Assembly: GCF_000757845.1 (NCBI RefSeq)
Contig: NZ_CP007753.1
Coordinates: forward strand, 1,426,001-1,490,000
Length of the DNA: 64,000 bases
From: Prochlorococcus sp. MIT 0604
GTDB lineage: Bacteria > Cyanobacteriota > Cyanobacteriia > PCC-6307 > Cyanobiaceae
Direction: 5' to 3'
Shown in pieces: positions 1-64,000 of this stretch. The position numbers and the translations under genes were made by a program. Numbering within the stretch: the first letter of the stretch is position 1; each line of letters begins with the position of its first letter. Below the pieces are notes generated by a model. That model searched no databases, was not told the origin of the DNA, and worked only from the letters and a program-made list of their open reading frames with translations.

Positions 1-1119
1 AGATAAAAATGGGGCTATTAGTCCGATAATGCCCATTGAACTAAATACAAAGCAAGTTAAATAATATAAAAAAATAAGTATTATACTTAAACCAAATCCT
101 TGGCTTTTAGAAGATCTAATATTTTGTTTAATTCCCAAAGTGCTTCCAATAAGAGAAAAAACGATGCAAGAAAAAGGTAACGTCATCTTTTCATAAATTC
201 TAACTTTCATCTTCCTAGATTCTTTAATATTTCCAGCCATCGCATACATTTCTTCAGCTTTCTTAGCTTCAGAGATTGTCATATTTTTCGCATCATTTGG
301 TATAGCAGCTAACTTGGAAGGACCATTATCTAAAGGGTATTTATAAGTGTCAAATGAAATGGTAGATACTGAACCTTCGTCATTGGTGATAATTATTTCT
401 CCATTACTAAACTCCCAATTATTTAATTGATCAATAAATTTCCCATTATCTGCTGCTATTAAAATTTTTGTCCCTTTTTTAGATAGATCAACAACTGTTA
501 CTTCATACATTACATCATTAAGAAATCTTCTTGCATAAAAAATATGAGTTAAGTGCGAAGAATTATCAATTGGTTTATTAGTATTAGCATCTATTATTGA
601 TCCATATTTCGAGAAAGAAATATTATATTTTCCTTTTTCTGTTTTTATAGATTTACCTATATTATTTTGCATAATATCTGCAGCGACACGATTAGATATT
701 GGTACCAAATTATCATTAAAAATAAAGGTTAGTATTGTCATAAAAAGTGCGAGTGATAAAGATGGCAAAATAATACGGTAGTTATTAATTCCCAGACTTT
801 TTAAAGCTAATATTTCTGAATTTGAGGAAAGATTTCCATAAGTTAATAGGCAGGTAAGCAAAACTGACATAGGAAATGCAAGTACCAAAAAACCAGGTAG
901 GCTCAAGAAAAATATTTTTAAAGCTACAACAATTGGTAGTCCAAACTCAACGATTTTCCGTATCAGATCAAACATCACTCCAACAGATAGTGATACGATA
1001 GTGAAAGCAGAAATCGCAAAAAATAAAATTGGTATTAATTTCGAAATTATCCACCTATCAAGAAGTGGAATTCTTCTAAATGTCGAATTAAATTTTTGCA
1101 AATATTTTATATTTTTCAA
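1..1119 (-). CDS. LptF/LptG-family lipopolysaccharide export permease (partial)
   Basis: The gene reads leftward and runs off the window edge; about 373 residues are visible. A hydrophobic helix follows the N-terminal RRIPLLDRW segment, then a long soluble (beta-jellyroll-like) region, then hydrophobic helices near the left edge, where a GFGLSIILIFLYY stretch is typical of YjgP/YjgQ permeases. In that family the protein forms the inner-membrane part of the Lpt ABC exporter that drives LPS to the outer membrane. I chose the TTG at 1119 because it overlaps the TGA of the upstream gene (TTGA); a second TTG at 1101 is possible. The close coupling to the upstream membrane protein suggests one transcript. 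The family call is secure; LptF versus LptG is not decided. Confidence 0.82.
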   Translation of the reverse strand, partial: MKNIKYLQKFNSTFRRIPLLDRWIISKLIPILFFAISAFTIVSLSVGVMFDLIRKIVEFGLPIVVALKIFFLSLPGFLVLAFPMSVLLTCLLTYGNLSSNSEILALKSLGINNYRIILPSLSLALFMTILTFIFNDNLVPISNRVAADIMQNNIGKSIKTEKGKYNISFSKYGSIIDANTNKPIDNSSHLTHIFYARRFLNDVMYEVTVVDLSKKGTKILIAADNGKFIDQLNNWEFSNGEIIITNDEGSVSTISFDTYKYPLDNGPSKLAAIPNDAKNMTISEAKKAEEMYAMAGNIKESRKMKVRIYEKMTLPFSCIVFSLIGSTLGIKQNIRSSKSQGFGLSIILIFLYYLTCFVFSSMGIIGLIAPFLS

Positions 1120-2858
1120 GAGGAAATTTTTTGGTTAGAAGAAATTACTTCTATTGGGAAGATATATATACTATTAGATCTACTGTATGGATTATCTCTT
1201 TTCCCATAAAGGATAGATTTTTTGTTGTAATTCATTGAATCAAAAAATACATTATTTTCTTGAAAATAAGGATCTTCTATTAATGTAATCCTAACATTTT
1301 TATATTTGGTAATAAGCTCGTCCCCTTTCTTTAAATTTAATGAAAAATTTTCAATCTCTTTTATGCTTTGGGAAACTAAAAGTCTTTTCCCAATAAAATC
1401 AAGTGGGACATATGTATAGGGATCTTTTTTATTATAAGTAGCTCTTATTTCTGAAAAATCATTATATAAATAATGGGTATCACAATCAACTAAAGAAATC
1501 GTATTAGTTTGATTTTTAGCTGCAAACTCTCTGATTTTTATAGGAATTTCATTAATTTTAAGTGGATCAAAACGTAAATAGGATGAATAACATGACACAA
1601 CAACTAAAAATGTGATGCAAATAATTGTTAATAATTTCTTGAAAAGAAAAAATCTCGAAAACTTTTTTTCTAGATCTAAGTAAATTATTTGCAAACCAAC
1701 TGCTACTAAGAAGAAAATATAAGGCTGAATAAATAATGAATGCCTGGTCAACCCAAATGAGAGCTGTCCAAAACAAATCAAAAGAACTATAAATATTAAA
1801 TTTATTATTGTTACATCTAATGCAAATTTTAGTGATTGAGATTTTTTATATGAAATAGAAAATTTTATATTGTCCTTTAATCTTTTATAAACAGTAAAAA
1901 TACACAGAAAAAGTATTATAAATGAATTTGATAATGTAAGAATACTGATCTTAGAATATTGAGGTAAGAAGGCAAATGGAGTGAAAAAGCCTCTATAGTC
2001 AAATGGAATTCTTTGCCCGCTATTAAAAGGTAGAAAAAATATAATTACCAAAAAAAATGTTAAAAAACCTAATTTATTGAATTTAATTAAAGCAATTAAT
2101 TTATCCAATAAGAATTTTCTTCTTGAATTTATTGAAATTAATTTGATTTTAGAAATTCTCTTAAAATAAAAATATAAATTATGAGAAAAAAAATGTACTA
2201 GAGAAGGATAACTTGTAATTAAAGACAAACAAAAACCATATTTTGAAGCCTTATTGTGAAAAAATATTGTTGAAGAAATAGATAATAATGAACCATATAT
2301 AAACCAAATAGAACTCCCCAAATGATATGTATAAGAATTTATAGAATAAAGACCCAACAAGCCAAAAGAACAAATAAAGGATATATATTTTGATATCCCT
2401 AAAAATTTAAGTGATTGATAAAAAAGAAACATCAATAAAATAAAAAAGAATATATTAATAAACGAGGCATATTCATAAAAGTCTCCAAAACTATCAGGTA
2501 AATATAATCCATATACAAAACCTGACAAAGGTGGATATGTCATTTTAAAAGACAAAAAAAGTAGAGATTTAACAAATTCGAAAGGAATTATCTCAGCAAC
2601 TAAGGCTAATAGATATCTAAAAGGAGTAAATATAGAACCTGTTTTCCATATATGACCAATCCAATGCCCTCGCGAAAAAATTGAAGAATCAGTTAAATAT
2701 TTATAAACATCGCTAGAATCACATTCGTGAAAGTGAAATAAAGAAACAATTGAATGATTTATTAACGTTAGAAAAATAAATGTAAAAATTATTATTTTCT
2801 CTTTACTATCAAGGATATTTGTAAGTTTTTTTAAAATAAACAATTGATTAAATTGCAA
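1116..2858 (-). CDS. Large multi-pass membrane protein, possible GT-C-type glycosyltransferase
   Basis: This 580-residue protein has an N-terminal helix (about 24-41), an acidic and aromatic loop starting ECDSSDVYKYLT, then about nine more hydrophobic segments up to roughly residue 440, and a C-terminal soluble domain of about 130 residues. A TYPPLSG segment in the first long loop resembles the YPP region of some GT-C polyprenyl-phosphate-sugar transferases, but I see no clear catalytic signature. It overlaps the LptF/G gene by four bases and lies beside the glycan cluster, which favours an envelope role. The specific enzyme call is weak; the membrane topology is clear. Confidence 0.6.
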   Translation of the reverse strand: MQFNQLFILKKLTNILDSKEKIIIFTFIFLTLINHSIVSLFHFHECDSSDVYKYLTDSSIFSRGHWIGHIWKTGSIFTPFRYLLALVAEIIPFEFVKSLLFLSFKMTYPPLSGFVYGLYLPDSFGDFYEYASFINIFFFILLMFLFYQSLKFLGISKYISFICSFGLLGLYSINSYTYHLGSSIWFIYGSLLSISSTIFFHNKASKYGFCLSLITSYPSLVHFFSHNLYFYFKRISKIKLISINSRRKFLLDKLIALIKFNKLGFLTFFLVIIFFLPFNSGQRIPFDYRGFFTPFAFLPQYSKISILTLSNSFIILFLCIFTVYKRLKDNIKFSISYKKSQSLKFALDVTIINLIFIVLLICFGQLSFGLTRHSLFIQPYIFFLVAVGLQIIYLDLEKKFSRFFLFKKLLTIICITFLVVVSCYSSYLRFDPLKINEIPIKIREFAAKNQTNTISLVDCDTHYLYNDFSEIRATYNKKDPYTYVPLDFIGKRLLVSQSIKEIENFSLNLKKGDELITKYKNVRITLIEDPYFQENNVFFDSMNYNKKSILYGKRDNPYSRSNSIYIFPIEVISSNQKISS

Positions 2859-2949
2859 CTAATACTTTAAAAATAACTTAAAAATACATTGATTCAAAAT
2901 TAATCACTAATTTTTCTAGTTTTTATAAAGTCAAAGATTTATTTATTTG

Positions 2950-3066
2950 ACTCACCCTTTTTATTTGCTTTAACTTTTGGTGAAGTCTAAATTATGGGCG
3001 CTTTATACACCCTGATTTTAATAACATTATGGGGACTATCGCAGAAGTGCTTCAAAATAAATAGTT
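2950..3066 (-). pseudogene. Decayed copy of the tiny membrane-protein gene at 11415-11558
   Basis: Read on the minus strand, this stretch aligns over about 105 bases with the intact 47-codon gene at 11,415-11,558. Shared blocks encode the SPKVK segment, the KAPK/EAPK region and the GTCCCC stretch. Here the start codon is not recognisable, and a CAG codon of the intact gene has become TAG, followed by further changes near the end. A hairpin (GTCAAA/TTTGAC, 2931-2952) sits at its 3' end; the intact copy has a different hairpin in the equivalent place. The rest of 2859-3180 shows no other gene. The two copies bracket the glycan cluster in the same orientation. Confidence 0.62.
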
Positions 3067-3180
3067 TTTAAAGGAATAATGAATAACCAATTTTCATTTG
3101 ATATAAAAAGATTTATAAGGAAATATTAAAATAGAATTTAATTATAAATCTAAGTTAGATAGTAAGGGAATGAATTATCT

Positions 3181-3699
3181 TTAATCTATTCTTAAATCGT
3201 AATTATTCAATATTCTCCATATGTTTAATTCTTCATTAACGTATACCAAAGATATTTTGGATAATAAAATCTTTTTCCTTAGTTTAGGCATTCTTGAAAT
3301 CAAAAGATCTTTCTGGTATTTTTTATGATTCCCATATGCCAGGCTAATATGCGGGTCATAATCATTTTTGCTAGCAAAATTTGATAATTTATAAATATTA
3401 TTTCTTAAATTATTTAATTCTATAGATTTATTCGTTTTTATGAAAAATGATTTAAATTTTTCATCACTAAAATCAAATTTTTCTAAATTTAAAATTATTG
3501 ATTGATTTTTATTACTTAAATTTTTCAGATTATTTAAAAAATCACAACCTAATTTTTCATATGGACCACATATTGTTAAATGGATATCAAACTTTGGGCT
3601 TTTGAGAAATATTTGCACATTATCTCTAATTGAATTTAGATATAAAGTGTCGTTTATGGAAAACTGTCCCCATATCCAATAAGCCTTACTGATCCTCAT
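3181..3699 (-). CDS. 2H-phosphoesterase superfamily protein (cyclic phosphodiesterase / RNA ligase-like)
   Basis: The 172-residue protein carries two H-x-T/S motifs at His40 (HLT, in FDIHLTICGPY) and His117 (HIS, in YDPHISLAYG). This paired spacing defines the 2H phosphoesterases, which act on 2',3'-cyclic or 2'-5' phosphodiester substrates. The sequence around both motifs is closer to plant-type cyclic phosphodiesterases than to LigT, but the substrate cannot be told from sequence. It is transcribed away from the glycan operon, so a link to that pathway is not implied. Confidence 0.75.
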   Translation of the reverse strand: MRISKAYWIWGQFSINDTLYLNSIRDNVQIFLKSPKFDIHLTICGPYEKLGCDFLNNLKNLSNKNQSIILNLEKFDFSDEKFKSFFIKTNKSIELNNLRNNIYKLSNFASKNDYDPHISLAYGNHKKYQKDLLISRMPKLRKKILLSKISLVYVNEELNIWRILNNYDLRID

Positions 3700-3820
3700 A
3701 AGAAAATTTATAACAGTAAAACTTTAATTTCGATTCAAAAATTTTTATTAGAAACATTTAATCACTTAATATACTATTAAATAATTTAATGCCTTATATT
3801 TAAATTATTAATTATTGATA

Positions 3821-4816
3821 ATGTTTAGTGAGATTTTTAAATTAAAAGAACTTTCTACAAAATTAGGTAATGATTTGTCTTTAATACAAGCCAGTGGGGG
3901 TAACACATCAATTAAATTAGGTGGAAAATTATTGGTCAAAGCTTCTGGAAAGAAATTAAAAAATGCATTAAATGAAGATATATTTGTTTCTCTTGATTTA
4001 ATAAAAATAAGAAATGAATTAGCAATAAATAAATCTAAAAAAGAACTTAATTTTAAAAATATTTGTGGCTCAAGTTTAAGAGCCTCCATAGAAACTAGTA
4101 TGCATGCCATCATGCCATATAAGGTTGTTCTCCATACACATTCAGTTGATACAATTGCTATTACCTTATTGTCTAATTCATATAATTATTTAGATAAATT
4201 AATGAAGGATATTAATTGGAAATTTATACCTTATTTCAAACCAGGTATAACATTAGCTAAAGCAATTTCCAAGGAATTTCAAGACAATCCTAATCCTGCG
4301 AATGTTTTGGTTCTTGCCAATCATGGGTTGGTTGTAGGAGAAGAATCAATTCAAAAAGCGGAAGCATTGCATAAAGAAATCATCTCAAGATTAAAACAGA
4401 AACCTAGGAAGCAAATAACTCCAAATATACAAAAATTAAATTCAATAATTAAAAAAATCCCAAATTCAAGACTCCCCACTTTTGAAGTGATACATAGTTT
4501 AGCGACAGATCGACAAAGCTTTAAATATGTACAAAATAATTCTCCTTTTCCAGATCATTTAGTTTTTTGCGGGAGAAAGCCATTAATAATAAATAATGAT
4601 TTCAGTTTTAAAGAAAATACATATGGAATTATTAAAGGACTAGGTGTGGTATTGTTCGAGGATTCGAATATTGCGACAGAGGAAATGCTTAAAGCTCAAG
4701 CAGAAGTCTTCTTGAGAATACCTGCAAACAAAAATATAAATTTTTTATCAGACAAAGATTGTGATGAAATCTTGAACTTAGAATCTGAAAAATATAGAAA
4801 GAAATTGTTTGTTTAA
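3821..4816 (+). CDS. Class II aldolase/adducin-family protein
   Basis: Residues 1-230 form a class II aldolase fold: a substrate-binding ASGGNTS loop (24-30), Glu91, an HTH metal pair at 105-107 and a third histidine in ANHGL (His168). These are the Zn2+ ligands and catalytic acid of fuculose- and ribulose-phosphate aldolases. The C-terminal 100 residues include a second aldolase-like region (CGRKPL, GLGVVLFED), as in longer family members of glycan loci. I start at ATG 3821 rather than TTG 3815. It leads a run of co-directional genes, with the next gene 12 bases downstream, and probably makes or cleaves an unusual sugar or polyol phosphate for a surface glycan. Confidence 0.78.
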   Translation: MFSEIFKLKELSTKLGNDLSLIQASGGNTSIKLGGKLLVKASGKKLKNALNEDIFVSLDLIKIRNELAINKSKKELNFKNICGSSLRASIETSMHAIMPYKVVLHTHSVDTIAITLLSNSYNYLDKLMKDINWKFIPYFKPGITLAKAISKEFQDNPNPANVLVLANHGLVVGEESIQKAEALHKEIISRLKQKPRKQITPNIQKLNSIIKKIPNSRLPTFEVIHSLATDRQSFKYVQNNSPFPDHLVFCGRKPLIINNDFSFKENTYGIIKGLGVVLFEDSNIATEEMLKAQAEVFLRIPANKNINFLSDKDCDEILNLESEKYRKKLFV

Positions 4817-4828
4817 AAAAACATAAAA

Positions 4829-6487
4829 ATGCAAATAATAATACCAATGTCAGGAAAAGGTGAGAGGTTTAAAAAAGCAGGTTATTCGAAGCCTAAACCT
4901 CTTATAGAAATAAACAATAAACCAATAATTGCTCACGTACTAGACATGTTCCCTGGAGAAAAAGATGTGACGTTTATATGTAATCGAGATCATATTGAGA
5001 CAACCAATATGGAAGCTTTGCTAAATCATTATTGTCCAACAGGACGAGTTATTACAATCGAGCCGCATAAATCGGGTCCTGTTTTTGCTGTCTCTAAAAT
5101 CTTTGATTTAATTGATGATAAAAAGCCTACAATTGTAAATTATTGTGATTTTAACTGTTATTGGAATTATGAATACTTTAAAAAATGGCTTTTGAAATTA
5201 AATCCGGATGGATGTATTCCTGCTTATAAAGGATTTCATCCGCATTCACTAGCTGGAAATAATTATGCCTTTATTAGAGAGAAGAACGGATGGATGACAA
5301 AAATACAGGAAAAAAAACCATTTACGAATGATAAGTTAAATGAATTTGCTTCTAGTGGAACCTATTACTTCGCAAACGGGAAAATACTAAAAGATTTTTT
5401 TAAAAAAACCATTGATTCAAATTTGAAAGTGAATAACGAATATTATTGCAGTGTTGTTTATAATTTAATGGTTAAAGAGAGTTTAAAAGTAGCTATATTT
5501 GAACTGCAGCATTTTATGCAATGGGGAACCCCAGATGACCTAAATGAATATTTAAGATGGTCTAATGGATTTACCGCATTAGCGAATTACAAAAACTCAA
5601 AAACTATTTTTCAATCCTCGACTCTAATTCCAATGGCAGGGAAAGGGAGTCGTTTTAAAAAAGAAAACTATAAATTATCTAAACCTTTAATACCGATATC
5701 GGGAATGCCAATGGTTATTCAGGCAGTAAAAAGCCTCCCAAAAACGAATACATACTCTTTCATTGCTTTAGAAAATTTATTTAATAAAAATGATTTAAAA
5801 AAAGTATTAAATTCTAATTTTGAAAATATTAGAATTAAATTATTAAATAAAATAACTGATGGACAGTGTTCAACATGTTTAAGTGCGATAAAAGAAATCC
5901 CCTCTCAGCAACCACTCACTATTAGTGCTTGTGATCATGGCGTCATATTTAAGAATCAAAAATTTCATAAAATGTTTAGTGATAAAAATATAGACATAAT
6001 TGTATGGGTAACAAGAAGTCATCCTGAAGCAATAAGAAGGCCTGAAATGTTTGGTTGGGTACAAGAATCAAATAATAAAATAAATAAAATATCGGTTAAG
6101 AAGCCATTAGGTAATCCTAAAAAGGATCCAATATTAATAGGAACTTTTACATTTAAAAAAGCTTCAATTTTTAAGGAATGTGCACAAAATCTAATCGATA
6201 GAAATGGGAGAGTTAATGGTGAGTTTTACGTGGATAGTTGTATAAATGATGCTTTATTACTTGGATATAAATGCCACGTTTTTGATGTTGATCATTATTT
6301 CTCTTGGGGGACTCCAAATGAACTTAGAACCTTCGAGTATTGGCAATCTTGTTTTCATAAGTGGAAAAGTCATGAATATTCATGGTCCAGAGATCCTTGG
6401 AAAGATAATTTAACTAATGTTTTTGAACCAGAACACTTAAAAGAAATAAATCCCAAATTACCTTTATTCAATAATGCTAAAAAATAA
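4829..6487 (+). CDS. Double-domain nucleotidyltransferase
   Basis: Two complete nucleotidyltransferase domains lie head to tail in 552 residues. Domain 1 starts with MSGKGERF (8-14) followed by KPKPLIEI; domain 2 starts near residue 265 with MAGKGSRF followed by KPLIPI. Each repeats the later GTYYF/GTFTF and HYF/HFMQWGTP landmarks of sugar-1-phosphate nucleotidyltransferases, so the protein probably arose by internal duplication. Such enzymes activate sugar phosphates as NDP-sugars. Both active-site loops look intact, so two activities, or two substrates, are possible. It sits between the aldolase and GtrA genes and overlaps GtrA by 14 bases. Confidence 0.82.
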   Translation: MQIIIPMSGKGERFKKAGYSKPKPLIEINNKPIIAHVLDMFPGEKDVTFICNRDHIETTNMEALLNHYCPTGRVITIEPHKSGPVFAVSKIFDLIDDKKPTIVNYCDFNCYWNYEYFKKWLLKLNPDGCIPAYKGFHPHSLAGNNYAFIREKNGWMTKIQEKKPFTNDKLNEFASSGTYYFANGKILKDFFKKTIDSNLKVNNEYYCSVVYNLMVKESLKVAIFELQHFMQWGTPDDLNEYLRWSNGFTALANYKNSKTIFQSSTLIPMAGKGSRFKKENYKLSKPLIPISGMPMVIQAVKSLPKTNTYSFIALENLFNKNDLKKVLNSNFENIRIKLLNKITDGQCSTCLSAIKEIPSQQPLTISACDHGVIFKNQKFHKMFSDKNIDIIVWVTRSHPEAIRRPEMFGWVQESNNKINKISVKKPLGNPKKDPILIGTFTFKKASIFKECAQNLIDRNGRVNGEFYVDSCINDALLLGYKCHVFDVDHYFSWGTPNELRTFEYWQSCFHKWKSHEYSWSRDPWKDNLTNVFEPEHLKEINPKLPLFNNAKK

Positions 6488-6875
6488 AAAAAATAAAGAA
6501 TTACTAAAATATATTTTTGTAGGTTTATCAACGGTTCTTATTGATTTTCTTATCTACAAATTTTTAATAAAATTTATTGTTATTTATTTAGCCAAAACCA
6601 TAAGCTTTTTATCTGGAACCTTTTTCTCATACCAATTAAATAGAACTTGGACTTTTAAATCAGGTAAAAAAACATTATCACAATTTATAAAATACCTAAT
6701 TATTCACATAACTAGTTTGGTACTAAATGTATTTATAAATTCATTACTTCTTAATACATTTTCTAAGAATTATTTTTTGAGTTATGAAGTTTCTTTTTTA
6801 ATAGCTACGCTATTATCAGCTATTTATAATTTTTTATTTATTAAATTTTTTATATTTAATAATACCAGAAATTAA
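6474..6875 (+). CDS. GtrA-family membrane protein
   Basis: 133 residues with four predicted membrane helices and the GtrA pattern: KYIFVGLSTVLIDF near the N-terminus, then SYQLNRTWTF, where the N-R-x-W/F-T-F core is a hallmark of the family. GtrA-like proteins are thought to help move polyprenyl-linked sugars across the membrane for surface polysaccharide modification. The start overlaps the end of the nucleotidyltransferase gene, which implies translational coupling. Confidence 0.82.
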   Translation: MLKNKKNKELLKYIFVGLSTVLIDFLIYKFLIKFIVIYLAKTISFLSGTFFSYQLNRTWTFKSGKKTLSQFIKYLIIHITSLVLNVFINSLLLNTFSKNYFLSYEVSFLIATLLSAIYNFLFIKFFIFNNTRN

Positions 6876-6938
6876 TATTAATCTTTGATTGAAGAACTTC
6901 ACAATTAAAATAACATTAATTCAAGAAATTTTATTAAT

Positions 6939-7670
6939 TTGAAAAAACTTTCTGTCATATTGCCTTGTTTTAATGAATCAAGAAATCTTCCTTATGTACT
7001 TGAGAAATTTGGCAAAGTTATAAATAGGGATGATATTGAATTAATTGTTGTAGATAATGGCTCTGAAGATAATACTCTGAAAATATTAGAAGAACTAATT
7101 CCAAAATACTCTTTCGCTAAACTTGAAAAAGTTAAAGTTAACAAAGGATATGGTTATGGAATTAAATCTGGTTTAAAGGTAGCGCAAGGAAAATATTTAT
7201 CTTGGACACACGCTGATATGCAAACTGACCCCTATGATGTAATTAAAGCACTTAATTTAATTGAAACTTTTAGCTCAAGAGATAAATTATTTATTAAAGG
7301 GAAAAGAAAAGGAAGACCATGGAGTGATGAATTTTTTACAATAGGAATGTCTTTTTTTGAAAGCATTTTACTCTTAACACCTTTATGGGACATAAATGCT
7401 CAACCTAATATGTTCTCAAGAGAGTTATTTGATAATTTAAAATGTGCACCAGATGATTTTTCATTTGACTTGTTTTATTATTATTTGGCAGTTAAAAAAA
7501 ACTATAAAATAATTCGTTTTGAAGTTAGTTTTAAGAAGAGATATTATGGGCAATCTAGTTGGAATTTTAATTGGTTATCAAAGATCAAGTTTATAGCAAG
7601 AACTGTTAAATTTACATTTAAACTTATTTTGAAGATCAATTTTAGTAATAAACTAAATTATAAGATTTAG
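6939..7670 (+). CDS. Family 2 glycosyltransferase (dolichyl-phosphate-sugar synthase-like)
   Basis: 243 residues with a GT-A fold: SVILPCFNESRNL at the start, VVDNGSEDNT for nucleotide binding, and HADMQTDP as the DxD-type metal site. The QSSWNF motif in the C-terminal part is typical of dolichyl/undecaprenyl-phosphate mannose synthase-like GT2 enzymes. Membrane helices are absent, so a separate flippase such as GtrA next door would fit. The start is TTG at 6939. Likely role: loading a sugar onto a polyprenyl phosphate for the membrane glycosyltransferase downstream. Confidence 0.83.
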   Translation: MKKLSVILPCFNESRNLPYVLEKFGKVINRDDIELIVVDNGSEDNTLKILEELIPKYSFAKLEKVKVNKGYGYGIKSGLKVAQGKYLSWTHADMQTDPYDVIKALNLIETFSSRDKLFIKGKRKGRPWSDEFFTIGMSFFESILLLTPLWDINAQPNMFSRELFDNLKCAPDDFSFDLFYYYLAVKKNYKIIRFEVSFKKRYYGQSSWNFNWLSKIKFIARTVKFTFKLILKINFSNKLNYKI

Positions 7671-7692
7671 GTTTGATCAATAGAAATAAAAA

Positions 7693-8280
7693 ATGTTAGT
7701 TATACACCATAGAAGAAATACTATAAATTCATTAAAGGCTGTTAATTCCCACTTAGGAGTTGAGGTTGATATTAGAAGTTTTGGAAGTAAATTAATTATA
7801 AATCATGATCCTTTCAAAGAATCTATAAATTTTGAAGATTGGCTAATCCACTATAAACACAAATTATTAATTCTTAATGTCAAGGAAGAGGGTTTAGAGG
7901 AACCTTTAATTCTTTTGATGAAAAAGTATAAAATAAACAATTTCTTTTTTTTAGATCAATCATTCCCCTTTCTTATAAAAACAATCTTTATTGGAGAGAG
8001 AAGAACATCTATAAGGGTCTCTGAATATGAATCAATTGAAACTGCTCTAAAACTGAGTGGGAAAGCTGAATGGGTTTGGGTGGATTTTTTTAACTATTTT
8101 CCTCTTGATTATGAAAGTTTTTTAAAACTAAAAGAAGCAAGATTTAAACTTTGCCTTGTTTCTCCTGAACTTCAAGGGCATTCTTATAAAAAAGTTGATC
8201 ATTTAAAAAATGAAATAAAAAAAATGAAAATTAATTTTGATGCAGTTTGTACTAAAAATCCAAATCTTTGGAATGGATGA
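7693..8280 (+). CDS. Glycerophosphodiester phosphodiesterase-like protein
   Basis: The 195-residue protein shows the GDPD landmarks in order: His5/His6 with Arg8-Asn9-Thr10, then Glu24-x-Asp26-x-Arg28, then NHDP with His38. In the family these coordinate metal and act on glycerophosphodiesters. It is shorter than the usual 240-300 residues, mainly in the C-terminal half, but ends with an AVCTKNP element like the terminal substrate segment of GDPDs. Within this operon it may trim or transfer a glycerophosphate decoration. Catalysis is plausible but unproven. Confidence 0.68.
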   Translation: MLVIHHRRNTINSLKAVNSHLGVEVDIRSFGSKLIINHDPFKESINFEDWLIHYKHKLLILNVKEEGLEEPLILLMKKYKINNFFFLDQSFPFLIKTIFIGERRTSIRVSEYESIETALKLSGKAEWVWVDFFNYFPLDYESFLKLKEARFKLCLVSPELQGHSYKKVDHLKNEIKKMKINFDAVCTKNPNLWNG

Positions 8281-8287
8281 ATAACTT

Positions 8288-10429
8288 ATGTTTATTAATG
8301 AAAATTTCACAAAAATTATATATTTATATAAAAAAATTACTTCAATAGCATCTTCTAATATTAGAGAAAAGCAGTTATTAAATGAAGTCCATAAATCTAA
8401 ATTATTTAAATTTGGTTTAGTTATTAGATTATTGTTGATTATTTTTTGTATACCTTATATACAAAAAATTTGGTTTCTAGAATTTATAAATAACAGCCTA
8501 GAAAGTCTTTCCTTTAATCCTTGGCAAGCTCATTTAAACGCAGGAGGTGATATTAAAGCTTTTCCCTATGGATATATTATGTATTTGTTTTATCTACCTT
8601 TAACAACATTAGGATGGTTATTCGATAAATTATTGAACGTTGAATACTTTGCTCGATTTGGTTTTGCCATAACAACTCTAATTTTTGATTATGGAATCTT
8701 ACTGGGTATTATTCGTCTTCTCAAAAATTATTCTTCAAAACTAATCCTCATTGCTTATTGGTGTTCTCCTGTAATTATTTATATTTTTTATTGGCATGGC
8801 CAAATTGATGCATTACCTGTTTTTTTCTTAATTTATGGTTTATCTTTCCTACAAAAGGAAAAAACGCATTTAGCTGGAATTTTTTTAGGGCTTGCTATAT
8901 CTTCAAAATTTAGTATGCTCGCTTCAATACCTTTTATATTTATATATCTTATTAGAAACAAAAGATTAAAAAACAAATTCAATATTTTCTTTCCAAGCAT
9001 TTTTATTACTTATTTTTTTACCATCTTACCTTTCATAAAATCTAATTCTTTCCAGTCTATGGTTCTAAAAAATTCTGAGACAGAGAAATTATTCAGTGTT
9101 TTTATAAGCTACGGATATGATTTAAAGTTATTCTTGTTGCCCACTGTATATTTTCTTTCTCTATATTTAGTTTGGCGTTTAGAAAGAATAAATCTTGATT
9201 TATTTTTAATTTCAATTGGGTTAGGATTTTTCTCTTTGTTATTATTTTTACCTCCTTCACCAGGGTGGTTTGCATGGATTATGCCTTTCTTGGTGTATTA
9301 TCAACTTCGTTCAAAGGACCACTACTTATTATCAACCCTTCCATTTTTTTTCATATATCTTACATATAATTTACTCTATTCAACTGGTGCTGATATAGCT
9401 TTCTTTAATATTCCTTCAGACTTACCTTTGGCAAAACTTTTTGGATTAAATAACTCAAGATTAAAGTCTATTTTATTTACCGGATTACAAGCGACTGGAT
9501 TAATAGTTTGCACTCGAATGTATCTTTTTGGGATAGTTAGAAATAATTATTATCGCGGATTTGGTGATAAATTAGCCATAGGAATAAGTGGATTTATACC
9601 CGATTATATTAACGATATATTTAAGTCGTTTGAGAATCTTTTCGGACCAAGATCAATATCTTTTTTGGAAGTTTCAGACTATAAAAAATCAAATAATAAT
9701 AAACATTTACAAGCTTCAAAAAGTTTTTTAAATCCCAATTCTTATAATTTAAGTCGATTAACTAAAGACCTTTATTTATTAGCTGATGGAAAGTCAATTT
9801 GGCAAAACATAAACAATAGTAGAAGAAAAATTGATAGCTATGATTTTATATTCATTAATGGTATTCATAGTTTAACTGTCAAACGTTTAAGACAAAGACT
9901 TGATTTGAAGATTTTTTTTGAAGTTGATCAAGAACTCAATGACTACTTTTTTAAAAAAAATAAGAAAAATAGTATTTTGTCATTTAAATCTAAATCAGAA
10001 AAAAAAGAGTTTAATAATTATCAAGTTAGTCAATTTAAATATTCTGATCTTTCATTTAAAATTTCCCCTGTAAATTCAAATTTATTAAAAAGTAAAGAAG
10101 AAATAGTAATTCCTAAATTAAAACTATTTGTAAAAATGGCTAACGGTTTTTTTCATGAAGAACTTATTAGAAGTCTAATTAGTTTATGTGGTATGTATGT
10201 TGATATAGAACAAACTTCTTTTTCTGATGATGTTTATCTTTGCATTGAAGGCGAGGCAACAAAAGAAGATATAGCTCAAATAGCAAATATATTAATACCT
10301 AATCTCGAAGATCTTTTGATATGTAATCCATTATGGGAAAATGGTTATAGAGGATTAATTCAATTAATAATATTAGTTCACATTTCAAACTTATTGTATA
10401 GATCAAGTTCATCAAAAAATTATGTTTAA
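8288..10429 (+). CDS. GT-C-like membrane glycosyltransferase fused to a degenerate uridine kinase/PRK-like domain
   Basis: The first 415 residues hold about ten membrane helices; WHGQIDALPVF and GLAISSKFS resemble the GT-C mannosyltransferase (ALG6/PIG-M-like) pattern. From about residue 425 the protein becomes soluble and follows the uridine kinase/phosphoribulokinase order: LAIGISGF (P-loop position), SFLEVSDYKKS, LTKDLYLLADGKSIW, YDFIFINGIHSL, LRQRLDLKIFFEVD. The P-loop has lost its GSGKST residues (reads FIPDYIND), so ATP phosphorylation is unlikely. A final 90-residue segment is unassigned. The HAD gene starts eight bases before its stop. Confidence 0.7.
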   Translation: MFINENFTKIIYLYKKITSIASSNIREKQLLNEVHKSKLFKFGLVIRLLLIIFCIPYIQKIWFLEFINNSLESLSFNPWQAHLNAGGDIKAFPYGYIMYLFYLPLTTLGWLFDKLLNVEYFARFGFAITTLIFDYGILLGIIRLLKNYSSKLILIAYWCSPVIIYIFYWHGQIDALPVFFLIYGLSFLQKEKTHLAGIFLGLAISSKFSMLASIPFIFIYLIRNKRLKNKFNIFFPSIFITYFFTILPFIKSNSFQSMVLKNSETEKLFSVFISYGYDLKLFLLPTVYFLSLYLVWRLERINLDLFLISIGLGFFSLLLFLPPSPGWFAWIMPFLVYYQLRSKDHYLLSTLPFFFIYLTYNLLYSTGADIAFFNIPSDLPLAKLFGLNNSRLKSILFTGLQATGLIVCTRMYLFGIVRNNYYRGFGDKLAIGISGFIPDYINDIFKSFENLFGPRSISFLEVSDYKKSNNNKHLQASKSFLNPNSYNLSRLTKDLYLLADGKSIWQNINNSRRKIDSYDFIFINGIHSLTVKRLRQRLDLKIFFEVDQELNDYFFKKNKKNSILSFKSKSEKKEFNNYQVSQFKYSDLSFKISPVNSNLLKSKEEIVIPKLKLFVKMANGFFHEELIRSLISLCGMYVDIEQTSFSDDVYLCIEGEATKEDIAQIANILIPNLEDLLICNPLWENGYRGLIQLIILVHISNLLYRSSSSKNYV

Positions 10430-11168
10430 AAAAGTCAATTCAACAAAAAATCTATATAAACCGGATGCAGTTATTTTTGATACTGATAATACACTTTATG
10501 AATATGCTCCAGCAAATGAAAAAGCAGAGAAGGCCGTCGAAAGAAAAGTAAACGCTCTTCTTGGTGTCAATTCAAAGCTATATCGCACTACTTACGCACA
10601 ATCAAAAAAGGAGATAAAAAAGCAATTAGGCATGACTGCGAGCAGTCATAGTAGGCTTTTGTATTACCAAAGATTTTTAGAAATCTTAGGATTCAAGGCT
10701 CAATTAATGACAGCACTTGACTTAGAACAAACTTTTTGGAGAACATTTCTTGCTAATGCACCTCTTTTCCCAGGAGTAACTCAATTACTTGATTATCTGC
10801 GCTCCAAAAATATATTAATAGCCATAGTGACGGATTTAACTTCTCATATACAAATGCGGAAAATGACTTATTTTAATCTAGAGGAAACCTTTGATGCTTT
10901 TGTGACGTCTGAAGAAATTGGTGCTGATAAACCAGACTATAGAAATTTTGAGTTAGTGTTAAATAAATTAGGCCTTACAAAGAATAATAATATTTGGATG
11001 GTTGGAGATAATCCCTACACAGACATAATTGGCGCTAGAAGTATAGGAGCAACAACATTTCAAAAAATAAATAATTTAGAAAAAATTGGAGAAGGCAAAT
11101 ATATGCCAGATTTCGTATTTAGTAATTTTGAGGAATTTTACAATAACATTATAAATTTAATTAATTAA
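10422..11168 (+). CDS. HAD-superfamily phosphatase
   Basis: All four HAD motifs are present: VIFDTDNTLY with nucleophile Asp20 and Asp22, a motif II AIVTD segment, GADKPDY with the motif III lysine, and GDNPYTDIIGA with the motif IV acids. The helical cap after motif I is of the C1 type. Such enzymes dephosphorylate small molecules, so here it probably removes a phosphate from a sugar or polyol intermediate. It overlaps the fusion gene and is the last gene of the operon. The following 246 bases contain no gene I can support. Confidence 0.85.
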   Translation: MFKKVNSTKNLYKPDAVIFDTDNTLYEYAPANEKAEKAVERKVNALLGVNSKLYRTTYAQSKKEIKKQLGMTASSHSRLLYYQRFLEILGFKAQLMTALDLEQTFWRTFLANAPLFPGVTQLLDYLRSKNILIAIVTDLTSHIQMRKMTYFNLEETFDAFVTSEEIGADKPDYRNFELVLNKLGLTKNNNIWMVGDNPYTDIIGARSIGATTFQKINNLEKIGEGKYMPDFVFSNFEEFYNNIINLIN

Positions 11169-11414
11169 AATAATATATTTTCGTTATATACATTTCTGAT
11201 TTAAACAAGAACTCTTGGAGCTGAGATTTTTTATCCTCAATTTTCAAGCCAAAACAACAAGAGATCTTACAAATAAAAATCAAATACTATCAATTTTTAT
11301 CAAAAAACTATTAATAAATTTTTAAAATATTTTCCTTTTTTCGAATTAAAAATTTCTGAAATTTAAAATTTCAAGAATTACTTTCTAAATAATTTTATTA
11401 AATTAGAAAGTCTT

Positions 11415-11558
11415 TTAATTAAACCAACCTTTTTTCTTTTCTTTAACTTTTGGTGAAGTCTGAATCTTAGGCGCTTCATCTACTCTACCTTTAATAATCA
11501 TTAAGGGGACAATTGCCCATAGTGCTAAAAATAATATCCAGAAGAGGTAAATGTTCAT
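11415..11558 (-). CDS. Tiny single-helix membrane protein (47 aa)
   Basis: ATG at 11558 opens a 47-codon frame with one hydrophobic helix (residues 3-22) and a basic tail rich in lysine. A hairpin (CTTTCTAA/TTAGAAAG, 11387-11411) lies just past the stop and could terminate it. The gene has a decayed paralogous copy at 2950-3066. Conservation of the reading frame relative to the broken copy supports real coding. Function unknown. Confidence 0.62.
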   Translation of the reverse strand: MNIYLFWILFLALWAIVPLMIIKGRVDEAPKIQTSPKVKEKKKGWFN

Positions 11559-11811
11559 AGTATTAAAAATTAATAAATTTATACTAAGGTTAATTAATTA
11601 AAATCCGTGGCTTTCTTTTTAAAGTACTAATTAAATCTATAATCAAATTTTTTTTTTTAATAAATTTAAAAAATTTGCACTCAGCAAAACCACTGCTTTG
11701 CTTCAGGATTTTCAGAGTGCATATTCATAATGACATGATAAAAACTTTTTCGTGAATCTTTTAAATGAATCTAATTTGTATCTACAATTTATTTACCAAA
11801 GTTACTTACAA

Positions 11812-11967
11812 ATGAAAAAATGTGATTTATGTCTTAAGGCAGATAAAACTCATTACAGAGTTAAATCTTTAATTCAAACTGATTGGATTTTTTGTTGCAA
11901 AGAATGTTGGAATCAAATTTCTAAACATAAGAATTATTCTTATGGTGGCACTAGAAAGTCAAAATGA
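11812..11967 (+). CDS. Small zinc-ribbon-like protein
   Basis: The 51-residue product starts MKKCDLCLKADKTHYRV and has two cysteine pairs (Cys4/Cys7 and Cys29/Cys32, with Cys28 next to them), an arrangement that suggests a treble-clef or zinc-ribbon fold. It ends in a basic tail. I prefer ATG 11812 over the GTG at 11752, since the upstream segment has no motif and the cysteine domain begins at the ATG. Role unknown. Confidence 0.6.
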   Translation: MKKCDLCLKADKTHYRVKSLIQTDWIFCCKECWNQISKHKNYSYGGTRKSK

Positions 11968-11997
11968 TAATTTTTCTTGAAAAAGGATTTTAATTTT

Positions 11998-12474
11998 TTA
12001 AAAAAATTCGTTAATTTCTTTTTTTATTGATTTATATTCTAAATTAATATCTTTAATAAATTCATCTACTTCTTTTTTTATATTTTTATATTCATTTATT
12101 TTTTGTTTGCTTTTCTTATAAAAAATCGATTCAAATTGTCCTGGACTTGTCACCTCAATCCAATATCCTGCTAGACAATAAATTTGGTTTGGGACAAAAG
12201 TTACAATAAATAATTTTTTGGAATTTTTATATTGATCAATTATCTTATTAGCTAATTTACCTTTAGTTTTGTTAGTCCCAAATATAGTAATATCTTTTGC
12301 TAAAGGCTTAAAATTCTTCAATAGATTCTTACTTTTTTCTACTGAATTTCTAGAAATTATTTTTTCTAGAGAAAAACAATAATTGAAAAAGTTTGTATTT
12401 TCTTTTTTTGAAGGATATATAGTTATGAAAGAACTAAAAACTAAAAAAGAAGTTAAGAGTAATTTATTAAACAT
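11998..12474 (-). CDS. Hypothetical secreted protein
   Basis: 158 residues beginning with a signal-peptide-like segment (MFNKLLLTSFLVFSSF) and continuing as a soluble domain with two conserved-looking patches, KDITIFGTNKTKG and CLAGYWIEVTSPG. The C-terminal 45 residues are lysine/glutamate-rich and probably form a coiled helix. I do not recognise a family. It probably acts in the periplasm. Confidence 0.55.
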   Translation of the reverse strand: MFNKLLLTSFLVFSSFITIYPSKKENTNFFNYCFSLEKIISRNSVEKSKNLLKNFKPLAKDITIFGTNKTKGKLANKIIDQYKNSKKLFIVTFVPNQIYCLAGYWIEVTSPGQFESIFYKKSKQKINEYKNIKKEVDEFIKDINLEYKSIKKEINEFF

Positions 12475-12548
12475 TTTTAATTTAAGCTAAATTTATTATT
12501 ACAGGAAAAATAAAAAAGATAATTCATAAATAACTCTTAATTTCCCTT

Positions 12549-12580
12549 AAAAGGTTCATATTAATTGAGCGAACCCTTTT
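12549..12580. terminator. Hairpin between divergent genes
   Basis: An imperfect stem (AAAAGGTTC with GAACCCTTTT, one bulged C) is followed by T-rich sequence on the plus strand. It lies between the leftward secreted-protein gene and the rightward DoxX gene, so it may act as a leader hairpin or terminator. Direction is uncertain. Confidence 0.4.
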
Positions 12581-12653
12581 TAAAAAATTTTACAAGTATT
12601 TCGGACTAATTAAGAATTTATCAAAAGAATAAATTTTTTCTTATATTTAGATT

Positions 12654-13034
12654 ATGAAAAATTCTTTTTTGAAACATAAAAGATTCAAATCTTTTTTAGA
12701 TTTTTTTTCAAGAGTATCAATTGCAGCAATATTTATTTCAGCCATACCGGGAAAAATAAATGATTTTGAAAAAACAGTTGAATATATTGCTTCAAAAGGT
12801 ATTTCTGAGCCAATTTCATCTGTTCTTCTAGTGGGAGCAATTATATGTCTTATCTTGGGTTCTGGATTTTTTATATTTGGAGAAAAACAAAAAATCGGTT
12901 CTGTTTTTTTATTACTATTTATTATTCCAACAACAATAATTTTTCATGTATTCCCTTTCCATCAAAGAGCAGTATTTATGAATCTCGGATTAATAGGTGG
13001 ATTAATTATTGCTGCAATAAGAGAACCAAAATAA
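12654..13034 (+). CDS. DoxX-family membrane protein
   Basis: 126 residues with four membrane helices. The pattern RVSIAAIFISAIPGKINDF, a GSG turn in helix 2-3, HVFPF and an FMNLGLIGGLI last helix match the DoxX family of small integral membrane proteins. Roles reported for the family are linked to oxidative stress or to partner oxidoreductases; no partner is encoded next door. Confidence 0.75.
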   Translation: MKNSFLKHKRFKSFLDFFSRVSIAAIFISAIPGKINDFEKTVEYIASKGISEPISSVLLVGAIICLILGSGFFIFGEKQKIGSVFLLLFIIPTTIIFHVFPFHQRAVFMNLGLIGGLIIAAIREPK

Positions 13035-13062
13035 ATAACTTAATAAGGAAACCTAAATTTTT

Positions 13063-13257
13063 TTATTTTTTCTCTCTTAATTCTGGAAAGCAATTCGTAA
13101 TATGAATTAATTCATAAACCTCTTTGCTATCGTATTTTTTATTAGGAACTCCACTTCCTACCTCTATACCTCTCTCTTTCATCTTCTTTAATATCAATTC
13201 TTGTCTTTGCATACTAGACAAAGACTTAAATCTTTTAATTCGTTCTTTTTTATTCAC
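13063..13257 (-). CDS. Small conserved-type hypothetical protein (64 aa)
   Basis: A basic N-terminal helix (KKERIKRFKSLSSMQRQEL) is followed by a short KERGIEVGSGVPN loop and an acidic helix. No signal peptide or membrane segment. The balanced amino-acid composition argues for a true gene. Function unknown. Confidence 0.5.
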   Translation of the reverse strand: MNKKERIKRFKSLSSMQRQELILKKMKERGIEVGSGVPNKKYDSKEVYELIHITNCFPELREKK

Positions 13258-13300
13258 TAGATCTTAATTTATTTAAACTTTATTGTTAATTTTATATCAA

Positions 13301-13423
13301 TTAGCGATTCATTAAATAAGTAAGAAAGCCAGTAAATGTAAGTAATTTAAATCCAATAAATAAAGGCAAATATTTTTTGACCTTTTTGCCAACGGGCAAT
13401 AATTTGTTTAATGAATTGATCAT
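13301..13423 (-). CDS. Tiny membrane protein (40 aa)
   Basis: ATG 13423 opens a 40-codon frame with a basic N-terminal stretch (NKLLPVGKKVKKYL) and one hydrophobic helix (LFIGFKLLTFTGFLTYL). This is typical of the small single-helix proteins common in Prochlorococcus islands. No family recognised. Confidence 0.48.
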   Translation of the reverse strand: MINSLNKLLPVGKKVKKYLPLFIGFKLLTFTGFLTYLMNR

Positions 13424-13543
13424 GATTTACATTAAAATATAATTATTTTGAACATCCTAACGAATTTTTTTTAGAATCATCCCATTTCGATTTGTATATT
13501 TTAAACAGTAGTTCTAAAATAGAAGGATTACGTCCTTTTTTTT

Positions 13544-13930
13544 ATGAATGATAAAGAAACAATAATTTCATTATTAAATGAGTTTGCTAATCCAAAAAAA
13601 ATGGCCTCATTTTTTGTTAATAATGCGACTCCAGATTTTTTATTCATAAGACCGAGTGGTAATCCTATTGATGCAAAAGGGTTCGAACAAATGATTACTG
13701 ATGAAATTGTTCAAGAAAAGGCAGAAATAACTAAAATTCACCGATTCGAATTTTTAAGCGAAAATACAGTAATGTGCATTTTTACACTAGGTTCAAAATT
13801 TACTTATAAAGGGACACCTAATGATGACTTGCCAACAGTTACTTCAATTTTTAAAAAAGTAAATAATCTTTGGAAGATTCACTGGATGCAAAGATCTACA
13901 GGAAATTCGGATTTATCTTTATGGGATTAG
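13544..13930 (+). CDS. NTF2/SnoaL-like fold protein
   Basis: 128 residues with the cone-shaped NTF2-like pattern: an N-terminal helix, a PDFLFIRPSGNPID loop, a KGFEQMI helix, then long strands ending in WKIHWMQRST. Proteins of this fold are ligand-binding or isomerase-like, or serve in stress roles; no catalytic residues can be assigned. A 29-codon membrane peptide gene starts inside its last codons. Confidence 0.65.
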   Translation: MNDKETIISLLNEFANPKKMASFFVNNATPDFLFIRPSGNPIDAKGFEQMITDEIVQEKAEITKIHRFEFLSENTVMCIFTLGSKFTYKGTPNDDLPTVTSIFKKVNNLWKIHWMQRSTGNSDLSLWD

Positions 13931-14010
13931 CAAAGTTAATATCACTTTTAATGGTGCTACTACTTGTAGGAAGTTCTTTTGTTGGTTTAATTTTGTATTT
14001 TATTAAGTAG
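13921..14010 (+). CDS. 29-residue single-helix membrane peptide
   Basis: ATG 13921 lies within the end of the NTF2-like gene (10-base overlap). The product is almost entirely one membrane helix, starting MGLAKLISLLMVLLLVG and ending LYFIK. Its size and form recall small photosystem or cytochrome b6f subunits, but I cannot match it to a named one. Overlap with the upstream gene suggests coupled translation. Confidence 0.45.
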   Translation: MGLAKLISLLMVLLLVGSSFVGLILYFIK

Positions 14011-14086
14011 ATCAAATAAATAATACCCAGTAACTATTTCTTGTTTTAGAAAACAATTGCTTCTTTAATGCTAAGTAATTTGATTT

Positions 14087-14214
14087 TCAGGTAAAAATAA
14101 AAACTTTAGACAGACTAACGCCTATATCAAAAGCCAATAAAGCAATTAGTAACTTACTCATTTTTTAGAACTCTCAACTATTTTTTTGTAAAGTTCCTCA
14201 GAAATAGGTTGCAT
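14087..14214 (-). other. Two overlapping candidate micro-ORFs (18 and 24 codons)
   Basis: On the minus strand ATG 14214 gives MQPISEELYKKIVESSKK, and its stop overlaps (ATGA) the ATG at 14161 of a 24-residue hydrophobic peptide starting MSKLLIALLAFDIGVSLS. The coupled overlap is the only support; both are too short to be sure. No other gene is seen between 14011 and 14500. Confidence 0.3.
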
Positions 14215-14504
14215 AACTTTTTAAAAATCTAATTACAAATTAATTATTTTAAAATTAATTTCTCGTTACTAAATATACGAATATATGAATTTTTAAATAG
14301 GCAAAAAATATATTCACTATAAGTTCTTCTTATAAAGTATTAATAAATACTTAATCCAAAAATGTCAATAAATGTCCAAACTTTTTTAAAAAAGAAATTA
14401 GAAATCTTATTTCAAGTAAATAGATCCCATATAAGTAAGCTTTATAATCTTTTCTTCTTGTTTTCTACAATATACGAAAGACTTTCCATTGAAATACATG
14501 TTTA

Positions 14505-14610
14505 CCATGATGCAGCTCCTGATCTTGCTCAAGTCCCCGTCCTATGGCTTGAGTCGTACTGCGGTCTATCAGATGGTAGATCGGACGATTTTGTAGTATT
14601 CACTACAATC
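14505..14610 (+). ncRNA. Candidate structured RNA
   Basis: An unusually GC-rich island in AT-rich surroundings contains three successive hairpins: CTCAAG/CTTGAG (14528-14553), TCTATC/GGTAGA (14565-14580) and TTGTAGT/ACTACAA with a four-base loop (14591-14608), followed by an AT-rich run. A reading frame across 14362-14619 exists but lacks coding character. The strand is a guess. Confidence 0.35.
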
Positions 14611-14644
14611 TATTTATAAAGTATTTATACTTAGCTGTCAACAA

Positions 14645-14791
14645 TTAATAAAAACCAAACTTCAATTTAATAGTAGATTCGGCTCTCATAAACTCCCGAA
14701 CAAGAATATAGAACATATAACTACGAGTAATTCCCATAAAAACTGAAACAAATGCCAGAACTACGCAAATAGGGCAATGTGGAAATCCCAT
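14645..14791 (-). CDS. Small membrane protein with CPxC-like N-terminus (48 aa)
   Basis: ATG 14791 starts MGFPHCPICVVLAFVSVFMG, with a cysteine pair (Cys6, Cys9) just before or within a single membrane helix. A second amphipathic stretch with several arginines follows. The cysteine pair could bind metal or take part in thiol exchange. No family recognised. Confidence 0.5.
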   Translation of the reverse strand: MGFPHCPICVVLAFVSVFMGITRSYMFYILVREFMRAESTIKLKFGFY

Positions 14792-15113
14792 TACTTATTT
14801 TCCAATATAAATTTCAATTCAGTCTCTGCATTAAGAATATCGATTCTACTCTTAATCAGTTTAAAAAATTTAATTATTTTTTTCAAAATTAAACCTTCTT
14901 TAAGCATCAATAATAATATTATTTAAGAATGAATATATCAATGAGCAAAAATACTGAAGTCATTGATATAACAAAAGTTTCGTAACAAATTCATATAATA
15001 AAAACACCAACATATGCTCAGATACTCTTGATCAATTAGCTTATTCAGAGTCAAATATAAAAATTGGTGATCTAGTTACCTTGCGGTGCTATTTTTCTTT
15101 TGCTAAAAAATTG

Positions 15114-15180
15114 AGCGGGCTAAAGTCCAATGCTCCACGAGGATTAGTCCGCTGCCTAAAGCCGGAGAGTACAAATTTTT
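15114..15180 (+). ncRNA. Candidate structured RNA in a gene-free stretch
   Basis: Within the gene-free interval 14792-15297, a GC-rich patch contains a 10-bp stem, AGCGGGCTAA (15114-15123) with TTAGTCCGCT (15144-15153, one G-U), a loop with CTCCACGAGG, then GCCTAAAGCC and a T-run. The fold with trailing T-tract looks like a short terminated RNA. It is not a tRNA: no T-arm is visible. Confidence 0.38.
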
Positions 15181-15297
15181 CTTAATTAATATGCAACTAT
15201 GCTTTATAAGGTAAATATCTTGATTGCGTAATAAATTTATTTTGTATATTGCTATTACAAAAATGATGAGTTTATTTAAATTAGTTACTAAATCCTC

Positions 15298-15417
15298 GTG
15301 GAGAAAGCTTTAGTAAATTTCTTTTACTGGTTACTGATAAGATCAGCCGAATCTCATTATGGAGAATCATTTGTATCTGTAGAAGTTCCATCTAATTCAA
15401 TCAAAAGTTTTTTTTAG
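15298..15417 (+). CDS. Micro-protein of the SAES family, copy 1 (39 aa)
   Basis: The GTG at 15298 opens a frame whose first 24 residues match those encoded at 19744-19851: both read E-K-x-L-x-N-F-x-Y-W-x-L-x-x-SAES-x-YG-x-S. Similar protein sequence from diverged DNA is good evidence of coding. The N-terminal half is an amphipathic aromatic helix that could lie on a membrane. Function unknown. Confidence 0.58.
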   Translation: MEKALVNFFYWLLIRSAESHYGESFVSVEVPSNSIKSFF

Positions 15418-15552
15418 ATTTAAATATTTAAATTCATAGCTTTCTGAGAATTGAATAACTAATTTGAGTTAAGTTGGTTAATTATCTCTATTGCAGATAA
15501 ACATAAGGTTGTTAATCTTACACTTAAATAAGAAACTTAATTTCTTAAACTG

Positions 15553-15762
15553 ATGCAATTTGATCATTTAAATTTCAAAGAATATGATGGCCTCATGTCT
15601 ATAGAAGATTTAAGGGCTTTACGTCTTCGAAAAAAGAAAATTGAAAGTGATAAGAAAGCTAGAAAGTATATCTTGGATATAAATCAAAGATATAGAAAAA
15701 TGAGTAACCGCAAAAGTAGTAACTTTTTAAGGAATATGAACCCTTTTAAAAAGGCCGCATAA
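15553..15762 (+). CDS. Small basic protein (69 aa)
   Basis: Starts MQFDHLNFKEYDGLMSIEDL and continues into a strongly basic helix rich in Lys/Arg (RALRLRKKKIESDKKARKY), ending in a basic tail. No cysteines or membrane segment. The charge suggests RNA, DNA or ribosome contact, but nothing specific can be claimed. A good terminator hairpin lies about 90 bases downstream. Confidence 0.55.
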   Translation: MQFDHLNFKEYDGLMSIEDLRALRLRKKKIESDKKARKYILDINQRYRKMSNRKSSNFLRNMNPFKKAA

Positions 15763-15851
15763 ATTGTTAATCTTGATGTTGTTAATTTGTTTAACTTTGC
15801 AACTTTCAGAGTAAGATTTTAATGGTGTTTCTTTGGAAGAGTTTCACCAAG

Positions 15852-15877
15852 AGGGGTCAATTTTTGGCCCCTTCTTT
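15852..15877 (+). terminator. Rho-independent terminator
   Basis: Eight-base-pair stem AGGGGTCA/TGGCCCCT (one U-G pair) with a five-base loop, followed by TCTTT. It is placed to end the transcript of the small basic protein. Confidence 0.7.
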
Positions 15878-16089
15878 GCGGAGATATTTTTTAATTGAAA
15901 CTCGTTATAAAATTAAAGTAATACTTTCCTAGAAAGCGAAAGTGATGTAAATCTTTTGTTTAAAGTTTTTTATTACCACTTAATGAAAACTCTATATCTT
16001 CAAATAAATCCTCTTTTTAAAAAAAACAAAAATTTTAGCTTATGGACCATTTCCCTTAATTTATTGAATTTTTTCATTTGCGATTTTTA

Positions 16090-16293
16090 ATGGCTTCTCC
16101 TACAAGTTGGGAATTCTACAAAGAAGTTGAAACTAAGATTCTATGGGTCAATATTTGTACCCAAAATTTAGAAGGTGTAGCTATTTCAATCAATAAATGG
16201 TGGAAGACAAGATATCCAGCATACAAAATCAGAATAGTTTCTAAAAAAGAATTTGAGCTAGTAAAAATGCAAGCTGAGAAGAAGGAGCAATAA
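16090..16293 (+). CDS. Small hypothetical protein (67 aa)
   Basis: ATG 16090 (preferred over TTG 16078) gives a soluble product beginning MASPTSWEFYKEVETKILWV and ending in a lysine/glutamate-rich helix. Conserved-looking tryptophans (NKWWKTRYP) point to a folded core. No family recognised. Confidence 0.5.
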   Translation: MASPTSWEFYKEVETKILWVNICTQNLEGVAISINKWWKTRYPAYKIRIVSKKEFELVKMQAEKKEQ

Positions 16294-16369
16294 AATTATT
16301 CTTTGGTAAATATTGATGCTGATTATTTAATTTTTACAGCTATTATAAGATTAATAAAATAAGAAACAA

Positions 16370-16525
16370 ATGAACTCTGCATTTGCAAAAGTATCAAATT
16401 TGAAAGTTAACAGGGCTTCTAAAATAGCTATTACTCTCGCATCATCAACTTTCTTTTTGTATGCTTTGGGTCAAGCACCAATTTTTAAAAATATTCTTGC
16501 AGGTGCCTTCTCTTGCTCTGGCTAA
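16370..16525 (+). CDS. Small membrane protein (51 aa)
   Basis: ATG 16370; basic N-terminal segment (SNLKVNRASK) followed by two hydrophobic stretches (IAITLASSTFFLYAL and IFKNILAGAFS). It ends with SCSG and stops just ahead of repeat R1. Function unknown. Confidence 0.5.
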   Translation: MNSAFAKVSNLKVNRASKIAITLASSTFFLYALGQAPIFKNILAGAFSCSG

Positions 16526-16572
16526 ATAAAATACTGATTTTTTAGGGAAGCTAAAAAGCTAAAATAGACTGT

Positions 16573-16617
16573 GATTGACAGTCGATCTAAACTTAGAGGG
16601 ATAAACCCCTCTTTTTT
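16573..16617 (+). repeat. R element, copy R1 (palindrome plus terminator-like hairpin)
   Basis: The conserved core GATTGACAGTCGATCTAAA contains a 15-bp near-palindrome (GATTGAC-A-GTCGATC). It is followed by a hairpin AGAGGG/CCCTCT-type stem with a T-run. Three further copies lie at 26095, 39906 and 42707, always in this orientation and upstream of a gene. Here the next start codon is 61 bases downstream. Confidence 0.75.
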
Positions 16618-16677
16618 AATATTTAATAGATTTATTGATGAAAAGATAATGACTCTTCTTATTTCTCTTTTCAGCTG

Positions 16678-16794
16678 ATGAATATTTCCCCGCACCTATT
16701 AATTGATGCTGTGATATTAAGCGCTGCCCTCACCATCACTTTGGTATTAAGAGCAAAAGGTAATGCTGCCAGAAAAGAAAAAGAAAATAAATGA
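16678..16794 (+). CDS. Tiny membrane protein (38 aa), first of an overlapping trio
   Basis: Starts MNISPHLLIDAVILSAALTI, one hydrophobic helix, then a charged tail rich in Lys/Glu. Its TGA overlaps the ATG of the next frame (ATGA), so the two are probably translated together. The trio follows R1. Confidence 0.5.
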   Translation: MNISPHLLIDAVILSAALTITLVLRAKGNAARKEKENK

Positions 16795-16931
16795 TTACTA
16801 AAGAAGAAGAAAAAGAATTTAAAAAACCTAAATTATATAGATTTTGGAACTTTCTTATTTATGGAAGTTCCATTGCTATTGGAGTTTTCTTAGTTTATTT
16901 ATATTCTGCTTATGTCTTTATAAATAAATGA
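16791..16931 (+). CDS. Tiny membrane protein (46 aa), second of the trio
   Basis: A charged N-terminus (MITKEEEKEFKKPKLYRF) precedes one membrane helix (IYGSSIAIGVFLVYLYSAY). It overlaps its neighbours on both sides by four bases (ATGA). No family recognised. Confidence 0.5.
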   Translation: MITKEEEKEFKKPKLYRFWNFLIYGSSIAIGVFLVYLYSAYVFINK

Positions 16932-17023
16932 CTTACATGTATGGCATAGCGATTACTTATGGGGTTGTGAGTCTTTTATTGCTTTGTGGGTTTGCATACT
17001 TTACTTTTAAAATGAAACGCTAA
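16928..17023 (+). CDS. Tiny membrane protein (31 aa), third of the trio
   Basis: Starts MTYMYGIAITYGVVSLLLLC and is a single helix with a short basic tail. Its start overlaps the stop of the second gene. Very short, supported mainly by the coupled arrangement. Confidence 0.42.
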   Translation: MTYMYGIAITYGVVSLLLLCGFAYFTFKMKR

Positions 17024-17228
17024 TTTTTATATCTTCTTCAATAAAAGATTTCTTAGATAAATTTTTTGATTTTTGTGGAGAATATAAACAAGAAATTCCA
17101 CATCAGAAGTTCGCTGAGATTTTAAGAGAATATACTAATAGATTTGATGAATGATAGATACTAGCAGGCCTGAGAAAGTATTAAGAGAATATAATTTCTC
17201 AGCAAAATTTATACAAATTCTTTTTTAA
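17011..17228 (+). other. Possible remnant of a small gene plus a 25-codon frame
   Basis: An open frame 17011-17154 encodes a plausible acidic peptide (KDFLDKFFDFCGEYKQE, then HQKFAEILREYTN) but has no usable start codon. Its stop overlaps ATG 17151 of a 25-codon frame ending at 17228. It may be a truncated or decayed gene; coding is uncertain. Confidence 0.3.
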
Positions 17229-17301
17229 ATTTGGAATAAATTTTTTGAAGATATTTTCCTTATAATTATTTTTAATTTGAGATTTTTTTTTGATCCTTAA
17301 T

Positions 17302-17394
17302 CCGTACAATTTTGTTCCTCTAACCGCACACATAAAACTTGAAATTAACTATTTAAATGAATTAGAACATAGGAGTAGTCAAGAGGTAAGTCTT
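17302..17394 (+). promoter_or_regulatory. Conserved leader A, copy 1
   Basis: The stretch before the start at 17395 resembles the stretch before the gene at 27698: both contain CCGTAC, then TGTTC, then AACCGCACACAT (17322-17333 here), then AATTAGAACA and a purine-rich ribosome-binding region. Two unrelated micro-protein genes sharing a leader suggests common regulation. Confidence 0.5.
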
Positions 17395-17547
17395 ATGGCG
17401 CTAAACGACACATTTACTATCCAAGAAATTAATTTGAATAAAAAAGACCTCTCATATGATATTGAGTTCAAAGAAATTGAAGCTTATTGGAATAACGAAT
17501 GTGCAGAACATCCTAGAAACAACAATTGCAAAATTTTTTGTGATTAA
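17395..17547 (+). CDS. Cysteine-rich micro-protein, C-x8-C-x3-C family, copy 1 (50 aa)
   Basis: ATG 17395 follows an AGAGGT ribosome-binding site. The product ends NECAEHPRNNNCKIFCD, with three cysteines spaced C-x8-C-x3-C. The protein at 17750-17896 ends with the same spacing and a shared E-C-x-[DE]-x-P pattern. I prefer this start over TTG 17290 because the upstream part is the shared leader. No signal peptide; function unknown. Confidence 0.6.
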   Translation: MALNDTFTIQEINLNKKDLSYDIEFKEIEAYWNNECAEHPRNNNCKIFCD

Positions 17548-17555
17548 AACTTTAA

Positions 17556-17632
17556 TTTTTAGGTATTCTTACGCTTGATTTTTACATAACACCCGTACTA
17601 AAGAATAATCAGATAGAAAGGAGGTCAAGCAA
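17556..17632 (+). promoter_or_regulatory. Conserved leader B, copy 1, with strong Shine-Dalgarno
   Basis: TTTTTAGGTATT, CTTGATTTTT, TACTAAA and GAAAGGAGGT occur in the same order before the gene at 17633 and before the interrupted gene at 20620. An AAAGGAGGT ribosome site this strong is rare in this window. A shared 5' leader is likely. Confidence 0.48.
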
Positions 17633-17734
17633 ATGACTGATTTAGGTATAGAGATTTTATTTTGGACAATTTTAATTTCTTATTTGGGATTAAGGTTTTC
17701 TCAAACTTGGAATGGATTCAAAAAACAGTATTAA
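17633..17734 (+). CDS. Tiny membrane protein (33 aa)
   Basis: Starts MTDLGIEILFWTILISYLGL, one membrane helix and a short basic tail. Its near-perfect AAAGGAGGT ribosome-binding site eight bases upstream is strong evidence of translation. Another small gene follows after 15 bases with its own GGAG site. Confidence 0.6.
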   Translation: MTDLGIEILFWTILISYLGLRFSQTWNGFKKQY

Positions 17735-17749
17735 TTAGGAGAACAGAAA

Positions 17750-17896
17750 ATGAAACTGCAAACACAATTCACGGTTCCAAACAAAGAATTAAAAGATCTT
17801 CATTACTTTAAGAAAGTGGATTTTTCAGAAGAAACTTTAAATAAAGAATGCATAGATTATCCAAATCAAGAAGATTGCTTGGTTTGTTGTAATTAA
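17750..17896 (+). CDS. Cysteine-rich micro-protein, C-x8-C-x3-C family, copy 2 (48 aa)
   Basis: Starts MKLQTQFTVPNKELKDLHYF and ends KECIDYPNQEDCLVCCN: cysteines spaced C-x8-C-x3-C plus one extra. The spacing and the flanking residues match the protein at 17395-17547. A GGAGAA ribosome site precedes it. The cysteines may bind metal or form disulphides; unknown function. Confidence 0.6.
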   Translation: MKLQTQFTVPNKELKDLHYFKKVDFSEETLNKECIDYPNQEDCLVCCN

Positions 17897-17974
17897 AAAT
17901 CAATAAATAGTTGTTTTTTGAAAGTAAATAAATTTTTTTAGTATTTATAAATTTTTTAAATAGGAGTTAACGCT

Positions 17975-18493
17975 ATGGAATTAAGATTCTTCCCAATAAA
18001 TGTTTTTAGAGAGACTCCAAAAGTAACATTCTTCGATGCAGACATAGATACTTCTAATGGCTCTGATGTTGTGATCCATTCTGGGGAAGCTATATCTCCT
18101 CCAGATGATTTAAAAGATGAGCAATACTATGTTCACAATCATCAAATTGACCACAATTTAGTTATTACTGGGGAAAGGACATTTGTTTTAATCAATCCTT
18201 CCTGGGATGAACCTCATCATGTGATTTATTTAAATAGATCTATGGGAGCATTAGAAATCCCTATAGGAACTTATCACAGATCAATCTCAGGGAAAGAAGG
18301 TAGTATTGTTTTAAATCAACCCAAAAGAGATAAATTTTTTGATCCTGCTAAAGAATTTATCCCACAAAAATTAGACAAAATTAATTTAATTAAGGCCAGA
18401 AAAAGTCCACCTGTTTATTGGATTTACGAAAATAACAAAATCAAAAGAGTCTATTTTAATCCTCTAGAAAGAAAAGTTAAAAATCTTGTTTGA
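17975..18493 (+). CDS. Cupin-like protein
   Basis: 172 residues. The middle region YVHNHQIDHNLVITGERTF followed by WDEPHHVIYL and ALEIPIGTYH looks like a beta-barrel cupin with several histidines placed to bind metal. An AGGAG site precedes the ATG. Its 3' end abuts the LOG gene, so the two are probably co-transcribed. Substrate and reaction cannot be told; an isomerase-like or sensory role is possible. Confidence 0.6.
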   Translation: MELRFFPINVFRETPKVTFFDADIDTSNGSDVVIHSGEAISPPDDLKDEQYYVHNHQIDHNLVITGERTFVLINPSWDEPHHVIYLNRSMGALEIPIGTYHRSISGKEGSIVLNQPKRDKFFDPAKEFIPQKLDKINLIKARKSPPVYWIYENNKIKRVYFNPLERKVKNLV

Positions 18494-18494
18494 A

Positions 18495-19361
18495 ATGAAA
18501 AAACCCAAAAAGCATATGTCGCCTAAAATTAATAATTTTAAAAACCTGAATTTAATTATTAATTCTGATACTTATAAATTGGCTCACAAAGATATTGGTT
18601 TACTTAGCCGAAATGAAATGCGTGGAGTCAGAATGCTTCTTGAAATTACTAAACCAGATTTAATCCTTGAAGAAAATAAAATTCTTTCAACAATAATTAT
18701 TTTTGGAGGCGCAAGCATTAAAGAAGAATCAAATGCACAAAAGAGAATTGAAAATATAAAAGAGTTAATTAAAAAAAATCCTAAATCGATACTTCTAAAA
18801 CGAAATTTAAATAGATTAGAAAATTTGCTACTAATGAGTCACTATTATCAATCCGCAAGGGAATTTTCAAAACTTGCTTCAATTAGAAATCAAAATAAAA
18901 AATGTAATTCTCATGTAATTGTGACAGGTGGGGGGCCAGGAATTATGGAAGCTGCTAATAGAGGTGCATTTGAAGCAAATTGTAAATCTATAGGGTTAAA
19001 TATCAGTCTTCCTAATGAACAAATCCCAAATGCTTTTATAACTCCTGGTCTTTGCTTTAAATTTAATTATTTTGCATTAAGAAAGATCCATTTTGTTATG
19101 CGATCAGTAGCTGCTGTTTTTTTCCCTGGAGGGTTTGGAACACTAGATGAATTATTTGAATTATTGACACTTTGTCAAACAGGCATGAAAAATAAAATCC
19201 CAATCATACTTTTTGGCAGAGAGTATTGGGATAAGGTAATTAACTTCTATTATCTAGCTGATCTTGGATTAATTAAAGATGAACACTTAAATCTTTTCCA
19301 ATATGCAGACACCGCATCAGAAGCATGGAAAATTATCAAATCATCAAAAAAGCCAGCCTAG
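18495..19361 (+). CDS. LOG-family protein (cytokinin phosphoribohydrolase-like)
   Basis: 288 residues with both LOG motifs: VTGGGPGIMEAANRGA and PGGFGTLDELFELLTL. In the family these bind and cleave nucleoside 5'-monophosphates, releasing a base and ribose phosphate. An N-terminal extension of about 120 residues before the motif is longer than in plant LOG but usual for the larger bacterial type. ATG 18495 is preferred over TTG 18486. It begins right after the cupin-like gene. Confidence 0.85.
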   Translation: MKKPKKHMSPKINNFKNLNLIINSDTYKLAHKDIGLLSRNEMRGVRMLLEITKPDLILEENKILSTIIIFGGASIKEESNAQKRIENIKELIKKNPKSILLKRNLNRLENLLLMSHYYQSAREFSKLASIRNQNKKCNSHVIVTGGGPGIMEAANRGAFEANCKSIGLNISLPNEQIPNAFITPGLCFKFNYFALRKIHFVMRSVAAVFFPGGFGTLDELFELLTLCQTGMKNKIPIILFGREYWDKVINFYYLADLGLIKDEHLNLFQYADTASEAWKIIKSSKKPA

Positions 19362-19404
19362 AAAACTACAAGCTGACTTATTAACAAATGAAAAAGAAGA
19401 TTGA

Positions 19405-19521
19405 TTAATAAGTATTTGATATTTTGTTTTTCATGCTTTCAATCTTATTAATTAATTCATCTAACCATTCTGTATTATTTTGCTCTTGTCTTTTATGGCT
19501 TTGACTTTTTTGAGTGCTCAT
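19405..19521 (-). CDS. WLDxLIN micro-protein, copy 1 (38 aa)
   Basis: ATG 19521 on the minus strand opens a frame whose C-terminal half reads NTEWLDELINKIESMKNKIS, almost the same as the protein at 27698-27835 (NTEWLDKLINNIEDMKNKIS) and related to that at 20324-20431. Three diverged DNA copies with the same peptide show real coding. The conserved part is an amphipathic helix; the N-terminus varies. The palindrome ATACGCAGTAT lies about 50 bases upstream. Confidence 0.68.
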   Translation of the reverse strand: MSTQKSQSHKRQEQNNTEWLDELINKIESMKNKISNTY

Positions 19522-19743
19522 AAATTTCTTACGTTTATAGTTAATTTAATATATCTTCAGAAATTAACGGAATCAATACGCAGTATTACCAAATCGATTG
19601 ATAAGACTTGCTTTAGTAGCATTTCTTACAAACCTAGCCATCACAAGTTAACTAAGAAAATCTAAATCTACTCTATTAAGTATTTTCTACGATGTTTTTA
19701 TTTGATATTCTGATTTGAATTAGGAGAGGGTATAGATGTTTCT

Positions 19744-19851
19744 ATGGAAAAATCATTTCTAAATTTCATTTATTGGATCTTAGTAAAGTCAGCTGAAAGT
19801 TACTATGGAGATTCATTAAAAACAGAAATACCATATACACCTTATTTTTAG
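19744..19851 (+). CDS. Micro-protein of the SAES family, copy 2 (35 aa)
   Basis: ATG 19744 starts MEKSFLNFIYWILVKSAESY, matching the protein at 15298-15417. An AGGAGAGG site lies 14 bases upstream. The aromatic, amphipathic N-terminal helix is conserved, the C-terminus is not. Function unknown. Confidence 0.6.
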   Translation: MEKSFLNFIYWILVKSAESYYGDSLKTEIPYTPYF

Positions 19852-19972
19852 TTTTAATCGACCTTAACTTTTAATATTAGATCTATAGTTTGAGATTTAT
19901 TAGTTTAGAATCAATTTATCAAAAAATACAATATGTGTTACTTATAGATTCACTGCAAAATAATCTCTTACG

Positions 19973-20077
19973 TTAAATTTCTTTTACTGATTGTGAATAA
20001 ATTTTAGCTGTAAGGATTGTTCCAAAATTAACTAAAACTACAATTAACAGGAGTAGCTGAATTGCGAGGTTGGACAT
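19973..20077 (-). CDS. Tiny membrane protein (34 aa)
   Basis: ATG 20077 on the minus strand starts MSNLAIQLLLLIVVLVNFGT, a single membrane helix with a short polar tail. The size is like small photosystem or b6f subunits, though I cannot assign one. Confidence 0.48.
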   Translation of the reverse strand: MSNLAIQLLLLIVVLVNFGTILTAKIYSQSVKEI

Positions 20078-20174
20078 AAGATTACCCCCCCTTAAATTTT
20101 TATAAAAACTTTATAATGTAAAATATGAATTGAATAGAGTTTAAATTCCTATTTTTAGTCAACAAGATTCTCTG

Positions 20175-20321
20175 TTAATGCTCTCTAGGTTCACAATTAT
20201 CAACGCATTCTTCTAAAGACTTTTCAGAATCGCTCTTAATTTCGCAACTACGAAGACAATCATAAAAGGCATACTTGGGATCTAATTCATTTTTGAATTG
20301 TTTATTTCTAAAGGTATTCAT
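20175..20321 (-). CDS. Twin CX3C micro-protein (48 aa)
   Basis: ATG 20321 follows an AAAGGAG site. The product contains DCLRSCEIKSDSE and then EECVDNCEPREH, a pair of C-x3-C motifs separated by about 12 residues. In other systems this twin CX3C layout makes a disulphide-linked helical hairpin. No signal peptide is visible, so a cytosolic metal-binding or redox role is equally possible. It lies two bases downstream of the gene at 20324-20431. Confidence 0.58.
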   Translation of the reverse strand: MNTFRNKQFKNELDPKYAFYDCLRSCEIKSDSEKSLEECVDNCEPREH

Positions 20322-20323
20322 GA

Positions 20324-20431
20324 TCAAACTCCTTTTGATTTTTTCTCAAGTTGATTAATTAATTTATCCAACCAAAGCGTGTTATTGATCTTTTTTGTAT
20401 TTTTAAAGTATTTCGTTTTGTATGTACTCAT
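20324..20431 (-). CDS. WLDxLIN micro-protein, copy 2 (35 aa)
   Basis: ATG 20431 starts MSTYKTKYFKNTKKINNTLW and continues LDKLINQLEKKSKGV, matching the NT-x-WLDxLIN core of the proteins at 19405-19521 and 27698-27835. Its stop lies two bases before the twin CX3C gene start, so they form a mini-operon. Confidence 0.6.
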   Translation of the reverse strand: MSTYKTKYFKNTKKINNTLWLDKLINQLEKKSKGV

Positions 20432-20548
20432 GAAGTTAAACCTCAATCAGTGGGTCTAACTTAGGGTTTATAATTAAAAATTCATAGAGCAAAAATACTG
20501 ATTATGAATATAGTGAAATATTTAAAACTAGTTAATTAACTATATATT

Positions 20549-20619
20549 TTAGGTATTACAACTCTTGATTTTTTTTATGAATCTAATACTAAATAACTTC
20601 TAGAAGAAAGGAGGTAATT
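20549..20619 (+). promoter_or_regulatory. Conserved leader B, copy 2
   Basis: Same order of elements as 17556-17632: TTTTAGGTATT, CTTGATTTTT, TACTAAA and GAAAGGAGGT immediately before ATG 20620. It fronts an interrupted gene. Confidence 0.45.
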
Positions 20620-20790
20620 ATGACTTGCGGAAATCCAATTAAACATAAAATTCAAAATATATTCGATAGTTAGCTTGATATTTTCTCAATTAAGAGGAAA
20701 CTAACTGATAGTCAAATGGAATGTATGCAATTCGGTATTTACCTTTATACTCCAAGAGAAGTTAATGAGATTCCTTTTTTTCATTATTAA
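20620..20790 (+). pseudogene. Small gene interrupted by an in-frame TAG
   Basis: ATG 20620, behind a very strong AAAGGAGGT site, starts MTCGNPIKHKIQNIFDS and meets TAG at 20671. The same frame continues without another stop for 38 codons (LDIFSIKRKLTDSQ, then YLYTPREVNEIP) to TAA at 20788. Either a nonsense mutation has broken a 56-codon gene, or the stop is read through, or only the 17-residue peptide is made. Confidence 0.45.
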
Positions 20791-20865
20791 ATTGATTTAT
20801 TTTCTTAAGATATTGCTTATTTTGTGATTAAAGATCAAGGTGATTCATCTTCAACTAAGGGGAAA

Positions 20866-21174
20866 TTAGCTCCTCCTTACCCAATCAGGAGATCCACTAA
20901 ACCAATCAGCAAGATCATCATTTTTTGGATCAAAATGATTTTCAGTTTCTAAACCATCAAGCCCAAGATTCTGTATTAGTCCATTTATTCCTTCTGAATT
21001 TTGTTTACCATATCTCCTCAAGCTGTTTGCTTTCTTAAGCCATGTCCAAATAGTTGAATTATGTTTTGAAAACTTTTCTACATATATTCTTTCCTCCAAT
21101 GAAACAGGTTCATCTAATGAAATTCTCTTGACAATATCCTTAATTTTTAAACGAGAATTGTTGGTTAAAAACAT
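20866..21174 (-). CDS. Conserved-type hypothetical protein (102 aa)
   Basis: A soluble alpha-helical protein beginning MFLTNNSRLKIKDIVKRISL with the central segment KHNSTIWTWLKKANSLRRYG and an acidic C-terminus ending WFSGSPDWVRRS. The composition and a clear start support a real gene. I recognise the type from picocyanobacteria but know no function. Confidence 0.6.
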   Translation of the reverse strand: MFLTNNSRLKIKDIVKRISLDEPVSLEERIYVEKFSKHNSTIWTWLKKANSLRRYGKQNSEGINGLIQNLGLDGLETENHFDPKNDDLADWFSGSPDWVRRS

Positions 21175-21599
21175 ATTTATAAAAGAAGCTAATGTTTTAT
21201 AGAAGTTTTTTTTATTAATGTCTTGTCAATCTTTATTTCAAGAAAAAGTATTTTTTAGGGGGTTCTTGAAGGTAAAAATATTGATTTAAAAACAGGCACA
21301 TTTAATTTGTAATAACTAATACGTAATTGGATTTACATAACTTATATATAAACAATTCTATATAAGATTCTCTACTTAATTTAAGATTTAATTTATAAAG
21401 CAAGAATAAGGAAAATTTACATTGACAACAGATTGAATAACTCAAAAGTTAAATATAGTATTTTTTTCAAAAACATAATGTCAAACAATTCATATTATGA
21501 GACTCTCTCTTGTTGAGACTTTAATAATTAATGTTTTATCCTCATAAAGCAATTCAAAAAATTTAATTTTATCTTTTTTTACATTGTCTTTATTTAATT
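21175..21599. other. Gene-free interval
   Basis: 425 AT-rich bases between two leftward genes. I see no start-plus-frame of useful length on either strand, only a weak inverted repeat (GAGACT.../...TTGAGAC) near 21499. It probably holds the 3' end and promoter sequences of the flanking genes. Confidence 0.5.
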
Positions 21600-23576
21600 T
21601 TAAGATTTCTTATCTTTGGTTATAAGATCAATTGCAGGTTGAAGTAGATCTTTATAATTTTTCCATACTCCAATTGACTTTGAATTAATTGGAGAACGAA
21701 CCTGTACTACGCTTTGAGTTGTCACAGTTCGTTTGTTGAGATGAGGTTTTAGGTACATCTCATCCCATGACCAACTTAGATAAGAAATTAAAGATTCAAT
21801 TTCTTCCTTGGGATTACTCACCAACAAATCATAATTTAAGTCATATATTTTTGAACGAAAGTTTTTTTTGAATTCTTTCATTATATTTTCTTGATCTAAA
21901 TATATTTTTGCGCAATCAATAAGGGAAGAACAATATTTATTTCTTGTTGTGAAATGAGTTCGGTAAATTGAAAGAATATTATCTAAAGGATTTCTAAAAC
22001 AATGAATAATTTTGCAATTAGGCATTTGACTCGCAATAATACCTGCGTATTGATAATTATATAACCATTTATTAGTAGTAATTTTAAATTCTTTTTTATT
22101 GTCTTTTACTTTCTGCCAATATAATTCTGCCAATGTAATACCTTCAGGATTTTGCCTTAATTCTTCAAAAGATTCTTCAAGAATATTAATTTCTTCTAAG
22201 TCTTGAACATTGGAATTCATTGAAAGAATTGACTCTACTAATGTTGACCCGCTTCTAGGCATTCCAACAATGAAAATACTTTGAGGGTATTTTAAAGTTA
22301 ATTTTTGATTGATCCTAGCTTTCTTAGAGGCAATAAGTAAATCAGAAGATTTTTTGATCAGTTCATTTGGTTTAGTTGGATTAAGAGTTAGTTTTAAGTC
22401 ATTTGCTTTTTTAAGATTTTTGGCACTTTCTGTAAAATTTTTATTTTTATGCAATATATTTGACCTTGCAAAATATATAAAAATCTGATCTCTTATGGAA
22501 AAATTTTTTAGGAAGTTTTCAGAAAAAAGTCGATCCTGCCATTCTTGATCTTTGTTGGAGGAGTTTAGTAAAGATAACAAATAGAATACTCTAGAAAAAT
22601 TAGGTTTTAAATCAATTGCTTTGAGGAGTGATATTTTTGCATCTTCAAATTGTCCTTTACTTATTAAAATAGCTCCTAAATTTGAATATGCTTCTGCCAA
22701 TTCAGGATTAAGTTGAATTACTTTGCGAGTGTATAACTCTGCATCTTTTAATTTTCCAATATTTCGCAAGAATATAGAGAAAACGATAAGGGCTTCCTTG
22801 AAGTTAGGCTTTAGTTGAGTTGCTTTACGGTATGAATTTTCTGCTTCTTTAAAGTTTTCTAGATTATGCAAAATATTTCCAAGATTTAAATAGGCTTCTG
22901 CAAAATTAGGGTTTAACTCAATTGTTCTGCGAGTAAAGGATTCTGCCTCTTTTAATCTACCCATATTTTGCAAAATATTTCCAAGATTTAAATGTGCTTC
23001 TGCTAATCCAGGATTAAGTTTAATTGCTTTACGGTATGATAATTCCGCTTCTTTTAATTTACCCTGGTTTTTTAGTAAATTACCAAGATTAAAATGAGCA
23101 CTTATAAAGTTAGGTTTAAGTTCCGTAGCTATACGGTATGATGATTCCGCTTCTTTTAATTTACCCTGGTTTTTTAGTAAATTACCAAGATTAAAATGAG
23201 CATTTATGAAATCAGGCTTAAGTTTAATTGCTTTACGGTATGATAATTCCGCTTCTTTTATTTTACCCTGATTTTTAAGTATATTTCCAAGATTGCAGTA
23301 AGCATCTGCAAAATTAGAATCAAGTTTAATTGCTTTACGAGTATATAACTCTGCCTCTAATAATTTACCTTCACTATGCAAAATTGTTCCGTAATTTGAA
23401 AAGACTTTAGGGTCATTCAATCCTTGCTTAATAAAGTTTTTATAATAATTAGATGCTTCTTCAATTTTACCCTGTGAATGTAAATTAATTGCCAAATTAA
23501 TTAAATTTTGATTCTCAGAAGTAGTTTTTTTAAGCTTCTTTTTTTTTACTTTTTCCTCTTCACCAAAACCTTTCAT
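21600..23576 (-). CDS. TPR-sulfotransferase fusion protein
   Basis: 658 residues in two parts. Residues about 25-370 contain some nine tetratricopeptide repeats with a recurring LNLGNIL...GRLKEAE consensus, nearly identical in places. From about 425 comes a sulfotransferase domain: IVGMPRSGST is the 5'-PSB loop binding PAPS, and CFRNPLDNILSIYRTHF is the 3'-phosphate-binding segment, as in protein-tyrosine and related sulfotransferases. Family members with TPRs sulfate proteins or glycans in the envelope. It lies just left of the first E element. Confidence 0.85.
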   Translation of the reverse strand: MKGFGEEEKVKKKKLKKTTSENQNLINLAINLHSQGKIEEASNYYKNFIKQGLNDPKVFSNYGTILHSEGKLLEAELYTRKAIKLDSNFADAYCNLGNILKNQGKIKEAELSYRKAIKLKPDFINAHFNLGNLLKNQGKLKEAESSYRIATELKPNFISAHFNLGNLLKNQGKLKEAELSYRKAIKLNPGLAEAHLNLGNILQNMGRLKEAESFTRRTIELNPNFAEAYLNLGNILHNLENFKEAENSYRKATQLKPNFKEALIVFSIFLRNIGKLKDAELYTRKVIQLNPELAEAYSNLGAILISKGQFEDAKISLLKAIDLKPNFSRVFYLLSLLNSSNKDQEWQDRLFSENFLKNFSIRDQIFIYFARSNILHKNKNFTESAKNLKKANDLKLTLNPTKPNELIKKSSDLLIASKKARINQKLTLKYPQSIFIVGMPRSGSTLVESILSMNSNVQDLEEINILEESFEELRQNPEGITLAELYWQKVKDNKKEFKITTNKWLYNYQYAGIIASQMPNCKIIHCFRNPLDNILSIYRTHFTTRNKYCSSLIDCAKIYLDQENIMKEFKKNFRSKIYDLNYDLLVSNPKEEIESLISYLSWSWDEMYLKPHLNKRTVTTQSVVQVRSPINSKSIGVWKNYKDLLQPAIDLITKDKKS

Positions 23577-23711
23577 TAATCAAATTATTTGAATTAATTA
23601 TACATTTGTTTTATAAGCTTTTTGAAACAATAAAGGAGCTTCTTTAGACTTTAGAAAAATATTTGAATTATTTAAAAATATTGGAAAAATTAGTTTATTA
23701 ATCAATGCATT

Positions 23712-23951
23712 TAAAAGTAAATATAAAAATCATTGAGATAATTTAGGCACTTCCTCATTAGAAAATTTGATGGATAATGAATTTATAACCAAAAAAGTTT
23801 GGGTAACGCCTCATGGAAGCCCAAAAAATCGCCCAAATCCCTTGACATGACTGAAGAAAAGTTTTGGCTAATGAAAAGTACATCCGTCTATCCATAACTG
23901 CGATTTCTAGAGTTGGAGATTTTTTATCCAAACTTTATCCAAACTTTTTAT
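23712..23951 (+). repeat. E element, copy E1 (left end of the array)
   Basis: Contains the shared blocks: CACTTCC...TTGATGGATAAT on the left, then CCCTTGACATGACTGAAGAA with ATG at 23847 corresponding to the EVE gene start, and on the right a direct repeat TTATCCAAACT-TTATCCAAACT. The EVE-like frame reads MTEEKFWLMKSTSVYP then stops. It shares about 30 extra bases on its left with E2. The SNase gene starts just past its right end. Confidence 0.88.
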
Positions 23952-23957
23952 TATTTG

Positions 23958-24347
23958 ATGAGCCCCTTTTTAGTAATTTTTCTAGTAATTAGTTTTTCTT
24001 CAGAAGCATATTCAGCTCTACCAACCACAATCATCAAAAGTTGTTACGACGGAGATACCTGTACAACAACTGATGGAGAGAAAATAAGACTTGCTTGTAT
24101 AGATACTCCAGAATTAAAAGGTAAAAGAGCTGAGCCTGCTACAGCTAAAGAAGCGAGGGATTTTCTAAATAATTTAATGTCAAATAAAAAAGTTTCTATT
24201 AGAAGAATTACTAATGATAGGTATGGAAGAACAGTTGGCGAGTTATTTATAAATGGTATAAATGTTCAAGAAGTTCTTGTTCAAAAAGGATATGGAAAAA
24301 TTTATGAAAGATATGCAGACCAATGTAAATGGACTAAAGAACAATAG
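23958..24347 (+). CDS. Secreted staphylococcal-nuclease-like protein
   Basis: 129 residues. ATG 23958 gives a signal peptide (MSPFLVIFLVISFSSEAYSA) and then an SNase fold: CYDGDTC, IRLACIDTPE (catalytic Arg, Asp and Glu) and DRYGRTVGEL (catalytic Arg). An upstream TTG at 23913 lies inside E1 and would spoil the signal peptide. It probably degrades nucleic acid in the periplasm or outside. The protein at 32225-32848 is a close paralogue, on a different cassette. Confidence 0.82.
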   Translation: MSPFLVIFLVISFSSEAYSALPTTIIKSCYDGDTCTTTDGEKIRLACIDTPELKGKRAEPATAKEARDFLNNLMSNKKVSIRRITNDRYGRTVGELFINGINVQEVLVQKGYGKIYERYADQCKWTKEQ

Positions 24348-24397
24348 GTTCTTATTAATAAATTTAAATTATAATTTTAAATTAAAGCATTAATTTT

Positions 24398-25573
24398 TTG
24401 GAAGAAAGATATCCCGATAAATGTTCAAGATGTGGAGCTCCAATTGAATGGGAGGAAGGAGCGTCTTTTTCAAAGTGCGGATTTTGTGGCAAAAAGAATT
24501 TTGCTGAAAAAGGAGTTCTAAATAAATATTTAGACTTTTCTACTTTTAGAAATCCGAAAAAAATAATTGAAAACCCAACAAGACTTTTAATAATATTACC
24601 AATTACTTTTATTTTTTTGTTCATGGTTTCAACTTTTAAAAAACAAACAATCATAATAGAAAACAAAATCAATCCCGATCAAATACTATCCCTTTTTGAT
24701 AAGGAAACTGATACAAAAAAGGAAAAAGAAAATTTAGAAGCTGAGCAAATTAAAACATCATCCCAAAAGGAAGAAGAAAAAAAAGAATTACTTGATATGG
24801 ATCAAGGTTCTCCAGAAGCCGCTCAAGAATATATAGAAAGGTTGAGAGAAATATTCCTGATTCCTGGTAAAGAACAAGAAACTATTAAACTTGCAAATAT
24901 CGCATTAAATTTACACAAAAATAGTGCTCGAGCATTTAATTACAGGGCTGTTGCAAAAAGTAAGTTAAAAGATTATCAAGCCGCAATTGATGACTTCAAT
25001 ATGGCTAGTGAAATTGATCCAAGTTCTCCTGAAATCTATTTCAACAGAGGTCTAACCAAACATAAAATTAAAGATTATGTTGGAGCCATAATTGATTTCA
25101 CAAAAGCAATTGAAATTAAACCTGATTACGCTTCGGCGTATAACAATCGTGGGAGTTCAAAATACTTACTAAATGACTACACAAGATCCATAATTGATTT
25201 CACAAAAGCAATTGAAATTAAACCTGATTACGCTTCGGCGTATAAAAATCGAGCCAGTTCCAAAATAAAAATAGATGATCGCATAGGTGCTTTAAATGAT
25301 TTGACTAAAGCAATTAAAATTAAACCTGATTTTGAAGGAGCTTATGCTATACGTGGGTTAACAAAACATCAACTAGAAGACTACAAAGGTGCCATAAATG
25401 ATTACACAAAAGCAATTAAAATTAGACCAGCCGATCTTCTCTATAAATATCGTGGAATCTCAAAATTCAAACTTCTAGACAAAAAAGGAGCTTGTTCAGA
25501 CTTTAGAAATGTATCTGAATTAAATAATAAATATTGGGAAAATTGGTTTATAGATCAATGCAATATAAAGTAA
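24398..25573 (+). CDS. Zinc-ribbon, membrane-anchored TPR protein
   Basis: 391 residues: an N-terminal zinc ribbon (CSRCGAP, then CGFCG), one membrane helix around 63-82 (LLIILPITFIFLFMVS), a charged linker, then about six TPR units (e.g. GAIIDFTKAIEIKPDYASAY) to the end. The start is TTG 24398. The architecture suggests a membrane-tethered protein-interaction scaffold. It ends directly at E2. Confidence 0.75.
   Translation: MEERYPDKCSRCGAPIEWEEGASFSKCGFCGKKNFAEKGVLNKYLDFSTFRNPKKIIENPTRLLIILPITFIFLFMVSTFKKQTIIIENKINPDQILSLFDKETDTKKEKENLEAEQIKTSSQKEEEKKELLDMDQGSPEAAQEYIERLREIFLIPGKEQETIKLANIALNLHKNSARAFNYRAVAKSKLKDYQAAIDDFNMASEIDPSSPEIYFNRGLTKHKIKDYVGAIIDFTKAIEIKPDYASAYNNRGSSKYLLNDYTRSIIDFTKAIEIKPDYASAYKNRASSKIKIDDRIGALNDLTKAIKIKPDFEGAYAIRGLTKHQLEDYKGAINDYTKAIKIRPADLLYKYRGISKFKLLDKKGACSDFRNVSELNNKYWENWFIDQCNIK
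25086..25245 (+). repeat. Identical 58-bp segments within the TPR gene
   Basis: Bases 25086-25143 and 25188-25245 are identical, at a period of 102 bases (one 34-residue TPR unit). This implies a very recent duplication or gene conversion of a TPR unit. Confidence 0.85.
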
Positions 25574-25800
25574 ATATAAAAATCATTAAAAGTATTTAGA
25601 CACTTCCTAATTAGAAAATTTGATGGATAATAAATTTATATCTGAGAAAGTTACCCAAACTTTATCCAAACCCCATAATTTCGCCCAAATCCCTTGACAT
25701 GACTGAAGAAAAGTTTTGGCTAATGAAAAGTGAGCGCGTCTAGCTATTACTGGGATTTCAGGGAATCGTAATTTTTTACTCAAACTTTACTCAAACTTTT
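25566..25800 (+). repeat. E element, copy E2
   Basis: EVE-like ATG at 25699; the frame reads MTEEKFWLMKSERV then TAG. The left variable site is the degenerate repeat ACCCAAACTTT-ATCCAAACCCC. Right of the core lies GCTATTACTGGGAT and AGGGAATCGTAA, then the direct repeat TTACTCAAACT-TTACTCAAACT. It follows the TPR gene directly. Confidence 0.9.
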
Positions 25801-25978
25801 AAAGACTAAAAAACTAACCGATATTGAGTTCGGTTCGAAGTAAGAAAACCCTGAAACTATTAATCTCTTTTGATGAATAGTCTTCAAATGACAAAGACAC
25901 AAAGCACAAAAACTACATTAAGTAGCAAGCTAAGTGTCTTGGAAGTAATCTGCATTAATTAAAAAGGTTTTTGTACTC

Positions 25979-26074
25979 GTGTGTAGGAGTGCGGGGTTAA
26001 CCTTGAAACCGCTAGGCTCAAGTCCTTACGAAAAGGACAAGTCCTTAGACCACTTATACCTAAGAAACACACTC
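25979..26074 (+). ncRNA. Candidate structured RNA between E2 and R2
   Basis: A GC-richer stretch with a closing stem (GTGTGTAGG at 25979 with CCTA and ACACAC at 26059-26072) enclosing a GCGG/CCGC hairpin (25991-26012) and a GTCCTT/AAGGAC hairpin (26022-26038). The latter can instead pair with a second GTCCTT at 26041-26046, giving two alternative folds. R2 follows with a terminator-like hairpin. No open frame; no tRNA T-arm. Confidence 0.5.
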
Positions 26075-26094
26075 ATCACAAGTAAAAATAACTT

Positions 26095-26140
26095 GATTGA
26101 CAGTCGATCTAAACTTAGAGGGATAAAACCCTCTTTTTTT
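26095..26140 (+). repeat. R element, copy R2
   Basis: GATTGACAGTCGATCTAAAC core, then the AGAGGG/CCCTCT hairpin with a seven-T run. The start codon of the next gene is at 26142, one base past the T-run, so the hairpin would be in its leader or terminate the RNA ahead of it. Confidence 0.78.
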
Positions 26141-26141
26141 G

Positions 26142-26315
26142 ATGAGAAACAAATTTAAAAGATCAGCTTTTTTTGATATGTCTGATGACCTTTTCTATCG
26201 AATATCATTAATAGGATTTTTAGTTGTTTTTAGCTCAATGGTATTTTTCCTAACGAAATATAGAGAAAAAAAAGTTAATAATATAAGCCAGATTTCCATA
26301 ACTGAACAAATTTAA
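26142..26315 (+). CDS. Small membrane protein (57 aa)
   Basis: Starts MRNKFKRSAFFDMSDDLFYR, then one membrane helix (ISLIGFLVVFSSMVFFL) and a polar tail. It lies directly after R2 and 14 bases before another membrane-protein gene. No family recognised. Confidence 0.5.
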   Translation: MRNKFKRSAFFDMSDDLFYRISLIGFLVVFSSMVFFLTKYREKKVNNISQISITEQI

Positions 26316-26329
26316 TTTTTAAAGCAGTA

Positions 26330-26686
26330 ATGCAAAGATTTATAATTTCACCGTTATTTGCTTTATCTAGGTTTTTTATAAATATTTACGGATTATTTTT
26401 AAAGTTTTTTCTTCAATTAAATGGTGGTTATTGGTCAAGAATTGGTTTAGCCGAAAATATTACAGAGGAAAGAATAAAAAAAAGAAGATTTTATATCCTG
26501 CCTTTTTATATTCTTCTAGCTTTATTGTTTGGATTACTATCTGCTCTATATTGGTATTTTGTTATTCTCCATGTGCCACTTTCAATAGAAAGATATTTAA
26601 GTCCATTGAATAACAATATTGCTTTAATAATTGCTTTTGCTACTTTCTTTGGTTGGCTTTATATTCTTTGTAAAACAAACAAATAA
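26330..26686 (+). CDS. Two-to-three-helix membrane protein (118 aa)
   Basis: An N-terminal amphipathic stretch (ALSRFFINIYGLFLKFF) precedes a charged loop (ENITEERIKKRRF) and two membrane helices (ILLALLFGLLSALYWYF and IALIIAFATFFGWLYIL). Co-transcribed with the 57-residue gene. Function unknown. Confidence 0.55.
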   Translation: MQRFIISPLFALSRFFINIYGLFLKFFLQLNGGYWSRIGLAENITEERIKKRRFYILPFYILLALLFGLLSALYWYFVILHVPLSIERYLSPLNNNIALIIAFATFFGWLYILCKTNK

Positions 26687-26699
26687 AATGCTTACTAAG

Positions 26700-27108
26700 A
26701 GATGATGTGGTCCGCGGATTAAAGATTTAATTAATCACGATTAAATCATTCTTAAGGATTCATGCAAAATATTTGAGACCGATTACTTTATTTATACGAC
26801 AGTTCTGGTGATCGACTCGACCAAGGTTGACCAACTAGATCTTCACTAATCCAAGGTCTGCAACACCACGGTAAATTAACTTATCTAACCTTTACGGAAA
26901 GTAAGTTAAGTGATCAGAAATTAAACTTTCGGGATTAATTCTGAACCATCTTAAAAATTAAGTCGTTTGTAAAGCATGAAGAAGTGAGTAATCACTTTTA
27001 CATCCAAAACTAATTTCTAAGAAAATTCTTAATCTGATTATTAAATAGATCTCCTTTCTGTCGTCACCATTAAAAAAAAGACCTGTAACAGGGTCTTTTT
27101 TTATGTCT
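26700..27108 (+). ncRNA. Long structured non-coding region with terminator
   Basis: About 400 bases without a credible frame hold several strong hairpins: GATTTAAT/ATTAAATC (26724-26747), a long stem TTAACTTA...CTTT-ACGG-AAAG...TAAGTTAA (26876-26909) and AAGTGA-GTAA-TCACTT (26982-26997). It ends at a clear terminator. This looks like one long structured RNA transcribed rightward, or several short ones. I do not recognise it as RNase P, tmRNA, SRP or 6S RNA. Confidence 0.5.
27073..27107 (+). terminator. Terminator, probably bidirectional
   Basis: A-run, AAGACC/GGTCTT stem with a short TGTAACAG-type loop, then a T-run. The A-run on the left means it could also stop the leftward gene at 27288. 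Confidence 0.75.
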
Positions 27109-27287
27109 TAAATTTTATTGATTTACTGTTAATCAACAAATAACTAAATATTTTTATCTCACTCTTTCGCGATCAGTTAATACTTTTTCAAAAGTAGAAA
27201 AGAAAGTAAATGCTATTCAATGCAACCAACAAAAGAACTACTGATCTTCCATGTTGATTTAATTGAAGTGTTCTTTGAGTCATACTC

Positions 27288-27470
27288 TTAATAATCTTCG
27301 TTGTAATCGGATGGACTACCAGTTAAAGAACAAACAACTGATTCCTCTTTTCTCATTTCTTTTATTTCCATTATTGGTCTGCCCATTTTCTTAAGAACAT
27401 TTATATCTTCTTTAGTCTGACAGCGAGCAATTATGTTTCCTTTTTGATCAAAGCAACTGTAGTAAGTCAT
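27288..27470 (-). CDS. Small hypothetical protein (60 aa)
   Basis: Starts MTYYSCFDQKGNIIARCQTK and continues EDINVLKKMGRPIMEIKEM. The first half looks like a small beta-hairpin plus helix with two cysteines; no membrane segment. Soluble, function unknown. A terminator lies downstream at 27073-27107. Confidence 0.55.
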   Translation of the reverse strand: MTYYSCFDQKGNIIARCQTKEDINVLKKMGRPIMEIKEMRKEESVVCSLTGSPSDYNEDY

Positions 27471-27595
27471 TTTATTAAATGCAATTTAAAGTTTATGGTT
27501 GATTTCAGTTGTAGCAACGCAACCGACTCATGACAACCATATTTTTAATCTAAGTCAGCAATAGATTTAAATGGCTAAAAAAAAGATACCTCTTT

Positions 27596-27697
27596 CCGTA
27601 CCAATATGTTCATCAAACCGCACACATTAGATACGCAGTATTTTGTTCAAATCAATTAGAACAAAAGGTAGTTAAACGAATATACAAAGGAGAATTT
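27596..27697 (+). promoter_or_regulatory. Conserved leader A, copy 2
   Basis: Matches 17302-17394: CCGTAC, TGTTC, AACCGCACACAT (27616-27627), AATTAGAACA and the AAAGGAG ribosome site, in the same order. The palindrome ATACGCAGTAT also lies here (near 27632), as it does upstream of the paralogous gene at 19405-19521. Confidence 0.52.
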
Positions 27698-27835
27698 ATG
27701 AGTGGAGATTTTGAGACTCTTGAAATTAATCAACCAAAAATTACATATCTAAAACCAGAAGACAATACAGAATGGTTAGACAAATTAATTAATAATATTG
27801 AGGACATGAAGAACAAAATATCAAAAGATTCTTAG
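27698..27835 (+). CDS. WLDxLIN micro-protein, copy 3 (45 aa)
   Basis: Starts MSGDFETLEINQPKITYLKP and ends with NTEWLDKLINNIEDMKNKIS plus KDS. An AAAGGAG site sits seven bases upstream. It matches the peptides at 19405 and 20324 on the other strand, in a different cassette context. Function unknown. Confidence 0.68.
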   Translation: MSGDFETLEINQPKITYLKPEDNTEWLDKLINNIEDMKNKISKDS

Positions 27836-27970
27836 AAATTTAAGAAAAGAAACTTATTTATTAGATCTTTAGTTTGCATGAGAAGCAATTCAAAAAAGAA
27901 TTTAAATTTTGTATTTAAGGTAACCGCTTTTTTGTGAGCATTATTCAGAATAAGAGTTCGACTATTTTTT

Positions 27971-28114
27971 ATGCCAAAAAATTTAGATGAAAATTCTTAT
28001 GAAAAAAGAATTGAAAATATAGAAAAAGGAAAATCTTATTTAAAAAGCAATGGATTTTTTAAATCAAAATCAAATCTATTCGAAGACATACAAAGATTTA
28101 TCTATAAAAGGTAA
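27971..28114 (+). CDS. Small basic hypothetical protein (47 aa)
   Basis: Starts MPKNLDENSYEKRIENIEKG and ends FEDIQRFIYKR; helical, Lys/Glu-rich. No ribosome-binding site stands out, so the call rests on composition alone. Confidence 0.42.
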   Translation: MPKNLDENSYEKRIENIEKGKSYLKSNGFFKSKSNLFEDIQRFIYKR

Positions 28115-28231
28115 TTTTAAAAAAATTTTTTACTTTGATTAATTAAATCTCTCCATAAGAAAGCCATCACATAAAAGAAAGAAAGACTTGAAAAGGTTAG
28201 GAGAAAAAAAGAATGGGTCAATTTTCTATAA

Positions 28232-28336
28232 CTAAATTAATCCCAATAATCCTGCAGTAAAACCAACAGCAGCAAAAAATACGAACTCGATTAAATCTCT
28301 TGGGGCAGAGTTCATAAAAAAACTGATTTGAGTCAT
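28232..28336 (-). CDS. Tiny membrane protein (34 aa)
   Basis: ATG 28336 gives MTQISFFMNSAPRDLIEFVF followed by FAAVGFTAGLLGLI, a single glycine-rich membrane helix. It starts four bases past the stop of the secreted-protein gene to its right, so the two probably form one transcript. Confidence 0.5.
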   Translation of the reverse strand: MTQISFFMNSAPRDLIEFVFFAAVGFTAGLLGLI

Positions 28337-28340
28337 AATT

Positions 28341-28535
28341 TTATGACTTGAGAGAATCTCTTAAATCAAACTTTTCAGCTTTTTCAATTTGACACTCAGT
28401 ATCATCTTCAGCACATTTGATTTCAGCTTTTTTGTTCATGTGGCTACTACAACCGCCTGCTATAACTGGTAAACCGGTCGTAGCTGTAAAACCAGTTAAA
28501 CATGCAAAAGCTATATAAGGAAAAAGTCTTTTCAT
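28341..28535 (-). CDS. Small secreted protein (64 aa)
   Basis: A signal peptide (MKRLFPYIAFACLTGFTATT) is followed by a short acidic mature part with three cysteines (GGCSSHMNKK, IKCAEDDTECQIE). A single lipobox-like cysteine is possible but not convincing. Probably periplasmic; function unknown. Confidence 0.58.
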   Translation of the reverse strand: MKRLFPYIAFACLTGFTATTGLPVIAGGCSSHMNKKAEIKCAEDDTECQIEKAEKFDLRDSLKS

Positions 28536-28736
28536 TTAATTGTTACTTTATGTAAACTTATTATGTTACATAAAAAGCTCAAGTGTGAGTAGCTGATAAT
28601 TCGCGTGCACCCTATACCAATCATCTAAAGTGATTTAGCAAACCTATGAGTTTTATATTTATCTGAGTATTTTTACTTATATGTTGAGTTGAAGACTTTA
28701 AATAATTAATGTTTGTTTTGGGTTTATAAATAAGTC

Positions 28737-28892
28737 ATGGATAAAGAACATTTAATTGATTTAATATCTAATAGCATTATTTCTGAGATTAAAGATCTCG
28801 AAATTAATGAGGAAAAATTGATTGAAAATAATTATTTAAATAATCTGAATTTAAATCAGCTTAGAATAATTTCTAAAGAATTTATTTTGTAA
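28737..28892 (+). CDS. Small acidic hypothetical protein (51 aa)
   Basis: Starts MDKEHLIDLISNSIISEIKD and continues through two amphipathic helices (EINEEKLIENNYLNNLNLNQ). Soluble. Function unknown. Confidence 0.48.
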   Translation: MDKEHLIDLISNSIISEIKDLEINEEKLIENNYLNNLNLNQLRIISKEFIL

Positions 28893-28970
28893 TTTTTATT
28901 GAATATTTATTTAAATAAATGAGATTTTCTTTACTATCATTTGAATTTTAATAAGTTAATACCTTTTAAT

Positions 28971-29156
28971 ATGAATGATTCAGAAGAATTTAAACCTAGC
29001 CTTAAACAAATAAATGAGGATATCAGACCTACATGGGAAGATATCAAAAAACAATCAGAAGTTTTAGTTAACAAACTGGGTTGCCCTAGATCATTTGTAG
29101 GAGGGATGCTTCATGCAATAGCAAGCGACTTCTCTGATATGAAAACTTGGGAATAA
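28971..29156 (+). CDS. Small hypothetical protein (61 aa)
   Basis: Starts MNDSEEFKPSLKQINEDIRP and ends with LGCPRSFVGGMLHAIASDFS, a well-structured-looking soluble helix pair. I prefer ATG 28971 over TTG 28941. Its TAA abuts the ATG of the next small gene. Confidence 0.52.
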   Translation: MNDSEEFKPSLKQINEDIRPTWEDIKKQSEVLVNKLGCPRSFVGGMLHAIASDFSDMKTWE

Positions 29157-29306
29157 ATGAAAAACTTATTACTTACACCTCTTTTCAAACTATTCAAAAA
29201 AAGCACTTTCCTCTTATCACTAAATCAAAACTCATGCCCTGTTTTAGATGCTGAAGACATAAAAAAGCAAGAACAGAAAGAAGCTATTGAAAGGTTGTAC
29301 CCGTAA
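29157..29306 (+). CDS. Small hypothetical protein (49 aa)
   Basis: Starts MKNLLLTPLFKLFKKSTFLL, basic and hydrophobic, with a charged C-terminal helix. ATG follows the previous stop directly, so the two are likely translated in series. It ends just before E3. Confidence 0.42.
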   Translation: MKNLLLTPLFKLFKKSTFLLSLNQNSCPVLDAEDIKKQEQKEAIERLYP

Positions 29307-29362
29307 ACTTTTAACAGAAATGTTCAGATCATATATACGATGCAGCACGGTCCTATGCACCA

Positions 29363-29500
29363 CCATGCCACCCATTACTTTCCTAAATTGTGACTTTGAT
29401 GGATAATAAACATATAAAAAAAAATCTGATTCTAGCAAAATTCTAGCAGATAAATTCCTTCAATTCCCTTGATATGACTGAAGAAAATTTTTAGCTAAAG
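29363..29500 (+). repeat. E element, copy E3 (right part degraded)
   Basis: Left block CCACCCATTACTTTCCTAAA and GATGGATAATAAA; left variable site ATTCTAGCAAA-ATTCTAGCA; core with ATG 29474. The EVE-like frame is cut after MTEENF by a TAG. The right-hand block seen in E2, E4, E6 and E7 is absent. Confidence 0.85.
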
Positions 29501-29522
29501 AAGTGGGTACTTGATGCTAAAA

Positions 29523-30242
29523 CTAAAGCCTTCCAAATCCCTTAATTCTTTTTTCTGTTTTATATCCTGCTTGTACGAATTGAGTATTATCAGTACCGAC
29601 ATCATAAAGAGTATAATTTTTTCCTGCCCCAATACCAATAACAGCTTTTTGAGGAACTTTCTGCTCTTTCTTACGATTTCCATTTAAATCTTCTACTTCA
29701 GAATTAACAATCCCCTCTGTCAATTCCAAGTGAAACTGTTGTTTACTTCTTGCAGTAAATAATCTGTTTACCTGAAGACGTGTAAGTCTATCAAGGAGTG
29801 TCAGTGGCGGCGTATCTAGTGTTAAATTTTCGCCAACATCTTTTGAGCTTCCGTGAATCAAACCACAATCAAGTTCAACAAATCCAAATTGAAGTGCTGC
29901 TATCCAATCAAGAAATGATTTGTCTACAGCATTCGTAAGAGACTTAACTACTTCTTCACCCTTATTTATTCTCAAAGCTTCAGCTCTTTGATCACCACGG
30001 TAACCACTTTCCAAGAGGATTTGTTCTTCCCACCAACCATATATGCACCATGGTTGTAAATCATTACTTTTTGGATTAATTAACCTATAGAGAAGCCTAT
30101 TACAGTTTTTTTCAGGACCTATCATATCCCCCAAAACAAAAAGAGTTATATTACCAGGAGTTTTTTTTAAGTCTTTTTGAATAAGTTCATAAGTATCTAG
30201 ATCCCCTTTAAGACCACTTACGAGTGCCCAGCGTTCTATCAT
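29523..30242 (-). CDS. Divergent calcineurin-like metallophosphoesterase
   Basis: 239 residues that track the metallophosphoesterase order with altered ligands: ALVSGLKGDLDTYELI (motif I, usual D-x-H lost), FVLGDMIGP (motif II GD kept), IYGWWEEQIL (the GNHD position, changed) and GLIHGSS (motif IV His kept). It overlaps the intact-looking neighbour by four bases. With motif I lost it may be a non-catalytic partner. Nearest alternative: an unrelated regulatory protein. Confidence 0.55.
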   Translation of the reverse strand: MIERWALVSGLKGDLDTYELIQKDLKKTPGNITLFVLGDMIGPEKNCNRLLYRLINPKSNDLQPWCIYGWWEEQILLESGYRGDQRAEALRINKGEEVVKSLTNAVDKSFLDWIAALQFGFVELDCGLIHGSSKDVGENLTLDTPPLTLLDRLTRLQVNRLFTARSKQQFHLELTEGIVNSEVEDLNGNRKKEQKVPQKAVIGIGAGKNYTLYDVGTDNTQFVQAGYKTEKRIKGFGRL

Positions 30243-31054
30243 CTTTCACAAACATGAGATGCATCTTCAGCTTGTTCTGCAAATTCGAATCCATTTTTTA
30301 AACGCCATGCAAAAATCGGAGGAAGACCGGCATCTATTATTGCTTTACAAGTAAGTTCAATATCATATTCCACTTCTCTAATTTTTACTTCATTAGTGAC
30401 ATCGTTATGAACAACATAAGTAGCTTTAGTTCCTCCATGTCTTGGCTCTCCAACTGAACCTGCATTTACTATTCTTCGCATAGGCAATTGAATTTCTTTT
30501 TCTTGAGTATCTTTGGGAACAGCATTTTTGATCTTTACAGCAATTGAACCATCTGCTAATTCGCGAATATAAGGTTGGTGAGTATGACCACAAAAAAGAA
30601 TCTCTGCTCTGGCATTTTCAACTCTCTCAAGAGCTGCGAATGCATCCATATCGGGAAGAAGATATTCATGTTGACTATTAGGACTACCATGAACAAAAAG
30701 ACACTTATCTTTACGTATTGAGTAGGGTAGATTAGCTAGATAATCCTTATTTTCTGTAGTTAATTTATCTGTAGTCCATTGATGAGCAAAATGACCTCTT
30801 TTTTCAGCAAGCTGAGAAGGATAACTACAATCGCAAGCATCTAATCCATCAACAACGTCTTCGTCCCAACATCCCTGACAAGTAGGAATTTCTTTATCTC
30901 TTATTAACTCAATAACCTCATTAGGTTGAGGACCATAACCCACTAGATCTCCAAGACAGGTAATATTTGTAATTCCTTGGAGTTCAATATCTTTTAAGAC
31001 AGCCTCTACTGCAGGTAGATTTGCATGTAAACATGAGATGACAGCTTGATTCAT
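30239..31054 (-). CDS. Calcineurin-like metallophosphoesterase
   Basis: 271 residues: AVISCLHANLPAVEAVL at motif I (the usual S-D-x-H reads S-C-L-H, so Cys replaces Asp), CLGDLVGYGPQP (motif II), CWDEDVVDG (GNHD position), CLFVHGSPN and FCGHTHQPY (GHTH, final motif). Most metal ligands remain. YfcE/MJ0936-like enzymes hydrolyse phosphodiesters or phosphomonoesters. It lies in a leftward operon between the CobW-like gene and the divergent paralogue. Confidence 0.75.
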   Translation of the reverse strand: MNQAVISCLHANLPAVEAVLKDIELQGITNITCLGDLVGYGPQPNEVIELIRDKEIPTCQGCWDEDVVDGLDACDCSYPSQLAEKRGHFAHQWTTDKLTTENKDYLANLPYSIRKDKCLFVHGSPNSQHEYLLPDMDAFAALERVENARAEILFCGHTHQPYIRELADGSIAVKIKNAVPKDTQEKEIQLPMRRIVNAGSVGEPRHGGTKATYVVHNDVTNEVKIREVEYDIELTCKAIIDAGLPPIFAWRLKNGFEFAEQAEDASHVCER

Positions 31055-31061
31055 TTTTAAG

Positions 31062-31844
31062 TTAACGGCGAGCAGTTTGTAATTGTGAATTTCTAAGTGA
31101 AGTTTGATGATGATCTAGTACAGCATCATTAAGAAGGCAATTATGAATCGTTGCTTTTATTGACTCGAAGTTTAAATTTTTCCCTTGTATAACAATTTCA
31201 GAACATCTTTCTGGTCTTCCATTAAGAGGGGCAACTTGGTTTAATGTTTGATATTGAGATCCTTGCTGACTGACTATCCAATTAAACAAGATGTAACGCC
31301 CATCAGGTAAGTTCATTAATGCTTTTGCTCTATATACATCCCCATAAGCACCATTAACTAATTCAAACCAAAAAGTATTCAAGCTTGCAGGATCCCAAAT
31401 ATGCTTTTGAAGATCAAGGCTTATTGATTCAATTTCTCTAAAATCTAAAGTATCTTTAATTGATAATTCTGGATCTCTACCAAAATGAAGATATCTATTT
31501 GGCTGGAGATTATATTTTTCAAGTTCATTAATAATTCTCAGATCAACTCCATTAATACCCTGAGATTTAGGTGTAAAAAATTGTGGAAATTCAATAATAA
31601 TTAAAATGTTTTCTTTATCTTTCTCTGATATTGAGTTTGAAATAGATAAGTCTAATAAGTTAGGAATTTGATCTTTCAAAAAAGCAAAATCAATTTTTGT
31701 ATTTATAGCTTGCTCTAAATTAATTTCGGAATATCCTCCAAGACGTAAGTAACCACAATTGCCAGAATAATTCTTAAAAGTATTTAGTATCCAATTTGTC
31801 TTACCGCATCCTGGCGAACCTGATATTAAACAGACTTGACTCAT
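31062..31844 (-). CDS. CobW/COG0523-like P-loop GTPase
   Basis: 260 residues. The P-loop GSPGCGKT lies at 9-16. The C-terminal part contains the ALMNLPDGRYILFNW and GRPERCSEIVI patterns of the CobW C-terminal domain. COG0523 proteins are GTP-dependent metal (often Zn or Co) chaperones. The usual C-x-C-C metal motif is not visible, so the metal is uncertain. It heads a three-gene leftward operon with two metallophosphoesterases, a set that could load metal into those enzymes. Confidence 0.7.
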   Translation of the reverse strand: MSQVCLISGSPGCGKTNWILNTFKNYSGNCGYLRLGGYSEINLEQAINTKIDFAFLKDQIPNLLDLSISNSISEKDKENILIIIEFPQFFTPKSQGINGVDLRIINELEKYNLQPNRYLHFGRDPELSIKDTLDFREIESISLDLQKHIWDPASLNTFWFELVNGAYGDVYRAKALMNLPDGRYILFNWIVSQQGSQYQTLNQVAPLNGRPERCSEIVIQGKNLNFESIKATIHNCLLNDAVLDHHQTSLRNSQLQTARR

Positions 31845-31969
31845 AAAAAAATACTACCTAATATATAAAATTTACACCAATATGAAAATGAAAATCATTT
31901 CTGTTTTCGATTTTAAATATTTATTTTGTGATTTAAGTGATAAAACAATAATATTTAGAGAATTAATTA

Positions 31970-32195
31970 CTCCATACCAACCATCACTTTCCTAAATAGA
32001 TAATTTGATGGATAATTAACCTAGATTTGAACGTTTTTAATATTCTGTTCACACACCGTTCACACATTGTAATTTTCTTCTAAATTATTGATATGACTGA
32101 AATAAACTACTGGCTAATGAACAGTACACCCGACTAGCTATTACTGGGATCTCAAGGAATCGATATTTTTTACTCAAACTTTACTCAAACTTCTT
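31970..32195 (+). repeat. E element, copy E4
   Basis: Left variable site is GTTCACACACC-GTTCACACATT; core ATG 32093 with frame MTEINYWLMNSTPD then TAG; right block GCTATTACTGGGATC and AAGGAATCG, then TTACTCAAACT-TTACTCAAACT. It separates the CobW operon from the second SNase gene. Confidence 0.9.
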
Positions 32196-32224
32196 TATAG
32201 ATTTAACCTTATCTAAATTCTTTT

Positions 32225-32848
32225 TTATATACAATATTTTTTGCCTCCTGCTAATACAAAGTTAGGGCAAGAAAGACTATTTTCTATAGGCGAACTTTCA
32301 ACATCAGCAGAAATATTACCTGAAAAATTTGATGCCCAAGGACAAGGATCAGCATACTTTTTGTATATCTTTGCATATCCTTTTGATACCATCAATTTTT
32401 GAATATTTAGTCCATCTTTTGCTAACTCCGCAACTGTTCTTTCGTAACGATCTTTGGTAATCCTTCTTATAGATACCTCCTCACCTGCAACGTAACTATT
32501 TAAAAAATCTCTTGCAGCTTTTGCTGGCTCTAGATCAGCTCTTGGTCCCCTAAGTTCAGGAGTATCTATACATGCAAGTCTAATTTTTTCTCCACTTGTT
32601 GTTTTACAAGTATCTCCGTCGTAACAACTATCTATTACAACTACATCATTATTTATTTTATTTGTTTTTTTAATTATTTTTTTCTTAGATTCTGAAGCAG
32701 GATTATCATGACAATGTCTTTCTCCAGTAGCTTTTTGATTGTGACATCCATCAGACGCTAGTCTCCCGTTATGTGCATCAACTTTGGAATAAACTGATAG
32801 CCCCAAAAAACCAAAGAAAACTATTATTAGGGATTTTAAATTTACCAA
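32225..32848 (-). CDS. Secreted SNase-like nuclease with N-terminal HCH motif domain
   Basis: 207 residues: signal peptide, then a short cysteine/histidine motif (AHNGRLASDGCHNQ, GERHCHD) of the type often fused to SNase domains, a lysine-rich linker, an SNase domain with CYDGDTC, IRLACIDTPE and DRYERTVAEL (catalytic Arg/Asp/Glu/Arg kept), and a C-terminal CPNFVLAGGKKYC tail. About 60% similar by eye to the nuclease at 23958. Export and metal binding are likely. Confidence 0.8.
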   Translation of the reverse strand: MVNLKSLIIVFFGFLGLSVYSKVDAHNGRLASDGCHNQKATGERHCHDNPASESKKKIIKKTNKINNDVVVIDSCYDGDTCKTTSGEKIRLACIDTPELRGPRADLEPAKAARDFLNSYVAGEEVSIRRITKDRYERTVAELAKDGLNIQKLMVSKGYAKIYKKYADPCPWASNFSGNISADVESSPIENSLSCPNFVLAGGKKYCI

Positions 32849-32945
32849 TTGAAAAAAATAATATTATTTACAAGATTAACCTAAAAAATAATTACTTTCC
32901 CAAAGGGAAATTTGGGAGGTTATTTAAAAAATATTAGAGCCAAAT

Positions 32946-33752
32946 TCAGTCACTTTTTTTTGACCTTTTATTTCTGCTATTTTGAATTGCCTCATCGAAA
33001 CCAGATGAAATAAGACCTGCTGCGATTGCTATCACGCTAATTCCAGCTAATGCTGTTATTGCCGTAATTATTCTGCCTAAAGTGCTAATTGGATATGTAT
33101 CTCCATATCCAACAGTTGTAATAGTAATTATTGACCACCACATAGCTTTAGGAATTGTCCCAAAGGCTTCTGGTTGTATTTTACCTTCGGCAAAATAAAG
33201 CAGTGTGGAACTAATGAGAGTAAGAACGCCCGTGTACAATCCTATGATTTTTAATTCTTCTATTCTGCTTAAAATTGCATAAATAATATGTCCGAAAGCA
33301 TTTTGAAATTTACCTACTTTTCCTAATCTGAATATCCTAGCTAATCTAATAATTCTTACCAGGTAAATTTCACTCCCAACTATCCCTAGAAAAATAGGCG
33401 CAATCGCAATTAAATCTATTATTGAACTTGGAGTTATAAGATATCTTAAAATCCCTTTTAAACCTTTACCATATCTCTTACTCAAAGGAGATACGAAACC
33501 TCTTATTAGGTATTCGATTACAAAAATAACACCAATACTATTTTCAAACGTATTAGTTATTTTTTCAGCAATAGAACCAGGAGTAAATTCTGTCCCAATT
33601 ACCACCAAAACAATTGAAAAAATTATTAAGAATGCAAAAAAAGTATTAAACCAAGAACTCGGAAGACTTCCATCTTTTTTTTCACCTACTTGGAGCCAAA
33701 GCTTTTCTCTTATAGATGAAATTTGCATTGTCCAAAAATTATAATGCTCCAA
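32946..33752 (-). CDS. Voltage-gated-type potassium channel
   Basis: 268 residues with six membrane segments. The S4-like segment is arginine-rich (LVRIIRLARIFRLGKVGK, about 131-148), and the pore loop contains the K+ selectivity filter TVGYGD (213-218) followed by TYPIS. This is the Kv layout of a bacterial tetrameric channel with an intracellular N-terminus and short charged tail. It is the last gene before E5. Likely role: membrane potential and K+ flux control. Confidence 0.9.
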   Translation of the reverse strand: MEHYNFWTMQISSIREKLWLQVGEKKDGSLPSSWFNTFFAFLIIFSIVLVVIGTEFTPGSIAEKITNTFENSIGVIFVIEYLIRGFVSPLSKRYGKGLKGILRYLITPSSIIDLIAIAPIFLGIVGSEIYLVRIIRLARIFRLGKVGKFQNAFGHIIYAILSRIEELKIIGLYTGVLTLISSTLLYFAEGKIQPEAFGTIPKAMWWSIITITTVGYGDTYPISTLGRIITAITALAGISVIAIAAGLISSGFDEAIQNSRNKRSKKSD

Positions 33753-33835
33753 TAATTACAAATTAATCCTGATAATTCAAAAATAAGTAAAAACTTTTGA
33801 AGGATAAAAACTTTTTTAAAAAGTGTTTTAAGAAC

Positions 33836-34060
33836 CCCATCCCACTCATCACTTCCCTAATTAGAGACTTTGATGGATAATAAAAATATACATAAAATTC
33901 TGATTCTAGCAAAATTCTAGCAGATAAATTCCTCTAAATCGCTTGATATGACTGAAGAAAATTTTTGGCTAATGAAAAAGGAGCTGGATGCATTTTGCTT
34001 GTCATAGCAAGAGTTTTATTTTTTACAAAAAATTCCATTCGAACCTCATTCGAACTTTCT
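33836..34060 (+). repeat. E element, copy E5
   Basis: Left block CCACTCATCACTTCCCTAAT; left variable site ATTCTAGCAAA-ATTCTAGCA; core ATG 33948 with frame MTEENFWLMKKELDAFCLS then TAG; right block diverged; right variable site CATTCGAACCT-CATTCGAACTT. This right site differs from those of the other copies. Confidence 0.88.
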
Positions 34061-34154
34061 AGTGATTGAAAGTCAACCTAATATGGCTATTAGTCATTAC
34101 TAGATAAATATCTAACTTCAAAGTCAATAAAGTATGGATTTAAAGAGAACTGTC

Positions 34155-34772
34155 CTAAATATCTAGATCACTAATCAACTCAGCTCCTTTTGCGCGGATA
34201 ATTTGCTCTGAAGGAAAATTACTATTCGAACAAGAACATTTTCCTTTTTCTGAATTGTTAATCCAATTAATTATTCCAGTTCTTAGAGGAGAAGGACAAA
34301 TTCGACTATCCTTAAGAGAATTCATTTCATCACAATCAAGTGAATCTCCATGATCGATAAACAGAATCTCTTTTAATCTAAGTGAACATTTTTCATTCCA
34401 TTTATCAAAGCAATTCAAATGACTAATTAGGTCATTACATGCATCTTTAGTTGAATTATATTTTTTTCTCTTAACTTCTTTTTGGAAAATAGCTTTAACA
34501 AAATCATTAAAGTTAGCTGCTTCTTGAGGCGTAAAATCAGGAAACTTTTTCTTTTGTTTTATAGCTAAACCAATATTTTCTTCAATCAACTTCAATCTAT
34601 TTTCATGATTACTTAATCTTATTTCTACATCATCTGAAGCATCGTTATTTAGATGTTTTTTGAAAAAATCATTTACATACTCAACTAAAGATTTACCTTC
34701 CTTTCTTGCACTAGTTTTTATTTCTTTTAAAAGATTTGGATCAATATTAATATTGAGTTGAGTCCTTTTCAT
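34155..34772 (-). CDS. Ribbon-helix-helix protein with C-terminal cysteine-rich region
   Basis: 205 residues. The N-terminus MKRTQLNINIDPNLLKEIKT followed by ARKEGKSLVEYVNDFF is a ribbon-helix-helix DNA-binding domain of the CopG/Arc type. The rest is helical with several cysteines near residues 105-190 (including CSCSN). I start at ATG 34772 since the ribbon begins there, though ATG 34802 is in frame. It lies in the E array, so it is a candidate binder of the 11-bp direct repeats; that is speculation. Confidence 0.68.
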   Translation of the reverse strand: MKRTQLNINIDPNLLKEIKTSARKEGKSLVEYVNDFFKKHLNNDASDDVEIRLSNHENRLKLIEENIGLAIKQKKKFPDFTPQEAANFNDFVKAIFQKEVKRKKYNSTKDACNDLISHLNCFDKWNEKCSLRLKEILFIDHGDSLDCDEMNSLKDSRICPSPLRTGIINWINNSEKGKCSCSNSNFPSEQIIRAKGAELISDLDI

Positions 34773-34902
34773 CGAAAAATCAACTAAAAAATAACTAATC
34801 AATCATATAATAACCAAATTATCCATTATTAAAGACTGTCAAAATATAATCATTTTTACACTTACAAACTTGTCAAAATATTCAGAATATTTTCTTCTTG
34901 TT

Positions 34903-36057
34903 TTAGAATTTAAAGCTAGTTTTCACTATCGCTCCTGTTACATCATCAGCTCCATCCTTCTGCACTGAAAAGATTGCGGGAGTTATTGAAATACTGTCAT
35001 TGATTTGCATCTTGTAAAAAGTCTCCCATGCTAAGGGTTCATCATAACCATCATCATCCCTGTGAGTTTCCGCTGTTCCAATAGCAAATCCTAGGTTATT
35101 TCCTTCCTTAATTACATCGTTCCAAAGAATACCAATTGTCCATGTATTACCATCCTCAACAGAATTCGAAGCTGTATCAGGATTATCATCATTATCTGGA
35201 TTCTTCCATCCAAAACCAGCAGTTATTGAAGAAGGGAAAATATCTGTTTGATTTAAAAAATTATAAGTCCCATGAATTCCATAGGATGAATAATCATTAG
35301 CATCAGAACTATTATCGGTATTGCCACCATCCGCGTAAGTATAAGCAAAGACAATCGAATATGAGTCATCCACCAATCCAAGCTGAGAAGTAATAATATC
35401 ACTTCCTTCTTTAGTTAAAATTCCTTTATTAGAGGCAGCATTTTCTGAAAGAAGTACAGTGCTTGCTATGAATTTATCTTTAGAATAGGTAACACCTGCT
35501 CCCGCTCCCATTTTTTTTGAATAGGTGTCATTAGCACCCGTCTGATTTAAAACAAATAAAGTACCTTCACCATCTGGATAAGAAGTAGGCTTAACACCAA
35601 GTAAATCATCTTGACGAAGTTTAGGACCCAAAGTAACTGTGAAACTATCACTTACAGGAAACTTATAAAAAAGCTTATGAACTTCAAGATTATCACTACT
35701 ATTAAATGCTGTATCTAGCCTAGAAGCTCCCATCATTCCAAAAGGAGCCATCATATTAAAATTTCCAGCACGAATAGCAGTCATCAACATGTCTTCTCCT
35801 GTAAAGCTAGTCATACCCATTAATTTTAAATCGTAATTAAAAGTCACAGCCTCTTTCCCTGTCACACCATCAACACCTCCCAAAACAAACGTACTCTTTC
35901 CCATAAACATTGTTGATGGAAACGAATCAGTCATATTCATATGCGAATCATCATGCATATGATGATCATGATGATTCATTCCTCCTGCATGAATAGCAAT
36001 AGGCATAATTGTTCCAACCAAAGCAGGTGCAAATAATTTCTGAGGAGAAAGCTTCAT
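34903..36057 (-). CDS. Outer-membrane porin-like protein with His/Met-rich N-terminus
   Basis: 384 residues. A signal peptide is followed by a metal-ligand-rich segment (GGMNHHDHHMHDDSHMNM) and then a beta-barrel with alternating aromatic strands ending in VKTSFKF, a terminal aromatic as expected for barrel insertion. It resembles the cyanobacterial OprB-like porins but lacks the SLH domain. A metal-uptake or metal-sensing role fits the His/Met tract and the His-rich gene transcribed divergently. Confidence 0.72.
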   Translation of the reverse strand: MKLSPQKLFAPALVGTIMPIAIHAGGMNHHDHHMHDDSHMNMTDSFPSTMFMGKSTFVLGGVDGVTGKEAVTFNYDLKLMGMTSFTGEDMLMTAIRAGNFNMMAPFGMMGASRLDTAFNSSDNLEVHKLFYKFPVSDSFTVTLGPKLRQDDLLGVKPTSYPDGEGTLFVLNQTGANDTYSKKMGAGAGVTYSKDKFIASTVLLSENAASNKGILTKEGSDIITSQLGLVDDSYSIVFAYTYADGGNTDNSSDANDYSSYGIHGTYNFLNQTDIFPSSITAGFGWKNPDNDDNPDTASNSVEDGNTWTIGILWNDVIKEGNNLGFAIGTAETHRDDDGYDEPLAWETFYKMQINDSISITPAIFSVQKDGADDVTGAIVKTSFKF

Positions 36058-36130
36058 TAAAATAATTCCTAAAGTATCTAGATTAACTAGTAATTACATA
36101 TTAAGATTGGTATAAATTCTTACAATCCCT

Positions 36131-36391
36131 TTGAAACAAACATTAATCCTTGCTCCATTTTTCTTAATAACTTTCCTATTTAGTCTTGGCTGCACTTCAA
36201 AAGTTGAAGAAACAAAAACCCCTGCACTTTTTGAAACCAGAAAAGAGGCTGAAAAAGCTGCTAAAAGTTTTAATTGCACTGGAGCTCATAGAATGGGGAA
36301 TAAGTGGATGCCTTGCGCAACTCATGAATCTCATGAAAGTTCTCATGACAAGCACAAAAAGGATCACAATCACCACCATCATCATCATTAA
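36131..36391 (+). CDS. Lipoprotein with DUF3721 domain and His-rich tail
   Basis: 86 residues. TTG 36131 is followed by a lipoprotein signal peptide with lipobox LGCTS. The middle has the DUF3721 pattern CTGAHRMGNKWMPC. It ends in a HHHHHH run. Divergent from the His-rich porin gene with 73 bases between them, so shared regulation is likely. Probably binds divalent metal in the periplasm. Confidence 0.75.
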   Translation: MKQTLILAPFFLITFLFSLGCTSKVEETKTPALFETRKEAEKAAKSFNCTGAHRMGNKWMPCATHESHESSHDKHKKDHNHHHHHH

Positions 36392-36398
36392 TTCTTAA

Positions 36399-36842
36399 AT
36401 GAAGGATTCAGAAAATACCAATCAAAATAAAAATGATGCTCCTGCACATTGCGGCAGTAAGCCAAAAAAGATTGCAATTGGAATAGCTCCTCTTGGATAT
36501 ATATCAATTGGAATAGTCCCCATGGGCATTGTCACCATTGGAATTGTGCCAATGGGAGTAGTTTCTCTTGGTGTAGTTGCAATGGGGGTAATAAATGCCT
36601 CGATAGTTGGAATGGGGGTTTTCTCTGCTGGAATCACCACTATGGGATTAAAAGTTTGGACTCCCATAGGACCTAACATTGAACAAAGCATTAAACAAAA
36701 TAATTCTTCAGATTCAATGAATATTTATGCATATCCGACAAAAGCCAAAGCTATTGAAGAAGCCAAAAAACTTGGATGCAAAGGAATTCATAAAATGGGT
36801 GATTTATGGATGCCATGTGCAACTCATGGGTTAGGGAAATAA
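36399..36842 (+). CDS. Glycine-rich repeat protein with C-terminal DUF3721 domain
   Basis: 147 residues: a Cys/Lys N-terminus, then a run of about ten short hydrophobic repeats of the form GIVPMGxV (residues 30-85) that probably form membrane helices or a compact beta structure, then a DUF3721 domain ending GCKGIHKMGDLWMPC. It starts seven bases after the lipoprotein gene. The repeats resemble other Prochlorococcus DUF3721 proteins; function unknown. Confidence 0.65.
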   Translation: MKDSENTNQNKNDAPAHCGSKPKKIAIGIAPLGYISIGIVPMGIVTIGIVPMGVVSLGVVAMGVINASIVGMGVFSAGITTMGLKVWTPIGPNIEQSIKQNNSSDSMNIYAYPTKAKAIEEAKKLGCKGIHKMGDLWMPCATHGLGK

Positions 36843-37069
36843 GTCCATAATGACCTTCTCTTTCCTAAATAGAAACTTTGCATGATAATAAATATATAAA
36901 AGCGAATAATATGAAAATACATTCACGATTCGTTCACGATTTGCAATTTACTCCAAATCCCTTGATATGACTGAAGAAAATTTTTGGCTAATGAAGAGTG
37001 AGCGCGACTAGCTATTACTGGGATCTCAAGGAATCGTAATTTTTTATTCAAACTTTATTCAAACTTTTA
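36842..37069 (+). repeat. E element, copy E6
   Basis: Left block TCTTTCCTAAATAGAAACTT; left variable site ATTCACGATTC-GTTCACGATTT; core ATG 36967 with frame MTEENFWLMKSERD then TAG; right block GCTATTACTGGGATC and AAGGAATCG, then TTATTCAAACT-TTATTCAAACT. Confidence 0.9.
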
Positions 37070-37204
37070 AAAGAAATTTAAAAATAAATAAGGTGCAAGA
37101 TGTATTTACAATTGCCACTCTCAATTTATACTTTCATATGATTTATATAAGTCAGTTAATTATTTGAGTCTGTTATATAGTTTCATTAATTACGAACAAA
37201 ATTT

Positions 37205-37330
37205 ATGGATAACTTTAGTTACTACGATTATTTAAATTCAATATCATTACATCCACCTGTAATGATAATGACTACATTAGTATTCTTTTACATAAGAAGA
37301 AAATTTTTATTCGCTGGTAAAAAATATTAG
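37205..37330 (+). CDS. Tiny membrane protein (41 aa)
   Basis: Starts MDNFSYYDYLNSISLHPPVM, one short membrane helix (MIMTTLVFFYI) and a basic tail. It lies in a gap between E6 and the leftward gene. Confidence 0.45.
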   Translation: MDNFSYYDYLNSISLHPPVMIMTTLVFFYIRRKFLFAGKKY

Positions 37331-37418
37331 TAATCTATTTAATATTTATATTTTTGAATGAGTCAAAAATTAAATAAACAAAGCAAGTAATAAAAACAAT
37401 TAAATATATAGATTCCAT

Positions 37419-37787
37419 TTAACTTACCTTTGTTATTGAACTGCTTAATCCATAAGTGAGAAAAATAAAACTAGCAAAAGAAACTCCAATCATTACTGTT
37501 GTATAGAGTTTATTAAGTTTGAAATCATTACTTGGGGATGAAAAGTCTGCTATAACTAAACTTTTCATTGAATACTTATCTCTATTTCTGAAATTATTGC
37601 TCTTCACTAGATTACCTAAGATGGGGTTCTCCGAAAAACTAATTTCTTCATTAATTACTGAATTTAAACCTTTATCTTCATTGAAGAATCTTGGAAACAT
37701 GTATGCATGCCATAAAGCTATTATTGCCACCCAAAAAACTACACTAACTCCTGCAAATCCAAAAAGTAAGAATTTAAAAGTCTCCAT
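37419..37787 (-). CDS. Two-helix membrane protein (122 aa)
   Basis: Helices near 3-29 (FLLFGFAGVSVVFWVAIIAL) and 95-115 (TVMIGVSFASFIFLTYGL) flank a polar middle with many serines and asparagines. I do not recognise the family. Confidence 0.55.
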   Translation of the reverse strand: METFKFLLFGFAGVSVVFWVAIIALWHAYMFPRFFNEDKGLNSVINEEISFSENPILGNLVKSNNFRNRDKYSMKSLVIADFSSPSNDFKLNKLYTTVMIGVSFASFIFLTYGLSSSITKVS

Positions 37788-38007
37788 ATTTTTTTTTATA
37801 ATTAACTAAAAATCTACATCACAAAAAATATCCAAATCTCTAAATTCAAAAAATATACTTTACTTAAATAAATTAATCATTTCCTGATGTTACTAATGAT
37901 TAGAATCAGTGTTTTTAAGAGCTTTTGTTTAAATATAAGTTAATGATTTAATAATTCATTTAAGTTTAAGAGACAAAATAATAATCAAATTTATAATCAC
38001 TACACAA

Positions 38008-38304
38008 ATGGACTTAAGAGTTTTATTCGTAATTGCACCAATAATATTTGCATGGATTTTTACATTATTTTGGTTAGAGAAATGGGATGTATTTAGATTG
38101 ACACCATTAGGTTTACCCAAAAGAGGAGTAGCTCCTTTTAAAAACTATCAAGTTTGGGAAGATTCAGCGGTTGTTCCTAACACAGGAAGACCATCAGTAG
38201 GATATCCAGTTTTTACAGTCAGAACTGCGGCTGTTAATGCCCTGGGGATTCCAACGGTTTTCTTCTTGGGTGCAATTTTGGCGATGCAGTTTAAATCTTA
38301 TTAA
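38008..38304 (+). CDS. PsbF-like (cytochrome b559 beta) protein with N-terminal PsbY-like helix, haem His replaced
   Basis: 98 residues. The N-terminus [20 protein letters not shown] resembles the PsbY helix. The C-terminal segment (66-95) closely follows Psb[17 protein letters not shown] then [15 protein letters not shown]. In PsbF the haem-ligand histidine sits in AVH; here the residue is Asn77. So the protein cannot bind the b559 haem as PsbF does. A spare or regulatory PsbF-like subunit of photosystem II is one possibility. Another tiny gene with the same N-terminus follows. Confidence 0.7.
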
Positions 38305-38317
38305 TTTGGAAATTTAA

Positions 38318-38503
38318 ATGGATATAAGATTTTTAATTGTTGGATCACCTTTTATAATCGCATTTTTTTATACATTATTTTGGCTAAAAAGATGGGGTGC
38401 TTTTAATTCTCCAGATAATAATTTGCAAAAAAAAATGACTCTTAAAAATGAATCAATAGAACAAAGTTATTTTTTAGAAAATATCTTTTTAACAAAAAAT
38501 TAA
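38318..38503 (+). CDS. Small membrane protein with PsbY-like helix (61 aa)
   Basis: Starts MDIRFLIVGSPFIIAFFYTL and continues FWLKRWGAF, the same pattern as the first 28 residues of the preceding gene (M-D-[LI]-R ... TLFWL-x-x-W). The rest is a polar tail with no PsbF part. It probably arose by tandem duplication of the N-terminal half. Confidence 0.55.
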   Translation: MDIRFLIVGSPFIIAFFYTLFWLKRWGAFNSPDNNLQKKMTLKNESIEQSYFLENIFLTKN

Positions 38504-38538
38504 TCCAATTTTTTTTTGCTCTTAATTAAAACCTTGTC

Positions 38539-38637
38539 ATGATTCCAATAGAACAGTATTTATTTTTTGCAGTTTCTCTTTATGCTTTTTTTCATCTTTC
38601 AATGAATTTAGTTAGCGCATTAATTGCATTATGCTAA
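38539..38637 (+). CDS. Tiny membrane protein (32 aa)
   Basis: Starts MIPIEQYLFFAVSLYAFFHL, then SMNLVSALIALC; one membrane helix. It follows the two PsbY/PsbF-like genes and may belong to the same set of small membrane subunits. Confidence 0.45.
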   Translation: MIPIEQYLFFAVSLYAFFHLSMNLVSALIALC

Positions 38638-38720
38638 GTAATTATTTAATAAAATATTAGACACTTATTTGTATAAAATTAGTCTTCCTTTATTTGATCC
38701 CTCATTATATAAATTTATTA

Positions 38721-38830
38721 GTAGATATTAGGGCAATCTACTATCCGCTAGCTTTGATCAATGCGGTTTAAAATGAGAACCTCCCTTTGACCTCATTTTC
38801 TTTTTCGCAATCTTAGAAAATGAGGTTTAA
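38721..38830 (+). ncRNA. Candidate small RNA 1 with alternative hairpins
   Basis: A TATATAAA box stands just upstream. The candidate RNA folds into GTAGAT/ATCTAC (38721-38741), CCGC/GCGG (38745-38766) and a terminal element where AAAATGAG (38770-38777) and AGAAAATGAGG (38815-38825) compete for pairing with CCTCATTTTCT (38791-38801). The architecture matches the candidate at 38959, although the sequence differs. Confidence 0.55.
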
Positions 38831-38958
38831 ATAATTTTTAAAGAAGCTCAAATATTAAACTAAATTCCCTTTTTAAAAAACTTTAATTATTAAAATATTA
38901 TTCATGCTTATGTATATTATTTACTTTTAAAAAAAGAGTTTTTTATATATAAATAATA

Positions 38959-39073
38959 TGTAGATATTTGGCGAATCTGCAACGGTATAAAATTCCGTCT
39001 TTATGAACCTAGCCAAAGAAAATATTCTTAACTACGTTTTAGTTATTTTAGTAGTTAGGAATATTTTTAATCA
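38959..39073 (+). ncRNA. Candidate small RNA 2, architectural sibling of RNA 1
   Basis: TATATAAA box, then TGTAGAT/ATCTGCA (38959-38981, one G-U pair), ACGG/CCGT (38982-38998) and a 17-bp terminator-like stem AAAATATTCTTAACTAC/GTAGTTAGGAATATTTT (39019-39067) with T-rich end. First-hairpin sequences share GTAGATATT and AATCT with RNA 1. Confidence 0.58.
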
Positions 39074-39113
39074 AGATTTAAATCAATAGAATATTGACCC
39101 ATTAGGAATTTTA

Positions 39114-39527
39114 ATGACAAGTAACTCAAGCAAAGAAAAGACTTTAGAAAATATTTATAAGGATTTAGAATCTGGAATGCCAGAGAATAAATCGATCAAA
39201 AATTACACTCTACCTAACGCAAGACAGTGGTTAGGAGGTAGATTTTTCGCTGTTTGGGTTTTGCCTATTTTTTTTATAAATAAAATTACAAAGTTCTCTG
39301 CATCATCCGCTTTTATAAAACCTTATTCACCATCAAAAACAGGTCCTTCTTATAAACACCCAGAAACTCTATATACTGCTTTAAAAAATGTTTTTAAAGG
39401 TAATGATCATTTAAGATTTTTCGATCATAGATTTATAGGTATCTGGGTGTTACCAATAGCCTTAACTGGAATTGTCTTTGAAATCCTATTAATAGCTCCT
39501 ACTAATAACACCTCTCCCTTTAATTAA
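39114..39527 (+). CDS. Hypothetical protein with two hydrophobic segments (137 aa)
   Basis: A charged N-terminus, the segment RFFAVWVLPIFFINKI, then a loop, and RFIGIWVLPIALTGIVFEIL near the C-terminus. The two hydrophobic parts share a [FI]-W-V-L-P-I core, so the protein may be an internal duplication. Membrane-associated; family unknown. Confidence 0.55.
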   Translation: MTSNSSKEKTLENIYKDLESGMPENKSIKNYTLPNARQWLGGRFFAVWVLPIFFINKITKFSASSAFIKPYSPSKTGPSYKHPETLYTALKNVFKGNDHLRFFDHRFIGIWVLPIALTGIVFEILLIAPTNNTSPFN

Positions 39528-39680
39528 AAAACAAGAAGTTAAAAAAAATATAACCTCCTTAAAAACGACTACTATGAATGAGATTAACTACTTGAGATAA
39601 GGAAGGGAAAAGAAGGAAGCCTCAGAAAAGAAGACCGCTATAGACCTTCAGAGAACCCTTAAAGCGGAGTCATTAAATAA

Positions 39681-39902
39681 CCCCATACCACCCATACCAT
39701 AACTTCCCTAATTAGAGACTTTGATGGATAATGAATTTATACCCTAAAAAGTTTGAATAAACCTTGTTTCAAGCTTTAAAATTCGCTGAGATCCCTTGAT
39801 ATGACTGAAGAAAATTTTTGGCTAATGAAAAGTGAGCGGGACTAGCTATCACTGGGATCTCAAGGGATCGTAATTTTTTATCCAAACTTTATCCAAACTT
39901 TT
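39681..39902 (+). repeat. E element, copy E7
   Basis: Left block CCACCCATACCATAACTTCC; left variable part contains GTTTGAATAA; core ATG 39801 with frame MTEENFWLMKSERD then TAG; right block GGGATCTCAAGG, then TTATCCAAACT-TTATCCAAACT. R3 follows within four bases. The 150 bases before it are purine-rich and gene-free, with a CCGCT/AGCGG-type stem. Confidence 0.9.
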
Positions 39903-39905
39903 ATC

Positions 39906-39948
39906 GATTGACAGTCGATCTAAAATAAGGAGCAATTAGATCCTTTTC
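39906..39948 (+). repeat. R element, copy R3, with a different hairpin
   Basis: The GATTGACAGTCGATCTAAA core is identical to R1, but the following stem is AAGGA (39927-39931) with TCCTT (39941-39945) and a T-run. The stem sequence changed while the fold was kept. The next gene starts at 39955. Confidence 0.75.
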
Positions 39949-39954
39949 GTATCT

Positions 39955-40398
39955 ATGGATATGCAAGTTTATCAAGATTTATTAGATATGGAAAACCAAT
40001 CTATTTTAGAAAATCCAAACGATATTGCTTCATACAAAAGAAGAGCAGCTCTTAATAGAACATTTGATCCATTAAGTGCTATTTCTGATCTAACAAAAGT
40101 TTTAGAAATAGATCCATCTCAGACTGATCTTTACTTGCAACTAGGAGCAATTAAAAAAAATATAGGGAATATTGAAGATGCTTTTAAAGATATAAATAAA
40201 TTTTTAGAGATTTTCCCAGATAGTATTGTTGGCTTAGCAAATCTGGGATGGTTATATTTACTAATTGATAAAAGTACTTCTGCAATAGAAACTTTTAAAA
40301 AATGTTGTAGTTTTGAAGCTAAAAATAATATTGAACGTGAGCATCAACTTGAAGTATTGGAATTTTTAAATGAAATGTCAAAGAAAGATGAAAAATAA
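39955..40398 (+). CDS. TPR-repeat protein (147 aa)
   Basis: About three to four TPR-like units: DIASYKRRAALNRTFDPLSA, ISDLTKVLEIDPSQTDLYLQ, NIEDAFKDINKFLEIFPDSI, then LANLGWLYLLIDKSTSAIET. Soluble helical repeat scaffold with no other domain. R3 is its leader. The HNH gene starts nine bases after it. Confidence 0.75.
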   Translation: MDMQVYQDLLDMENQSILENPNDIASYKRRAALNRTFDPLSAISDLTKVLEIDPSQTDLYLQLGAIKKNIGNIEDAFKDINKFLEIFPDSIVGLANLGWLYLLIDKSTSAIETFKKCCSFEAKNNIEREHQLEVLEFLNEMSKKDEK

Positions 40399-40406
40399 TT
40401 AGAGTA

Positions 40407-41288
40407 ATGGAAGGATTTTTAGCTCTTATTTTTGTGGTTTGGTGCATTTGGAATATGTACAAAACATTTAATAAAAATATTAATAGAGGATTATCTAATG
40501 ATTGGAACAAATTAAATCAAGAAGATGAAAAAGAATACCTCAGAGAGGAAATTAGTAGACGCAAAAGTGAAAGAGTTTCTAGTTTTAAACAAAGTCTCAA
40601 GGGTAGTTGTATTTGTGGCTGCAACGGCATCCCAATGACTTTATTACCTTCATATTCAATTGATTATGAGAAATATAAATATTGTCCTGCAAGATTACAA
40701 AGAAAAAAAACAGGTTTTTATATCAATAATTCAGGCAAACTTGTTGAATGGATCCCCTCAAGAAAAAAGCTTTCCCTTGAAAGACGTTATAAGAAAATAA
40801 AGCAAAAAGAACAAAAAGAATTAAGGGATAACATTCGGAAAGAAAAAGAAAAAGAAACTCAAAGAAGATTAAAAGAACAACAAATAGCTGAATGGATTGC
40901 ACAGGGCAATACAGGTTTAAAACCTTTATCTATAGAAGAAGCAAGATATAGAAAAATGAAAACCTATATAGGCAAACCCTGTCGACTTGGACATATTGAG
41001 CGTTTTACAAGAAATAGTGATTGTGTAATTTGTGCTATGACTGCTTCAAAATTAAGGGATGCTATGAAACGAGGTGCATACCCAATCAAATTAAATGAAG
41101 ATGAAAAGGAGCAAGTAATTAGAATTTATGAGGAAGCAAAAAGATTAAGTAAAGAAACAGGTATAGAGCATCATGTGGATCATATTAAACCAGTTTCTAA
41201 AGGTGGAACTAATCACCCAAGCAATCTACAAATCTTGACCGCCAAGGAAAATCTTTCAAAAGGGGACAAATGGCAAGACAAAAATTAA
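40407..41288 (+). CDS. Membrane-anchored HNH-domain protein
   Basis: 293 residues. An N-terminal hydrophobic helix (FLALIFVVWCIWNMYKTF) is followed by a cysteine-bearing segment (CICGCNG), a long charged coiled region, then CRLGH/CVICAM zinc-type cysteines and a classic HNH nuclease signature at about 253-285: HHVDHIKPVSKGGTNHPSN, with NLQILTAKENLSKG after. HNH domains cut DNA in phage, restriction and mobile-element proteins. The membrane anchor is unusual. It lies in cassette 7. Confidence 0.78.
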   Translation: MEGFLALIFVVWCIWNMYKTFNKNINRGLSNDWNKLNQEDEKEYLREEISRRKSERVSSFKQSLKGSCICGCNGIPMTLLPSYSIDYEKYKYCPARLQRKKTGFYINNSGKLVEWIPSRKKLSLERRYKKIKQKEQKELRDNIRKEKEKETQRRLKEQQIAEWIAQGNTGLKPLSIEEARYRKMKTYIGKPCRLGHIERFTRNSDCVICAMTASKLRDAMKRGAYPIKLNEDEKEQVIRIYEEAKRLSKETGIEHHVDHIKPVSKGGTNHPSNLQILTAKENLSKGDKWQDKN

Positions 41289-41379
41289 AATGTCAACAAT
41301 TTCTTGATTAGTAAATGCTTAATACTTATCATTTCAATAATTGGTTAAGTTCATGAATTATCCAGATTAGGAAGAAAAA

Positions 41380-42345
41380 ATGGAAGATATTTCTTATTTT
41401 AAAAAAGTAGACAATCTTATAGATCAGTTATTTTATGAAGGAACAATTAACGAAGGAACTCTGCAAGTTCTTTCAGATATATTTGATGGTTTGAATGAAC
41501 CTGAAAATAAGGAAGAATTTATTTCTCAATTAAAAGAAGAACATCAAATTGATTCTAGTCTTGAATCACTAAAACAATATCTAGATGAAGATTTTAAAGC
41601 GTGGGACGAAGAGCCTGAAGACTTTGAAGAAAGACTCAAATATAGATTTAATATTGGCGAGTCGATGCAATTTCCCAATGTAAAAGAGTTTCTCAAAGAT
41701 CTTAATTATGAAATCATGCAGGGAGTTCTGAATGGTTCAATTACTACTGGCTTAAAGCAAACTATCCCAAAAGAACTTTTTGGATTTTTACCTCTTAGTA
41801 ATTTTGAAGGAGCGGTGGAACAAGCTTTTGATAGATATAACGAGGAATGCATAGAATCAGATATAGAGCCAAGAGAACCTGAAGAGGTAGAAAATTCAGA
41901 GCTACTTTTTTTTAATGAAAATTTTGTTGATATCCTTATGTATTTCCATGATACTTTTGGAGACGAACTTGATTATTTAGAGGAAATCGCATTCGGGAGT
42001 GGTGATTCAGTTAACGAAGTAAAAGAACGTTGCAATGAGGTTTATCGTGATCGATTTCGTTTTAAGGAAGAGCTCTTAAATGAAAAGTTATTAGAAGAGA
42101 CTAGTCATGAACTTAGTACTCAACTCTGGCAAGAAGGAGTAACTGCTGCTAATTGGTGGAGAAAAAAAGCAAAAGAAAAAAATGATGATAAAAACTTTTT
42201 AATTTTTTCTGAAAATATGGTTAAATTCCATTTAAAAGAAATTAGAGGAAGTTACATTCTTGATTGTCTGAGAGATTTACCATTAGAAGAAAAAGCTCGA
42301 ATTATTAAAGAAGCCAAAGAGACTTGTGAGTGGTTTATAAAATGA
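41380..42345 (+). CDS. Acidic hypothetical protein (321 aa)
   Basis: A soluble helical protein with a very high Glu/Asp content (DNLIDQLFYEGTINEGTLQV, EEPEDFEERLKYR, SDIEPREPEEVEN). No cysteine, signal or membrane segment. The strong negative charge could mimic DNA or bind basic partners. It lies immediately after the HNH gene, which makes an inhibitor or accessory role conceivable, but nothing shows it. Confidence 0.5.
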   Translation: MEDISYFKKVDNLIDQLFYEGTINEGTLQVLSDIFDGLNEPENKEEFISQLKEEHQIDSSLESLKQYLDEDFKAWDEEPEDFEERLKYRFNIGESMQFPNVKEFLKDLNYEIMQGVLNGSITTGLKQTIPKELFGFLPLSNFEGAVEQAFDRYNEECIESDIEPREPEEVENSELLFFNENFVDILMYFHDTFGDELDYLEEIAFGSGDSVNEVKERCNEVYRDRFRFKEELLNEKLLEETSHELSTQLWQEGVTAANWWRKKAKEKNDDKNFLIFSENMVKFHLKEIRGSYILDCLRDLPLEEKARIIKEAKETCEWFIK

Positions 42346-42425
42346 AACCAGTTACCATCGAAACATTTTTTGAAGTTCTAGATAGTTATCTAAACGGTTT
42401 TTATAATCGGGGTTTACATAGGTGA
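42342..42425 (+). CDS. Possible 27-residue peptide overlapping the acidic gene
   Basis: ATG 42342 overlaps the acidic gene's stop (ATGA) and gives MKPVTIETFFEVLDSYLNGF before TGA 42423. It ends 15 bases before E8. Coupled overlap is the only support. Confidence 0.32.
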   Translation: MKPVTIETFFEVLDSYLNGFYNRGLHR

Positions 42426-42439
42426 ACAGCCACTAAGCT

Positions 42440-42657
42440 AACCCCATACCACCCATCACTTTCCTAAATAGGAACTTTGATGGATAATAAATTTATACCC
42501 AAAAAAGTTTGGATAACACGTCCTCCAAGCCTTAAAAATCGCCGAGATCCCTTGATATGACTGAAGAAAAGTTTTGGCTAATGAAAAGTGAGCCAGCTTG
42601 ATATGACTAGGTTTCTCAAATTTTCTTAAATTCTATTCTAGCAAAATTCTAGCAAAA
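42440..42657 (+). repeat. E element, copy E8
   Basis: Left block ACCACCCATCACTTTCCTAA and GGATAATAAATTTATACCC; left variable part contains GTTTGGATAA; core ATG 42557 with frame MTEEKFWLMKSEPA then TGA; the right block is partly lost and its variable site is ATTCTAGCAAA-ATTCTAGCA, which in E3, E5 and E9 lies on the left side instead. Confidence 0.88.
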
Positions 42658-42706
42658 CTAATAAATATAAATACATTCATTGAGGTAAGGATTAAGGATA
42701 ATTTGT

Positions 42707-42750
42707 GATTGACAGTCGATCTAACATAGAGGGATAAAACCCTCTTTTTA
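42707..42750 (+). repeat. R element, copy R4
   Basis: GATTGACAGTCGATCTAA core, then the AGAGGG/CCCTCT hairpin and a T-run. The start codon of the next gene is 42751, directly at its end. Lies about 50 bases after E8. Confidence 0.78.
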
Positions 42751-43074
42751 ATGGATATTTTTGGTTCTATTTTTTTGTTGGTTGTCCTTAGTGCCGTGTT
42801 TCTTGGAACACTTAATAGTTTGTATGAAGGTGGTTACTTTATATTGAGAGAATGGTGGGATGATGATTATAGGAAATTTCGTAAAACCACCTTTAAGAGT
42901 AGGATTAAAGGTATTTTTTTAGCGTTACTGATAGATAGCATTTTTTATTCAATTTTAGCAATTTGCGTTCATATCAAATCTGAAGGCAATGGCAACACTG
43001 ATGGTCTAATGATTATGTTTGGCATAATATTTCTACTTCTTACAATGTCTAGGGGTCCTCATACCTACGATTAA
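42751..43074 (+). CDS. Membrane protein (107 aa)
   Basis: Helices at about 3-22 (IFGSIFLLVVLSAVFLGTL), 55-72 and 85-100, with a charged loop (REWWDDDYRKFRKTTFK). R4 is directly upstream. Family unknown; possibly small-molecule or partner-binding at the membrane. Confidence 0.55.
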   Translation: MDIFGSIFLLVVLSAVFLGTLNSLYEGGYFILREWWDDDYRKFRKTTFKSRIKGIFLALLIDSIFYSILAICVHIKSEGNGNTDGLMIMFGIIFLLLTMSRGPHTYD

Positions 43075-43096
43075 TGTTTTATTTAATTTTTGAGTA

Positions 43097-44059
43097 ATGG
43101 GAAAAGAAACTTCACAACTAACAGAAAAAGAAGCTTTGAGTATCTATGCGAGAATGATGCACAGTCTTGATTCGTCTGAGTTTGAATCGTTTTTGGCAGA
43201 AGACTTCTCATACTCATCACAAAAAGTCTTAACCGATATGAACTCAAAAGATGAGTTCATCGAATATATCAGACCAAAACTTGAAGTAATAAAAAAAACT
43301 AATAGTCCTGTTTACGCAGAATTAGGCGTCTGCCCAGCCTATGGTCATAACGACTGCCTTATCATGGCTCAAGGCGATAAGTCTAATCTACTTGGAGTTG
43401 CTTATGCTTCTGTAGAGGAGGGAAAAATATCTGGTCTTTCCTTGTGCATTGTTCCAACTCCTGATTCGGCTATTCGAAGTGGAATTTATCCAGGTCTTAA
43501 TGAGGTGGATTCAGGTCTTAATGTGAAAAAAGATCAAGTCATAATAACTGAAGAAGAATTTCAACGTAAAAAGGAACAGTTATTAAATTTAGGAAAAAAA
43601 GAAACTTATCAAATAGAACTATCTGGGTATGACGAGGTGCAGGCTTTTGGTATGGCGTTCGGTCTTATTGGTGAGAGAGAAAGACCAAAAGAAGATTTTT
43701 ATGAATCAACTAACTTTAATAATCTAGAGAGTTCCTTACCTTCAGATACTATTAAAGTCGCAACTTATGTGAACAAAAAATACTCCACAAAAAAAATATA
43801 TTTTTATGTGTGCTCATTTACTGAATCAACTCAGAGAGCAAATCATCAAGAAGTATATTCACTCTTTTCTATTATGTGGAGTAGAGATAGTCTCTGGGAA
43901 TTAAACCCTTGGTACTGTTGTTCTGTACTATCTGAAAAACCTCAAGCACCTTTACATAAAGAAGCAGCAAATTGGATGTTTAAAGGAGTTGCTACCACAG
44001 GTTGTTTAATTGCATCAGTAGATGACTTCAAAAATGGGACATTGGAGATATTAATTTAA
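43097..44059 (+). CDS. Hypothetical protein with N-terminal NTF2-like region (320 aa)
   Basis: Residues 10-110 look like an NTF2/SnoaL-type domain: KEALSIYARMMHSLDSSEFE, then FLAEDFSYSSQKVL and IEYIRPKLEVI. The middle (ITEEEFQRKKEQLLNLGKKE) is a linker, and the C-terminal 160 residues are a second folded region with tryptophans and paired cysteines (NPWYCCSVL, TTGCLIAS). I do not recognise the whole. It starts 22 bases after the membrane-protein gene, probably the same transcript. Confidence 0.5.
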   Translation: MGKETSQLTEKEALSIYARMMHSLDSSEFESFLAEDFSYSSQKVLTDMNSKDEFIEYIRPKLEVIKKTNSPVYAELGVCPAYGHNDCLIMAQGDKSNLLGVAYASVEEGKISGLSLCIVPTPDSAIRSGIYPGLNEVDSGLNVKKDQVIITEEEFQRKKEQLLNLGKKETYQIELSGYDEVQAFGMAFGLIGERERPKEDFYESTNFNNLESSLPSDTIKVATYVNKKYSTKKIYFYVCSFTESTQRANHQEVYSLFSIMWSRDSLWELNPWYCCSVLSEKPQAPLHKEAANWMFKGVATTGCLIASVDDFKNGTLEILI

Positions 44060-44063
44060 AACG

Positions 44064-44179
44064 CTTACTACTCCCACTACTAGCTGCTATCTCATTATCT
44101 TCTCCAATTAATGCTGGCGTTGATACTAAAGAAAAAATCTTTTATTTCGAAGCTCTAGTTCATCGAGAATATCTTTAAG
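44064..44179 (+). pseudogene. Possible remnant of a secreted-protein gene
   Basis: In the frame reading KRLLLPLLAAISLSSPINAG there is a textbook signal peptide but no start codon: the codon before KRLLL is TTA. After 18 more codons (VDTKEKIFYFEALVHREYL) it stops at TAA. It overlaps the end of the leftward small gene. A lost gene start is likely, though chance resemblance cannot be excluded. Confidence 0.3.
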
Positions 44180-44338
44180 GATTACTCTGATTAGAATTGT
44201 TTCATCAATAATCATTCTTAAACCATCTTCTAAAGTTTCGAAATCATTAGCTTTTAATCTCTCTCTTATTTCAATAACAATCTTCATCGATTCAATTGTT
44301 TTATCATCCATTTTCAGAATCTTTAAGAGAGTCTCCAT
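44126..44338 (-). CDS. Small acidic protein (70 aa)
   Basis: Starts METLLKILKMDDKTIESMKI and is one to two helices (IVIEIRERLKANDFETLEDG). Its start overlaps the end of the upstream gene by 35 bases, so the two are probably co-transcribed. Soluble, unknown function. Confidence 0.48.
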   Translation of the reverse strand: METLLKILKMDDKTIESMKIVIEIRERLKANDFETLEDGLRMIIDETILIRVILKDILDELELRNKRFFL

Positions 44339-44732
44339 CGCAAATAATTAGAGCTTGAGTCTTGTTATGTTGCATTATTTGATAATCACTATCATCCTTT
44401 GCATCTTTAAGAAGCTCAATAATCTTTGTATTTTGTTCAATAAGAATTTTCTGATTACCAGTACTTTCCTTATGAAAACCCTGAAACATATCAAATAAAT
44501 ATCTAAACCCTTTATTAACCGATTTCTTAAGACTACCTACCGCATTGGCATTATTGGCAATTACTTGATTATTCTGGCGAATTACTGTTGAAGTCTCTTT
44601 GTATTTTTCAAAGACACTACTTAAAGCTTTAGAGAAAGCGTTCTTTCTACTTTCCTGAGAGTTGAACTTCTTTAATGAAGCATTATTGTCATCGTTAGAA
44701 GTTCCAGAGTTACTGGCGTTCAGCATTTTCAA
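44304..44732 (-). CDS. Polar coiled-coil-type protein (142 aa)
   Basis: Asn/Ser-rich N-terminus (NASNSGTSNDDNNASLKKFN) followed by a helical region (FSKALSSVFEKYKE, VNKGFRYLFDMFQGFHKEST, NQKILIEQNTKIIELLKDAK) with many hydrophobic heptad positions. No catalytic motif. It faces the acidic 70-residue gene downstream. Confidence 0.5.
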   Translation of the reverse strand: MKMLNASNSGTSNDDNNASLKKFNSQESRKNAFSKALSSVFEKYKETSTVIRQNNQVIANNANAVGSLKKSVNKGFRYLFDMFQGFHKESTGNQKILIEQNTKIIELLKDAKDDSDYQIMQHNKTQALIICDGDSLKDSENG

Positions 44733-44901
44733 AATTTATATGATGAGTATTTATATAATTAGCACTCCCTATGGTATCTGCATGAAGTTACTTTATATTC
44801 GTTACATTTCTGAAATAATAGTAAACAAATAAACTGATATATCATTGCTATCACTAGTGTTGCACAAAAGCCAACAGATGATTTTTGATGACAGTTGACA
44901 G

Positions 44902-45028
44902 CTGTGGACAATAAGTCCACAGACGATGATTGTTGATAGTTGTTGACAATAAGTCAACAGAGATTGTTGATAGTTGTGGACAATAAGTCCACAGAGATAG
45001 TTGATAGTTGTGGACAATAAGTCCACAG
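44902..45028. repeat. Four-unit tandem array of hairpins
   Basis: Four units at 44903, 44941, 44975 and 45009 (spacing 38, 34, 34) each contain TGTGGAC-AATAA-GTCCACA, with a constant AATAA loop and a TTGATAG-like lead-in. In unit 2 both arms change together (TGTTGAC / GTCAACA), so pairing is kept. It lies in the gene-free stretch between the leftward gene and E9. The array could be a protein-binding site or a structured RNA. Confidence 0.85.
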
Positions 45029-45199
45029 TAAGTTGCTCTAAATACTTATAAGTAAATAAGAAATAAAACACAGTATTTCCAATGAGTATACCCCTTTTCT
45101 TATATCAATTACAGAACAAAGATATGGGTCTTCAATGGTATTTAGTGACCCATGATGAGTATCTAAATGGTATTCAAGGGTAAATAGAGACCATAGACT

Positions 45200-45352
45200 T
45201 ACCCCAATACCAACCATCACTTTCCTAAATAGGAACTTTAATGGATAATAAACATATAAATGAAATTCTGATTCTAGCAAAATTCTAGCAGATTAATTCC
45301 TCCAAATCCCTTGATATGACTGAAGAAAATTTTTGGCTAATGAAAAGTGAGC
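45200..45352 (+). repeat. E element, copy E9: the native upstream region and start of the EVE gene
   Basis: CCAACCATCACTTTCCTAAA, GGATAATAAACATATAAAT, the variable site ATTCTAGCAAA-ATTCTAGCA, then CCCTTGATATGACTGAAGAA running into the intact EVE gene at 45316. This is the right end of the array and the only copy in which the reading frame continues. Confidence 0.9.
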
Positions 45353-45774
45353 CTGATGCATATAGCATAGATACTTTAAAAAATGACGGTGTAACTTTAT
45401 GGGATGGAATAAGAAATTATCAGGCTCGAAATTTTATGAGAAAAATGAATAAAGGAGATAAAGTTTTTTTCTATCATTCGAATTGTAAACCCCCAGGTAT
45501 TGTGGGACTTATGGAGGTAATAGATCTAAATATTATTGATCCTACTCAATTTGATAAAGATTCAAAATATTTTGATCCAAAATCTAAACCTGATAATCCT
45601 AGATGGGATTGTGTAAAAGTAAAATATAATTTTAAATCAGATAAGATTTTAAGTTTACCTGAATTAAAGATTTTATTTAATGAGGATGAGTTATTAGTCG
45701 TAAAAAAAGGAAATAGGTTGTCAATATTACCTGTCAGAAATGATATTGCAAAAATACTACTAGAAAAAATATAA
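45316..45774 (+). CDS. EVE-domain protein
   Basis: 152 residues, a single EVE domain: FWLMKSEPDAYSIDTLK, then TLWDGIRNYQARNFMRKM, GDKVFFYHSN, PRWDCVKVKYNFK. EVE domains (PUA-like fold) bind modified bases in DNA or RNA. The length matches stand-alone bacterial members. The first dozen codons and upstream 110 bases are the template of the eight truncated copies E1-E8 in the island, so this gene is the likely integration anchor. It appears complete and is followed by core genes. Confidence 0.9.
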   Translation: MTEENFWLMKSEPDAYSIDTLKNDGVTLWDGIRNYQARNFMRKMNKGDKVFFYHSNCKPPGIVGLMEVIDLNIIDPTQFDKDSKYFDPKSKPDNPRWDCVKVKYNFKSDKILSLPELKILFNEDELLVVKKGNRLSILPVRNDIAKILLEKI

Positions 45775-45780
45775 AAATTT

Positions 45781-46032
45781 TTAATCCTTAAAATTCATTG
45801 AAAACATATTACCAATGTAGAGTCTAGTTAAATCCCTATTTTGAAATCCTTTTTGCATCAAAAATCCTGCAATAGCAGCTTGTAGTATCCTGTATTGATC
45901 CCAGTTAGGATGATCCTCAACGAATTCTTTCATAGCCTTTTGAAGATTTTCTTGAAGTTCACATTTGAAACTTATTACTTCATCTTTATGATTTAATACT
46001 TTTGAATTTTCGTCGTAATTTAACTCTTGCAT
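45781..46032 (-). CDS. DUF2811-family protein
   Basis: 83 residues from ATG 46032 (an alternative ATG at 46107 adds 25). The pattern ISFKCELQENLQKAMKEFVE then DHPNWDQYRILQAAIAGFLM followed by QNRDLTRLYIGNMF is that of DUF2811, found in cyanobacteria. Soluble helical protein. It faces the EVE gene tail to tail; function unknown. Confidence 0.7.
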   Translation of the reverse strand: MQELNYDENSKVLNHKDEVISFKCELQENLQKAMKEFVEDHPNWDQYRILQAAIAGFLMQKGFQNRDLTRLYIGNMFSMNFKD

Positions 46033-46226
46033 ATTGAAAAAACTTAATTGAAATTTAAATCTACATGATGTAGTTTTCTCCAAAATCACTGAATCGTCAA
46101 CAATCATTATTAAGAGACAGTCTCAGGTTATAGAATAATGAGAATTCAGTCATCAGTAGGAAATTCATGGAAATCAATTTTGTAAATTTAAATCTTACTT
46201 AAATATGAAGATTTATATAAAATCAT

Positions 46227-46285
46227 AAGTTTTCCACATACCTTAGATCATTAGATATTTTTTTTTTAAATACTGTGGAAAACTT
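46227..46285. promoter_or_regulatory. Inverted pair of DnaA-box-like sites
   Basis: AAGTTTTCCACA (46227-46238) and TGTGGAAAACTT (46274-46285) are a perfect 12-bp inverted repeat 35 bases apart in very AT-rich sequence. TTTTCCACA matches the DnaA box reported for cyanobacteria. The interval 46108-46345 contains no gene. It lies at the island/core junction and is too small to be the chromosomal origin by itself. Confidence 0.5.
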
Positions 46286-46345
46286 GTGAAAAATTTTTTT
46301 TGGGAAGGGGAAATTTTTTCTAAAATTTCCAATTTTATTTATCTT

Positions 46346-46717
46346 TTAATCCATTGATTCCCACATGTTTTTTATTTCATAAAATAAATTTTGTGCAATT
46401 GGTATCGGCCAATACATTTCGAAGGATCTAGTTTGTTCTTGACTTTCGAAAACGAATCTCAAACTCCATTCATTTTTTTTTCCCTCTAACTTTATATACC
46501 AAGGTAGTTGTTCTAATTCTAAAGTAATAAATTCTTCATCCATTAGTTCGTCTTTGATAACTAATAGTTGTTCATTAATTCTTAAGAGTAGAAGGTAAAG
46601 TGAATAGAATTCATTTTTTTGTAGCTCAATTGACCAATTATCAACACCAATCAAAAAGCAAAATTTACCTTTTTTAAAATCTTTAAGTAATCTCCATCTT
46701 TTTTGGTTTTTTACCAA
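46346..46717 (-). CDS. DUF1818-family protein
   Basis: 123 residues: GVDNWSIELQKNEFYSLYLL, EQLPWYIKLEGKKNEWSLRF and FEMYWPIPIAQNLFYEI match DUF1818, a single-domain soluble family of cyanobacteria and plastids. It ends near the DnaA-like sites and starts three bases past rpoZ, forming a leftward pair. Function unknown. Confidence 0.75.
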   Translation of the reverse strand: MVKNQKRWRLLKDFKKGKFCFLIGVDNWSIELQKNEFYSLYLLLLRINEQLLVIKDELMDEEFITLELEQLPWYIKLEGKKNEWSLRFVFESQEQTRSFEMYWPIPIAQNLFYEIKNMWESMD

Positions 46718-46719
46718 AA

Positions 46720-46956
46720 TTAGCCTGGGAGTAAATCTGGTTGATCTTGTTCATCGCTTAGTTCAATAATTGACCTTTGAACAGGTTTAATAGTTGACTC
46801 CTCTAATAAGCCATCAAAATCATCAAAACGTCTTTGTTTAGCTCTGAAAGCAATTTTCACCGTAGTTAAATATCTATTAGTTGATTTTCTTATCAAGCTC
46901 TCTCCTCTCTTTGCAAGATCATTAGAATCGATTCCTGCATTATTTGATATGTTCAT
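46720..46956 (-). CDS. rpoZ: RNA polymerase omega subunit
   Basis: 78 residues. The segment [40 protein letters not shown] and the C-terminal [14 protein letters not shown] are the characteristic cyanobacterial omega sequence. Omega helps assemble beta' into core RNA polymerase. Transcribed leftward with the DUF1818 gene and divergent from the Hsp70-type gene. Confidence 0.88.
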
Positions 46957-47054
46957 TAAAAAAAATTTTTTACTATAAAATATATTTTACAGTTTATTCG
47001 ACCGTTTCAAAACATAAATTACAAAAAGAACTTAATTAAATCAAAAAATTTCAT

Positions 47055-48623
47055 ATGAAAGAAAATTTATCTGGAACACTTGCTATTGATTTGGGTAATA
47101 CTAATACTGTAATAGCTTTTCAAGATCAAAAAAATCTAAATTCTGTTTTAGTTGAAATTCCTAATATAACATCATCTCCAGGAGTTATACCTACAGCAGT
47201 TTGGTTCGAGGAACCTTCGAAGATTCCAAAAATTGGTATGAGTGCTCTAAAGATGAGAGATTACTCAAATTCTGATTTGTTTTTTCATTCGAATTTTAAA
47301 AGACATATTGGCAATTCTTTGGAGAAAATTAACCAAAAAAAAATTTTAAAACCTAGTGAATGTGGCGAAAAATTTTTTCAAATTTTGTGGGCTAGTATTC
47401 CTCAAAAATATTTAATTAAAAGACTTGTTTTAACTGCTCCAATAGATACATATAAGGGTTACAGAGAATGGTTAGTCAACCTCTGCTCGGAGATATCAGT
47501 AGATGAAATAGCCCTAGTTGATGAACCTACCGCGGCAAGTTTAGGAATAAATGTACCATTTGGCTCAAAAATTATGACATTAGATATTGGAAGAAGCACA
47601 GTAGATATGAATATAGTCAAAATAGAAGGAGGAGAAGGAAAATCTGGTCCAATAGCTGAACTTTTAAAATTTAAAGGTAATGATGTAAGCTCAATTTCAA
47701 AACAAAAAATTAGGTGTGCTGAAATAATTGGGAAAACAGGCTCAAAAATTGGTGGGAAGGATATTGATCAATGGATAGTTGATTATTTTGTTCCAGGTAA
47801 TAATTATCTTAATAATCTTTTAAAGGCTGAAGAAATAAAATGTAAACTCAGTTCATCTGCAATCAAATATGAAAATAAATATCCTATAAAATTATTCACT
47901 GAAGAAAATCAAGAAAAAGAATTTTACCTAAGTAAAGAAATATTTGAGAGAATACTCATTGAAAATAATTTTCTTAATCACCTTAACTCTTTACTTAAAG
48001 ATTTATTAAATCAAGCAAGAGGCAAATTTTGCAAAGTTGAAGACTTAAATGCAATTGTTTTTATTGGTGGAGGAACTCAAATACCATTGGTTAAAGAATG
48101 GATAACAAAAAAAATTTCAAACATTCAAATAAAGTCGCCACCTCCTATCGAATCAATAGCTTTGGGAGCTTTAGCAATGACCCCTGGTGTAAAAATTAAA
48201 GACATATTAAACAAAGGATTATCTATAAGATTATTCAATAAAAGAGAACAAAAACACTTTTGGCATCCTATTTTTTATAAAGGTCAAACATGGCCAACAG
48301 AAAATCCATTTAAACTGATCCTTCAATCCAGTAAAAATAATCAGAAAATAATCGAAATAATAATTGGAGAGACACAAAAAGAAAGAACATATGATGTTAT
48401 TTTCAAAAATGGATTGCCAAAATTATCAGAGGTTCAAAATGAAGGAGAAATTATAAAATGGGACAAAAAACCACTTAAAATAGTATTAAAAAATAGATCT
48501 AATATTGGAGAAGACAATTTAAAACTTTTTTTTGAGATTACGAAAAGTGCTGATTTATTAGTTAAGTGTTTTGATATTAAAGATGAATTTCTGGGAGAAT
48601 ATAATTTAGGAAATATCTTCTGA
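47055..48623 (+). CDS. Hsp70-family (DnaK-like) protein
   Basis: 522 residues with the actin-like ATPase: LAIDLGNTNTVIAFQD (phosphate 1), VLTAPIDTYKGYREW, LVDEPTAASLGI (connect 1), TLDIGRSTVDMNIV (phosphate 2) and VFIGGGTQIPLVKEW (adenosine motif). The C-terminal part (from about 390) is a short, divergent substrate-binding-like region without the EEVD tail of DnaK. It is shorter than true DnaK (about 635 residues), so it is a non-classical paralogue. Confidence 0.85.
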   Translation: MKENLSGTLAIDLGNTNTVIAFQDQKNLNSVLVEIPNITSSPGVIPTAVWFEEPSKIPKIGMSALKMRDYSNSDLFFHSNFKRHIGNSLEKINQKKILKPSECGEKFFQILWASIPQKYLIKRLVLTAPIDTYKGYREWLVNLCSEISVDEIALVDEPTAASLGINVPFGSKIMTLDIGRSTVDMNIVKIEGGEGKSGPIAELLKFKGNDVSSISKQKIRCAEIIGKTGSKIGGKDIDQWIVDYFVPGNNYLNNLLKAEEIKCKLSSSAIKYENKYPIKLFTEENQEKEFYLSKEIFERILIENNFLNHLNSLLKDLLNQARGKFCKVEDLNAIVFIGGGTQIPLVKEWITKKISNIQIKSPPPIESIALGALAMTPGVKIKDILNKGLSIRLFNKREQKHFWHPIFYKGQTWPTENPFKLILQSSKNNQKIIEIIIGETQKERTYDVIFKNGLPKLSEVQNEGEIIKWDKKPLKIVLKNRSNIGEDNLKLFFEITKSADLLVKCFDIKDEFLGEYNLGNIF

Positions 48624-48638
48624 AAGCTAGCTAGCTAG

Positions 48639-49175
48639 TTATTCAAGAAAAACTCCCTCTTCATTATCAACATTATTTAAACGTAAACTAATACTTTCAT
48701 TTTTACTAGTTGGCACTTTTTTACCACAAAAATCTGGTTGAATAGGCAATTCTCTATGACCTCTATCTACCATTACTAATAACATCACTCTTTGAGGTCT
48801 GCCCCATGAATATAAAGCATCCATTGCAGCTCTAATTGTTCTACCTGTGTAAATTACATCATCTATTAAAAGAATTTCTTTTTTTTCGATAGGAGTTGGG
48901 ATATCCGCAGCTTGTATTAGGCGAGTTCCAACTCTATTTTGGTCATCTCTATAAAAAGTTGGATCAATTGTTCCTTTTCTAACTCTTAAGCCTGTCCTAG
49001 AGAATAATTCCTTTTCTAGCACTTCGGTCAGCTCAATTCCTCTAGTCGGAATACCAACCAATAAAAGGTCATCCAGTTTTTTTACTTTTTCGATAATTTC
49101 GGAAGTTAAACGCGAAATAGTTTTTCTAAGCTCTTCTTCAGTGAGTATGACTATTTTTTTTATTTTCTTGGACAT
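48639..49175 (-). CDS. pyrR: Bifunctional pyr operon regulator / uracil phosphoribosyltransferase PyrR
   Basis: 178 residues with the PRPP-binding signature LLIDDVIYTGRTIRAAMDAL (written here as its first 20 residues), the upstream LLVGIPTRGIELTE and GTIDPTFYRDD, and RVMLLVMVDRGHRELPIQPD. In bacteria PyrR senses UMP and attenuates pyr transcription, and has weak UPRTase activity. The gene faces the Hsp70-type gene tail to tail. Confidence 0.85.
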   Translation of the reverse strand: MSKKIKKIVILTEEELRKTISRLTSEIIEKVKKLDDLLLVGIPTRGIELTEVLEKELFSRTGLRVRKGTIDPTFYRDDQNRVGTRLIQAADIPTPIEKKEILLIDDVIYTGRTIRAAMDALYSWGRPQRVMLLVMVDRGHRELPIQPDFCGKKVPTSKNESISLRLNNVDNEEGVFLE

Positions 49176-49312
49176 GATTTATCAATAAATAGAAGTCGTC
49201 TAATATTTTCATAAATTAGCAAAAGCTAACTATATTAAATATAAATTGTTAAAGAGTAACGTTTAAAGCTAAATTTAAGGTTGGATCAGTTAAAAATGAA
49301 TTTGATCTAAAT

Positions 49313-50935
49313 ATGTCAAAGATTAGCAGCAAAAATATAAAAAGATTAAGTGTTCCTCAGAGTCCTGTAGTACTCGCAATACTAGATGGATGGGGACATC
49401 GACAAGAAAAATCAGATAATGCTATTAAAAGTGCCAATACGCCAATCATGGACTCATTGTGGCATGCTTATCCTCACACCCTAATAAGTGCTAGTGGATC
49501 TGATGTAGGCCTCCCAGATGGTCAAATGGGGAATTCAGAGGTAGGGCACCTTACCATTGGTTCGGGAAGAATAATACAACAAGAACTTGTAAGGATTTCA
49601 AATATTGTAAAAAATAATCAATTAGGCTTGGTAAATGAGTTAAAAGAGATGGCCAATTCATTAAAGAAAAATAATTCTACTTTGCATATCACGGGATTAT
49701 GTTCGGATGGTGGAGTTCATAGCCATATTGATCATTTGTTAGGTTTAATAAAATGGGCATCTGAAAATGAAATCAAAAAAGTTGCAATCCATATCATCAC
49801 CGATGGAAGAGATACTCCTGCAAAAAGCGCCTCTAAATACATCAATCAAATAGAAACATGTATAAAAAAATTTAATACAGGCGAAATTGCTTCCATATGC
49901 GGAAGATACTGGATAATGGATAGAAATCTTTTATGGGATAGAACAGAAAAAGCATACTCTAATTTGACTGATCCAGATATTCAACTAACAAATATTTCTC
50001 CTCAGGATTACATAGAAAAAAGTTATGACAAAAATATAACCGATGAATTTATAGAGCCCATAAGAATATCTGAAAACTATCTTAAAGATGGGGATAGTTT
50101 TATTTGCTTTAACTTTCGTCCAGACAGAGCAAGACAAATAGTCAAATCTCTTACAAACAAGGAATTCTCAGACTTTGAAAGAAAATGTTATCCAGATCTA
50201 GACTTTGTCACGTTTACTCAATATGACCCGAACTTTCCAGTTAAAGTTGCATTTCCTCCTGAATCACTCAATAATTTTATAGGCCAAATAGTCTCAGAAA
50301 ACGGACTTAAACAATATAGAACCGCGGAAACTGAAAAATATCCTCACGTAACATACTTTTTCAATGGTGGAGTTGAAATTCCTTTACCTGGAGAAGAGAG
50401 ACATTTGATTCCATCTCCAAGAGTCGCAACTTATGATATGAAACCCGAAATGTCTGCAGAGGAATTAACTATTAGTTGCTCTAAAGCAATTAAAAGTGGG
50501 AATTATGCTTTTGTTGTAATTAATTTTGCCAATCCTGACATGGTTGGTCATACAGGCAATATGGATGCAACAATTAAAGCCATAGAAAAAGTAGATCAAT
50601 GTGTAGGTCAAATAGTTAATGCTACTGGAGAAATGGGTGGAAGCCTTCTTATTACAGCCGATCATGGTAACGCAGAGGTAATGAAAGGGCCTGAAGGAGA
50701 AACATGGACAGCACACACAATAAATAAGGTTCCATTAATTTTGATTGAAGGTGAAAAAAGAAAAATACCAAATATGGGAAATGAAATTAATCTCAGAGAT
50801 AATGCCGGATTAGCAGATATTGCTCCCACTTTATTGCAATTATTAAATCTACCAATACCAAGAGAAATGACAGGAAAATCCCTTATTCAAGAAATTGAAT
50901 TGAAAGGTTATAATAAGGTCGTACAACACGTTTAA
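49313..50935 (+). CDS. gpmI: 2,3-bisphosphoglycerate-independent phosphoglycerate mutase
   Basis: 540 residues, the expected length. Landmarks: [10 protein letters not shown] (metal site), [10 protein letters not shown] with the catalytic serine, [22 protein letters not shown] and the metal-binding [12 protein letters not shown] and ADHGNAE. It interconverts 3- and 2-phosphoglycerate in glycolysis, using Mn2+ and a phosphoserine intermediate. secG starts 23 bases downstream. Confidence 0.95.
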
Positions 50936-50957
50936 AGTTAATAAAAGTTTTTAAGCA

Positions 50958-51185
50958 ATGATTCAAGTTATTAGCTGGATTTGGGTATTTTCTGGAGTCC
51001 TACTCATTCTCTTAGTATTACTCCATAGTCCTAAAGGTGATGGAATGGGAGGGATAGCAGCCAGTGGAAGCTCTATGTTCAACAGCGCTAGTAGTGCAGA
51101 AGCCTCTCTCAACAAAATAACTTGGACTTTTTTAATTATATTTTTATCTCTCGCAATTATTCTCAGTGCTGGTTGGATTTCATAA
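50958..51185 (+). CDS. secG: Preprotein translocase subunit SecG
   Basis: 75 residues, two membrane helices (IQVISWIWVFSGVLLILLVL and TWTFLIIFLSLAIILSAGW) around a short loop with GDGMGGIAASGSSMFNS. The GGxxxxGSxxMF-like loop is typical of SecG. It is part of the SecYEG inner-membrane translocon. Confidence 0.9.
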   Translation: MIQVISWIWVFSGVLLILLVLLHSPKGDGMGGIAASGSSMFNSASSAEASLNKITWTFLIIFLSLAIILSAGWIS

Positions 51186-51196
51186 AAATTGTATAA

Positions 51197-51225
51197 AAAA
51201 GGGACCATTTTGAATGGTCCCTTTT
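51197..51225. terminator. Bidirectional terminator between secG and groEL
   Basis: Perfect 13-bp stem AAAAGGGACCATT / AATGGTCCCTTTT around TTG. A- and T-runs flank both ends, so it can end secG rightward and groEL leftward. Confidence 0.9.
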
Positions 51226-51252
51226 AAAAAATTAATTAAAAAAATTGTTTGG

Positions 51253-52917
<1,665 letters not shown>

Positions 52918-52941
52918 TTAATAATTTTTGAAACAAATATT

Positions 52942-53253
52942 CTAGCTTACAACAGCTAAAATATCCTTTTCTGAGAGCAAGACATATTCGTCCCCTCCCA
53001 ATTTAATGTCTGTACCAGCATATTTGCTGTACAAAACTTTATCGCCAATACTCACTTCTGGAGTTTGTCGAGAACCATCGTCATTAAGTTTGCCAGGACC
53101 GACCTGAGCAACCTCGCCAACCTGTGGTTTTTCTTTGGCTGAATCAGGCAAAAGTATGCCCCCAGCAGTTTTTTCCTCAGATGCGGAAACTTTAATAAAT
53201 ATTCTATCTCCCAGTGGTTTTACTGTAGAGACTGTAAGTGAAACAGCTGCCAT
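52942..53253 (-). CDS. groS: Co-chaperonin GroES
   Basis: 103 residues: [20 protein letters not shown] then [18 protein letters not shown], and [20 protein letters not shown] near the end, the full-length co-chaperonin pattern with its mobile loop. It starts 219 bases from the atpD start on the other strand. No CIRCE inverted repeat is recognisable in that interval. Confidence 0.96.
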
Positions 53254-53469
53254 AGGTTAATGGAGGAACATAATTGGGACGCTTTGCGTCATAAAAATGG
53301 AAATAAAAAATCTCCATCCGTAACATCAACAACATAATCTCCTGAGTGGCAATTAAACCATACTTAAACTGTGCGGGTGGCCGAACCCATTTAACGAATC
53401 TACCCATAAGGTGGTAGTATTTTCGGATTATATGCTGTTTAAAATCAGCTTTTCATCACCAATCAATAA

Positions 53470-54933
<1,464 letters not shown>

Positions 54934-54977
54934 ATATCTGAAATATATATAATTTAACCTTCAATAATTTTAAATTA

Positions 54978-55382
54978 ATGGCAATTTCTCTAAAAGTTTT
55001 AGCTCCTAACAAAAATGTTTATCAAGGGGAAGCTGAAGAAGTAATCCTTCCAAGTACTACTGGTCAGCTTGGTATACTACCAGGACACATCTCTTTAGTT
55101 ACAGCTATAGATATTGGCGTTTTAAGGCTAAGAATGAATTCCCAATGGAAGTCAATAGCTCTAATGGGAGGCTTCGCTGAAATTGAATCAGATGAAGTCA
55201 TAGTTTTAGTAAATAATGCTGAAATTGGTTCTGAAATTAATGTTCAAAATGCTGAACAAGATCTTAAAGAAGCAAAATTAGCAATTAGTAAATTTTCTGA
55301 AAATGAAAAAAATCCAGAAAAAATAAAGGCTCTCAAACAGGTATCGAAAGCCGAAGCAAGGATTCAAGCCGCAAAGAACTAG
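54978..55382 (+). CDS. atpC: ATP synthase F1 epsilon subunit
   Basis: 134 residues: [20 protein letters not shown], then [20 protein letters not shown] and [20 protein letters not shown] form the N-terminal beta-sandwich; the helical C-terminus ([14 protein letters not shown] and [18 protein letters not shown]) can act as an ATPase inhibitor. Downstream of atpD, probably one transcript. Confidence 0.95.
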
Positions 55383-55385
55383 TAT

Positions 55386-55862
55386 TTAAGCTGTTCCACA
55401 AAAAGTTACTTCGGGAAACTTTAATTTGGCCTCTTCTAATTTTTTTGTTTTACCCTCTTCTTGCCAATAATTTATTACTTCAGTTGCTTTGTTCAGAATT
55501 TCTACTCTTTCGTTATCTGTAATCCAACCTTTATTCTCTAGCTCACTTTTTAATTTTTCCCAAGCATCATCTCTTGGCCAAAAATAATAAGCAGTAAGGG
55601 GACTAGGTCCTCCGCCTACTATTTGATCAACTGCTAAAGCAACATTATCAGGTAACCACAATACTTTAATTATGAACCTTCCTTCATCAGGTTTTGGGGT
55701 ATATCCAGTAGGTACACCATCTTCATCAATTGTGGCAGCTGCTAATACAGCTGTGGCACCCATCATTCCTGAATTTGGAGAAGAATTTTTAGAATTAAGG
55801 GCATCATCATTTTTTTCCTTTTTTTCTGTTGAATTTTGATTTAACTTATCTGAGGAGGTCAT
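55386..55862 (-). CDS. PSRP-3/Ycf65-family ribosomal protein
   Basis: 158 residues. The C-terminal 100 residues show the family pattern: [56 protein letters not shown]-3/Ycf65 is a small-subunit ribosomal protein of plastids and cyanobacteria. The N-terminal 55 residues are a polar Ser/Asn/Lys extension. It faces atpC tail to tail. Confidence 0.85.
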
Positions 55863-55968
55863 TCACTTATTTATGTTTAATAAATAATTTATCAGTTTAT
55901 GGTCACATTTTGATTGATTTATTCAAAATTTCTTGATTTTAGTAATTGATACCTTCTAAACAGTATTT

Positions 55969-56127
55969 TTATCTATCATGAGATACTTCATAAAAGTCGT
56001 AAATAGCAGCTTCCAATGAATCCCAAAGATCTTTAGGAATATCGTTTTCTTCTGCGAACATACCAAGCTGGCTGGCCAAGCCTCTTGCTTGAGAAAGTTT
56101 CGAATCATATGAATCGGGCTTATTCAT
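55969..56127 (-). CDS. Small hypothetical protein (52 aa)
   Basis: ATG 56127 opens MNKPDSYDSKLSQARGLASQ, then LGMFAEENDIPKDLWDSLEA and AAIYDFYEVSHDR. A compact, soluble helical protein with balanced composition, located between core genes in the same direction as the PSRP-3 gene. Function unknown. Confidence 0.6.
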   Translation of the reverse strand: MNKPDSYDSKLSQARGLASQLGMFAEENDIPKDLWDSLEAAIYDFYEVSHDR

Positions 56128-56180
56128 TCTTGAGATTTAACTTTATAAAAAATAAATCTAATAACTAAATTAGTCAAATT

Positions 56181-57506
56181 TTAAAATTCTAATTCAGAAA
56201 TTTCTTTTAGTGCTGCGATACTCAAAACTTCTGGGTTTGAATCAGTTACCAAAACATCATCTTCAATTCTTATCCCTATGCCTTTCCATTTTTCGTCTAT
56301 TAGTGGTTGTCCCTCAGGGACTGGGATTCTATCACTAATGTAGATCCCAGGTTCTACAGTAAGAATCATTCCATTTTGTAATGGCACTTCATAATCTCCC
56401 ATTCTATATGCTCCAACATCATGAACATCTAAGCCGAGCCAATGTCCAGTTCTATGCATGTAAAGATGTTTATAAGACTGACGCTCAATTATCTCCTCAG
56501 TACTGCCATACAATAAGCCAAGTTCTTTTAATCCTTCTACCAGAATTGTTAATGCAACATCATGCACAGCACTAGAATTCGATCCCTTTACGGCAGTTTT
56601 AATTGCATTTTTCTGGGCACTCAATACAATTTCATATATAGCTTTTTGCTCTTGAGAAAATTTACCACCTATTGGAATAGTTCTTGTTATGTCTCCATTG
56701 TAATAATCAGTTAATGAGCATCCAGCATCCACCAATAATAAATCTTCCTTCTTCAAAGGTGCGTTGTTTGAAGTGTAATGCAAAATACATGCATTATCTC
56801 CTGAAGCAACAATAGAATTATAAGCTGGTCCTCTCGCCCCTTTTTCCAAAAAGAATCCTTCCAAAATACCCTGAATTTGTCTTTCATTTTTTTTTGATGA
56901 GATAGATTCTCTAACTAGTTCATGAGCTTCAGCTGAAATTTGTATAGCCTCTCTCATCCTCTGAATTTCAAATTCACTTTTAATTAATCTCATCTCATTT
57001 AAATAAATTTCTGGAGATTTTATAGAATTTGCGCCAATCCCTAATCTCGAGCGGTTGTCAAGTTGTTGTGCAAATATCTCAAGTACCAGTTTCTCAATTA
57101 ATGGATGCTTACCAATTGAAAAAACAAGTTCATCAGAACCATTCAGGTAAGCAGGGAGTAATTCTCTTAATTCGTTTATTGAATGTGCCTTATCAGCATT
57201 AAACTCTTTTTCAGCGCCTTCTAAACCCCATCTAAAACCGTTCCAGACTTCGCTAACAACATCTTTTGGAGAAACAAACATAATAAATCTCTCTCCCTTT
57301 GGCTTATGCGATAAGAAAAGAGCAATTGCATTTGGCTCATCGAAACCGGTTAAATACCAAAAATTGCTATCTTGCCTAAAAGGATATTCACAATCAGCAT
57401 GATGCTTTACAAGATTAGCTCCAGGGATCACAGCAGCTTTTCCACCTAATTTATTTAGGAATATTTCTCTTCTTTCTTCAAAAACTTTTTTATCGGGTTT
57501 AAACAT
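56181..57506 (-). CDS. pepP: Aminopeptidase P-type metallopeptidase (M24B)
   Basis: 441 residues. The N-terminal domain contains AAVIPGANLVKHHADCEYPF; the pita-bread domain has LLVDAGCSLTDYYNGDITRT (two metal-binding Asp), HRTGHWLGLDVHDVG (His), EPGIYISDR (Glu) and GIGIRIEDDVLV (Glu). These five ligands hold two Mn2+. It removes N-terminal residues from X-Pro peptides. Length and order match PepP. Confidence 0.9.
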   Translation of the reverse strand: MFKPDKKVFEERREIFLNKLGGKAAVIPGANLVKHHADCEYPFRQDSNFWYLTGFDEPNAIALFLSHKPKGERFIMFVSPKDVVSEVWNGFRWGLEGAEKEFNADKAHSINELRELLPAYLNGSDELVFSIGKHPLIEKLVLEIFAQQLDNRSRLGIGANSIKSPEIYLNEMRLIKSEFEIQRMREAIQISAEAHELVRESISSKKNERQIQGILEGFFLEKGARGPAYNSIVASGDNACILHYTSNNAPLKKEDLLLVDAGCSLTDYYNGDITRTIPIGGKFSQEQKAIYEIVLSAQKNAIKTAVKGSNSSAVHDVALTILVEGLKELGLLYGSTEEIIERQSYKHLYMHRTGHWLGLDVHDVGAYRMGDYEVPLQNGMILTVEPGIYISDRIPVPEGQPLIDEKWKGIGIRIEDDVLVTDSNPEVLSIAALKEISELEF

Positions 57507-57580
57507 AAATTGTGTATTGGCGTGTTTTAAAAAAAAATGGAAGAATGAATTAAAACAGATTTAATACCTAATCTATTTTA

Positions 57581-58558
57581 ATGGAACCAAGTGTATACGG
57601 CTTAATATTGCTTATCATTATCATTTTAGTAGGGTCAGCATGTTGTTCGGGAGTAGAGGCGGCTTTTTTAGCTGTTAATTCAATAAGAATTTTAGAAATA
57701 GCCTCAAAACAAAAGCCAAAAAGTTCTGCAAATCAACTACTTAAACTCAGAAAACACCTTGGAAGGACGCTGACTGTTATTACAATTACTAATAATGGAT
57801 TTAACATCATTGGCAGTCTTATTTTAGGTGTATATGGAGCATTGATAATTAATAGTAGTTATGGCTTAACTTTATTTTCAATTGTTTTTTATATATTAGT
57901 TGTTCTAGTTGGAGAAGTTCTTCCGAAAGCTCTTGGTACAAGATTTTCAGTTCAGATAGCATTATTATCAGTTCCCATCTTGAGGCTATTAAATACCTTA
58001 ATGAGGCCATTCTTAATATTAATCGAAAAAATATTTCCAGTTATTACTGCAGAAAATGAAATTTCAACTGATGAAGAGGAAATTAGACAAATGGCAAAAA
58101 TTGGAAGTCAAAAAGGTTTGATTGAAGCTGATGAAGCAGCAATGATATTTAAGGTTTTTCAATTAAATGATCTAAAAGCTAAAGACTTAATGATCCCTAG
58201 GGTATCAGCACCCTGTTTTGATGGTTCTTCTAGCATTGATGAAATTTCAAAACTTATAATGACTAATAACTCTCCATGGTGGGTTATTTTGGGAGATAAA
58301 GTTGACAAAATACAAGGTGTGGTTAAGCGTGAAAAAATATTAGCAGAAATAATTATTGGGAAAAATAAAAAATCTTTATCAGAAATTTGCGAACCTGTGG
58401 ACTACATTCCCGAAATGATTAAGGCAGATCAATTATTAACAAGATTTGACAAGGATCATAAAGGAGTAAAAGTAGTAGTAGATGAATTTGGGGGATTCGT
58501 GGGGATTATTGGGGCAGAAGCGGTGTTATCTGTACTAGCTGGTTGGTGGAAAAAATAA
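57581..58558 (+). CDS. CNNM/CorC-type membrane protein (DUF21 and CBS)
   Basis: 325 residues. Four membrane segments with the DUF21 pattern (IIILVGSACCSGVEAAFLAV, LVVLVGEVLPKALGTRF), then a CBS-pair region (LKAKDLMIPRVSAPCFDGSS, WWVILGDKVDKIQGVVKREK). Such proteins are linked to Mg2+/Co2+ transport or tolerance. The C-terminal CorC_HlyC domain of the longer members is absent. The GTPase gene begins three bases after its stop. Confidence 0.85.
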   Translation: MEPSVYGLILLIIIILVGSACCSGVEAAFLAVNSIRILEIASKQKPKSSANQLLKLRKHLGRTLTVITITNNGFNIIGSLILGVYGALIINSSYGLTLFSIVFYILVVLVGEVLPKALGTRFSVQIALLSVPILRLLNTLMRPFLILIEKIFPVITAENEISTDEEEIRQMAKIGSQKGLIEADEAAMIFKVFQLNDLKAKDLMIPRVSAPCFDGSSSIDEISKLIMTNNSPWWVILGDKVDKIQGVVKREKILAEIIIGKNKKSLSEICEPVDYIPEMIKADQLLTRFDKDHKGVKVVVDEFGGFVGIIGAEAVLSVLAGWWKK

Positions 58559-58561
58559 ATC

Positions 58562-59803
58562 ATGAGACAATTGAAAATTAATAAAAATTATTCACTTTTA
58601 AAAAATTGGTGGGAGTCTATTGATCTTACTAACTATGAAAAAAGTTTTTTTAATAGAGAAATAATTTCTTTTAATCAACAACTTTTTAGACTTAAAGAAA
58701 AAAAAATAAGAATTAGTGCTTATGGTAAATCGGGCGTAGGAAAATCTTCTGTTTTAAATTCTTTATTAAAAAAAAATATATTCAGAACAAATATTATCCA
58801 TGGGACCACAAGAGAAATACAAGTGGAACCATGGACAGTCAAAGATCAAAAACTCATTAGTGTAGAGTTACTAGATTGTCCAGGATTTGATTTTTGCAAT
58901 ATTAAATACCCTGATAAAGTTTACCCTTACATAAATCATTCAGATCTCATTTTATTTATAGTTTCGGGAGATTTAAATAGAAATGAATTAAACGAAATAA
59001 GCTCCCTAATTAAACATGGAAAAAAAATAATCTTAATTTATAATAAAATCGATCTTTTTACTAAAAATGACGTAAAAGAAATCATAAGAAATATAAAGTT
59101 TAAACTTCCAAAAGATTTAAATATTCCAATAATTCTTAATCATGGAAACAATCTTAAAAATCACCTAACAAAAATAATAAAACAACAGGGTGAGATATTG
59201 TTAACACTCAATTCACTTCAACTAGCTGACAAATTGTTTCTGCAAATAAAAGAGCAAAGATTGAAAAGGAGGCAGAAACTAGCTCAATCAACTATTGGTA
59301 AATTTTCGACCATAAAGGCATCAACAGTAGCACTCAATCCTTTTATTTTGTTTGATGTTGCCAGCAGTTTTGCTCTAGATACTGCATTGATTGGCGAATT
59401 AAGTAAAATTTACGGCTTAAATTTGAAGGGTGAATCTACAAGAACAATCTTTAAAAAGATATCAATTAGTAATTTATATTTGGGCGTTACGCAAGTGGGC
59501 GTCAATACATCTTTCAATCTTATTAAGAAAGTAATTTTATTAACAGCACCTTTCACTAACGGTCTTTCATTATTACCTTATGGGCCTGTAGCAATTATTC
59601 AAGCAGCAATTGCTGTTTATTCTACGAAAATCCTTGGGAAATTAGCAGCAAAAGAGATATTTGTAAGAAGCAAAGTTTCGTTAATAGAACCTTCCATCAT
59701 GATTCAAAATTTAACTTTAGATGAACCAGAGGTTTTTAACCACATTAATATTTATTTATCAAATAGAAATCTAAATAATAATTTTTTTAGTTTTCTGCCT
59801 TAA
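58562..59803 (+). CDS. TRAFAC-class GTPase with hydrophobic C-terminal domain
   Basis: 413 residues. G1 GKSGVGKS (55-62), G2-region threonine in HGTTREIQVE, G3 DCPGFD and G4 NKID lie in order in the first 175 residues. The C-terminal 200 residues hold hydrophobic glycine-rich stretches (LDTALIGELSKIYGLNL, AIIQAAIAVYSTKILGKLA) suggesting membrane association, as in DUF697-type GTPases. It follows the CNNM-type gene and precedes nadD. Confidence 0.8.
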   Translation: MRQLKINKNYSLLKNWWESIDLTNYEKSFFNREIISFNQQLFRLKEKKIRISAYGKSGVGKSSVLNSLLKKNIFRTNIIHGTTREIQVEPWTVKDQKLISVELLDCPGFDFCNIKYPDKVYPYINHSDLILFIVSGDLNRNELNEISSLIKHGKKIILIYNKIDLFTKNDVKEIIRNIKFKLPKDLNIPIILNHGNNLKNHLTKIIKQQGEILLTLNSLQLADKLFLQIKEQRLKRRQKLAQSTIGKFSTIKASTVALNPFILFDVASSFALDTALIGELSKIYGLNLKGESTRTIFKKISISNLYLGVTQVGVNTSFNLIKKVILLTAPFTNGLSLLPYGPVAIIQAAIAVYSTKILGKLAAKEIFVRSKVSLIEPSIMIQNLTLDEPEVFNHINIYLSNRNLNNNFFSFLP

Positions 59804-59811
59804 AATCTAAA

Positions 59812-60390
59812 ATGGAAAAAAACATTGCATTATTTGGTACCAGTGCAGATCCACCTACCGTAGGACATGAGAAAATACTAGATGAATTATCCAAAATTTA
59901 TGCTTTTACCATTTGTTATGTAAGCAACAACCCTAACAAAAAGCATAAAGAGAGTATCTCAATCCGTAGCCAATTATTAAAAACTCTCATTGAAGATTTA
60001 GATAATCCAAAAATATTATTTAATCAGAGTGTTACTAGCCAATGGGCAGTAGAGTCTATTAAAAAATGTAAAAAAATTTATGAATTAAATAATTTAGATT
60101 TTGTTATTGGGAGCGATTTAATTAAAGATATTTTCTATTGGAAAAATTTTGATAAAATTACTGATGAGGTAAATTTTTTAGTAATTTTAAGAGAGGGATA
60201 TCCAGTTGAATTAAATACTCTTAAGATGTTAGAAACTTATAAAGTGAAATTTAAGATTTCACCGATAAAAATCCCAAACATTTCAAGTTCTAAGCTCAGG
60301 TCAAACTTTAATTATTCTAATTTACCAACTTCATTAATAGATGTTGTTAAAAAGAATAACTTATATGAATCCACTAAATTAGTTGAATGA
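59812..60390 (+). CDS. nadD: Nicotinate-nucleotide adenylyltransferase
   Basis: 192 residues. The nucleotidyltransferase motif GTSADPPTVGHEKI (TxGH type) and ISSSKLRSNF (the second substrate-binding motif) mark a NadD/CoaD-type enzyme; LDFVIGSDLIKDIFYW lies between. It forms NaAD from nicotinate mononucleotide and ATP. The stop overlaps nadE by four bases (ATGA), so NAD synthesis genes form a unit. Confidence 0.88.
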   Translation: MEKNIALFGTSADPPTVGHEKILDELSKIYAFTICYVSNNPNKKHKESISIRSQLLKTLIEDLDNPKILFNQSVTSQWAVESIKKCKKIYELNNLDFVIGSDLIKDIFYWKNFDKITDEVNFLVILREGYPVELNTLKMLETYKVKFKISPIKIPNISSSKLRSNFNYSNLPTSLIDVVKKNNLYESTKLVE

Positions 60391-62084
60391 AGTTTTTACT
60401 TGCTCAAATTAATCCAGTTGTAGGTGATTTAAAGGGTAATGCAAAAAAAATACTTTCTACTGCTTCGAAAGCAAGCTCAACTTCTGCTGATTTAGTTCTT
60501 ACTCCAGAATTATCACTATGGGGATATCCAGCAAAAGACCTACTTCTAAAAAAAAATTTAATCAAAAATCAATATCAAATTCTTGACCAATTAGCCATAG
60601 ATATTAATAAAAAATATGGAAATTTGAGCATAACAGTAGGGATAGCTGAGATAATAAATGATTCTTTTTTCCCAAATCTTTATAATTCTATTGCATTGAT
60701 TGAAAGCGGTGAGTGGAAAATAATTGCTCGTAAAATTATTCTTCCCACCTATGAAGTATTTGACGAGAAAAGATACTTTAGATCAGAAGAAAAAGTTTCT
60801 GTATTTACAAAAGAAATTAATAATAAAACTTGGCGACTTGGCTTTACTATATGTGAGGATTTATGGGTCAACAAAAACATAGAAGGTAGAGGAATTCATA
60901 AAAAGAATCCTATTTTTGATTTAAAGAAAGAAAAAGTTGATATTTTAGTGAACTTATCGGCCTCCCCATATACCTTCAAAAAGTTAGAGCTAAGATCCAA
61001 AGTTTCCAGTTTTGCTGCTCAATATCTTCAAGTACCGCTGATATATGTAAACCAGATTGGAGCAAATGATAATTTAATTTTTGATGGAAATAGTTTTATT
61101 CTTGATAAGAATGGATCTAAAATAAAACAATTAAAATCTTTTTCAGAAGACCTCTCCATTTGGGACATTGAGCAAACAAAACCTCAAAAAAATAAATTTG
61201 AAAAGTCTGAGATGGCATCAATTTTTGATGCATTAGTCCTTGGTGTTAGGGATTATGCTCAAAAATGCGGTTTTAAAACAGCTTTAATTGGACTAAGTGG
61301 CGGCATTGATTCAGCACTAGTTTCAGCAATTGCGGCAGCTGCTCTTGGCAATAATAATATTTATTGCGTCTCAATGCCCTCTAAGTGGAGCTCATCTCAT
61401 TCAAAGGGTGATGCGAAAGATTTAGCAAGAAGATTAAAGATCAATTACCACAGCATCCCAATTGAAAATTTGATGAGCTCTTTTGAAGAATCTTTTATAA
61501 ATACCATATCTTTCAAGATGGCTGAAATAACAAATCAAAATATTCAATCAAGAATCAGAGGAACGCTTCTGATGGCTCTAGCAAATCAAGAAAAGCATTT
61601 ATTACTTTCAACAGGAAATAAATCAGAGCTGGCAGTAGGATATTGCACACTTTATGGTGATATGAATGGGGGATTATCGGTAATTGGGGATTTATATAAA
61701 ACTAATGTTTTTAAATTATGCAATTGGCTTGATAGTGAAGATTCAATTAATCATAGAAAATCGTATATGTTTGATACTAGCGTAGATTTAATTGGAGAAA
61801 ATATACGTAAGAAAGCTCCAAGTGCCGAGTTAGGTCCTGATCAATTAGATACCGATTCTCTCCCACCTTATTCTATTTTAGATAATATTCTTAAAGGAAT
61901 TATTGAAGAGAAAAAAGATTTACCACAATTAGAAGAAGATGGTTATAAAAAAGATTTAATTTTAAAAATTATCTCACTCATAAAAAAAGCGGAATTTAAA
62001 AGAAAGCAGGCTCCTCCAATCTTAAAACTAAGCAGTCAATCATTAGGAAGTGACTGGAGAGTTCCCATAGCAATATCTTATTAA
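60387..62084 (+). CDS. nadE: Glutamine-dependent NAD+ synthetase
   Basis: 565 residues. N-terminal nitrilase-type glutaminase (residues 1-270) with the Glu in LTPELSLWGYP, Lys in IARKIILPTYEVFDE and Cys in FTICEDLWV; C-terminal synthetase with the P-loop GLSGGIDSALV near residue 303 and LSTGNKSELAVGYCTLYGD. It amidates NaAD to NAD+ with ATP. Full length. Its end overlaps the leftward DUF3326 gene by four bases. Confidence 0.95.
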   Translation: MKFLLAQINPVVGDLKGNAKKILSTASKASSTSADLVLTPELSLWGYPAKDLLLKKNLIKNQYQILDQLAIDINKKYGNLSITVGIAEIINDSFFPNLYNSIALIESGEWKIIARKIILPTYEVFDEKRYFRSEEKVSVFTKEINNKTWRLGFTICEDLWVNKNIEGRGIHKKNPIFDLKKEKVDILVNLSASPYTFKKLELRSKVSSFAAQYLQVPLIYVNQIGANDNLIFDGNSFILDKNGSKIKQLKSFSEDLSIWDIEQTKPQKNKFEKSEMASIFDALVLGVRDYAQKCGFKTALIGLSGGIDSALVSAIAAAALGNNNIYCVSMPSKWSSSHSKGDAKDLARRLKINYHSIPIENLMSSFEESFINTISFKMAEITNQNIQSRIRGTLLMALANQEKHLLLSTGNKSELAVGYCTLYGDMNGGLSVIGDLYKTNVFKLCNWLDSEDSINHRKSYMFDTSVDLIGENIRKKAPSAELGPDQLDTDSLPPYSILDNILKGIIEEKKDLPQLEEDGYKKDLILKIISLIKKAEFKRKQAPPILKLSSQSLGSDWRVPIAISY

Positions 62085-63139
62085 TCACTATAAGAACTCT
62101 GTTGGATTTTTTTTAAAGGCCGTTTAACTGAATCAAGGTTGATCCCTCTTTTGATAGCAAGAATTATACCTGCAGCTTCTAAATAATTATCCACTTCAAA
62201 AAGATTGGGATAATCATAAAATTCATTTGTCACTTTTAATATATTTTGATTTTTTACAGAGATAATATTTAAACCTTTTTCAATCCCTGCTAGTACTGCT
62301 TCTCCACCTAGTGCCCCATTAGGAACAACGATAGATTCAATATGATCAGGGTGAAGTGAGATTGATTCATTTTTAGCAGGCAATTCAACAATGTCAGGTG
62401 CATTGCTTAACCCAATCAGTACTGATGGTAAAAAGGTGTATCCTATTTCTTCTGCAGCTGCACGAGGATCTAAATTTTCATTCAATTCAATTGGATTTAA
62501 AGCAGGTGCGTGAGCACAGGGAACTTTTAAAAATTTGCTTATTAAATGACTTATAACTGCTTCGACTCCAGAGATAGGATCAACCCCTTTCCCCTCTCGA
62601 TAGATATTCGTTTCTAAAGAATCTGAATCATTTGGAAATTTTGCCACAATTGCTATTGCCGTAACTCCTTTTTCTATTAAATATTTTCCAGCATCAATTA
62701 GAGTATCAGGATTTTCAATTATGCCGCCACTGATTTTTGAAGAATCAGAATCTAGAACTATGTTTAATGGCTTATTTGTGATCACATAAGAATGAACATT
62801 AATCCCTAAAGTAGAAACACATGCATCAGCAACTTGTAAATGTCTTACTAAAATTTCTTTTTCAATGGCTGAATCAAAAATTATCCCAATTTTCTGTTGC
62901 TTTACCCTTTTTAAAGCGATTTCTCCTTTAGCAAGCCGGTCTAAACTATAACCCTCAACATAAAAAATATTTTTATCTTTTTCAGAGAGAGTGCCGCCAT
63001 TCATAACATTTGGATGAGTAATTAAACATCCACTTGCCGATGCTAATAATTTAGCGGTAGGAAGTGCATCCCCAGCAAAGCCTCCTACTTCACAACCAAT
63101 ACCAGTTGGAACAATGAATATTGTTGGTGAATTTTCCAT
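62081..63139 (-). CDS. DUF3326-family protein
   Basis: 352 residues, Gly/Ala-rich Rossmann-like: FIVPTGIGCEVGGFAGDALP, then SGCLITHPNVMNGGTLSEKD, CAHAPALNPIELNENLDPRA and PNGALGGEAVLAGIEKGLNI. This pattern is the cyanobacterial/plant DUF3326 family. Conserved carboxylates and histidines suggest a metabolic enzyme, but the reaction is unknown. Convergent with nadE. Confidence 0.8.
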   Translation of the reverse strand: MENSPTIFIVPTGIGCEVGGFAGDALPTAKLLASASGCLITHPNVMNGGTLSEKDKNIFYVEGYSLDRLAKGEIALKRVKQQKIGIIFDSAIEKEILVRHLQVADACVSTLGINVHSYVITNKPLNIVLDSDSSKISGGIIENPDTLIDAGKYLIEKGVTAIAIVAKFPNDSDSLETNIYREGKGVDPISGVEAVISHLISKFLKVPCAHAPALNPIELNENLDPRAAAEEIGYTFLPSVLIGLSNAPDIVELPAKNESISLHPDHIESIVVPNGALGGEAVLAGIEKGLNIISVKNQNILKVTNEFYDYPNLFEVDNYLEAAGIILAIKRGINLDSVKRPLKKIQQSSYSD

Positions 63140-63165
63140 TATTAAAAAATTTCAATTTATATTTT

Positions 63166-63357
63166 TTAATTAGCTAAGACAGCTTTAATTCTAAGTTTTT
63201 TTGTTCCAAAAGAGTCAATAGAACTTTGAATATCAACAATTGACCATCGAATTAAATCACCTTTTTTTTCTAAATTTGTAATGATAAATTCCCTTAAATT
63301 TTTTAATTTTATTGAAACTGGCCAATCTAAGCAATAATCAATTGAACTTAATTTCAT
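63166..63357 (-). CDS. Small conserved hypothetical protein (63 aa)
   Basis: Starts MKLSSIDYCLDWPVSIKLKN and ends WSIVDIQSSIDSFGTKKLRI plus KAVLAN, a small alpha/beta soluble protein of the picocyanobacterial core. Its ATG overlaps the ferredoxin gene's TGA (ATGA), so it is co-transcribed. Function unknown. Confidence 0.6.
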   Translation of the reverse strand: MKLSSIDYCLDWPVSIKLKNLREFIITNLEKKGDLIRWSIVDIQSSIDSFGTKKLRIKAVLAN

Positions 63358-63680
63358 TTTTGATATTTACCAAATTGATCATTATATAAATCATCTTCGA
63401 CTTCTTTACCAATAACAATATTCAAATCTGACTTGGGATATGCCACACACAAAAGTGCAAAGCCCCTTTCCCTCAAATCATCATTTAATCCCATAGCATC
63501 ATGTTGATCTACAGATCCTTCCAATATCATGGATGCACAATCTGTACAAACTCCTGAACAACAACTACTAGGTAAATCTATTCCATTCATTTTTGCCGCT
63601 GAAATAATATCTTGGTCTTCAGAACATAAAAAACTAAAAGTCTTTTGCTCAAATTGAACTTTGATATTGTATTCAGGCAT
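63354..63680 (-). CDS. 2Fe-2S ferredoxin-like protein
   Basis: 108 residues with a plant-type 2Fe-2S pattern: CCSGVCTDCA and a fourth cysteine in ALLCVAYP, about 33 residues on. This resembles the petF-type cluster but the protein is shorter and more divergent than main photosynthetic ferredoxin, so it probably serves a specialised electron transfer. It lies between the atpG end and the small gene. Confidence 0.85.
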   Translation of the reverse strand: MPEYNIKVQFEQKTFSFLCSEDQDIISAAKMNGIDLPSSCCSGVCTDCASMILEGSVDQHDAMGLNDDLRERGFALLCVAYPKSDLNIVIGKEVEDDLYNDQFGKYQK

Positions 63681-63696
63681 ATCCTAAATCTTACTG

Positions 63697-64000
63697 CTAA
63701 ACTGCTGAACCTCCTACAACTTCTAATATTTCTTGAGTAATAGCTGCTTGTCTAGCTTTGTTATAGGTTAGATTCAAAGTACTTGCTAATTCTTTAGCAT
63801 TATCACTCGCATTATTCATAGCAGTCATCCTGCAAGCGAGTTCTGAAGCTGCCGACTCTTGAAGAGCCCTTAATACCTGATTCTGTAAATATAATGGTAA
63901 TAAAGAATCTAATAGTTGATCAGGACTTTGTTCGAAAACAATATCTGATGGCAACTTCTCTGAATCACTTTTTATATTTGTTTTTTCAACAAGTAACTTA
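63697..64000 (-). CDS. atpG: ATP synthase F1 gamma subunit (partial)
   Basis: About 100 C-terminal residues are visible: [20 protein letters not shown], then [20 protein letters not shown] and [20 protein letters not shown], the conserved helix that forms the rotor shaft. The gene continues past the right edge. It is transcribed leftward, facing the atpD-atpC pair at a distance. Confidence 0.95.

Follow-up and report, generated by a model that had tools for sequence, protein, structure and literature searches.

We asked what a row of four near-identical inverted repeats does in the genome of Prochlorococcus MIT0604 (1,780,061 bases in one contig), a strain that PMC4421930 places in HLII. The repeats lie in the 64,000-nucleotide stretch of DNA analysed here, which we call the window. 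Four 19-nt dyads of the form TGTNGAC-AATAA-GTCNACA span positions 44903-45027, starting 38, 34 and 34 bp apart, and this agrees with the preliminary description of four TGTGGAC-AATAA-GTCCACA-type repeats at 34-38 bp. The features are:

44890-45029, plus strand: the whole array with its linkers
44902-44922, plus strand: unit 1 dyad, CTGTGGAC-AATAA-GTCCACAG, with 8-bp arms
44903-44921, plus strand: 19-nt core of the unit 1 dyad, arms TGTGGAC/GTCCACA
44941-44959, plus strand: unit 2 dyad, TGTTGAC-AATAA-GTCAACA, changed in both arms
44975-44993, plus strand: unit 3 dyad, TGTGGAC-AATAA-GTCCACA
45009-45027, plus strand: unit 4 dyad, TGTGGAC-AATAA-GTCCACA
44857-44879, plus strand: possible decayed fifth unit, rejected because its score does not exceed that of the top chance matches in the rest of the window

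The loop AATAA is identical in all four units, and the eighth stem pair (44902/44922) is present only in unit 1. Tandem Repeats Finder gave the array a score of 185, with a period of 34, 3.9 copies and 89% matches, and the array arose when a 34-bp unit was duplicated in tandem. The units differ at seven columns: five of the 15 linker columns and two stem columns, which form a matched pair. The arms vary solely in this pair, where a T/A in unit 2 replaces the G/C of units 1, 3 and 4 in both arms (TGTTGAC/GTCAACA), just as had been described before.

Could such an array be expected by chance? It exceeds what chance gives. Hairpins were counted if the stem had 7 bp or more, the arm 3 or more G/C and the loop a length of 3-8; the window contained 11, four of them in the array; in dinucleotide shuffles (n = 20) the maximum was 2 hairpins per 130 bp, reached in one shuffle. 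The pattern GTNGACN5GTCNAC matched four times in the window, once in each unit, versus no match in 100 shuffles, and GGACN5GTCC occurs in units 1, 3 and 4 and is absent from the rest of the window. Folding z-scores were -7.2 for the plus strand and -6.6 for the minus strand, values that perfect palindromes yield by construction. Two substitutions drawn at random formed a matched pair in 0.4% of draws in the 34-nt unit and in 1.4% in the 19-nt dyad. The paired change argues for a constraint on symmetry, but it is a single pair in a single unit and so possibly one event; template switching within a quasi-palindrome can also produce both arm changes together. The earlier argument, that a paired change favours a fold or a two-fold symmetric site over slippage alone, is consequently upheld in part: such a site is favoured, and its binding-site version is strengthened by the restriction-modification (R-M) regulator sites described below, but tandem duplication did make the array and the pair may count as a single change. 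The main rival to the reading that we prefer is that a chance palindrome slipped in this lineage, without function, and that template switching gave the paired change unselected. This would account for the closeness of the units (82-94% identity to the reference unit, linker included) and for the presence of the array in one genome only, related modules lacking it, whereas it leaves unexplained why the variation spares the dyad except for the matched pair (the numbers are small) and why the 19-mer coincides with sites by HTH_3 genes at four Firmicutes loci. We consider it rather unlikely, though the foremost of the alternatives, with an RNA hairpin leader next.

The array occupies the upstream DNA of a minus-strand gene pair, A-B, which has a counterpart in the genome of another species, G110. 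The features of this region are:

44307-44726, minus strand: gene A, 140 aa, with an ATG start common to the G110 homologue
44129-44311, minus strand: gene B, 61 aa from an inner ATG (70 aa from an earlier ATG), overlapping the end of A
44724-44831, minus strand: proximal block, about 100 bp before A, common to the window and G110
45072-45097, minus strand: distal block, MAAGGGGTATACNYNTTGNNAATACT (AAAGGGGTATAC...TTG..AATACT), present with at most 2 mismatches in 2 of 265 genomes, this one and G110
45200-45355, plus strand: E9, the upstream DNA and first codons of an EVE-domain gene and the left edge of homology with relatives; context only, outside the array

The G110 homologue of A is 52-53% identical, and B (72% identity) follows it in the same order. 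To the left and right of the array's position, the window can be aligned with the upstream DNA of G110; between the two blocks the G110 DNA is different and A+T-rich, and an unfiltered covariance search of the G110 locus (L114) gave nothing above 4 bits. By this alignment, the array was either inserted or expanded within the upstream DNA of the module in this lineage, or it was lost in G110. The preliminary description had taken the absence of the array beside unchanged neighbouring genes in close relatives as telling against its reading, and G110 presents such a case, with the reservation that it is another species and carries the pair elsewhere, on a stretch with tRNA-Met.

We also asked whether the array could be transcribed. 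A TATAAAT at 44749-44755 (minus strand), promoter-like by eye only, lies in the proximal block in both the window and G110. The promoter scan reported no sigma-70-type site at this stretch; over 44000-45800 it returned fewer sites than in shuffles, none of them explaining A-B transcription. A row of RNA hairpins in a long minus-strand leader of A-B, acting on translation, termination or stability, is an unlikely reading. The minus strand does fold as four separate hairpins with open linkers, one compensatory change is present and, speculatively, the distal block could hold a promoter beyond the array; on the other hand, this is a single paired change, a promoter at TATAAAT would leave the array untranscribed, G110 has no array, and Rfam at the gathering threshold had no match in it, which rules out a known Rfam RNA at that threshold as its identity. 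The sole Rfam match in the window was a Glutamine-II riboswitch (14528-14590, minus strand), with a counterpart in G110 at L114 7579-7820, about 0.7 kb from the A-B pair there.

What are genes A and B? Gene A matched no Pfam and no PADLOC family and had only weak PHROGs matches (best E 0.008, a virion structural profile), and the best Pfam match of gene B (E 0.019) fell below the cut-off; we discounted these weak matches as evidence. The structure model of B is a helical hairpin (pLDDT 86) for which a viral fold search found nothing with E <0.001, and that of A is poor (pLDDT 51). Among 266 genomes searched, this one included, A has one relative, in G110. A profile search for B reached E <=0.001 in 12 of 265 genus genomes, again including this one; the gene has an inner stop in G148 and is partial in G266. 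An A-like gene aligned ahead of B in five of the B genomes, with 15-22% identity to the A of the window in three, and in others a different small ORF stands ahead of B. B-type genes are about 60 aa long, match no known family, often end in RN.RF and lie behind another small gene (loci L114, L134-L136, L164, L167 and L169). Two of them, in G171 and G031, are located upstream of the EVE gene at a distance of a few kb. Gene A had no relative in phage records and none confirmed in viral contigs, which were searched with two peptide patterns, and on these grounds we rejected a phage origin of the pair; gene B was likewise not found in viral contigs. A hairpin cluster within 1.4 kb before B was found at none of the 11 other B loci, which have at most 2 separate hairpins each, so the array is not a fixed part of the A-B module. 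Since these loci and G110 do without it, the genes do not need the array, which argues against any essential role. The array also draws attention to B and its partner, B-type genes being present in 12 of the 265 genus genomes.

Does the array occur elsewhere? Among the comparison genomes (one per species), blastn found it in none of the 199 others of the genus. A covariance model of the unit scored the four units at 55-60 bits; in 264 other genomes, where searches of such large sets run with stricter filters, it gave five single matches (19.7-22.5 bits, E 0.02-0.1) and no array. All four matches of the pattern in this genome are inside the array, even with two mismatches allowed. The two-mismatch pattern is present in 81 of 200 genomes (this one included), mostly as one TCCAGACAATAAGTCTACA site with a few other single sites, and nowhere in a row outside this genome among the 200 scanned. 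Phages and plasmids searched with three units gave matches of E 0.3-3 only, phage records gave E 0.3 or worse only, and in open-licence papers we found no description of this array. Thus, the array is specific to this genome among those examined.

The preliminary description had placed the array just left of E9, at a presumed integration boundary where regulatory or partition-type sites would be expected. The placement was right, with a gap of 172 bp (45028 to 45200). E9 belongs to a variable stretch (23.7-45.4 kb) that holds nine direct copies of a ~155-bp element, each terminating in the opening codons of the EVE-domain gene, to which the last copy itself belongs:

23751, 25604, 29359, 31967, 33835, 36853, 39678, 42439 and 45200, all on the same strand: match starts of the ~155-bp element

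The copies look as if the 5' end of a protein gene had served repeatedly as a target of site-specific insertion. They split the island into cassettes; two 11-bp direct repeats, e.g. TTTATCCAAAC, come after six of the nine, and the element is present more than once in several relatives. We compared 54 loci, of which 52 have the EVE gene and 49 extend 420 bp or more to the left of its start (G023 counted twice). Homology in the compared relatives begins at ~45192-45219 or further right and never reaches the array. The DNA left of E9 in the 49 loci contained no array-like DNA and no two hairpins within 200 bp, and the sole match there to 44061-45199 was 54 bp at 44061-44114, in L079. In addition, the array is flanked by the two blocks shared with G110, whose pair has no copy of the element in the 14 kb examined. 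A boundary role was therefore rejected. Other repeats were noticed too: 43597-44059, part of a 320-aa cassette gene that matched SHOCT weakly, is 82% identical to a second place in this genome (G000:C1:43025-43475), and the gene has a 91% copy at a different place in G004. A stretch of 45-57 bp recurs at 16561-16617, 26085-26139 and 42704-42749 with 94-96% identity, and partly in L114 near 8071-8119.

Nor was anything seen in favour of a partition-type role. That the repeats are iterons for the replication or partition of a mobile element, perhaps including DnaA boxes, is the least probable reading of all. The units are direct repeats from which TTGTCCACA, a DnaA-box-like 9-mer, reads out in units 1, 3 and 4, and three of the six window matches to TTNTCCACA, the DnaA-box form used for comparison, are in the array; the count of six is not significant, however, being reached in 8 of 100 shuffles, unit 2 keeps its dyad without the box, and the scanned proteins included no replication or partition family. 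We accordingly rejected DnaA boxes in the array as weak. A facing pair of TTTTCCACA, which we take to be a cyanobacterial DnaA-box form, lies at 46230-46238 and 46274-46282 near a DUF2811 gene.

We then asked whether the dyad itself resembles known protein-binding sites. The exact pattern was found in viral contigs once, as a single site in a contig that is identical to Paenibacillus DNA in its flanks, and in species genomes in 16 stretches with one match each, records of this genome possibly being absent there; the scan covered 257 billion bases, so chance matches are expected. Some of the stretches have common flanks (L096/L100, L098/L103 and L099/L110), and L108 is the viral contig. ORFs were examined at five of these stretches (L097, L104, L106, L107 and L109), chosen for a second GAC-type box following the site. 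In four, all from Firmicutes (L097, L104, L107 and L109), the exact 19-nt pattern lies at or just upstream of an HTH_3 gene (Pfam E 6e-17 to 1.5e-12) and precedes a second GAC-type box, and C5- or N6-methyltransferase or BstXI-type genes are within a few kb; around the L106 site no regulator or R-M gene was seen by eye. An HTH_3 gene and a site near R-M genes are the layout of R-M controller proteins and their C-box operators. The array dyad looks like a C-box-like site, coinciding, by its letters, with what seems to be a functional type of operator. Neither this genome nor G110 has a match over the HTH_3 cut-off, while all 14 control genomes have one. Two weak HTH_3 matches in this genome are, as judged by eye, presumably a RodZ-like protein and a terminase-small-subunit-like protein. 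The latter type of protein is encoded at L139 1471-1941 (~633.6 kb in this genome), next to what we take by eye to be an HNH-like protein and an integrase-like fragment; this locus is possibly a phage-satellite island. A search of this genome for a relative of the L107 regulator, run without a positive control, found none.

We propose, at a probability of roughly 0.4, that the array is a tandem-duplicated cluster of four operator-like dyad sites upstream of the rare two-gene A-B module. A dimeric protein of the helix-turn-helix type would recognise every TGTNGAC-N5-GTCNACA dyad at the DNA level, and its occupancy of the sites would change A-B transcription from the promoter-like stretch ~147 bp downstream. 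An HTH_3 protein encoded in this genome is probably not the binder; some other regulator of the host is a candidate, as is a protein brought by a phage or a different element. From centre to centre, the TGTNGAC half-sites are separated by 12 bp, a spacing that suits an HTH dimer. The operator reading is further supported by the restriction of arm variation to one matched pair, against five variable columns of 15 in the linkers, by the exact dyads at the four HTH_3 genes near R-M genes, by the position of the array within upstream DNA partly conserved with G110, and by a GTTGA half-site in all four linkers: GTTGA(T/C) stands 10 bp ahead of the first arm in every unit, and half-sites recur through the array at 10, 11 and 13 bp and once at 17 bp. 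Support also comes from GGACN5GTCC in units 1, 3 and 4, since PMC5282649 reports GGACN5GTCC as a controller motif in Mollicutes and a GACT/AGTC core for the inverted repeats of controller proteins. The same reading is weakened by the absence of an HTH_3 protein above the cut-off and of a relative of the L107 regulator, by G110, which keeps the pair and parts of the upstream DNA without the array, and by the 34-bp spacing, which at ~3.2 helical turns puts adjacent dyads on different faces. It is weakened as well by the paired change possibly being one event, by the origin of the C-box match in a huge scan with L106 lacking a regulator, and by the lack of a sigma-70-type promoter at the promoter-like stretch.

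It is improbable that the array serves as a sensor or decoy for a non-host regulator, from a cyanophage or helper element, that would switch on A-B or soak up the protein. Such a role would fit the lack of a host binder, the expansion in this strain alone and the location in a variable island; the viral scan gave a single exact site, in the Paenibacillus-flanked contig, and phage records nothing better than E 0.3. Were the sites bound, as in the operator reading, a variable island of Prochlorococcus would carry an operator cluster, with which the partner protein could be isolated directly. A neutral array would neatly illustrate how duplication together with palindrome repair can mimic covariation.

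Finally, we compared the array with known systems. Like the REP-type repeats of PMC3733652, it consists of short intergenic palindromes, but it is one cluster of four and not dispersed, with no other copy in the genome even at two mismatches; as all four genome matches are in the array, a dispersed REP identity was rejected. CRISPR arrays are also palindromic repeats at regular spacing; here, however, the linkers in the place of spacers are themselves repeated and not unique, and on this ground that identity was rejected. In Type III toxin-antitoxin systems, ToxI consists of tandem ~35-nt repeats upstream of a small gene, as the array does, but genes A and B match no Pfam toxin family and A none in PADLOC, so with no ToxN/AbiQ-type family for A (Pfam, PADLOC) or B (Pfam) this system was rejected too. 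Plasmid and phage iterons are direct repeats with internal symmetry, a form that the array recalls, whereas no replication family was found among the neighbouring proteins scanned. C-boxes are likewise among the closest known systems, and one alternative is that the array is an orphan C-box array remaining from a lost R-M system. We hold this to be very unlikely: no C protein was found; the seven neighbouring proteins and B contain no R-M family apart from an HNH protein at 40407-41288, ~3.6 kb away; the four dyads are 34-38 bp apart versus 15 bp for the box pair of L097 and L109; and the array is in a cyanobacterium, the others in Firmicutes. What the array and the C-boxes have in common is the GAC-N5-GTC dyad, and its 19-nt pattern is, exactly, the first box at L097, L104, L107 and L109.
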